Assembly (NCBI GenBank): GCA_963082975.1
Contig: OY720345.1
Span: 57,084,528-57,148,527 of the forward strand
Source of the DNA: Labia minor
Lineage: Eukaryota > Arthropoda > Insecta > Dermaptera > Spongiphoridae
Length of the DNA: 64,000 bases
Direction of reading: 5' to 3'
The notes below the pieces were generated by a model, which was not told the DNA's origin, searched no databases, and worked only from the letters and a program-made list of their open reading frames with translations. The translations under genes and the position numbers were made by a program. This document shows positions 1 to 64,000 of the stretch, in pieces (the first letter of the stretch is position 1; each line of letters opens with the position of its first letter).

Positions 1-275
1 ATATAAAACGACCAATCCCTAGCAGAATTAAACAATCCAACCGGATTATATAATATTATCTAAGATTTTTATAAAAACCAAAAAATAATTGATCAATAAT
101 TTTAAATGAAGAAATATGATATTAGTAGAATATATTTAACTTTTTCTATATTTTTTTTTTAAAATAGAATATTGAATTATTTTTACAATTATCTTCTTTA
201 AATAAAATTTTAATAATTTATTTAATATAATATGTTTTTAAATTTTATTGGGTGTTTTTAATATATATATATATA
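1..275. other. AT-rich sequence, no feature seen
   Basis: No coding potential or recognisable repeat was found. A short TA run at about 261-279 abuts the element that follows. Confidence 0.5.
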
Positions 276-862
276 TATCTCGCCAGAGATAGTATTGCTA
301 TCACGAAAATTTTCGATGTTGAGTTTTTTATGTTTTTATACGTTTTGAAGGTCCCTGAGTCATTTTCACTAATGTTGAGAAAAATGTACATATGTGTGTA
401 TGTAGACAAGATTACGCAAAAATCAAATCCAGCTTTGAGCTAGTATCATGAAATTTGGTACACGGCATTATTCAAAATTTGTAGTTTTCTCTCAACTTTT
501 GAGAAATGTAGCTCAACCGGAAGAGGGTCATTACCTAACACGTTATCATTTTTTTTCCTCTAAACTGACCGTAAAAATAAAGATTTATGTTTGATAGTTT
601 TTCACATGAATAAAGTTTGTATAAAACTGCTATATATAGAATTTCAGCTTGATTGAATCGCTGAAAGTACCGGAATTAATTTTTTAACACGATGACACGC
701 CAGCAAGTGATGTGATGCCATCAACAAAGAGCCAAACAAGCACTTGTTTAATAAATAATATTTGGTAATTTTAATTTATCATTTAATGAATTAAATTTTA
801 TTTAAATATAATTTATGTTAATTAATCCAATTCAAATTTGCGAGATAGCCGAGTTTTTTAGT
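276..862 (+). mobile_element. HINE/DINE-1-like element, family A, copy 1
   Basis: The 5' end carries the palindrome TATCTCGCCAGAGATA and the subterminal repeat. The conserved core includes GAAATTTGGTACACGG, followed by CTCAACCGGAAGAGGGTCAT. The 3' subterminal repeat GCGAGATAG lies near 840-848. The 3' hairpin seen in sister copies (TGGAG-ATA-CTCCA) is deleted here. Sister copies are at 3296-4570, 39436-40000, 49250-49855 and 55557-56184. There is no coding capacity. The class assignment rests on structure: subterminal repeats, a GT-rich microsatellite and a terminal hairpin are hallmarks of Helentron-associated elements. Confidence 0.7.
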
Positions 863-1419
863 AAAACAATGAAATAAATTATCCACAACTGGATTTAATT
901 TAGATCGATGGTCGATGTTCAAAAGCTACAATTTACAAAATATCCAATTTTTTAAACAGCCACTAACATTTTTTTCAATATTATGGTATTTGATTAGGAG
1001 ATTAGGTATATTAGAATTATTTTATAATTTAAAATAAATAAACTGTTTTTAAACAAGACTAATGTCAATAATCAAATCGATCACTCAATTATACAGTGTA
1101 ATCTTAATTTTAGAAATGATTTAAAATGTTTAATAATGAAAAATTTAGTTAAACTTTTTAAAGTTTAAAAGGTTTAATTGTTAAAACATTAACTTAGAAT
1201 ATATTTAATTTTTATTTTGTATACTAAATATTTTTATCTTTGAATTCCATAGGGATGTGGAAGGAGTTTGAGAGTTTGAGTCACCGAATTAGTTTTAATT
1301 TAATCGATTAAACACGAATGTAGTTTATAAAACTCATAATAAAACCAGGTAAAGGTCTGGTATATAAATATAAAAAAGCTATTCCTAATATTAAATACTC
1401 TATCTATCCATCTCTGAGG
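863..1419. other. AT-rich intergenic sequence, nothing recognised
   Basis: No open frame, repeat family or regulatory motif could be supported here. Confidence 0.5.
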
Positions 1420-2400
1420 CTCTACAAAACTCGAAAGTTCTTTGCAGCAGCAACCATATTTCTCGAAATGCCCCTATCCATCCAACTCCATACTTTCTCC
1501 CATTTTTCTCAAGTCCCTTCCTACATTGTCCATCCACCACGTCCTTGGTCTCCCAGGCGGACGTTTACTAATCGGATTCACTATCAATATATTTTTCCCC
1601 AATTTTTCATCTGCCATCCCTACTTACGTGCCCTGCCTCTTCTCGTTTTTATAACCCTATGTCCGTAGATGCGTAGAGGTCATACAATTCCTCGTTATGC
1701 AGTCGCCGCAATTCTCTGGCTGCCCAGCCAAAACGTCGACGTCGATTAGAAGTCTAATTGACGTCTAGGGGATCTAGATACGCCTAGATCTAGATTACGT
1801 CTAGAAATTTCAATTTAGACGTCTAATCTAAATGCACATCTAGAAATATCAATTTAGACGTCTATATAGACATCTAGAAATTTTAATTTTCAGTAGTTAT
1901 ATTTCTAGACGTAATCTAATCTCCTAGACATCGATTAGACGTTCAGGCTGGGTTGCCTTATCTTTCTTTGGCTCATAATGCGAAGAATCCCATTTCCAAA
2001 TACTCTAATTCTACTCTCGTCTCCCAAGGTCATAGACCACGCCCCATGCTCGTATAACACAACCGGCAAAATAATCGTTTTATAAATTTCAATTTTTATC
2101 CACTTCATGATAACAGCTGTTACCCGATTGCAACCTCGATATTATCCTTTGTGATTATAAAACCTAAGTATTTAAACTTTTATAGGTTTTGTACGTGAAG
2201 ATTTTGTCTATTGATTTTAAACTTGTGATACTAAATATTTTGTCTTAATAGTATTAATTTCGATAAAAATCTCTGCGCCCTTTTTTATGCGCTTTTTATT
2301 GAAATTTTCTACATTTTCAAATTCTACGATTTTTATGTTAAGACTTTGTGTATTAATACTGTTCCTCTCTGCTACTAAATATTTTGTCTTATCACTATTA
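1420..2400 (-). mobile_element. Non-LTR retrotransposon remnant, 3' part of the RT ORF
   Basis: Read on the minus strand, decayed frames give segments typical of the C-terminal part of non-LTR reverse transcriptases: INSDKTKYLVAERN, KFKYLGFIITKDN, KIEIYKTIILPVVLYEHGAW, then RIRVFGNGILRIM and LRRLHNEELYDLYAS. Stops and frame changes show it is dead. The 5' part is missing, as is usual for target-primed insertions. A TIR element (1723-1952) interrupts it. Related pieces lie at 20495-21930, 30210-30775 and 37560-38025, all in the same orientation. Confidence 0.8.
1723..1952. mobile_element. Small TIR element (MITE) inserted in the non-LTR remnant
   Basis: It begins CCCAGCCAAAACGTC and ends with the complement of CCCAGCCTGAACGTC, giving imperfect 15-bp terminal repeats. 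The inside is built from repeated palindromic units such as TAGACGTCTA. It splits the retrotransposon reading between LHNEELYDLY and RVFGNGILR, so it is younger than that element. No clear target duplication was seen. The superfamily is not assigned. Confidence 0.65.
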
Positions 2401-2819
2401 ATATTCAATTTCTTTTGTTGCATTTGGGGACTAAACATTCACATTCTTAAGCAACCAATTTTTAACAATTTAATTGTTTAAAATTCTAACAAGATAAATA
2501 AAAAAATAATTTCTTATTATAGATATAAAAAATGTTAATCCACATTCTAATATTCGTTTCAACTTATTTATTTAATCGATACTCCCTCTATCACTAAGAT
2601 ATATATATATATAATATAATATCTATAAATTTATTTAAAATTCAATCCCTTAAATTCTATTAAATCATTTAATTATTTTAATTATTCTTTTAATAGTATG
2701 AGTAAACTAATATTATTTAAAAAAAAATAATTATTATAATAATAATTATTCATCAAGATTCATTTTGTTAAATATACTTTAATAATAATAGATAATAGAG
2801 AGAGATAATTTGTTTATTT

Positions 2820-2833
2820 GTTACCCAGGTAAC
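2820..2833. promoter_or_regulatory. X-box (RFX-binding site) upstream of the RIB43A-like gene
   Basis: The 14-mer GTTACCCAGGTAAC is a near-perfect inverted repeat matching the RFX X-box pattern (GTTNCC, two-base spacer, GGNAAC). Its last base is 64 bp upstream of the proposed ATG at 2898. RFX factors drive ciliary genes across animals, and the downstream gene encodes a ciliary microtubule protein. The motif is seen directly; its function is inferred. Confidence 0.7.
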
Positions 2834-2897
2834 AGCCATTCTTGATTTCTAGAAGTTCCTTTCATTAAATCGCATATTTTCGAAAATAAGAATCAAA

Positions 2898-5800
2898 ATG
2901 CTTTGCCTCCCTAAAGATCGAAGAGAAATAGATACTATTGAACGTCGTCGACGAATTGAGGAAGAAAGAAAACCAAGAATATTTAATGCACGACAAAGAA
3001 AGATTGGGGTATTTATATACTTTATCTAACTTAGTACATTATTTTAATTTGATTATTATTAATTCATTCAATTATTTTCATTTCAATTGATTTCATAAGA
3101 TTGATAGAGAAGCTATTGAACGTCAAATTAAAGAAAAACAAATATTAATTGGGGAACAAAAATCGATTGATGATGCATTTGAAAAACAAAGAATCAATGA
3201 GGACCGAATTTGTATTCTTTTGGAAAAACAGGTATAAATAATTTATATCTAATATATACTTATAGCTTTTAATATATTAATAAAAAATACAGTGGAATGT
3301 TGCGATCACGAAAATTTTCGATGTTGAGGTTTTGATGTTTTTATACGTTTTGAAGGTCCCTGAGTTATTTTCACTAATAAGGTTAAGAAAAATGTATGTA
3401 TGTATGTGTGTGTGTGTGTGTACACAAGATTAAGCAAAAACGGTTTGAGCTAGAAAAATGAAATTTGCTTCACGGGCATTATTCAAAATTCGTAGTTTTC
3501 TATCAACTTTTGAGAAATGTAGCTCATTCACCACGTTTTCATTTTTTTTTCCTCTAAACTGTCGGTAAAAATAAAGATATATACCTATATGATAGTTTCT
3601 CACATGATTAAAAATTGCATAAAACTGCTATATATAGAATTAAGAAGACGCCAATGGGTGATCTAGCCTCGCTGTCTCACATTCACATGGTCCCGGGTTC
3701 AAGTCCCGGGCCTGGCAAGGGAATATCTCTAGCTGTGGTCTATGGGACGGAGTCAACCCACCATCCGGGATCAACATTGGGGAATAGCTACTTGATAAAA
3801 AGTAGCGCCTCCGATCAAGAAAATCAAGGTAAAGGTTGAGAGGACCCGTTCTACTGATCATAGGACACCTCTTGATATAACCGACTTGATAGGCGTTGTC
3901 TTTGCGTAGGACGTACAAAAGTCAGAGGTTTTTTTTTATATAGAATTTCAGCTGAAAGTATCTGAATTAATTTTTTTTATCACGTTGCCAGCACGTGACT
4001 TGGTGCCATCAACAAAGATCCAAACACCCGCTGGTTTAATAAATATTATTTATTAATTTTAATTTATAATTTATTATGGGAGGCAGGGTAGCCGAGAGCG
4101 TAGGATACCAACTTTCCACGCAAGAAGTCGGAGTTCGATTCCAACTAAGAACAAAAATTTTCAATTTAATTTAACATCAGCTGCCTCCACAGCCTCAAAA
4201 ATTGGAATGATTAACACATTGACGACACGGCAACGAACCTATTACGGCAAATGGGTTAAGATTCGCCGTAAAAATGGAACGAACACGTAGGAAGAGCCAA
4301 CGCGGAAGGGCTCTTGAGAATATAGCCCGGGATGGAAGGCCAGCAACACAAGAGACCAAGCCACCGAAAAAATGGGCTGACTGCTGGGCGTACTCTTCCC
4401 AAAAAAGACCTGAGGATAGTGAAGAAGAACAGGCCTTAGGCCTATAATAGAAGAAGAAGAAGAAGAAGAAGAATTTATTATGAATTAAATTTAATTTAAA
4501 TATAATATATGTTAATTAATCCAATTCAAATTTGCGAGATAGTCGAGTGGAGATACTCCAGATTTTTTCAATATCAATAACATTTTAAACAGGCCTAATT
4601 ATTAAATAGATTTTTACGTTATCATTTGGTTGTGTAAGCGTATGAATATTTAATTAATATTATTATATTAAAATGAAGAAATTTTCTCATGTAAAAAAAT
4701 GAAATTTTATATATATATATATAGTGTTTTTAATTTAATGTCTTATGAAAATATAAATAATAAAAATATTAATCCATAAAGGTCAATATATTAATCATTA
4801 TTAAGTACTTAATGATTATTTCTGAAATTTTCAAAACAAAAAAAAATTGTATTTATTATTACATTTATATTATATTATAATTATATTTTATATTTAATAT
4901 TAAATTTATAAATCATAATATTATCTATATTTTATACTAATTACAACTTTTCATTTTAATTTATTTTATTAAAAGGATAACAACATTTTCAGGTGGAAGA
5001 GGAGAAGAGAAGGAAGCTGATTGAATTAAATGAATTTCGAAATGTATACCAACGATCAGAAGGTCGACGGGAATTTGATCTCAATGATCCTAATATTCTA
5101 AAAAAAATGCTCCCTGCTAGAATAAATGACGATGACCCGAGACTTGGAATTTCATCCGCTCAAAAGTAAATAAACTTATTATAAGAAAAAAAAATATTCT
5201 TTTGTTTCTAAATATTTATTTGAAAATATTAGTTATAAATACTTACGTATTAAAGCCATAGCAGCAGAAGTGATTATGCATAATTCCCCAAAAAATGGAT
5301 AATCCAAACTCTTATTGGAAAATGTGTTAAAAGTTCATAACTTTAATATTATATGCCAATCTTCTGTTGCTGAAGGCTGGTGGTGGTTTTAGGCTAATAA
5401 AGATTCTTCTCTTGATCTACACCTAACATTTTGGCGACAAATTAGTTAATAAAACAGTTTATTTAAAAACAAAGTAGTCAGTCGGATTTCTGCTGCGGTT
5501 AATACGAAAGTACCTAATTATCTAATATTATTATTGGATACTATCCTGTGAGACCACCTTGGGCACTTGCTGTAACGTAGAGAGGTGCTCATCCCCCTGT
5601 AACGCCGAAGTGATAAATAGTATTAAAAATATTTAGTAGTATTTTATTTGTATCAATTTATTTATTTATATCATTTTATTTTGTTTTTCGTCATTATTTT
5701 TTAATTTATTCACTAAATTAATTATGTACTAAATTGTTTATGATATAATGAGATATAATGATCCTAAAAATTCATTTTATTATTTATTATATTTATTTTA

Positions 5801-8800
5801 TATCTTTTACTACATTTTGACCAATAATGTATAATGAAATGTTAGAAAATATAAAGAAAGAGAAATGAACATGCTTTTGTTTGTTCTATATGCATTTCTA
5901 TTTATCTATCTACAAATCGTTTGGAGATATTAATTTAATCATGTAATATTATTGAATGAGAATTTTTACAGATATAAATAAAACGAAACCTATATTAAAA
6001 TTAAAAATATCCTGAATCCTTTTTATATAGGAAACGCATTCTCCTTGGTAAAGCTTTTTTAAGCTTAACATAAGTTTTTAAAAATTAATTTCTGGATATT
6101 TTGATTAGATACTGATAAAATTTATAGACTATGTTTAAATAAGAGTATATAAAAAGATTATGGTAAAATTTTATTATAATCGGTTCAGCCAATTTTGAGT
6201 TTAGAATTATAATTTTTTTGGACAGAGACAAGCAGACAGACAAAAATTTTAGTCATATTTGGATTCTTCAGGTCATGAAACGTAAAGATATGCAAAAAAT
6301 TTTAAATTCTGAATAATGGGTAGAAAAAACCTTTATATATATATAAACAGAGAGATAAAGAGAGAGAAAATAATAATTTAACATATTTAATTATTACAAA
6401 TAACTTTCATTTGAATCCAAGATTACTTGTTTTAAGGTTCTATAAATAAAAAAAAATGTTTTTTTAAAGAATGATCTGTGCGTGTGTGATAGTTTAGAGT
6501 TTAGAGCATTATAATGCTCTAAAAATGAAATTTTGTATTTAAGGTGGGTATCTCTCTGTTTTTTACAGACCGACGATAGTATTGTACGAGGTATTGTTTT
6601 CACACCAAATTTCACATGTGGAGATTTTTACATATCTCCACGAATTATGCATTTTCTAAACAGAAAAAAGTATATTTAGCATGATGTCTGTCCGTCCGTA
6701 TAGATGTGTACAGCCTGAACGGCTCAACGGATTTTAATAATATTTGGTATATTTACATATTGCAACAGTACCATGAATTCATCAATTTTTGGTGTATATC
6801 CGGAAACCGGAAGTGGTAGTATTAGCGATCGACGATAGGAAGGGAAGGGTTATTTTCGCACCAAATTTCACATAAGTAGATTTTTTACATATCACCACGA
6901 ATCATGCACTTTGTATTGGTTTTATTCTCGAGAAAAATCATATTTATTAGTTTTTTCTTAATTTACAATTATATGACGTCATCCAGCCATTCATGACGTC
7001 ACAGCCTGGTCTTATATATTATAAATAAAATAAAATTAAAAATATTTATGTTCTATCCATATCTGTTTTTTATTACATTAATAGATATATTAAAATTATT
7101 TGAAATTGTTTCTGTAGCTGGAAATTAATTTACTTCAAACCGTCGGTCGGTTCGGACCTGGCCACAGGTCAACTTATTTTTTTTATAAGAAAAAGTTTTA
7201 AAATCTATTCGTCGGAATGTGAATAATGAAGTAAAATATATGATTATAGATGATCTTCCCTTAGAAATTAAATAAATATTTTTTATATTATTTTTTGGAA
7301 TTTGAAAAATTTAAATATTATACGAATTAATTATGATTATATAATTACAGACTAATATTTTTTTATTTAGTAAACAGTAGTAATTCCGTTTTTTGAATGA
7401 TAAATATTTGTACTTATTAATTTTCTTTATATATTATGATACTTTATAATGTTTTTTATAGATTTATTGGAGAAGACATATCAGGTAGTCAACGACGACA
7501 TATACAACGGGAACAAATTCGTTGCTGGCTTGAACAACAAATTGATGAACGGCAAAATGCCGAAAAATTGAGAATAAAAGCAGAACAAGAATATTCAGCC
7601 TCACTGATTGCTCGAGATCAAAGGGCTTGTGAATTAGAGAAATTAGAACAATCATGCAAACATAAAATGCAAGAAGTAAGAATTATTTTTTAAATTTAAT
7701 TTTTTTTTTTAAAGCAAATTTACAAGGAGAATAATTATTTTAATTATTTCCAAAAATGATCAGTTTAAGTCATTTTATTAAACATATATATTTATAATGA
7801 TTTATAATATTATATATTATTAATTTTAAAGGAATTATATAATGAATGAAATAAGAGTTTATAAAAATATTGTATTTTAAAAAATGTTAAATTGAATAAA
7901 TTAAAAAAAAATCTAAAAAGATGAATGCCACAGTGGAAAATCAATATTACAATGTAATCCAGATTATATATAAATTTTGAAGATATATATATATATATTT
8001 ATTTTTTCTCAATAAATTAAATTTAATATTTTAGTAAAAGCACTAATCGATATTGATTTTTAAATAATTCTCTTTTTTTTTGTTTAAGATATAAATAATA
8101 ATTTTAACACTTATTCCTACATATTCCTGAATATAAAATTGTTAGTTTTAATACTTTGTAGTAAGGTTGCATTGAGAGATTAATTCCCCCGATTCTTAAG
8201 GAATAAAGGACCTAACAATAATTTATTTATTTAATCTTAATTTTATTTTTTTTAAAATAATCTCGCATGACCCATTTATGTTTGAATAAATTTTTAGGCT
8301 ATTCTTCATTATAATCAAGCCCTCGCAGAAGAACAAGCTCACCAAAAACATCTTGATTCAGTAAGAGAATCAGAAGATAATCAAGCTGAAATTTATAATA
8401 ATGTAACTGGTGATTTATTGACAGAAAATCCTGATGTTGCAAAAAGTAATCTTGGCTCTGGCAGGTGAATAATTATAATCATAACTTTATTTATGTATTT
8501 TTATATATAATTTTCAATTTTTTTAGATGTATAGGCTTTATGTATAAAGGAATGAATGCTCAAGAACTAGCAGAATATTATAATGAGCAAAAGAAACAAA
8601 GGGAATTAAAAATCGTAAATATAAATAAATTTATAAATTTTATTATACTATTATCTTTATTATTCTTAAAAACTATTACAATATTAAATTAAAATTAATT
8701 AAATTTATTTATAATTTTTTTTTATATTGTAAAAATATAGACATTCTAAAAAGGTATTGAATATAAAATTGTTGTTAATAGATACAAAAAGAAGAAGAGA

Positions 8801-9109
8801 AGAGACTTGAAAAAGAATGGGAAAAACTTGCAATAGGGTTTGATGAGCATATTGTATTAAGAGAAACTGAACAAAAGAGAAAGCAAAGGTATTGATTAAA
8901 TATTATTTTCATTAAGCTAATATAATATTTAATAATGAAATAATCTAATTAATAAATATCATTTTAGAGAAATAGCTAAAGAAGTAATGGAAGAAAATAG
9001 AAGATTAGCCGAAGAACAACGTGCACGGAAATGTTATTATGAAAAAATTATTTATACAAATTCACCTACTGCTGCATTTTATGATCAGTTTAATACTTCA
9101 ACTCGTTAA
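2898..9109 (+). CDS. RIBC2: RIB43A-like ciliary microtubule inner protein
   Basis: Exons: 2898-3008, 3100-3231, 4993-5165, 7462-7675, 8298-8464, 8527-8614, 8782-8888, 8968-9109. These join in frame to 377 residues, close to the length of vertebrate RIBC2. The protein is largely charged coiled coil. Family landmarks are REFDLNDPN near the middle, KFIGED, TGDLLTENP, GFMYKGMNAQEL and the C-terminus YTNSPTAAFYDQFNTSTR. RIB43A proteins lie inside ciliary doublet microtubules (protofilament ribbon) and stabilise motile axonemes. All junctions are GT-AG. Introns 2 and 3 carry HINE insertions, and intron 2 also carries two SINEs. A palindromic X-box sits just upstream. The gene converges on HDAC11, with 185 bp between stop codons. 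RIBC1 versus RIBC2 cannot be separated firmly. Confidence 0.93.
3642..3936 (+). mobile_element. tRNA-headed SINE (type a) with 11-bp target duplication
   Basis: It is flanked by direct repeats of TATATAGAATT (3631-3641 and 3937-3947). A strong RNA polymerase III B box, GGTTCAAGTCC, sits in a GTCCCGGG-bounded arm near 3692-3710. The A box is poor. The element ends in a T-run. A diverged reverse copy is at about 19700-19950. The 74- and 92-residue open frames across it are not genes. Confidence 0.8.
4079..4471 (+). mobile_element. tRNA-headed SINE (type b) with (GAA)n tail and 11-bp target duplication
   Basis: It is flanked by AATTTATTATG at 4068-4078 and 4472-4482. The head has an A-box-like TAGCCGAGAGCG and a B box AGTTCGATTCC, and the body ends CCTTAGGCCTATAATAG followed by GAA repeats. 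The tail resembles the 3' ends of some insect non-LTR elements, which could mean shared mobilisation machinery; that part is inference. Confidence 0.8.
5990..6300 (-). repeat. Possible fragment of another HINE-like core
   Basis: It contains ATAATCGGTTCAGCC next to GACAGAGACAAGCAGACAGA, an order that resembles the core-plus-short-repeat layout of families A-C. The ends were not found and no second copy was seen in the window. Confidence 0.3.
6562..7177 (+). mobile_element. HINE/DINE-1-like element, family B, copy 1
   Basis: It lies in RIB43A intron 3. The 5' subterminal repeat is GACCGACGATAG and the 3' repeat is CCGTCGGTCGGTT. After that comes the hairpin GACCTG-GCCA-CAGGTC and the end AACTTATT. 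Inside are a short CCGT tract, the core ATTTTAATAATATTTGGTAT (mutated here), CCGGAAACCGGAAGTGGTAG, and paired TGACGTCA-like sites near 6973-7005. Non-coding. Confidence 0.8.
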
Positions 9110-9294
9110 TTAGACCAATGAATTTTAAAAAGAAAAATTAATGATTTTTTTATGTATGATATATGTGGGTTTATTTCAAAATTAATACAATTATTTTATG
9201 ACTTTGAGTATTAACTCGCTTATGTTAAATGGGTTTGGTAAGTCTTTATAATGGAATTTATATTTTAAGATAGATATTATTCATGCTTCTTATT

Positions 9295-11203
9295 TTAAAA
9301 CGTAGGTCCAGAAATTAAACCTAGATCAACTAAGTTAATAATTGAATCTGCAATTATTTTTGCAGATTTTTTAGAATATCCTCCACTAGTAAGCATAACA
9401 ATTGGGATTCGTCTTTCTCTTGCTTTCATAAAAACCAATTCATCTCTTCTAATTACTCCCTAAAACAATAATAAAATATATTAAAATTTTTATTTTACTT
9501 TCACAAGTAATTTTGCGCATTAATTAAATTAAAAAAATATATCCTTATGAGAAATATAAAAAAATAAAAAGTTAAAAATTTTTAAATATAATTTATATTA
9601 TAATTCATTTAAACTCTTGAAAAGGGTTGCTTTTAATAGATTATATATCTATTAAATTTTGTATTCTTTCTGAGAATGAGTAAATTTTTCTATTGGAAAA
9701 AATAAGTTTTTAGCTTAGTTGTCTATTAATCTATAAATAATTTTCGCTGTTTGTTTTAGAAAGTTTTAATCATTTTGAGAAATAAATAACCATTAATAAT
9801 ATTATTATTATTATAAATTTGAATATGTGTGTGTGATCTTTATTTTATTTAATAATATTTAAAGCTTACAAATAAATGACATCACCTTTATATTGTTTTT
9901 AAATAAATATATTATAATTATTATTTTTGAAGTAAAAAAATAAATAATTTTTTTAAAATTAATATAAAAATAAAAATAATAACAGATTAATATTTAATTG
10001 TATTAAATGAAATAAAATTACTTCAGGTGAAATATCCATGAGCCCAAGAATATCGCCTTTAAGTATGTCAGTGCCTGCATTGTATACGATTAAATCTGGG
10101 TGAAATTCTCTCAATCCTTCTTCAAGCATGCTAATTAAATATTTTATTTTAAAAAAATGTCGATTAATTTAAATTAATTTTAATAAGAAACCTTTCTACA
10201 ATTTCAAGGTATTCTTCATCTTGTACATGGAAAGGCATTTCATATCCTTTATTTATTCGTTTTTTAGCTATTTTGTCATTAGGATAAATTCCTCCATTAT
10301 ATATATCTATTATATATACATTAGATATATTAATAAAATCTCTTTCATGGCCGTTTCCCTAGAATTGTGGTTTAAAATAATTTTTCATTATTTTATAAAA
10401 AAAAATATGTATAACCTGATGTGCATCTAAATCAACTATCATTGCTTTTTTTATTTGACAAATTTCATCATTTAGTAGAAATGTTATTAACAATGTTATG
10501 TCTGCATAAGGACAAAATCCCCCTCCTTTATCTGCACGACAATGGTGAAAGCCCCCTCCTATATTTATAGACCATCCTCTTTGAATTGCTAATTTTCCTG
10601 CTAAAATACTACCTCCAACTTGATACCTAAAACAAATTAATTTATAAGTTCAAATCTTTTACTAATAATTTAGTAAATTAATTATTACCTCATTGGTTTC
10701 AAATAACAAGACTGAACAATAGAATTTGGAAGACAAGCTAATAATGGAATTTCAGCAATTAATGCGACATTCCAGCTCCACTAAAATTTTGATAACTGAG
10801 TTCTTTTAGAAAAATGAGATATCAAAGAATTTTACTCACTCTTAGAGAATTAAGATATCTTTGGGTATGAACAACTTTTAAGTCATCTTTGGAGGCCTTG
10901 TTAGGCTTTACAATATTTGTTTCTATAATTAAGTTTTTATCTTTAAGAATCTAAAATAATTTCTCTTATCAATAAATTAGTGTTTTCAAAAATATAATTC
11001 AATCACCAATAAACCTTAAAAATATGCTTCCATTTTGATGCATCAAAGGGATGCAGCTTTTCAATTCCCATAAAATGAACATTATATTCATTTCTATATA
11101 TAATTGGCCATTTATCCCTTTCTACATTGATATATAGTTGGGTTTGTTTAATTTCATTAACAGGGGTAACAGCTGATCGTTTTTTATTTATCCAGCCTCC
11201 CAT
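9295..11203 (-). CDS. HDAC11: Histone deacetylase 11 (class IV; acyl-lysine hydrolase)
   Basis: Exons in coding order: 11203-11015, 10950-10840, 10780-10689, 10626-10416, 10358-10192, 10130-10022, 9459-9295. They join to 347 residues, like animal HDAC11. Landmarks: YNVHFMGIEKLHPFDASKW near the N-terminus, GGGFHHC with the active-site histidine pair at 158-159, DLDAHQGNGHERD with zinc ligands Asp198 and His200, YNAGTD with the third ligand Asp278, and SGGY with Tyr321. HDAC11 is a zinc enzyme that removes acetyl and, more efficiently, long-chain acyl groups from lysine. All key residues are intact. An AATAAA on the minus strand lies at 9175-9170. The gene is head-to-head with CCT2. Confidence 0.97.
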
Positions 11204-11650
11204 TATCTAAAATTTTCAAAATATATATTATAATTTCAAATATAAGTTAAATGAATTATGCTAAATATCTGATAAAGTGTATGTTTTTTATGACATTTTT
11301 ATTTTTACTACTTCATAATTTCAAAAAAGGCGCAAGTGTCAAGAAATCTAAAAAAAATTGAAATTATAAAAACATTAAGATATAATTTTTATAAGTTTAC
11401 CCTTTCTAGAAAATTGATAAAAATAAATTTTGAAAATAATTTTTTAAATAAAATTATCTTAATCCATAATGCTTTGTCTTAAAAGTTCAGTGCTACCAAT
11501 TCTTCAACAATCTCCATTTTGGATGAATTAGGATTGAAAGCATTTTCATTCAAACAAATATAAATTGATAACATTAATTTATTTCAAAAAGAACAATCAT
11601 TATTTATCAAAATTAAATTATCTTTTTATTTGAGTTCTTCAGAATAAAAA
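11204..11650. promoter_or_regulatory. Shared upstream region of HDAC11 and CCT2
   Basis: The two genes diverge, with 447 bp between their start codons. The region must hold both promoters, and the arrangement allows a bidirectional promoter. No TATA box or factor site stands out from the AT-rich background. Confidence 0.5.
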
Positions 11651-12681
11651 ATGGTACTATATTTAATTCATATTTTAATTTCTATATAATAAAGTATATA
11701 TTAAAGGTTATGTCTTTGTTTTAACAATTAAAATTCATATCTAAAAAATTGAGTTTATTATGTTTCTATTTAATAAAACGATAATATTGATTATTTAGGT
11801 GTCACTAAATCCAGTACGCATTTTAAAACATGAGGCAGAAGAAGATAAAGCTGAAACTGCACGTTTATCAAGTTTTATTGGAGCCATAGCAATTGGTGAT
11901 TTAATTAAAAGTACACTTGGTCCCAAAGGAATGGATAAAATTTTAATATCTACTGGAAGAAATGCCGGACAAGTAGAAATCACAAATGATGGAGCTACAA
12001 TTTTGAAATCAATTGGTGTAGACAATCCAGCAGCCAAAATTTTGGTGGATATGTCAAGGGTACAAGATGCCGAAGTTGGCGATGGAACAACTTCTGTTAC
12101 CGTATTAGGTATTACTTAGTATCTTAAAAATTTTTATTCAACTCAAAATTTCTTTCTCAAATAAATTATTTTATTATATAAATTAAATAATAATTTAAAT
12201 TTTTTCAATAATTAAAAAACATTTGAATCATTTATAATGTATTTATATTTCAACTAAATGATTTTTGACAAGTAATTGGTCAGATATATTTGCTTAAAAA
12301 TCAAAAAAGAGTGAAATTATTACAATATACTTACTAAAATAAATATTAACGTAAACCTTCATTATTATGAATTAATTTTAATTTTAATTATTTTTTTAAA
12401 TTTTCATATATATAATAAAATTGATCCAAATGATTTTAAAAATCTAAATCTATTATATTTTTTTATTATTAAAAAAAGTTATAAATTTTAATTTAATATC
12501 ACAACTATAAAATATTAAAAGTAAGTTAGATAAAATTAAATATTAAACATTTTAAATCCAATAGTTGAATTCTTTGAGAAAAATTAAAAATTAAATTAAC
12601 GAAATTGCCGTATTTTCCAGGATAATTATTTCTAAAATTTTGGCTTTAAGGGATCTAATTATTAAGTCCTTTTGTAACATT

Positions 12682-12712
<31 letters not shown>

Positions 12713-14546
12713 CGTATATATATATTTTAGCTGCTGAACTTTTAAGAGAAGCTGAATCTCTTATTGATAAAAAACTTCACCCACAAACTATTATTTCTGG
12801 TTGGAGAAAAGCTACTCAGGTAGCAAGAGATGCTTTAACCAATTCTTCACAAGATAATAGCAACGATGAAGCAAAATTTCTTGAAGATTTAATGAATATA
12901 GCAAGAACTACACTTAGTTCTAAAATTCTCTCTCAGCATAAAGAATTTTTTGCAAAACTTGCAGTGGATGCCATTAAAAGATTGAAAGGCTCTGGAAATT
13001 TAAGTGCTATTCAGATAATTAAAAAAACAGGTGGAACTTTAGAAGATTCATTTTTAGATGAAGGTAATATCTTTACTATTATTTTTTGCTTTATAATTTA
13101 AAAAGCCTCGCCTATTTTTTTTTAAAGGATTTTTATTAGATAAAAAAATTGGAATACACCAACCCAAAAAAATAGAGAATGCAAAGATTCTTATTGCTAA
13201 CACTCCTATGGATACTGACAAAATCAAAGTTTTTGGATCAAGAATTAGGGTGGATTCAGTAGCAAAGATTGCAGAATTGGAAACTGCAGAAAAGGAAAAA
13301 ATGAAAGATAAAGTTTCAAAAATTTTAAAACATAATGTAAATGTATTTATCAACCGACAACTTATATATAATTATCCAGAACAATTATTTGCTGATGCTG
13401 GTGTAATGGCTATCGAACACGCAGATTTCGACGGGATTGAACGCTTGGCTTTAGTAACAGGTGGAGAAATTGTTTCCACTTTTGATCATCCTGAGCTTGT
13501 TAAATTGGGCCATTGTGATGTTATTGAACAGGTACTTGAAAATATTTATTGTTAATTATAAAAAACAAGTTTGCTAATTTAAATTGTTTTTTTTTTTGTT
13601 ATTTTGTCAAAATTGATAAATGATTTAACTGATTAAATTTAATTCTTAATTCTTATTTAGATTATGATTGGAGAAGACACTCTTCTACGATTTGGAGGTG
13701 TTGCACTTGGTGAAGCGTGTACTATTGTTATTAGAGGGGCTACTCAACAAATTCTAGATGAAGCTGAACGATCCCTTCATGATGCTTTGTGTGTTTTAGC
13801 TTCAACTGTCCGTGAAACTAGTATTGTTTATGGTGGAGGTATAAATCAATATATTTTATTTTTTCAATTATTCTCCAAAATTTAAAAAAAAATGTATTTT
13901 TAAGGTTCTAGTGAGATGCTTATGGCTTGTGCTGTCTTAGAAGAAGCAACGAAAACTCCAGGGAAAGAGGCAGTAGCTATGGAATCATTTGCTAAAGCAC
14001 TAACAATGTTGCCTACTATTATTGCAGACAATGCTGGTTATGATTCAGCACAACTTATCAGTGAGCTTAGAGCTTTACAGACTCAAGGCAAAAAGACAAT
14101 GGGTTTGAGTAAGTTAAACAAGAATTATAATTTTAAATATAATTTTTTTTTATTTTAATTCATATATTCAACTGATTAATTTATATTTTTTTAATTTTAC
14201 ATTATATTTTATTTAAAAATCAACTCTTTTTTCAGAACTTTCATCTAGGTAGTTTTTTCCTTGATATATATATAATTAGATAAATATCTCTTTCAAATAT
14301 AACTATATTATATTATTTTTTTTTATTTTAAATTATAATAAAATATATAATTTAAATAATATGTTTATTTTAGATATGGATGAAGGCAAGATTGAATGCA
14401 TGAAACGAAATGGTATTACAGAATCTTATGTTGTCAAAAGACAAGTACTTATGTCAGCTGTTGAAGCTGCAGAAATGATTTTGAGAGTAGATAACATTTT
14501 GAAAGCTGCCCCAAGAAAACGAGTTGAAGATCGTGGACATTGCTAA
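11651..14546 (+). CDS. CCT2: T-complex protein 1 subunit beta (CCT/TRiC chaperonin)
   Basis: Exons: 11651-11653, 11799-12108, 12731-13063, 13128-13531, 13661-13838, 13905-14108, 14374-14546. They join to 534 residues, against 535 in human. The first coding exon would be only the ATG, followed by a GTACTA donor; this gives the N-terminus MVSLNPVRI, which fits insect CCT2. That micro-exon is the least certain part. Landmarks: [21 protein letters not shown] and [10 protein letters not shown] (95-104) for ATP binding and hydrolysis, [35 protein letters not shown]-type apical segments, and the C-terminus [15 protein letters not shown]2 is one of eight paralogous subunits of the cytosolic chaperonin that folds actin, tubulin and WD40 proteins. 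AATAAA is at 14678-14683. Confidence 0.97.
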
Positions 14547-15440
14547 TTGTTATATTTTACAATTTTCTAAATTAGCTTTTTTTAACATTATTTTGCATTT
14601 TATTCAAAAAATTAATCCAAAATATTACATGATATTTCAATTAATGTGTATCAAATTATAATTCCAATTTTTTTCTAAATAAAAGCTATTTATACTTAAC
14701 AAATATTATCTCTCATTATTTTATTTATACGATTCTAAATTTTTCAAATGAATTTGTTTCATTCTTTTCATCTTTATAATAATTTTCCTGACAATTACCC
14801 AACATCCAACATATTCGTATATATTTACTGTTTAAATATACTTTTTAAGTTAACAAAATTTTCAATTAAAGATTTGATCTGAAATAAAAATCGATATACT
14901 CTTGAAAAGAGCCTTAATTAATTTGAGTAAACTTCATTGATTAATACAATACTTTGATACAATTTTTATTGTATTCTGCTTTTGCCATACTAGTTAATTT
15001 TAAAATATTTAAATAGTTTTAATTTAAATTACCGACAATTATTACTCCGAAAAACAATTACATATTAAATGTGATAAATTCGTAAATTGAGATAAAGAAT
15101 AATAATTTAATGCAAATGTTATTAAAAATATATTTATTTAAACTAGCTGAGTTACTCTATTGATAACTTGACAAAACTACACACGTTCAATTTTATAGTG
15201 CCCAGATACAATTTCTACGGATAAATTGTTATTTTAAAAATTAGACTAATATTGAATGAGTAAAAACTTGACATTAATTTAATAATCGAAAAAAAGTCTC
15301 TAGATAATGTACTATACTCTTTAATCATTATATGTTTATATTTATATTCTGAAGAATATATTCTTTGAGATGTTCAACAAATTTTGTGCAATATTATATA
15401 ATTTATAATTACATTGAACTTGTAGAGGGCCTTTTTTATT

Positions 15441-15483
<43 letters not shown>

Positions 15484-15869
15484 TTATAATTATATAAAGT
15501 TTCAATCGTAATAATACAAAAAAGATTAATCTAAAAAATATTTATTATTGTGATATTAACAATTAAAAAAAATAAAATAATTTCCACTAGGTTATGAATT
15601 AATAAGATATTTGAGTATTCTTATAATAATTTATATATTATTTTGATTTCTATAAAAGAGGTTATAAGATTACACATTCCAAAACAAAAATTGGTTAAAA
15701 TAAATTTTAAAAAAATTTATTTTTTTATATTCTGAAAATTCAAGTTTTGCTATTACAATGTTATAAATATACAAAGATTCAAAGTTTATTTCTTAAAACG
15801 ACCATTTTATAAATGTTTATTCTGTTACAAGGAATTGAATTGATATAATTAAAAAATATATTGGTAAAA
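14547..15869. other. Intergenic spacer between CCT2 and the UIF-like gene
   Basis: It holds the CCT2 poly(A) signal and a TA microsatellite at about 15442-15473. An ACTAGCTGAG near 15143 resembles the tip of the element at 48935, but nothing more of it is seen. No other feature is supported. Confidence 0.5.
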
Positions 15870-17523
15870 ATGAATTTATCAACTAAACAAAAGATGTCGA
15901 TGAGTTTAGGTATTTATAATCATTTATTTTTATTTTTTATTTTTATTAATGTATTTTTAATTTTTAGATGAGATAATTAAGTATAATGTTCAATTTCCAG
16001 TAAATAACAGAAATGAGGTTAGCAATTTTTAAATAATATTACAATATTATTTCACATTAAAATTTGTTATAATTATAATTTTAATTTCTTACTGTAGACA
16101 TGCACCATTTCGTTTAAAAACAATAAAAAAAGAAGGAACAGAAATCGAAACAGAAACCAAAACAGAAACCAAAACAGAATTGATTTTATAAACAAATGGA
16201 ATCAGTATAATGTATTATAAAATTAATCTAATATAGTTAAATCTATTCTCTCTTAACTTTGTATATTTTTAGGAAAACTCTATGAGAGATAGAATCTGGC
16301 AAACAAAATTTAGTCCCAAAGGATTTCGATCTGATAAAGTTTCATTAAAATATAAACTAATTAAAAATAAAATTTCTAAATCATCGTAAGTTATCTTATA
16401 AAATTATATTTTATTAAATTTTTATATAATATTGGAAATAAATTTTCTTTGAATATCGGTACCTTATTGAGTATCTCAAAATAATACTTCCTTTTTATCT
16501 ATTTGTTTTATATTAAAAATATAACGAATAATCTCTACTTTATAGTTAAAAAATAATTAACTAATATTTAAGGAAATCCAAAAACACATTAAAATTTTGT
16601 CAATATTTTACAAATTTTATTATTTTTTCGCAATAAATTAAATCAATAAAATAATTGATAAATAAATTATTATATAAACGCGTCAAACACATTTTTATTA
16701 GCTGGACACAGGCAATTTATTGGTTGCTTTTAGTAAATAAGTAATAAATCATAGGTCCTTCATTAGTATTTGCATATTTTCTCAAATTTGATATTGTGAT
16801 AAAAGAAAACAGTTTGTCTACCAGTATATTGCACCAAACATACAAGGCGATTGAAATTATTTCATTTATATAATAATTTATTAGAAATTTTTCTGATTTC
16901 TTATAGGTCCTTTGCATTAAAAAAATTAGTTTATCCTAATATATTCTTTATTTTTAGTGGAAACGGATACTATTTCGCAGATAATCTAACAATTTATATT
17001 CCTAATAATACAAATACGAATAATACATTTTATCAACAAGGTAACACAATTAAATATAATATAATTTTCCATTTGAAAAATTATTTAATAATCTTTAATT
17101 TTTACAGAATACAATCAATTTATTGAACCATGTCAATCATTAAGTGACATTTCTACAGATAATAATAATTCTAATTACAAAAAGTCCCCTTTTAATTCAA
17201 ATCAAATTAAAGTTAGATCAGAAATTCGTTCCAATCCGAGAAACAGTTGTAATTCTATTAAAGATACTTCTGTTTCTTCATATAATGATATTTCGGAAAT
17301 TCATGCTAACTCAAGAAACATTTGGAATTCTACACCTAAAAGGGTTTCTCCTTTTTCTTGTAGAGAAAATTGTTATTTAAATGATTCACTTAATATTTCC
17401 TCCCAACATTCTAGAAATAATTATTTTAAAATTAATAAACAAATTTCAAATGAATTTGGATTCAATATTTTGATATCTTCAACAAATCAGACATTGTCAA
17501 ATAGATTCAAGAATTACTATTAA
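15870..17523 (+). CDS. UAP56-binding-motif protein, likely UIF/FYTTD1-like mRNA export adaptor
   Basis: Exons: 15870-15909, 15968-16017, 16098-16211, 16273-16385, 16958-17040, 17108-17523. They join in frame to 271 residues. Residues 9-20 read MSMSLDEIIKYN, and the central part MSLDEIIK closely matches the UAP56-binding motif of ALYREF and UIF (DMSLDDIIKLN). It is split across the first intron but restored by splicing. Residues about 45-75 form an Arg/Asn-rich stretch (KKRRNRNRNRN), a likely RNA-binding segment. The C-terminus FGFNI...QTLSNRFKNYY resembles the TLNERF element near the end of UIF. The rest is Ser/Asn-rich and low in complexity. UIF bridges mRNA to the helicase UAP56 and export receptor NXF1. 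The exon 3 donor (after 16211) was chosen because the nearby GT at 16205 would give an immediate stop. AATAAA is at 17661-17666. The family call is inference from two motifs. Confidence 0.72.
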
Positions 17524-18155
17524 TTAATTATTTCATATTTATGGTTCATTTAATATAAATAATTCTATTACATCAAATTGAATATATTTTTTATTTAATT
17601 TCGTAAAAAAAATTATTTTTCTCATTAATATAAATATAAAAACATTTTGTTTTGATTTCCAATAAAAATTTTATTTGTTATTAATTATTATAAATTTTAT
17701 TTTTGAACCTGTTTAATTTACATTCGTATAAATTAATATGTATCTTTTAACTCCCTAAAGAAAGATTAAGTTGAGAATTATAAACTTTATACAAAATATT
17801 CAGTTCATAGAATAAATTTTTACTTTAAAATAATAATAAAAATATAATTTTCAATCATTAACTAATTTTTGTTTGATTAATCTTTGTTACAATATCCAAT
17901 CATATCTTTTGAATTATATTTTTCATAAAGTTCGTATTCAAAATCTAGTAAAATGGTCTCATTTTCATTTCATCAGTAATCCTGCTATAACCTTTCCCAT
18001 TTTTTCTATAAACTAATTTCAGAAAACAATAATAATAATAATAATGGAATTTTACATTTTAAAAATAAATTTTAGCATCACATTGTAATTGTACGGCTCA
18101 TCCGAAATTTGAATTCAGTTAAGCTACAAAATTTTATCAGTCTAAAGGTCTAAAC
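17524..18155. other. 3' flank of the UIF-like gene, no other feature
   Basis: AT-rich, with a poly(A) signal at 17661 and an (AAT)n run near 18032-18043. Nothing else was recognised. Confidence 0.5.
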
Positions 18156-18608
18156 CAGCTATTCTCAAAGGGGTCCATGTGGACCCCCTGGGGGTCTATG
18201 GAACTTCATAGGGGGTCTATGATCACCAAGGGGTCTATTGGGAGTCTATGGATGTCTCTTTAGTAAAAAATAAATTAAAAGGGGTGTTTTAAGAATAAAA
18301 CTTAGTAATTTTAGGCCAAACATTAAGAAATTGCACAAAAACGTCAAGTCCATCCATCACGCTAAGATTATAATTTTGTAAAATATTTGTTTTTTTTTAT
18401 TATGTGTTAAATTTAATCATTGAAAATATAGATATAATTATTGATATTTCAGTTTATTTCTTCTATACAATTTCCCCTCATTTTCCTATTACTATGTGTT
18501 TTAAAATGAATCGTCTGTGGTAGCTTTTGCATACACATAATTAGATATATATATATATATATATTCCTTAGGTAGGGGTCTATGGAAGAAAAAGTTTGAA
18601 AACCCCTG
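18156..18608. mobile_element. hAT-type MITE with intact 8-bp target duplication
   Basis: Terminal repeats are CAGCTATTCTCAAAGGGGTC on the left and the complement of CAGGGGTTTTCAAACTTTTT on the right. It is flanked by GTCTAAAC at 18148-18155 and 18609-18616. The 8-bp duplication and CAG...TTCTCAAA ends are hallmarks of hAT elements. It is 453 bp long and non-coding, with GGGGTCTATGG units repeated near the left end. Confidence 0.88.
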
Positions 18609-18792
18609 GTCTAAACAATATAGTCAACATGAAAATTTGTAAAATATCAATTTTAATGTGTACTTATCTAAAAATACTTAAATTTATATTTTCAAACATA
18701 ATATTTAAACTCCTCTGTTTAAATTAAAAATTTGTTTAAAATATTTATATATATATATAAAAAAAAATTAAATTAATTTAAACAGAAGTTAA

Positions 18793-19460
18793 AAAAATGA
18801 CCTGTGGCCAGGTACAGAACCAACCGACGATTTGATTTTGGGAATTAAAGATCATTGAATTAATTAACTTGTTTTTAGAAATGTTGCTCGCTTTTTCAAC
18901 ACTTGACAATAACTAATAAATAATAGTTGCTATTATGTTGCAGTATTATCGTAAACTTTAGTCTTTTCTGTCGTTCATGAACACGCTTAAATTTTTCTGG
19001 ATGTATGCCCTTAAAAATAATTAAAAACATTATATATATATATATATATGCATTTTTTATTTCACCAGTTAGTTTAATGTAATAATAATAATGTATTCGG
19101 TTCGAATTAAATTTTATATCATTTTTAATTCGACCCATACATATATATATATATATATAATTATTATTATATTTAATCCCCGGCGGGACGCATAGGAAGC
19201 GAGCGCCAGGTACATAGTCGCGGTTTGCACGGTGGTTCCGCCATTGGGCCGGGAGAATTAGGTATTTTGCGCGAGATTAAATTTTTTAAATTCTTTATTT
19301 TTTTTCCCTGAATTGATTTAACAAGTAGTAGTAGATACACAATGGTCAGACGGGTGGACGGACAAAGAAACATTCATACTAATTCGTGGATGTATGAAAA
19401 AATCATCACATGTGAAATTTGATGCGAAAACAATACTTTTCCTTCCTATCGTCGGTCGGT
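18793..19460 (-). mobile_element. Degraded family B HINE with a foreign middle
   Basis: The 3' hairpin and repeat are recognisable at 18798-18830 (complement of GACCTGG...CAGGTCA), and the 5' repeat GTCGGTCGGT ends at 19460. Between them the core is mostly lost. It contains TA microsatellites and a GC-rich block at about 19179-19262 that matches nothing else in the window. The two ends may belong to one interrupted copy or to two fragments. Confidence 0.5.
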
Positions 19461-19559
19461 AAAAAAACAAGTTAAAACAATGACAATTTTCTTCAAATAA
19501 TTAAAAGATAATAATAAAACCACGTTTAAATTCGATAAATGTTACATAATCTTTCATGG

Positions 19560-19690
19560 GAGAAAATAGGATGGCTGTAGCTCAGGATAGGAATTGGAGA
19601 AATGTCGTTACTGCGACCAAGATCATTCGAGTTCCGTAGAGCCACCGAGATAGATAGATTCTTATTAGAATATGAAATTTTTACAGAAGT
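19560..19690 (+). repeat. tRNA-like SINE head
   Basis: TAGCTCAGGATAGG fits an RNA polymerase III A box and ATTCGAGTTCC a B box, about 45 bp apart, ending in GATAGATAGAT. It does not fold as a normal tRNA, so it is more likely a SINE than a tRNA gene. Confidence 0.45.
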
Positions 19691-19699
19691 TCTTCATTA

Positions 19700-19950
19700 A
19701 AAAATCTCTTGACTTTTACATCCTACGCAAGGACAGAGCCTATCAAGTCCGCTATTAGGTGTTCTATGACCAGTGCCTTGATTGTTTTGTTCGGAGGCGC
19801 TACTTTTTATCAAGAAGCTTCCCAATTTTGATCCCGAATGCTGGGTTGATTTCGTTCCATATTCCCTTGCCAGATCCTAGACCTGAACCCGCGTCCACGA
19901 GAATGTAGGTGAACGCGTCGTTCACCCCAACCTTGGGCGTCTCACAGAAG
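19700..19950 (-). mobile_element. Diverged reverse copy of SINE type a
   Basis: Its minus strand matches 3690-3920 in order: GGGTTCAGGTC B box, TCTGGCAAGGGAATAT, CTTGATAAAAAGTAGCGCC, and TTGCGTAGGA near the tail. Many substitutions show it is older than the copy at 3642. The neighbouring minus open frame (19800-20030) lies in it and is not a gene. Confidence 0.7.
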
Positions 19951-20494
19951 ATCTTCAAATATATTAAAAATTGAAAACTAGTAATATACCATAAATCAGC
20001 TATTCTTAAACTTTTTGACGTTAGTAACACAGAATCTCATCAAAAAGTTCAGGTACCATTAAAATGTTTTCGTTACTAAAAGTAATTGTACTAGGGATAC
20101 CTCCGTTAAAATTAATTAAAAAATAATAAATATAAAAAACCTCGAGTAAAATTTAATTGGAAAAAATAATGTACGAATGTTAATTGGTTCTATTTTTATC
20201 TTTTTAAAGTTTCTAAATTATAAATATTTTTAATATTTTAGGTATAATTAAAATTATATAACTACAAGTTATTATCATTAAAAATACAAAATAAAAATAT
20301 ATAAATGAAAAATAATTATTTTATGATAAAAGAAAAATTAAAAATAAAATAAACTATTTATTATATATCGATAAAAAATTTAACATTATTCACAGAAATT
20401 AAAAATTATTAATTGAAAGATTAAATAATTTATGTCGGAAAAATATGCAGCTCTCTGCCCTCTGAGAAGAGACTAAGTAATTAAACACCTCAAT
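19951..20494. other. AT-rich intergenic sequence, nothing recognised
   Basis: No coding or repeat signal is supported. Confidence 0.5.
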
Positions 20495-21930
20495 GACTGA
20501 GGACTGGGAATGACCCTGGTGGTCCATCATTCAACGGAACTTCATTTTCGGAACTCGAAAGTTCTTGTCAGCAGCAACCACACTTCTCCAAGTATTCGTA
20601 TCCTGAGCCACAACCCACCAATCCCTACCCTCTCCCATCTCTCTCACGTCAATTCCTACATTGTCTACCCATCAAGCAGGCGTCATCGCAGCCTTCTCGA
20701 TTTTTATAACGTTTTTCTTAACTTCACTTGGCGTCTGTCTCTGTCTCTCTATCTGTCTGTTCGCTCTTTTGACAAATTGAAATCGATTTTTCATCGACTT
20801 TTTATCGAGATAGACTTGAAAATTTCTAGAGATATTTCAATGGATCCCTAGAAGGTATAGAAGAAATATAATTGAATTATAATTAATTAATTAGCGATTA
20901 ATTACTTTTAGTAACTAACTCCTTTTGTATTGCTCCGATTAATTTTTTTCAACCGATTTTGAAACATAAGTATTGATTTCAGAATAGATTTTCATTTTGA
21001 ATGTATTTAAATTATTCAATAATAACATTTACTTAACATAAATGCATAAAATGAATTTTGGAAGATTAATATATTTTTTTGTTTTATTCAATTTGTAAAT
21101 TTTCGTATAACTTCACCTTTTCTATTTTTCTTGTTATATTATATAAATTCATCATATGAAAATTGCACTAAAAAGAATAAAATAATATAAATATAAAATT
21201 TTTTTATAAAATAACGTTTTTCAAATGGACTAAAAAGAATAAAATAATTTTTCTTTAAGCCTGACAAAGTTTATGGATGAATTGCTTCAAATTCAACGAA
21301 AATCGTTGGGCGCATTTAGTTCTATGCAATTAACTTCCTTTATAGAGCTATAATTCATATATATATATACTAAGATACAAAACACTTAATTAACAAGTAA
21401 CACTATTTCTTCAAATATAATCAACCATTTTGGATTTGATTGATAATATGTAAATTTAATAAAAATTCTTTTAAATTTTGATGCATACTTTGATATAAGT
21501 ATATATTACAGTGAAAAATAATAAAAGATTAATTTCTTAGCTCTTAAATTATCAATTTTATTGCATGATAAAAAAATTTGTCAATTTATGTGTTTAATAA
21601 CATTTTTATTATTACAAAAATTTGACTTGATTGTTCATATAAATAAATTAAACTAAATGCGCCCAACGTTTTTAGTTGAATATGAAGCAATTCATCCATG
21701 AAAAATTATTTTATTCTTTTTAGTTCATTGGAAAAACGTTATTTTATAAAAAATTTTTATATTTATATATAATCCTAACTATATTTAGAGATGCATAGAG
21801 GTCATGCAATTCCTCGTTATGCAGTCTTCGCCATTCCCCAGTGACCTCATCATTCTTTGGCCCAGAAATGCTGCGAAGAATCCTATTCTCAAATACTCAA
21901 AATCTACTCTCGTTTCCCAGGGTCCTGCCT
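20495..21930 (-). mobile_element. Non-LTR retrotransposon remnant interrupted by about 1.1 kb
   Basis: 20495-20710 and 21785-21930 match successive parts of the element at 1420-2400 (minus strand): the second piece encodes the degraded equivalents of RVFENRIL and LHNEELHDLY, and the first lies further 3'. About 20711-21784 is an insertion that contains a large inverted repeat. Confidence 0.7.
21189..21768. repeat. Large imperfect inverted repeat (fold-back)
   Basis: Arms of about 120-130 bp lie at 21189-21320 and 21651-21768, separated by about 330 bp. The left arm contains AATAACGTTTTTC, ACTAAAAAGAATAAAATAA, TGGATGAATTGCTTC and GTTGGGCGCATTTAGTT; the right arm has their complements in reverse order. 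The left arm has an extra block of about 20 bp. This could be the terminal repeats of a TIR element inserted in the retrotransposon. Confidence 0.7.
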
Positions 21931-22395
21931 ACCTGAAAAAACCTTGAATGTGTTGAATTGTGTAACTATCAGGTTTACGTGCTGTTATGTGTCAAATCTT
22001 TTAATTTTATTTGTTTCTGCCAAATTATTCAAATAATAAAAAATAAATAAATTATTTTTTTGTTGTTTCGATTCTACATATATGTCTGATGAAAATGGTT
22101 TAGAAAAATAATAATTGTAATTTTTAAAATTGTTTTTTGTACACCCAATATTGCAAATATTTATTTATTTATTTATTTTTATAAAAATCTGTAAATTAAA
22201 ATATTTTCATAATTTGTATTTGACGGCTTTTAGGTCGCACTTTAGGCAGGCATGTTTTAAATGAATATCATTCGGTTCCCAAATTTTGTGCCGTAGCGCT
22301 ATCAATAAAATAACTAATATCGAATTGGTAGATCACACGCTATATGAATACCTATTTATTAAACGTTTTAATTTAAATTTTATTGACCATTAAAG

Positions 22396-23190
22396 CAGTG
22401 CCGCCCTACCACAGGGCTAAATGGGCTATAGCCCCAGGGCGCAAGCCTTTTGATGCGGCAATTTTTACCGACCGACGATAGTAAGGGAGGTATTGTTTTC
22501 ACACCAAATTTCACATGTGGAGATTTTTACATATCTCCACGAATCATGCATTTTCTAAACAGAAAAAAGTATTTTTAGCATGATGTCTGTCCGTCCGTCT
22601 GTCCGTCTGTCCGTCCGTCCGTATAGATGTGTACAGCCTGAACGGCTCAACCGATTTTGATGAAATTTGGTATATTTACTTAATGCATCAGTGGGATGAA
22701 TTGATCAACTTTTGGTGCAATTCCGGAAACCGGAAGTGGTAGTATTAGCGATCGACGATAGGAAGGAAAGGGTTATTTTCACACCAAAGGAGATTTCTTT
22801 ATATATCACCACGAATCATGCACTTTGTATTGGTTTTATCCTCGAGAAAAATCATATTTATTAGTTTTTTCTTGATTTAAAATTATATGACGTCATCCAG
22901 CCATTCATGACGTCACAGCCTGGTCTTGCATATATATTATAAATAAAATAAAATTAAAAATGTTTATATTTATTATTTATGTATGCCTATCTGTTTTTTA
23001 TTACATTAATAGATATATGAAAATTATTTCAAATTGTTTCTGTAGCTGGAAATTAATTTATTTCAAACCGTCGGTCGGTTCGGACCTGGCCACAGGTCAA
23101 CTTATTTATTTGCGATATAGTATTTTCTTAGGAAGAAGGGCGCATTATTTTTAGTAGCTCATGGGCGCCGAATTCCTTAAGACGGCCCTG
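22396..23190. mobile_element. hAT-type element carrying a nested family B HINE
   Basis: The ends are CAGTGCCGCCCTACCACAGG on the left and GACGGCCCTG on the right. It is flanked by CATTAAAG at 22388-22395 and 23191-23198, an 8-bp duplication. Most of its length is the family B insertion at 22467-23107. Confidence 0.85.
22467..23107 (+). mobile_element. Family B HINE, copy 2 (best preserved)
   Basis: It starts ACCGACCGACGATAG and ends with CCGTCGGTCGGTT, the hairpin GACCTG-GCCA-CAGGTC and AACTTATT. A long (CCGT/CTGT)n tract lies at about 22588-22622. The core has CCGATTTTGATGAAATTTGG and CCGGAAACCGGAAGTGGTAG. It is inserted in a hAT-type element, so it is younger than that. Confidence 0.85.
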
Positions 23191-23198
23191 CATTAAAG

Positions 23199-24200
23199 AA
23201 ATAACCATTAACTAACACAGACTTTTATGATTACATTTTTTAATATTTATATATATTTAATAATTTTTAATCTAAAATTATATTTTTCTCTCGGTTTCAA
23301 CATATTTGAAGTTTCTAATTTCTTGAATAAATAATCACTAACAAAATGACAATCCATCACGATTTTATATATTTTTAATTATTTCTTTTTCATATATATT
23401 TTCAATTGATTTTTTACTTTCCAAGTTTATATAAAGAAAATATTTAAGATATTTAAATAATAAAAAATACAATGATATCAAAAATGTTTTTTTACATTAA
23501 ATATGATTCGATTTAATTTTTTTTATAATAAAAACTATTTTAATTGTGTTTTTGTATTTTAAATAAGAAAAGGATCAATAAAAGACAAGTTTTTTAATAC
23601 TAAAAAATTATTATTTTTTTGGTAACTAATTTGAATGTTTATTATTTCTTTTATCTAATTTTTATGAAAATTTATTTATTCAGATTATTTAAGTTTATAA
23701 AAAGGATTTCAAATATTTTATTATATATTAATTTAAAATTAAATGATAAATTTAGATGATTATATATAAGACCTTGAATCCAATAAAATAAATATATATG
23801 ACCCCTTTTATTCAATATTAATTGATTGATTTATTTTCAAATCAAAAACTTTTTAATTCTAAGTTTTTATTCATTTAATTTTAATAAAAAACTATTCAAA
23901 ACACTTATATTTTATTGATTTATATATAAATATAAATAAAAATAGTTATTGTTTTTTTCCCGGGGCAAATCGTCCGTCTCCGGTTCATTTCGACTATCTT
24001 CGTTTTCACTTCCAATTTCATGACTTAATTATTTATTAAAAAATATTGTCCAGTATTCTTCAGTCTCAAAAGTATACAATAACATTACTATTATATTTAG
24101 GAATTAGATAATTTTGCTAATCTTTTATATTAAATTTTAAACATTAAAATTATAAGTTAAATTATTATAAAGTATAGTTAAAAATTCGATTTCTATAAAA
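23199..24200. other. Upstream region of SUCLA2
   Basis: AT-rich. A short GC-richer island at about 23958-24010 (CCCGGGGCAAATCG onward) may mark the promoter. No specific site is supported. Confidence 0.4.
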
Positions 24201-27200
24201 TGGCAACTTTTTTAAGAAATGTCTCATTATTGGAAAATGCAGTCTTTAAAATTTATCGACCTGTAAGTAATTTATTAAATTTTAAAACATTTTATTTTTA
24301 ACAATTCTTTAATATATATTTACGTCAAATAAAATGTGATTATTTATATTTACTTGTATAATATTTAATAGCAAGTTACATAAACATTTTTAAAAATATT
24401 GTGAAAATTCTAAATTTAATTATTTACTTATTATTAATTATTTTTTGTATAATATATTTTTTCTAGCTCTTAACCCAACAACCTAGAAGAAATCTTAATG
24501 TTCACGAACATATTAGCTATGCTTTGCTGAAAGAAGGGAATCTTCCAACTCCAAATTTCGGAGTTGCGACAAGTAGTCAACAAGCAACAGAAATAGCCAA
24601 AAGTTTGAATACTAAAGATATTGTTGTTAAAGCTCAAGTGTTAGCTGGAGGTCGTGGAAAGGGCACCTTTAAAAATGGCTTTAAAGGCGGTGTCCAAATG
24701 GTGAAAACGTAAGATTTAATTTAAATCAATTTAACATGATTATTTCCAACAAGATAATAGTTTCATTATTCTATTTATAACCAAAAGGATGTTAATAATT
24801 TTTTCTTAGTTTGAATTCTTAGCAACTTATTTTTAAATAATTATTCATTATTTTGAAATTTTTTTTAATATTATATCTATTTGATCTAGATTATTTTTGA
24901 TTTTTATGATATCAATTTTAAACAAATTTATAAATTAGTTTTTGGAAAATTTTATTAACCTAAGATGATGAAAATTTTTTTGCATAGGATAAAATAAAAT
25001 ATACTAATGTGATATATAAATACAAATATATATTTAATTTAAATTCTGCATTCTGGATTACTCTTATGTCAAATTGACAATATGACAACTCTAAAAAATA
25101 TATAAAACTAAATTCTTGTTAAAAACTCTGAATTAATTTAAATTTTGGGAAATTATACCCTATTATTTAACTATTTTAATGTAATGTATAATATAAAATT
25201 TAAAAAAAAATAGAATGAAAAAAATGAAGTTATTTTTCTTCAATTTTTTCAACATATTTAATTACCTCTATTCTCACATCTCATCTTTCTATGACGTATC
25301 CTATTAACTTTTATTTCAATTGAACTTCGATTAGAAAATTTAAATAATTCCTATTAATAGAATTTTATCTCATTCATTTTTTTTATTTAAATAAAAGTAT
25401 GAATCATAAACAATTATTATTATTACATAATAATAATAAAAAAATGATGTTAAATAATTTTTATCTAGGTTCTAAGCTATATCCCAGATTCTAAGCTATA
25501 TCTATCTATATTTATCTAGATTCTAAGCTATATCAACTATTTTAGTTGGGCCTGGATATTTTGAAATATTTTTATCCCAGAAAAAACTGATATACCTTAA
25601 TAATTTTCTCTCACAAAGTAATATGATATAAACAGGCATACGGGATTTGTTTTCAAAAATCAATTGGAAAAAAAATATTTACAGTCTTGAACCAGTTTTT
25701 AAAGTTTGTTTCATGAATTTATTCTTTCTAAAAAGATTTTTTAATGTAAGGTTGTCCTTTTGCAGCCAGGACCTTGATCATTGCTATAAAGCAATGCTAT
25801 ATAATTTATGTTCATATGGTTTTTTTATTTTATTTTTTTTAAATATAGTCCCGAAGAAGCTTCTGAAGCTGCTTCCAAAATGATCGGGCAATTGCTTGTT
25901 ACAAAGCAAACAGGAGAAGCTGGAAGAATTTGCAATAAGGTCATGATTACTGAACGTAAGATGCCAAAAAAAGAATATTATATAGCAATTATGATGGAAA
26001 GAGCATTCCAGGTATAGATATGTTTTTAACTATTCATTTATTACTTATTATACTATAATAAAATTATATTTTTTTAAAAAAAAATTTTAGGGACCTGTAA
26101 TAATTGCTTCTTCTCAAGGTGGTGTTAATATCGAAGATGTTGCTGCTAAAGATCCTAATGCCATCATTTATGAACCTATAAATGTTTTAAAAGGTATAAT
26201 ATTTATTAAGATTCTCACAAGTATATATTTTATAATAATTATTAGTTAGCATTAATTGTTACCTTCTTACAATTTTTGTAAAGCTCTAAAATCTCAAAAA
26301 AGATTATAATTAAAATGAAATATTTAACTAAATAAAAAACATTATTTAGTAACAAAACAAATGTTTATTTTTTAAATTTAATATTTTAAAATAGTTTTAA
26401 TTCAAATTTTAAAAATCTTTATACCTTTTTTTCTACATAGGCCTATCAAAGGAGCAAGCAGCACAAGTAACGAAAAAAATTGGACTGGGAGATAATAAAG
26501 ATATGATTGATAATATTATGAATCTATATAAATTATTCCAAGATAAAGATGCTACATTAATTGAAGTTAATCCATTTGCTCAAGATGAGGCTGGGAAATG
26601 TAAGAATGAAATATAATCGAATCATCTCTTTTTACAACAACTTTACCAATATTTTAATCATTGAAATTCATTTTTCCTATTTTATATTTTCAATGATAGA
26701 TTCGGCTTTAAGCATGGTTTTTATATGTATTGATTATTAATTACATTTAAAATTGGGTTCATTAATCTAATGACTAATATTATTCATTAATCGATAATAA
26801 AAATTAGAATAACGATACAAAAATAATTTATGTTTGAATAATTGTTATGACTAAACAAATAATTATTCAAGTCGATGATCATTAATTATATAAGATTCCT
26901 ATATTCTCACATTATTCATTGCATCTATATTTTATTATTGTTATAGACATCATCTCTGTTATCATAATGTATATTTTTTAATTTATTTATTACTTTTAAT
27001 AAATTAATTCTTATTTTACGCAAAGAAAGTTAATACTTCATCACATATATTTATCTAATTTATTTACATTGTAGTTTTTGCCCTTGATTGTAAAATGAGA
27101 TTCGATGACAATGCTGCATTCCGACAAAAAGAATTATTTAAACTTCGAGATTGGACTCAAGAAGATCCTAAAGAAGTTCAAGCTTCTAAATTTGATTTGA

Positions 27201-29799
27201 ATTACGTAGCTCTTGATGGTTTGAATTGTTTTATCTTCAAATTAGTATATTAAAATAATATATTATATTATTGTTTTAAAATATTTTAGGAAATATTGGT
27301 TGCATGGTTAATGGAGCCGGTTTAGCTATGGCTACCATGGATCTTATTAAATATCATGGAGGGAACCCAGCTAATTTCCTTGATGTTGGAGGTGGAGCTA
27401 CCAAACAGCAGGTATATAATTAATAATAAAAATTTTATTCCATAGAATAATATTTTTTAAATTATTTAACTAATATCTATAATCATATAACTGATATTCT
27501 CTTAAATGGCTGGACAATTGAATATAATATAAACAAACCTTATTTTTATTTTGTTTTATTTCAATACTGGTTGTCTACCAATTTTTTTGAAATATAATTT
27601 ATCATTTATTATTATTTTTAATTCTTGAATCATTTACAAAATTAACAATAATATAAAATCATTGATTATTTGAGAGCAAATATATCATATAAATTAGTAT
27701 ATACTAAGTTTAAAAATTATAATAAGTATATTTTTTTATTTTCATTTTTTTAATAATTCTTTTAGGTTAAAGAAGCTTTTAAAATTATTACAGCAGATCC
27801 CAAAGTTCATGCTATTTTGGTAAATATTTTTGGAGGAATTATGCGATGTGATATTATTGCAGAAGGCATTATTGATGCTGCTCATGAGCTTAATATCAAA
27901 GTTCCTATTGTGGCGAGATTATTAGTAAGAAAAATTATCATTTTTTAAAAATCCACATTAAAACTTAAACTTATAATTATAATTTTATAAATTAATTTTT
28001 TGAAATTTGTAATTTTTAAATATAATTTCAATATTCTGACTGAATCAATTAGTAAACTTTACTTATAAGTTTACAAATCTTGAAATTTTTAATATAATTA
28101 CTTTTAATGAACAATTTTAAATATCCATTTACATACTTATATTAAAACATATACAAAACTTTACATACACACACATCTATATAAGATAAAAATATAAAAT
28201 TTAATTCAATATATAAAAACATTTTTATATATAAGATGAGAAATACTTATCACTTGCCAATGTAGGGTTCCATGGTCGACGAAGCCAAAGTTTTGGTTGC
28301 ATCTTCTGGAATGAAGATCCTCGCCTGTGACAGCTTAGATGAAGCAGCTCGACTCGCCTGTAAAATTTCTACTATCGTCGGAATCGCTCGAAAAGAAAAA
28401 CTTGACGTCCACTTTGAAATTCCCATTTAGGCACGACGTTTTGGTTTAATTGTTTAGTTGAAATAATTTTGAATTGTTTGTCATTTATTTATTTCTATTT
28501 TCTTGTTTCATTAAATTAGTAATTTATTTAATTAATGACTAAAAAATGACAATAAGTTCAAAATTATATTATAAATGTTGCATCAACATTCCTATCAACT
28601 TTTCAGTTTTTGTTGGCGTCTGGGGTTTTTTCTATTTATTTTCTTAATTTGTTTCTCTATTCTTAATTTGCACTTCTCTTCTTTGGTTTTCATCCAGCTT
28701 TGGTTGTTCCACTTGGTTGTTGCCTGTTGGTTCTCTATTATGTTCTATTTTGTATTTGTTATTTTTTTGTTCTTCATCTTTTTATATATTTTGTGTTTGT
28801 CTATATACCTTATTTAAAACATTTTCATCGCATTTCACAATTGTTCTTTTGTTTCTTCCGCATATAACATTTTTATTTACATTTTATTTTTATTTACATC
28901 GATGACACTATATTAACATACACAAATATTAATATACTCTCATGGAATGGTAAATTATTTTTTGTTTTTGGAATGATATGTAAACTTTACTTTATAATTA
29001 TTATTATTAAATATATCATTTATAATAGTACTAATATTAAATACATTTTTACATACAATTTAAATTATCCAAGCATTTATTCATTTATTTAATTAATATT
29101 ACTATTACGATTTTTCTATTAATTAAGGATTAAGGGATTTTCCCCATATTTACTATTATCTCACAATTAACTTATAATTTTACATTTATACTATTCATTT
29201 ACACAATTCTTCTAATCTAATTGAATTTTATTTAAATTTTAATTTAATTTACTTGATTGTTTAAGTAATTTAAAATTTATACCTAACATTGGGTTGATAA
29301 GTCTATTTGAGCATTTGAAACACCTTTTAGAATATATTCTCTTTTATAAATATATATATGTATATATTATATTATATATACATATATATATATATTAATT
29401 TTTCATGTTAAAAGATATTATCAGTTGTTAAAACAATTATAACCATTTAATTAAATTTTATTTAATTTTAATAATTAATTAATTCAAATTATTTTTTAAT
29501 TTTTCTATTTCACCAATTTTCACCGTTTTTAAATGAATAATTAAAATTAATTCTGTTATTAGCTATCAACATCCAAAATATTCAATTTTATATTTGTTAT
29601 ATCATTTATTTAATCTTAACATGAAAAATTAATTTTTAATTTCATTAATAGAAAATTTTTTTAATATTAATTTTCTATTTTACAGGGGAATAAAGTTGAA
29701 GAAGCAAAACAAATGATTGATAAAGCTAAACTTAAATTGGTAATGCAAAATGATCTCGATTCTGCTGCAAAAGAGATTGTTAAACTTTCCAAACATTGA
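24201..29799 (+). CDS. SUCLA2: Succinyl-CoA ligase [ADP-forming] beta subunit, mitochondrial
   Basis: Exons: 24201-24262, 24467-24708, 25849-26011, 26091-26193, 26441-26599, 27075-27218, 27290-27411, 27766-27924, then either 28266-28430 or 29686-29799. Protein of about 439 residues with the first ending. It catalyses the ATP-forming step of the TCA cycle (succinyl-CoA to succinate) together with SUCLG1 in the mitochondrial matrix. Landmarks: [28 protein letters not shown] and [19 protein letters not shown] (ATP-grasp), then [18 protein letters not shown] and [17 protein letters not shown] (CoA-ligase domain). The body is of the ADP type (SUCLA2) rather than SUCLG2. In exon 1 the ATG frame hits TAA after four codons; one extra T in the T-run at 24209-24213 would open a good mitochondrial leader ([15 protein letters not shown]). 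The exon 1 to 2 junction demands that shifted frame. AATAAA is at 30068-30073. Confidence 0.95.
28266..28430 (+). CDS. SUCLA2: SUCLA2 alternative terminal exon A (full-length C-terminus)
   Basis: It follows a TGTAG acceptor in phase 0 and encodes 54 residues: [35 protein letters not shown], ending [10 protein letters not shown] and TAG. This matches the usual SUCLA2 end (ACDDLDEAARMVVKLS ... DVKFQLPI). Its codons use C and G at third positions much more often than any other exon of the gene, so it stands out from the AT-rich background. A long AT-rich stretch without features (28431-29685) follows before exon B. Confidence 0.85.
   Translation, partial: GSMVDEAKVLVASSGMKILACDSLDEAARLACKISTIVGIARKEKLDVHFEIPI
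28431..29685. other. 3' UTR or intron between the two SUCLA2 terminal exons
   Basis: For the exon A transcript this is the 3' flank; for exon B it is intron. It contains pyrimidine-rich sequence (28575-28900) whose hydrophobic open frames look like chance, and a TA-rich palindrome at about 29348-29396. No clear AATAAA follows exon A closely. Confidence 0.5.
29686..29799 (+). CDS. SUCLA2: SUCLA2 alternative terminal exon B (short C-terminus)
   Basis: It follows a TTTTACAG acceptor in phase 0, the same phase as exon A. It encodes 37 residues: [37 protein letters not shown], then TGA. It aligns with the first two thirds of exon A and stops where GTP-type (SUCLG2) subunits stop, without the last 17 residues. 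Its AT-rich codons match the rest of the gene. Confidence 0.85.
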   Translation, partial: GNKVEEAKQMIDKAKLKLVMQNDLDSAAKEIVKLSKH

Positions 29800-30209
29800 A
29801 CATTCAAATTTATTCTGAATCTATTAAAGATTTTTTTCTAAATAATTAAATTATTTTATAATTATTTTATTTCTAGAAAACTATATCTTCTAGTCGCATT
29901 TTTTTAGACTAGTGAATTTTTCTCATTATTTATTTCACTTTATTTATTATAACATTTTAGTCTACAAAATTCATATATAATTAATTTTATGCCATTTATC
30001 AAAATTATAAGTATTTTTAAGTATATTAAAAATTATATAAATTTATTATTGTTGTATTTGAATTAATAATAAAAATATATATTTATTTTATCAAATTGTA
30101 TTTTGGTAAATGATTTTCCCTTTTTTTGTATTTCTTCGATTTCATTTTCTATTCAAAAAGCTTTTCATAATTATTTATAACTTTCTCTTTTAGTAAATAA
30201 ATCTATTTA

Positions 30210-30775
30210 TCTCTGTGCTGGCAACAATCACAACCACTCCAATCGTCCATCCAACTTTACGACATGGATTACATTGTCCATCCATGGTGTTCTTGGTCTA
30301 CCAACGAGTCGCTTCCCAATCGGTCTTCCAACAAACAAGTCTTCTCTCCCATACTAACTACATGTCCCGCTTATCGCAACCTTCTCGATATTATGGCCAT
30401 TTGGAGATACATATTGGTCATTCATTTCCTCGTTATGCACTCTCAATTCCCTGATGATTTCATCATTCTTAGGCCTAAATGCTATGAAGAATCATATTTT
30501 AAAATACTCTTAAATATATTTTCGTCTTCCAGTCAGTCCATACCTAATATTACATACAAAATATATCCCTTTACTGCATGATAACAGGCATTACCCGATT
30601 GCATTCTCCAATATTATCCTTCGTGATTATAAAACCTAAGTATTTAAATTTTTATAGGCTTTGTACATGAAGATTTTGTCTATTGATTTTAAACTTGTGA
30701 TACTAAATATTTTGTCTTAATAGTATTAATTTCGATAAAAATCTCTGCGCCTTTTTTTATACGCTTTTTATTGAA
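30210..30775 (-). mobile_element. Non-LTR retrotransposon remnant
   Basis: Its minus strand matches 1500-2320: the GGTTTTATAATCACRAAGGA segment (KYLGFIITKD) and the KTKYLVSQ-like stretch near 30700-30730 are recognisable. It has many stops and lies just after SUCLA2. Confidence 0.75.
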
Positions 30776-30784
30776 ATTGCCAAA

Positions 30785-31314
30785 TACCCTATTTTTAAAT
30801 CCTAGATTCCCGACGTGGGGGCGGAAGCGGGTCCAAAGACAAATGGGGGCCGTTATGTTAGTCAAGGGATCGGCCGAGGCTTACCTACATAATTAGAAAT
30901 TTAATATAATATAATATTTAATATAATAATTTGAAAATGTATCTATTTTGATAAAAAACATTTTGTTATCACACTAAGAAGACTTATTATTAAAGCGTAA
31001 ATAAACATTAAAACATTTAATTAAGTATTAATAATTGAACTAATTGATTCGGTTTAAGAATATCGGTAACAAGTCAAGTTGGTAAACAAAGACGTAATTT
31101 ACAAAATCAAACAAGTTTCTACAAAAATACAGGAACTTTTAATAACCTGTTTGCAAGGCAAGTGCATTGAGGCACCGTAAACGAACTAAGGAGCTGTAAC
31201 ATCTTGTATGTTATAAAATGAGTTTATTTGGGCAACTTTGTAGTGAAAATAATAAAGACTAAAAGCTCTCGAAAGGCGTTTGTCTGAATCACTTTTTCAA
31301 TCTACACTTACCGG
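30785..31314 (+). mobile_element. Possible LTR retrotransposon 3' end
   Basis: A purine-rich tract (GACGTGGGGGCGGAAGCGGG and AAATGGGGGCCG) precedes TGTTAGTCAAGG at about 30857. The following 460 bp end in AATAAAGACTAAAAGCTCTC and then a TCTACA that could be the LTR end. No target duplication and no second LTR were seen, so this is tentative. Confidence 0.35.
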
Positions 31315-33861
31315 CAAAAAAAACGCAACACTTGAATTTTAAATTATTTTTAAAATAATCACGACCCTCAACCATGACCATGAGAAGCAAGATTACACAG
31401 AAAGAGAGAAAACTAATTTTTGATTTGTGATTATTAATAGATAATAGATAGACACCCAAGATTGGTATAATTATCTATTATGTAAAGTTTGGAATTTTGT
31501 TTTCTTATAAGGGGGTCAGTACTTCATAAAAGGTTGAGAAACTTATTTAAATCGTCCTTGTAACCTAATACTTGAATTTTATGAACTTTTATGAAGTTAT
31601 CCCCAATTTGTCTAATCGGGTATTCCAATTAAATAAAATTCCTGATAGTGCGTTACCTTGTTTTAATTTATTTCGAATTTCATATATTTCTGATACTTGA
31701 TTCTTTATTACCTTCGAGACAAATCCTAGAGTCCGTTAATTGAATTATTAAGTATAATTGTTTATTGATATTAAAATTATTTTTGTAAATTTTCTTGGGT
31801 TTGGGAAATCTATCACAAGGTGAATAGTTCTTAAGTATTTATATTAGCAATATACTATAATATTTCAAAAATATTAGGACAATAAATTAGAGGCATTGAA
31901 GGAATAAAATAAAATTTTTAGGCATTAAATAACAAATTTATTTATTAATAAAACTAAGCCATGATCATGTATAAGATAAAATATCTTGGATGACAAATTA
32001 ATTGAAAGACGTAGATATAAATGTACTTAATCTACGTTTTAGAATACTTCTTTGGCACTTAATATTCATAAAAATGTATATATATATATATGTATATATA
32101 ATTATTAACAAATTATTTTTATTTTTAAATATACAATCAAAGAAAATAACAAAGTATAATAGAATATAGAGATTCTATGAAGAAAATATACATAGATATC
32201 ACAAGGTGTTTGTTTATAAAAAGAAAACATTTGGCTTAGGTATATTGTACTAAATTTGAATATTTATTCCCTAGAAATAAATATTTAATCATTTATTATA
32301 TTTAGAAAAAAGATGAACAGTATAAATGAAAATTAAATGCATTAATATTAATTGAAAGAAATTACAAATTTTAAATGTTATTTAATGGTTGAAAAAAATA
32401 TATTAAAAAAATTTAGGATTCGAGATTAAAAATTTAATATTTATTTTCGATAAAAAAGCGGTGAATCTTATTTAATGATTTTAATTTCTTTATTTTTTTA
32501 AACTCAGATGATCAACTAGATAAATTTGAACAATTCTCAAATTTCTCTATAAAATTATTAATTTTTAATATATATATATATATTCTAATCTATAAAATAT
32601 TCTTTAAATATAGTGTTTTCATTTAAAAGATATCAATCAATCTATTTGTTAGTTTTCTAATTTACATCACATTTTCTATTTCAATAATGAAATTATACAT
32701 TTACTCTACCATTTTCGATCGATTTCCAAACTATTCACAATGTTAGTCAAAGGAATGAATAATTTATTTTGAAACAAAATATATTTTATTATTCTAAAAT
32801 AATTCAAGTTCATCTTTCTTAATATACTTTCTCTAAATATTTTAATAAAATAAAAAAAAAATGTAATATTTCTTCTGGAAATAAATTAATTTAATTTCAA
32901 ACATTTTCCTTTATTATAAGCCTTCAAAGTTTGGATAATCTATTTTAGGAGAAAATATTCTCTATTTTTGAATACCTTTTTAAAATAAAGAAATAATTCT
33001 GTTAATATTAACAGCAGATATTCATTTATTTATTATCTATAACATTTAAAGTATTTAATTAGGTATAATGTTTAATAATAAACTATATGATTAATCAATA
33101 AATAAGATAATTATTTTATATAAAAAAAATGAAATTTTTTGGTTATGAGATTAATTTTCTAAATAAGCATATATTTAATTTATTTATAAACTTTGTTATA
33201 GTTTGAACTCTAGTTAAAATATTTAAAACTAATAAATTATTGCATTCCATGTTTCGAATTAATATTATAATCACTAAAATTTAAAAAACGATACGCGGAA
33301 AAAATATTTTGTTCCTTGGGGACTAGAATGAATTGTCTTAAATCTTTAGGATAATCCTTTCTAAAGGATTTTTAATATATTGGCATTTATTTATTATTTC
33401 TAAACATTTAAAAATAATATTTTTCAAAACTATATATAATATAATATAATAAATACATTTTTTTTCCCATATCATAATTAATACTATTTTCTTAGTGGAA
33501 TTTTTTATCTTGAAAATACAATTTTTACCGACGAAATACCAATATTTTTAGGAATATCTTTTGGGAAACTATATAAATAAACCTCTTAAAATTACTTGCT
33601 AAAATATTTTTATATTTTGTTATTGGTCCACGATTTGATTTTCCCAAATTAGTTAGGATTACAACTGATAGATATCTAAAAAGTATCTATTCAAATTTTG
33701 ACTAGAAAATTACACCTTTTAAAGATCTTTAATGATACTTTATTAAAACAAGATCTGTTACTTTTTCCACAAGATCTATTATTTATTCTTATAAGAACTC
33801 TTTTTCTTGGTTCAATATTTTCTCATTAATAATAATATATCAGAAAATATATTTTCATTAT
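31315..33861. other. AT-rich intergenic stretch between SUCLA2 and PLC-beta
   Basis: At 31311-31333 ACCGGCAAAAAAAACGCAAC resembles a Tc1/mariner-like terminal repeat, but no partner was found. TA microsatellites are at 32076-32096 and 32571-32582. The minus-strand poly(A) signal of the PLC gene is likely the TTTATT at 33782-33787. Nothing else is supported. Confidence 0.45.
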
Positions 33862-48623
<14,762 letters not shown>

Positions 48624-48934
48624 GTTGAGTTAAATAATTATATCCCAGGCGTCTGGTTGCCGATGCGGGTGTCGTGTCGGTTGCTGGCCCCCACGGCGGG
48701 TGCCCCACCGAAGAGCCAGCACACTGATCAAGAAATGACAGACACGGCATGTTAGTAATTTATTATTTGAATCTCCTTCCTATTCATTGCCATTAAGAAG
48801 ATATAAACTAAAGCGAATGTACATCACAAATACTTAAATAGATACGAAAAATAATAAAATCCAATATAACTGATTTTAAACAAAAAACAAAACAACAACA
48901 ATTAATTATAACAAATGAAGATTTTATTTAATAA
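48624..48934 (-). promoter_or_regulatory. Upstream region of the PLC-beta gene
   Basis: The 110 bp before the ATG (48640-48745) are clearly richer in GC than the surroundings and probably contain the 5' UTR and core promoter. At 48756-48765 TAATTTATTA fits a paired-homeodomain dimer site, as used by photoreceptor genes, but chance matches are common in such AT-rich DNA. Confidence 0.4.
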
Positions 48935-49995
48935 CTAGCTGAACTCAACCATGCTTCGCTGGGGTTTACTTACAATACGTTAATTTAATATTTTACTAAT
49001 TACTCAATAAATAATTAATTTGTATTAAACAATTTAAAATAATTCACATTACAGTGAGAATAAAATCTATTAACACAAAAGTAAATACACCTTGTTTGTA
49101 TCATATACATTGTACAGCAATTATATCAGCCATTAGCAAATAAATAAAAATATTTCAATTATAACGCAGTACCATCCATCGAATAATTACACTGGGACAC
49201 AGTGAATTCAACCTTTCTCTATAAAAAGGATTAAATTTCCAATTAAAAAATCGACTAACTCGAAATTTGAATTGAATTAAATAACATATATTATATTTAA
49301 ATTATATTTAAGTAATTAAATTATAAATTAAAATTAATAAATAATATTTATTAAACCAGCGCGTGTTTGGCTCTGTTGATGGCACCAAGTCAAGTGCTCG
49401 CGCGTGTTTTTTAGAGTTAAAAAATTAATTCTGGTACTTTCAGCAATTCAATCAAGCTGAAATTCTATATATAACAGTTTTCAATTTTTAATCATGTGAA
49501 AAGCTATCAAACATATATCTTTATTTTTACGTTAAGTTTAGAGAAAAAAAATGAAAACGTGGTAAGTAATGCTCTTCCGGATGAGCTACATTTCTCAAAA
49601 GTTGATAGAAAACTACGAATTTTGAATAATACCCGTTTATCAAAGTTCATTATTCTAGCTCAAACCATTAATGCGTAATCTTGTCTTCATACTCGCACAT
49701 ATATATATATATATACAGATATACAGACATATATACAGACATTTTTCTCAACCTTAGTGAAAATGACTCAGGAACCTTCAAAACATGTAAAAACATCAAA
49801 ATCTCGACATCGAAAATTTTTATGATCGCAATACTATCTCTGATGAAATAACGCCAACTAATTGAGATAAAAAATATCCTATTCTTTAAGGTGGCTTAAA
49901 TATTAAATATCTACAAAATTTTATTGAAATCGGTTTAAAGGTTTAGGAGATTAGTCCGGTCCATCATGACTTGAGATTTTTATATATAAAGATAT
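48935..49995. mobile_element. Old repeat of the CTAGCTGA...GAAATCGG type, split by a family A HINE
   Basis: The left end is AACTAGCTGAACTCAACCAT with TGCTTCGCTGGGG; the right part has TTTTATTGAAATCGGTTTAA, GGTTTAGGAGATTAG and a TTTTTATATATAAAGAT end. Elements with these ends are common in arthropod genomes. A family A copy occupies about 49250-49855 (minus), with its CTATCTCTGATG end to the right and its hairpin lost. Confidence 0.55.
49250..49855 (-). mobile_element. Family A HINE, copy 4
   Basis: The reversed core matches the other copies (CTTTCAGCAATTCAATCAAG, CTCAAAAGTTGATAGAAAAC, and ATCGCAATACTATCTCT at the 5' end). The subterminal repeats are mutated and a TA tract replaces part of the CA repeat. 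This is an older copy. Confidence 0.75.
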
Positions 49996-52205
49996 ACACA
50001 TTTTTACTCAGAAAATACTGATAAATCTAAATTTTCCATTTTATTTTTATTCAGTTTGTCATTTTTGAATTTTAATAATTATCCTTGTGATGATAAGCCT
50101 TTAAAATAATTAAATATATTCATGAAAAATTAAAATTAAAATAATTAAAATTAATTACTAATAAATTATTTTTTTAGCAAAAATAACCTCCTTTCCAATA
50201 AAAATTAATATTTATATAAATTTAAATTTCTTATTAGAAAATTCGAAATTTAAATTTATTTACATTAAGAAGTGAGATAATATTAAAAGATGGTTCTATT
50301 AAGATAAAAATATATATTATTTTATACCTACAAAATAAACACAAATATATACTATATATGATTTTCATAAATTTTAATCATTACTATTTACTTTTACTAT
50401 TTTTTTTTTACATTTTGATCCAATATATCACATGTGTATATAATATATATGCTTACTACAAATGAATTAATTATTTTTAATTTCGTTTAAAGATATTTTT
50501 AAATAGAATTAACTTATTTTTAAAAATTAATTTTATCTTCTATATTATTAAAAAAATAATAATTTGAAAAAATTATAATATTTTCATTGGTAACATATTT
50601 ATTAAATATATTTTTTTTTATTTAATAGAGATTCTGAGAGATTTTTATGAGGTTTAGGCTATATTTTACTATTACAATAAGTAGTAATTTCACAAAAATT
50701 AAGATTCTAAGATTAAAGAGAAATTGATTATTATAACGAGGAATAAGTAAATGTTTATTGTTCATTTTTTTCATTTTCACTATTTGAAAGAATTCACATC
50801 AATTAATCGCTAAGTTAATTTTAAATTGATATATCCAAAGATAATTTACTTCCTACCATATTATTAAAATATTTATATATATATATATATATAGGTATCA
50901 CTACTTTAATAAAAATAGAAAAAATAAACCATGGCTTTAAACAATCAAATTGTCTTATTATGCATAGAATAGTTTAGATCCGTGTTATCAATTATGTAAA
51001 TAAGATTATTGGCAATGCGGGTTGAACATTAAACACAACAGGATTAAAATAAAAAATGGCATTACTTTGCATTGTACAGATAGTATTAGGAAGTGAAATA
51101 TTGAATTTAAATTCATTATCCAAGGAAAAAGAAATAATTATATATATAACCTTTAAAATATTTTGAAATTTATTTAAATAGAAAATAAATAATTTTTATC
51201 TCGCAAACTAGAAGCGACCCGGAAATATTGCATAAAGAAATTTTCTTTGGAATTAAAAAAGAAATCCACTGGCAAAGTTTTATCCAAATCCATGACATGA
51301 CAATTTATATGGACAATTACCTTATATTAGATAATTTGTGTTTATTGTTTTTCTTTTTATTTTCATTTTTATCTTAATTTTAATCATAATAAATATAAAG
51401 TAAAATTCATTACAAATCCAAAAATATCAAAAATATTTTCAGAAAAACCTACCAAATAATTTTTTAAAGAAAATAAACGTTAACATATATCTCTTTTGAA
51501 GGTTTAAAAGATCAATAGAGCCGACTTTTTTACCCAACTACCGAATTTGAATTTAATCCCATTTTCACCTACACCTGAATATAAATCTTCCAAAATTCAC
51601 TTTAAAAATCCTTAAAATGTAAAACAATATACGCGCTCGATATTTCATTGAAATATTATTCTTATATTCATTACTAAATTCTAAGTAAAAATGATATAAT
51701 ATTTTCATATATTGAATTATTTCTTATTAATATTATTTAATTACTTTTACACTTCATTAATCAATTGTTATTTAATATAAATTTGTAAATAATTTTCTTT
51801 TAACAATAAAACAAAACATTAATTCACTCTCTTAAATGTATTTACTTTTGTTTTTATAAGAGGAAGAAAAGTAATTTAGTAAAAAACAAAAATTAAATAT
51901 TAATAGTCATTCTTATAGGATATTCTTATAATTTTAATTTTTTTTAAGTTTTTTATAAAGAGAAATTTTATTTATTAAATTTCTAGTAAAGTCTAATATT
52001 TTAATTAAACAATTTTAAAAAAAGTAATTAGTGCCGTTTCAATAATTCCAATTGATTGTTCGATAATTTTGGAATTGTTTAAAAGTGTGACCTTTTATTT
52101 TTAAGTTTATGTGGAATTCTGACTAGAAAAAGAAAGGGCATTGAAAGAAATTAATTTAGATAGATTATATTCATGAATAATTCTATAATATACATATATA
52201 TTATA
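49996..52205. other. AT-rich intergenic sequence, nothing recognised
   Basis: A TA microsatellite lies at about 50873-50893. No gene, repeat family or signal is supported. Confidence 0.5.
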
Positions 52206-52740
52206 AGGTAAATATACCAGTAGTTGACAACTTTATGAGAAAAATTTGATATCTTCTGACTCAGATATCAATTTGAATTTTGGGTGATATGATTAATTAG
52301 TTAATAATGAAGAATTTATCTGCAAACCAATGCAATTTTCTATTTCTTTTATTTTTTATAATTTTTTAAACATTAGCATCTAAAAGCACCAGTAGTTGAC
52401 ACCCATAAAATTAGGTAATATGGACATTCAATTAATAATATTGAATATTGAGATGTCAATACTAATAAACATAAATAAAAATAAAAATTTGTGATTTGCC
52501 TCCTTAGGCATTCGAAGAACAAAATTTTAAAATATCCATTTGTTCGATTCTATAAAAAGTAATTCTTGTGCCGTTTACTGAGACGGTGACTCAAAACTTT
52601 ACACATCTTCAAATTAGAAGGAATTAATTTCATATAGCGCACATTTAGAAATGTTTAGACAGATATAAGCCTTATTATCCTATATTAAATGGACAAGTAT
52701 CAACTACTGGTACACTGTCAACTACTGATATATTTAACCT
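52206..52740. mobile_element. TIR element (MITE) with CAGTAGTTGACA terminal motif
   Basis: The left end is AGGTAAATATACCAGTAG then TTGACA; the right end is TGTCAACTACTG then ATATATTTAACCT. The motif recurs internally at about 52388-52402 and 52698-52710. It lies in TA-rich flanks, consistent with a TA target. There is no transposase. Confidence 0.7.
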
Positions 52741-53017
52741 ATATATATATATATATATTAAGATTTTCTAAATCTATTTTGAAAGCAGATGAAAGAATTC
52801 CTCATTTATTATTATTATATTTTTGCCTACCAATCCTTCATAACAAGCACTCTTGCTTTTTAAAGTTAAAAATTGTTTTTTAAAATAATAAAAGTAGCAA
52901 AGAAAATAAAAAAAAAATAGTTTCATTCAAAATTCTCTGCTCTAGAGTGAAAAAATCTTGAAATACAATTTTTTTCAAAATTTTATTTAAAATGATGATA
53001 CAATGGTTCATTTAAAG

Positions 53018-53320
53018 CAGGGATGTCCAATCTTTTAATTTAATGGGCCACATCGCAAACTTAAATATTTAACTGGGCCGCAAAATTACCAGAATATGTT
53101 AAGCCTAGCTAGTGAATGTCTCAAAACTTATGGAGATTTTTGGGGATAGAGGTGGTTTTTTGTTTTTGAATTTTGCAGCCTTTTTTTTATAGCCTCGAAG
53201 TTATAGGTCGCTTGCCGGACTGTGAATTCTTTAAAATTTAACTCCAAAATGATAGTGGGCCGCATCAAAACATTGAGTGGGCCGCAATGCGGCCCGAGGG
53301 CCGCGTGTTGGACATCCCTG
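53018..53320. mobile_element. hAT-type MITE with intact 8-bp target duplication
   Basis: The ends are perfect inverted repeats, CAGGGATGTCCAA and TTGGACATCCCTG, flanked by ATTTAAAG at 53010-53017 and 53321-53328. It is 303 bp long with GGGCCGCA units inside both ends, and non-coding. The intact duplication suggests a fairly recent insertion. Confidence 0.92.
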
Positions 53321-53328
53321 ATTTAAAG

Positions 53329-54831
53329 CAACTAACACGGCATCACTTACCAAGAGCCAGATTAAGGCAAGTAAATTTATATTGTGTATATGATATAATA
53401 CTCACAAAGGATCGAACTTTAAAATTACTGCCTGCATAAATTCATCACTATAACATCTTACTGAAATGTTTTGTTTATTAACACTAGAAAATTAGAAGAA
53501 AGAAGTTAATATCATACTTTCAATGACAGTTTATTTCTACCTATTTGAAACGATTCAAAACTAAAATGACTATCCTTTGATAACTCGCCGTACACTTATT
53601 GACCATTAAAATACGCGTAAAGTCTACATCGATTATAAAATTAAGAAAGTGCATTTTATTAGCCAGCCCACTGATAGAAACCTTCCCCTATATGAACTTA
53701 CAGAAGATTTAAAATATAAAGTTAAAGTTAAATCTAAATATATTATCTGAATGACAAATAATTGTTTGATAACAGATTCCCTTAAGAATTAATTATTTAT
53801 TGCCACTAGTATTAGTATAAGGGTGATTCATTAAAGTTTATGGATCTAAGTATCGACGTGGACTAGTATAAGTAGAAATATTTCAGGTGCTCTTATGATA
53901 ATTATGATTTATAAGTTTATAGAAGAGTTTTTTTTAAACGTTTAAAGCAGAACAAACTCATAAAATATTTAAAAAATTCATTGAATTCTCATTCTGAGAA
54001 TTCGTATTTCAATTTTTTAAAAAATTATGAATTAAAATTGAATTTCATTCAAAAGTTTCATTCATATTTTAAAGAAAAACAAATGTTTGTTTTGATTTGA
54101 TATCTGTTTACATAGAACACCTGTGAATCGATAGTTTATAAATACAAACTTTTAAAGTAGCAAAAGCATAGAAATAAATATCTAGGGTGTTCAAGTGTGA
54201 AACATTTATGCAGTCAATCAAGCGTCCTTATCCTGGCAAATGCGTCATTTGACATTTCAAACAAATCCTGATTTGGAATTGTTTTTTTTGAAAAAAAATA
54301 ATAAACAACTTGATATATATATATCATATATAATAATTATTATTATTATTTGAAACTCGAGTAAAACAGCTCAGCAACAAAGGCCATAAGGAAAGCATGC
54401 ACCATTTATAACATGATAAATTTCACTCTTTACTAAGCAACTCCTTCAGGAAGGATTTCTTCTTCTTTGCCGGGACACAGCAATGAAATTAGTAAACTAT
54501 TAAATTCCAGTGTAACAGAAATTACGCTGCCCGGATAGATCAGAAATGATTTTACCTCCAACCTAAAATCTATGTTACTCGACAATCCAACATCTATCCA
54601 ATAATATATATATGTATATATATATATATATATATATACAGAAAAAAATTTACTCAGCACCCCCTAATTAAATTAACTTTTTTTAATTTTAATAACAATT
54701 AAACAGAAAGATAAATGTACCTATTTGCAAAATATTATAAATAAAGGTGTAAATTAGAAACATTGAATTGATGTATCTATTTATTGATCTCAAAATAGAA
54801 AAGTAATATACAAGTAATTTTCCTTAAATGC
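53329..54831. other. AT-rich intergenic sequence, nothing recognised
   Basis: A TA microsatellite lies at about 54603-54640. The minus open frame across 54433-54660 runs through it and shows no protein features. Confidence 0.5.
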
Positions 54832-54908
54832 ACCTGTGACCATTACCGCCCCTCTGGATCGCTCCAGCGCTCACGAGGGGGCGTTAGCGCCCACTTTGGG
54901 AGTCACTG
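54832..54908 (-). mobile_element. Single end of a hAT-type element
   Basis: On the minus strand it reads CAGTGACTCCCAAAGTGGGC followed by GCTAACGCCCCCTCGTGAGC, the typical end of a CAGTG...CCCAAAGTGGGCG hAT family. The opposite end was not found. Confidence 0.6.
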
Positions 54909-55556
54909 CCCTAATACATATATCAATTCGATAAAATTTTGTAGACCAATTAAAAAAAGACATTTATATATATATTATCACGTATACATACATTCTTGAT
55001 ACCTACCTGCAATTTTTTCTAGTATGATAAAACTAATTATGAAAATAATTTTTTGATAAAATCTCAAAAAATTTCCATAAAATTTTATTAAAAATATAAA
55101 TTAGTAACCTCTTTTCATTATTCAATTTTATGAATTATAATTTTTTTAACGAATGAAATTTTCTTAAAAACTGTCATAATTTTTATGGTATTATTCGGCA
55201 ATTAAAGGTGGAATATCATAACAGGTTTTTTATATGCATTGAATTAGATAAAGTTATTATTCAATTTTCATAAAATGTGTTCATATTGTTAATATATCTA
55301 ACGTAATAGGCATTAAATATAATTAGAAAATAAAAAAAAATATTAATTTTTTTATTAATTCGTCTAAATCAAGATATAAATATTACAATAAAAATAATAA
55401 TGATATTTTCTTATAAAAATGTGTTGTAATATAAAATTTTAATTAATTTTTTTTTAATTTTTTACCCATACTTTTTAGTATGGGTAAGAAATTTAAGGCG
55501 ATTCTTGGAAAAGTTTGTCTTGTAGAAAATAGAAAATCGAAGTCAATTTAAAATTA

Positions 55557-56184
55557 GCTGGAGTGTCTCCACTCGACTATCTCGCAAATTTGAATTGAAT
55601 TAAATATCATATATTAATTTAAATTAAATTAAATTAATTAAATTATAAATTAAAATTAATAAATAATATTTATTAAACCAGTGCATGTTTGGCTCTTTGT
55701 TGATGGCACCACGTGTTGGCGCGTGAGATTTGCAGTCTTAAAAAATTAATTCTGGTACTTTCAGCGATTCAATCAAGCTGAAATTCTATATATAGCAGTT
55801 TTATACAATTATTAATCATGTGAAAAATTATCAAACATATATCTTTATTTTTACGGTCACTCTAGAAGAAAAAAAAATCAAAATGTTGTAGGTAATGACC
55901 CTCTTCCGGATGAGCTACATTTCTCAAAAGTTGATAGAAAACTATGAATTTTGAATAATGTCCATGTACCAAATTTCATCATTCTAGCTCAAACCGTTTT
56001 TGCGCAATCTTGTCTACATACATACACACACACATACACACACATACACACACACACACACACACACAGACATTTTTCTCAACCTTTGTGAAAATGATTC
56101 AGGAACCTTCAAAACGTATAAAAACATCAAAATCTCAACATCGAAAATTTTCGTGATCGCAATACTATCTCTTACGAGATAGTA
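55557..56184 (-). mobile_element. Family A HINE, copy 5 (well preserved)
   Basis: The 3' hairpin (CTGGAG-TGT-CTCCA) and CTATCTCGCAAATTTG are at the left, the palindromic 5' end ACTATCTCTTACGAGATAGT at the right, and a long (CA)n/(CACACATA)n tract at 56023-56067. The open frames on both strands across the CA tract are products of the microsatellite. Confidence 0.85.
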
Positions 56185-56383
56185 AAAAATGATTTTACTC
56201 ATCCTATATATAATAATATATTATAATAGTATTCTTATTTAAGTTATCATAAAGAAAAGTTTATTAATAATATCAATAAAGAACACTATTTTGAGAATAT
56301 TTTAAATAATATTTGATCTGAGAAACCTGTAGTGTGTAGAATGTTAAATTTGGGATAGGAGATTATCATATATATATAATATA

Positions 56384-56901
56384 CGAAGGCAGGGCAATAA
56401 GTCTGTGACTTTTTGAATGAAACACAGGTTTTTAAATAAAAAATTATTTTATTTTTCAACGTAGTCTCCTCTACATTTTGTATAACGTTGCTCCAATTTT
56501 TTTAACCCTTCTAAAAAATAAGATTTGTCGAGGACATCAAAATAAGAATTTGTTAGTGAGATGATTTCATCTTTAGAGTCAAATCTCTTTCCCCTGAGTC
56601 ATTTCTTCTCAGGTTGGAAACAAGAAATAGTCACTAGGGGCTAAATCCGGAAAATAGGGCGGATGAGGGAGAAATTCGTATCCCAATTCATGGATTTTTA
56701 TGGAAATTCACTTTTTTCCATTTTCTTATCAAATCAGGAGATATTCTGCTATTAATGGATGTCAAACAAAAACTAAAAGACCCAGCTGGTTCAAATTTCG
56801 ACAGGAGTCAGCTGATAGTTGCCTGCTGGCAGGAGTTGTGTTGCCATTGCATATAAGAGACGGTAAATTCAATAAGTCACGGACTTATTGACCTGCCCTC
56901 G
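56384..56901 (-). mobile_element. Internally deleted mariner transposon
   Basis: Terminal repeats are CGAAGGCAGGGCAATAAGTC at the left and the complement of CGAGGGCAGGTCAATAAGTC at the right, with TA on both sides. The minus strand encodes LPHPPYFPDLAPSDYFLF, the conserved stretch with the third catalytic Asp of mariner transposases, followed by decayed frames. The first two thirds of the transposase gene are missing. Confidence 0.92.
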
Positions 56902-56903
56902 TA

Positions 56904-59900
56904 TATATATAAAAATAATTATATTGATATTGGTATTTTAAAATGTTAACTATTATTTATTATTTTATATATAAAAATTATAGATTTAAATAATTCAATC
57001 ATTAAATTTTATAAATAATTAATTGAAGGATCGATATTACTGGCATCAATTCATTTTAGCTGAGTAACCAAAATCTGGATCATACGAAGTTAAGAATTTC
57101 ACAAACATGATTCCAGATGTTTTTTATTTTATTGCAATCATGCTAGTTCGTACATTTATTATAAATACTGAGATTTATATTTAATGTTGACATACTTTCA
57201 ATATATATATATATAAAGTAATTAATATTATAAATAATAAATTATATCATATAAATTTATCATTTCTTCTTTCTAATACCTAAATTTGTATTTAATTTTA
57301 AATTCATTTAATTCTTTCAGTTTGAAAGTTGATTTCCCATAATAAACATCGTATTTTTAATAATTATAATAAAGATAATCCAAGATGAATTCAATTCAAT
57401 TTTTTCTGAAATGTCAATCGTTGAACTATTCTTAAGTCATCCATTCCTATCCCACTGAATTGGTCGAAGATGAAATAAAGAATTGGCAAGCCTTTCTTTT
57501 CCTAAAACAGTTGCCAAGTCTTCATTAGACAGAAAGTACATAATTAATACTACAAGATTCCGGCCATCACTGTTTTCTAGTTTAAGAATTACTAGCATCG
57601 CTGAATATATGCATCGTTCTATGGTCCCTTAGAAATTTAAATAAATTAAATACACAAAAGATCTTAAGTTAAAAAAACAATTATTCAATAAATCTAGAAA
57701 TTCAATATCGAATATTTGTACATCACTCGTCGAATGATGATAAAATTTTCTAAACTATTATATATTTTATATTAATTATTATTAAATTTTTCAAAAATAA
57801 TTAGTTTTATTTAGATCTTATAATAATATTATTACAGTTATAAAATTTCCTTTTATAACTATTATGAAACTTTTATAAAAAATATTTGTTTTTTTTGGAA
57901 AAAAATATAAATAAAATATAATAATTTATTTTAATAAATAAATATGTTTGATAACTATGAAATGGAGGAAGTTAAAATGTGTCACTATAATAATAATAGC
58001 ATATTATTTATCATAGCATATTATTACTATTATAGTACGATTTTATAGTATGTAAAAATAAATTCCAAAAATCATATTTTATTTGTTTTTAGTATAATAT
58101 ATAGGTATATAAGGTAATACCCAGGGATATGACTCGTTTTCTGTATTCAGAATCTAGGCCTTTTGGCGTGGGAAAAGTCATTGGTGGACGTAGTAGCCAC
58201 CTACTAGATGAAGCGGGGACGATGGTGGCTACCACCTACCTACATAGATGAAGATACCCCTACGTGTCGATATACTTTTATATGAGTAGACCGCGGTTGT
58301 GAGAATCCCAAAACAATTTAGTATGACGAGGGAAATATTCAGTCCCAAACTTGTGTATATATATTATTTAAGTTATTTACTCTTTTAATTCTTAAAACTT
58401 ACATATTACATAATACATATTTAAACATTTCAACTTTATGAGTTTATATTTTTGTTTTACATGCCATTTCCCATAAGCAATTTCCCTCACACCGACCAGG
58501 CACAATATCACAACCCCTGTTAGGAATATTGCTCAAAAGTTGACTTTTCATTTTTGTACATTTTAGTAGTTATTATTTTAAGAATACATTTGTAATTTAT
58601 GATATATGTAAGCTCCTAATAGTTCAAGGTACCATTAACCCCAATAATCATGTCATAATAGGTATCAGCATTTGATATTTGGCTAAAACCCGAATTGAGC
58701 GCCATATCTTCCGATTTTATCTTATATAATGTAATAATTTAAAATTTAATATCCTTATTCTATTGTGCGCTATAAATTAAAATATAATCACAAGTATTTT
58801 TCTAAAAAATCTTATATTTGATTATTGTCTTAAAAGTTCTATCAATCAATTTTAATTAAAATGATATATATATATATTAATTGTAGTTAGTCACAAAGAA
58901 TAAATAACCATAAATCAGTGTTAGGAAGCAGAATTTCTAAAAAAAAAGAATATAAGTGTAAAGTGAAGCGTGAAGATAGAAGCACTAAAGAATGGTTTCT
59001 AATCATATAAACATCATTAATCAAATAATATAATGCCTACGAAATAGTTTGAACAGGTCAATTTTACCAATTTTAATATAAAATTACATCACACCGTTAC
59101 CTAATTGGTATAATGGAATATTGTTTATATATTATTTTATAATGTAAAGGTACCTTTTATGTAAATATTTTTAATAAAGACATACTTTTTTATTTGATTA
59201 CAATAATCTATTTAGGTAAAAGTCGCAATTTATTAATACTAAATTAAGAAGTATATATTAAGCTAAGTTATCCGTAATAGAAAAACGTTCACACTATTAA
59301 ATTGTTTCTGTTAAAAGTAGAAAAATTATTTCATTATAAAAATAAATATAAAATTTAGAGATAATTACGATATTTCTGAATCGAATTATAATCTTATTTA
59401 TTAAACACTCACTTTATAGATATTTTCTTCATTAACTTTTATTAATCTTTAATCTCCTAATATTAATATAATATAAATGAAAAATGTATTTTTTAATTTC
59501 ATTCACAAATTAAAAACGATAAAATTCAATGGTTATATTAAAAGCAAAATTTTTTTATTTTATGAAGACAGATATATTTTTATACTCCTATGAGGCAAGG
59601 GCCGGACTATGTTTATAATGTTTTTTAGGCGTCAAGTAGGTGGTGTGAATTGATTGATTTTAACTTAAGAATTTTCAAATCTAAATATTATATAATGTTC
59701 AAGTTAAAATAATTATGGTTTATTTATGAATTATGAAATTTTCTATTTTGAATTTAAATGAAAAAGAATCTACGGGCTTCCCCTGTAAGTTGGAACTCAC
59801 AGGAATATATTGACTGTACTGTTAAGCAAAGCGATAGAGACGATTAGGAAAAAGACAGAATTATTAAATACTATTTTAATTTTTTAGTAGTTAAAATTGA

Positions 59901-60299
59901 AAAATAAATATTTCTAAGAAAAAAAAAAATATAAAATAATATGAATGCACGATATATAAACCTTTCCTGTGGGTCATCGGCATAATTGCCTTATCTTATC
60001 TACCTTCACCAATATTTATTCCAGTTTATAGCCATGGCTTTATTGAAACAGAAACGTTTGACTTTCTATTTATTTTATGTGAAATTTATCTGTATCTCAA
60101 ATAATATGATACTTATGGAATTTTAGAAATAAAATAAGAAATCAAATATAAATAAAGTGCAAAAATTGCGCATAATAAAAAAATGGACCTCAAATTTCCC
60201 TTCGTAAGATGAAAATAAATAGAATAAAGAGCCAGTTCGTATTAGTTTATTGGTGTCAAATTTGATATTTGGTAACATTTATAAATATATATATATAGA
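56904..60299. other. AT-rich intergenic sequence with one short coding-like stretch
   Basis: On the minus strand 57580-57437 is open for 47 codons, with non-repetitive content (ending SNEDLATVLGKERLANS then LFHLRPIQWDRNG). It has no recognised family, no ATG context and no supporting exons. 58150-58300 is richer in GC but has many stops. Nothing else is supported. Confidence 0.35.
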
Positions 60300-61135
60300 A
60301 TAAAGTGCTACTTCCGGTTAACTGATATTTTAAATGTAAAAAAAAACAGATATGGATATAATATAAATATTTTATTTATAATATATAAGGGCTGACTGTG
60401 ACGTCATGAAGTGCTGGGTGACGTCATATAATTTTAAATTAAGAAAAAACTAATGAAGATGATTTTTCTCGAGGATAAAACCAATACAAAGTGCATAACA
60501 CGTGGAGATATGTCCTCACGTGAAATTTGATATGAAAATAACCCTTCACTTCCTCTCTTCGATCGGCAATACTAGCACTTCCGGTTTCCGGATTTGCACC
60601 AAAAGTTGATCAATTCATCCTACTGATGTATTAAGTAAATATACCAAATTTCATCAAAATCCGTTGAGCCGTTCAGGCTGTACACATCTATAAGGACGGA
60701 CGGATGGACAGACATCATGCTAAAAATACTTTTTTCTGTTAAGAAAATGCATGATTCGTGGAGATATGTACCTAAAAATATCCATAGGTGAAATTTGGTG
60801 TGAAAACAATACCTCCCTTACTATAGTCGGTCGGTAAAAAAGAAACGCTACTTGTATAGGTAAAATGTCACTTCCGGTAGTCAGATCATGATGAAATTTG
60901 GTATCTCAAGTTTTTTCATATTTTTAAATCTATATACAAAATATGAAGCAAATATCTCGGAGCAAACTGGTACTTTACTTGAAAGGTAAACGCAACCAGT
61001 GTAGGTAAAGTACCACTTCCGGTTAACCGATTTTGACCAAATTTTGATAGAAATCTACAAACTGTGAATAATATCGGTGTACCAAATTTCGAAGTCCTAG
61101 CTTGATTAGTTTTTGAGTAAATTTGCTTACAGACA

Positions 61136-61166
<31 letters not shown>

Positions 61167-61336
61167 CATACACACACACAGACATAATTCGAAAAATGGT
61201 ATTTTCCGACTCAGGGAGGTCTAAAACGTCAAGATCTATCGAAATCTCGAAGTCGAAATTTTTGACGATTCCAATACTTCCCTTATACGAAGTATGCGGG
61301 AAAGTAATTATACGAAGTATGCGGGAAAGTAAAAAT
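60300..61336 (-). mobile_element. Family C/B composite HINE, copy 2
   Basis: A reversed, near-identical copy of 46452-47487. The family B portion spans about 60339-60835 (its start ACCGACCGACTATAG is the complement of 60821-60835). The 5' end of C is at the right, where its last 27 bp or so (TATACGAAGTATGCGGGAAAGT) are duplicated in tandem. The 3' hairpin is replaced by other sequence at the left end. The 143-residue open frame here (60916-61347) is not a gene. Confidence 0.8.
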
Positions 61337-62424
61337 GATATTACCATAGGTTCAAAATAGAAATGAGACCATTTTCCTTATTATCAATCTATTCTAACTT
61401 ATTCTAATTTATGGACTGTGATTCTAACCCTTCCTTAACAAATTATTTGATTATTTTTTTATAAATAAAAATGAATAGAAGGATTTTAAAACGACGTTCT
61501 ATTTCCAAATTCCACTGATTTACAGTGAACATAGTAATAATAAAATTTAAATAGTTTATATTTTCTATATTATGACTAAATTATCATTTGAAAGATATTT
61601 TGAAATTTGATAAACCTCTTATTAATTTATTTAATATAATCTAAAAAAAAAAATAATTTCTAGAATACAAGTTAAATTAATATAATATTTCAATAATTAG
61701 TTTTCGTGTCCTTATGTCATCCAATGATGTTCAAAATATAATATTATTAGTTTAATGTATATTATAAAACAGTTTGTTAATATATTATATAAAAGTTAAT
61801 TAATAATAATACGAAAAAATTATATTACAATTTCATTATAAGAGTTAATGAAAATCTTTAGATAAAAGTAGAGATATTTTATAAAATTAAAATTATTCTA
61901 TTATAAGTGAAAATTTAATTAAACTTTTACATAATTAACTTGTTGTTGAAACCCTTAAACATTATAGAATTCCCCAGGTTTGAAAAGTTTTCTGTTTGTC
62001 TAGTCTCTTTGTTTATTTAATGTTTTCCACTCCAAAATGTCTTTGTATCATCGTGTCGCGTCCCTGACCATCTTACTCTTTCTGTTTTAATTAACCTTCT
62101 AATATTGGTTCATAGACGAATTCATGTAATATGATACTTATGAATTTTACTTTAAGTAGTCCTTTTCAACTTTTTAGTTCTCGTTTAGATTCGCTAAAAG
62201 TGTATTTTATTTTTTGCCAAATGTACAATAAAATAATTCTTTAAAATCTGGAGTTTGATTGTTTATCATTTGATTGATGAATTTTGAAAGAGTACACAAA
62301 GAAAATAAATAAATTTATCAAACATCCAAAAAATTACTTATAAAACATATAATTAAACAATTATATTTCTCATTTGTTTGGTAATTATACCTATATATAA
62401 AAATATTATACTTAGTGATTTTAC

Positions 62425-62455
<31 letters not shown>

Positions 62456-64000
62456 GGTTTATATAAGATAGGCAAATAGGTAATATATACTTAAAGAATA
62501 TTCATACGCGATAGAAATATTTTTAAATAAAATAAAAATTTTATTAATAGGATTTTTATTAATTAAAATATTTTGTTATTTTGTATTTGTTATACAAGTT
62601 AATGAATCAATTATAGAAAACAAATTAATCATTACTCATATAAATAATATTTAATATCAACAAATATACCTACAAATTTAAATATTGTATAAATTTAGTT
62701 TCGGACTATAATTTTAAGATTTTGTGAGCAAGTCAAAGTGCTTTGGAGTATCATATACAAATTTTTTCTTATTATTTTATATTAGTCTTTGTCAAAAATA
62801 TTCTATTCTATTATTCTAATATAAACTATGAAAAAATGATCATTTTGACAAAATTAATTTTTTTAAATATTATAAAAAATTGTCTTCAAAACAAATTTAA
62901 TTTTTTATAAATATTAACTTTTATAATATTAAAAGGAATTAAAATATTGAGGGTATTAATCTAAATAGTGTTACCTAAAAAAGTATTTACATAATAAAAA
63001 ATTATTTTAAAAATAGTCTTTACGAATATCAACGAGTCATAAATAAATTAATTTAAAAAAATTATTTCGTTAAATTTTTTAGAGGTCGTGTAGTAATATT
63101 TTTCATAAATATTTTAAAAATAAATAAAGGAAAACAAGTTCAGTGTTAATTGATTGATTAATTTAGTCTAATTGTAGATTGTACTTAAATGTTACATAAG
63201 AAAATAAAATAAATAAAGAATTAAAAAGAAAGAAATTCAGTAGTATTATTTATTTACTGAAAATTAGGACTTATAATATTTAAATATTAAATTTTATTGA
63301 AAAGATTTGTAAAATTTGTTTATCCAATGTTTTGACTATAGAATTGAGTAATTATCATAATTATATATATTCTATTTTTATTAAAGGCCTATTAACATTT
63401 CTTATATAGAAGTGGTTTTTTTTTGTTTTTTTATTGATATATTCAAATTATTTTTAATAAAGTTTTTAATTAAAATAAAATAGTTATATTTTAAATCGAT
63501 TTACACAATATTGAGAATCTTATTCATATTAATAGAGCAGCTTTAATCAAAATTCTGGTGATAACTCAAACATCCATCTTGTTAAAAAAAATAATGATTT
63601 ATTTTTAGTATTATAAAAAACTCTACGAAAAAGTTATATATCTTTGATTAGAAAGCATAAGTGGAAACATGCATTATTTATGTATACCTTTATCGAAAAT
63701 AAAATAATTAAGATATTTAATTTAATATCTTAAAACATTAATTTAAGAAGAGATCCCTGATGGTTATATAATTATATAACCTATTCTTAGAAGTAATAAT
63801 AGTTGCCTATCTATCAGGAGCGACCAAGACTGATTTAAATATCTTCATATATTATTTCTAATCTAAGCACTTAATTAAAATAAAAAAATATGTTAACTTT
63901 ATTTCAGATCTGCGATTGTGGTTTATATTTGATAAGAAATAATACCGCCCAATACACTAACATATACAAAATATATATTTAGAGATTAAGAATTTGTGTG
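61337..64000. other. AT-rich intergenic sequence, nothing recognised
   Basis: A TA microsatellite lies at about 62430-62455. No coding region, repeat family or signal could be supported to the end of the window. Confidence 0.5.

Follow-up and report, generated by a model that had tools for sequence, protein, structure and literature searches.

A second terminal exon in the SUCLA2 gene of Labia minor could yield two proteins with different ends

The SUCLA2 gene of the dermapteran Labia minor raises the question of whether a single enzyme subunit can be made with either of two C-terminal ends. The gene lies on the plus strand at 24200–29799 of the analysed window (the whole stretch of 64,000 nucleotides), and its last common exon is followed by two exons, each of which could close the reading frame. 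The explanation that we regard as probable from the sequence is that the terminal exon was duplicated and that its copies act as alternative last exons, which would provide SUCLA2 with or without a 17-residue extension. SUCLA2 is a core subunit of the TCA cycle; a gene that keeps two homologous ends, of which one alone carries the SUCLA2-specific extension, would offer a natural test of the role of that extension, and also of whether animals tune a TCA-cycle enzyme through the choice of a last exon. In humans, subunit defects of the enzyme to which SUCLA2 belongs lead to mitochondrial encephalomyopathy (PMC10342173).

The eight shared exons, all on the plus strand, join into an open frame of 1155 bases and 385 residues, with GT donors at all eight and AG acceptors at exons 2 to 8. 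Exon 1 (24200–24262) provides the start codon, an open frame that encodes a putative mitochondrial presequence, and the donor gtaagtaa; exon 2 (24467–24708) holds the beginning of the alignment to human SUCLA2, at residue 29. Exons 3 (25849–26011), 4 (26091–26193), 5 (26441–26599), 6 (27075–27218) and 7 (27290–27411) are each defined by alignment to protein data bank (PDB) sequences and an open frame. Exon 8 (27766–27924), the last exon in common, ends in phase 0 at the donor gtaagaaa. Over residues 29–439 the predicted long form is most similar in the PDB to ADP-forming beta subunits, namely 9swj (E 6.7e-164) and human SUCLA2, 6g4q (E 1.8e-163), with the best GDP-forming beta subunit behind them (E 2.4e-116), so that the full-length search places the gene with SUCLA2 over SUCLG2. 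The entry 9swj, whose species we infer, is near-identical to 6g4q in the alignments shown.

From the single donor at 27924, a phase-0 join is possible to either of two terminal exons on the plus strand. The proximal exon (28266–28430) has the acceptor ...aatgtag and the stop codon TAG, and encodes a tail of 54 residues that includes the SUCLA2-type extension; the distal exon (29686–29799) has the acceptor ...tttacag and the stop codon TGA, and encodes 37 residues. The locus thus has the structure of alternative last exons, in that one donor is in phase with two terminal exons, each of which has its own acceptor and stop; in this extra terminal exon with a short end it differs from SUCLA2 as described in the open-licence papers listed. 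The first-pass annotation had proposed two rival terminal exons leading to different C-termini, which is still the best reading of the sequence; on re-reading, its coordinates, frames and splice dinucleotides for both exons were correct, and the short form that it described without the 17-residue extension is recovered in the predicted proteins, at 422 residues with the short tail and 439 with the long one. Its description of the tails as stoichiometric is unsupported.

The long tail has the features expected of a SUCLA2 end. On its own it has a PDB match with an E value of 1.6e-14, and it is identical to human SUCLA2 at 31 of 54 positions, matched through the last residue. An SG pair and an ILACD run are common to the long and human tails and are missing from the short tail, and only the long form has the extension, which ends in PI just as that of human SUCLA2 does. 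The base composition of the long exon is unusual and unexplained: 23 of its 55 third codon positions are G or C, as against 82 of 385 in the shared exons (Fisher p 0.002), and the resulting value of 0.418 is higher than in any of 331 equally long core stretches (maximum 0.382). In this respect the short exon, with 7 of 38, resembles the core (p 0.84).

The short tail is recognizably SUCLA2-like as well. When it is compared on its own with 177635 distinct PDB sequences, the top match is human SUCLA2, in register, with an E value of 0.0026 for the whole sequence but only 0.07 for the best single stretch; the next different protein follows at E 0.24. Its BLOSUM62 score is 80 against human SUCLA2, 59 against the long tail and 45 against the SUCLG2 of the same genome, and when the short tail is shuffled 5000 times, the real score is not reached against any of the three. 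The homology of the two tails, asserted by the first-pass annotation, is borne out by these shuffles and by a tblastn search within the window, which pairs the tails at E 3e-4 with the short query and 7e-4 with the long one. That annotation had also likened the end of the short form to that of GTP-type subunits. The likeness stands for length, since SUCLG2 and bacterial SucC stop at about the same point as the short tail (counted from one and the same glycine, the genome's own SUCLG2 has 36 residues left and the short tail 37); it fails for sequence, which is of the SUCLA2 type. On these comparisons the short tail represents a SUCLA2 end that has diverged and lacks the extension, rather than one taken over from the GTP type.

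Of the profile models, two favour the short tail and two, slightly, the long one. Joined to exon 8, the short tail scores above the long one on the SucC model NF001913 (106.7 versus 98.0 bits, reaching positions 386 and 384, respectively, of 388) and on TIGR01016 (94.5 versus 88.8 bits), and NF010647 slightly favours the long tail (90.1 versus 88.1 bits). On the Pfam Ligase_CoA family PF00549, for which the cut-off is 24.5 bits, both combinations are well above threshold, with 68.5 bits to position 125 of 128 for the long tail and 67.0 bits to position 127 for the short; searched alone, neither tail matched a Pfam family. Because both forms reach such scores, the CoA-ligase domain is complete in each, and the short form would lack the extension only. 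The ATP-grasp domain and a segment of 11 residues in exon 8 (letters not shown) are encoded by shared exons, so the fold and nucleotide specificity should be kept in both forms. Judging from the position of the change, the forms most likely differ in stability, assembly or the contacts of the C-terminal domain with partners, for example in pairing with SUCLG1, and perhaps also in tissue-specific control through their 3′ UTRs.

The divergence of the two exons suggests that the duplication is old, and the 36 positions compared are too few to date it. At the DNA level the alignment of the exons is no better than that of shuffled sequence (211 of 500 shuffles are equally good); over 37 codons they differ at 22 first, 16 second and 26 third positions, and 8 of the 12 residues identical between the tails are encoded by different codons. 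Across the first 36 positions, identity to human SUCLA2 is 23/36 for the long tail and 16/36 for the short, with 12/36 between the tails; a single residue is common to both tails against human SUCLA2. Homologous proteins encoded by DNA at shuffle level, with differing codons, fit selection on both copies after saturation of silent sites, and both exons are probably under selection. In the genome's own SUCLG2, a name that we gave by eye, the last intron apparently occupies a near-identical position, one base later, and the terminal exon is therefore probably an old module. Traces of duplicated flanks were sought by comparing 27925–28700 with 28701–30300, each of which includes one of the exons. 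On the plus strand the score of 51 exceeds that of every one of 30 shuffles (whose best is 48 and mean 37), and the reversed comparison gives 48 (best shuffle 52); we consider this marginal plus-strand signal unconvincing.

Could the short exon be a decaying relic of the duplication, open by accident, with the long exon alone in use? The closer resemblance of the long tail to human SUCLA2, over its whole length and over the compared start, would fit this, as would the loss from the short tail of residues that the long and human tails have in common. An open frame of 37 codons is itself weak evidence for the short exon: the local base composition gives it a 4.7% chance, and such a run follows 2 of 33 AGs nearby and 204 of 2579 across the window, which makes it a 5–8% event here. 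However, a neutral relic whose DNA similarity has fallen to shuffle level should also have lost its protein register, its acceptor and the position of its stop, and the short tail surpasses the long one on NF001913 and about equals it on Pfam. Register, profile fit, and acceptor and stop together make a relic unlikely. In the converse arrangement this lineage would mainly use the short exon, and the long exon, with its weak acceptor, would serve a minor or stage-specific form. This reading draws on the splice-site scores and on the stretch from the long stop codon to the short exon, which lacks AATAAA though it does contain five ATTAAA. It is decidedly improbable, given that the long tail follows human SUCLA2 through its last residue and that, when this stretch is simulated 1000 times with a first-order model, 14.2% of the simulated sequences are likewise free of AATAAA.

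It is highly improbable, in our view, that the short exon is never spliced to this gene and is instead an artefact of the assembly or what is left of another SUCLA2 gene since lost. The sequence does rest on one assembly. Nevertheless, the two exons are too diverged for haplotypes or a recent misassembly, and when the protein of this gene was run by tblastn with a limit of E 20, the interval from 28430 to 29686 gave nothing apart from a chance match of five residues (E 15). SUCLA2-type exons, moreover, occur at this locus alone among the best-scoring candidates of a search of 604 Mb in 71 contigs, in which no second SUCLA2 locus was found. As that search scores best candidates only, its match numbers are not absolute counts. 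Of its 15 matches to the long-form protein, eight fall in this gene and six in SUCLG2, which lies on a different contig; the remaining one has E 8.8. The short exon was not among them, and an equally diverged tail elsewhere would likewise escape it. Each tail has a single DNA match in the genome, and the short tail a single protein match, again among the best candidates. Six matches to PF00549 mark four loci, to which we gave by eye the names SUCLA2, SUCLG2, SUCLG1 and ACLY. Since these searches of best candidates gave one SUCLA2-type locus and a single DNA match for each tail, recent capture of a tail from a paralogue is rejected.

Alternative last exons resulting from an old duplication of the SUCLA2 terminal exon thus remain the preferred reading. 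Splicing of 27924 to 28266 with proximal cleavage would produce the complete SUCLA2 end, 17-residue extension included. Skipping of the proximal exon, splicing to 29686 and use of a distal poly(A) site would produce a short-ended SUCLA2 in which the CoA-ligase domain is complete and the extension absent. Expression of both forms, a mechanism of choice and a functional difference are what we infer from this arrangement. Alternative last exons are a known kind of arrangement and also arise by exon duplication; the SUCLA2 case is apparently undescribed in the open-licence literature, where no account of a short-ended or dual-ended SUCLA2 appears among the matches listed. Gene-prediction pipelines may already carry such isoforms.

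By an acceptor matrix built from only 7 constitutive sites (leave-one-out range −0.4 to 7.6), the short exon scores 4.1 and the long exon 1.7, both within the constitutive range; among the AGs of the window the short acceptor ranks above 91% and the long above 81%, neither of them outstanding. A candidate distal poly(A) signal, by motif match, is the AATAAA at 30068–30073 (plus strand), the first after the short exon; ATTAAA occurs sooner, from 29823. The 1255 bases between the tails contain no AATAAA, and the first of their ATTAAA is at 28510. Equal-length stretches free of AATAAA number 33 of 1255 on the plus strand of the window and 9 of 1255 on the minus strand. Selection against early poly(A) signals was considered and dropped, as the T-rich composition of the inter-tail stretch may account for the absence.

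Between the two exons, the plus strand carries a pyrimidine-rich tract (28589–28878), U-rich in the transcript, which is a candidate regulatory element and hints at a regulated choice of the last exon. At 72.8% pyrimidine it is the top 290-base stretch of the window, the length having been picked after the sequence was seen; the next separate peak is at 67.6%, none is as purine-rich, and the tract occurs only once in the window. It contains five UUUNUUU, which we take to be an ELAV-like motif, a mild enrichment: 540 of 6371 stretches on the plus strand and 645 of 6371 on the minus strand have at least as many. Four TTGGTT also lie in the tract, with starts between 28683 and 28727.

According to PMC8055025, ELAV/Hu proteins in Drosophila favour the distal last exon: acting through U-rich sequence downstream, they suppress the proximal poly(A) site. 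The neuronal last exons treated there form a proximal and distal pair with a U-rich stretch after the proximal one, as here; in SUCLA2, however, the last exons are homologous copies. An ancient regulated switch of this kind, in which an ELAV/Hu-type protein bound to the U-rich tract would suppress the proximal end in tissues such as neurons, leaving SUCLA2 there without its extension and the TCA-cycle enzyme altered in assembly or in stability, is a doubtful elaboration of the preferred reading. Paired intronic elements were set aside as evidence: 27900–29850 contains 37 inverted-repeat pairs, mostly AT-rich among the 25 listed. One pair joins the long exon (28345–28366) to the acceptor of the short exon (29677–29698) at 77%.

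Outside the animal genome, no relatives were found in viral contigs scanned with the long tail and with exon 8 plus the long tail, and no Rfam family matched the window at gathering thresholds. Among genome contigs scanned with the long tail, one locus was recovered, on a rumen MAG contig, where the reading frame identifies a bacterial succinyl-CoA synthetase beta gene. In the window itself, a dispersed repeat lies at 30200–30600, downstream of the short exon, with similar sequence at 21783–21920 and 37696–37887 (copies 72–82% identical) and short matches to the same family at 1522–1555 and 1667–1718. Two long open frames, at 46431–46829 (plus strand) and 60916–61377 (minus strand), are near-alike and apparently copies of one repeat element. 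By eye, the neighbouring frames presumably belong to an HDAC11-like gene (10359–10649, minus strand), a CCT2-like gene for chaperonin beta (11799–13555, plus strand) and a PLC-beta-like gene (34009–35679, minus strand).
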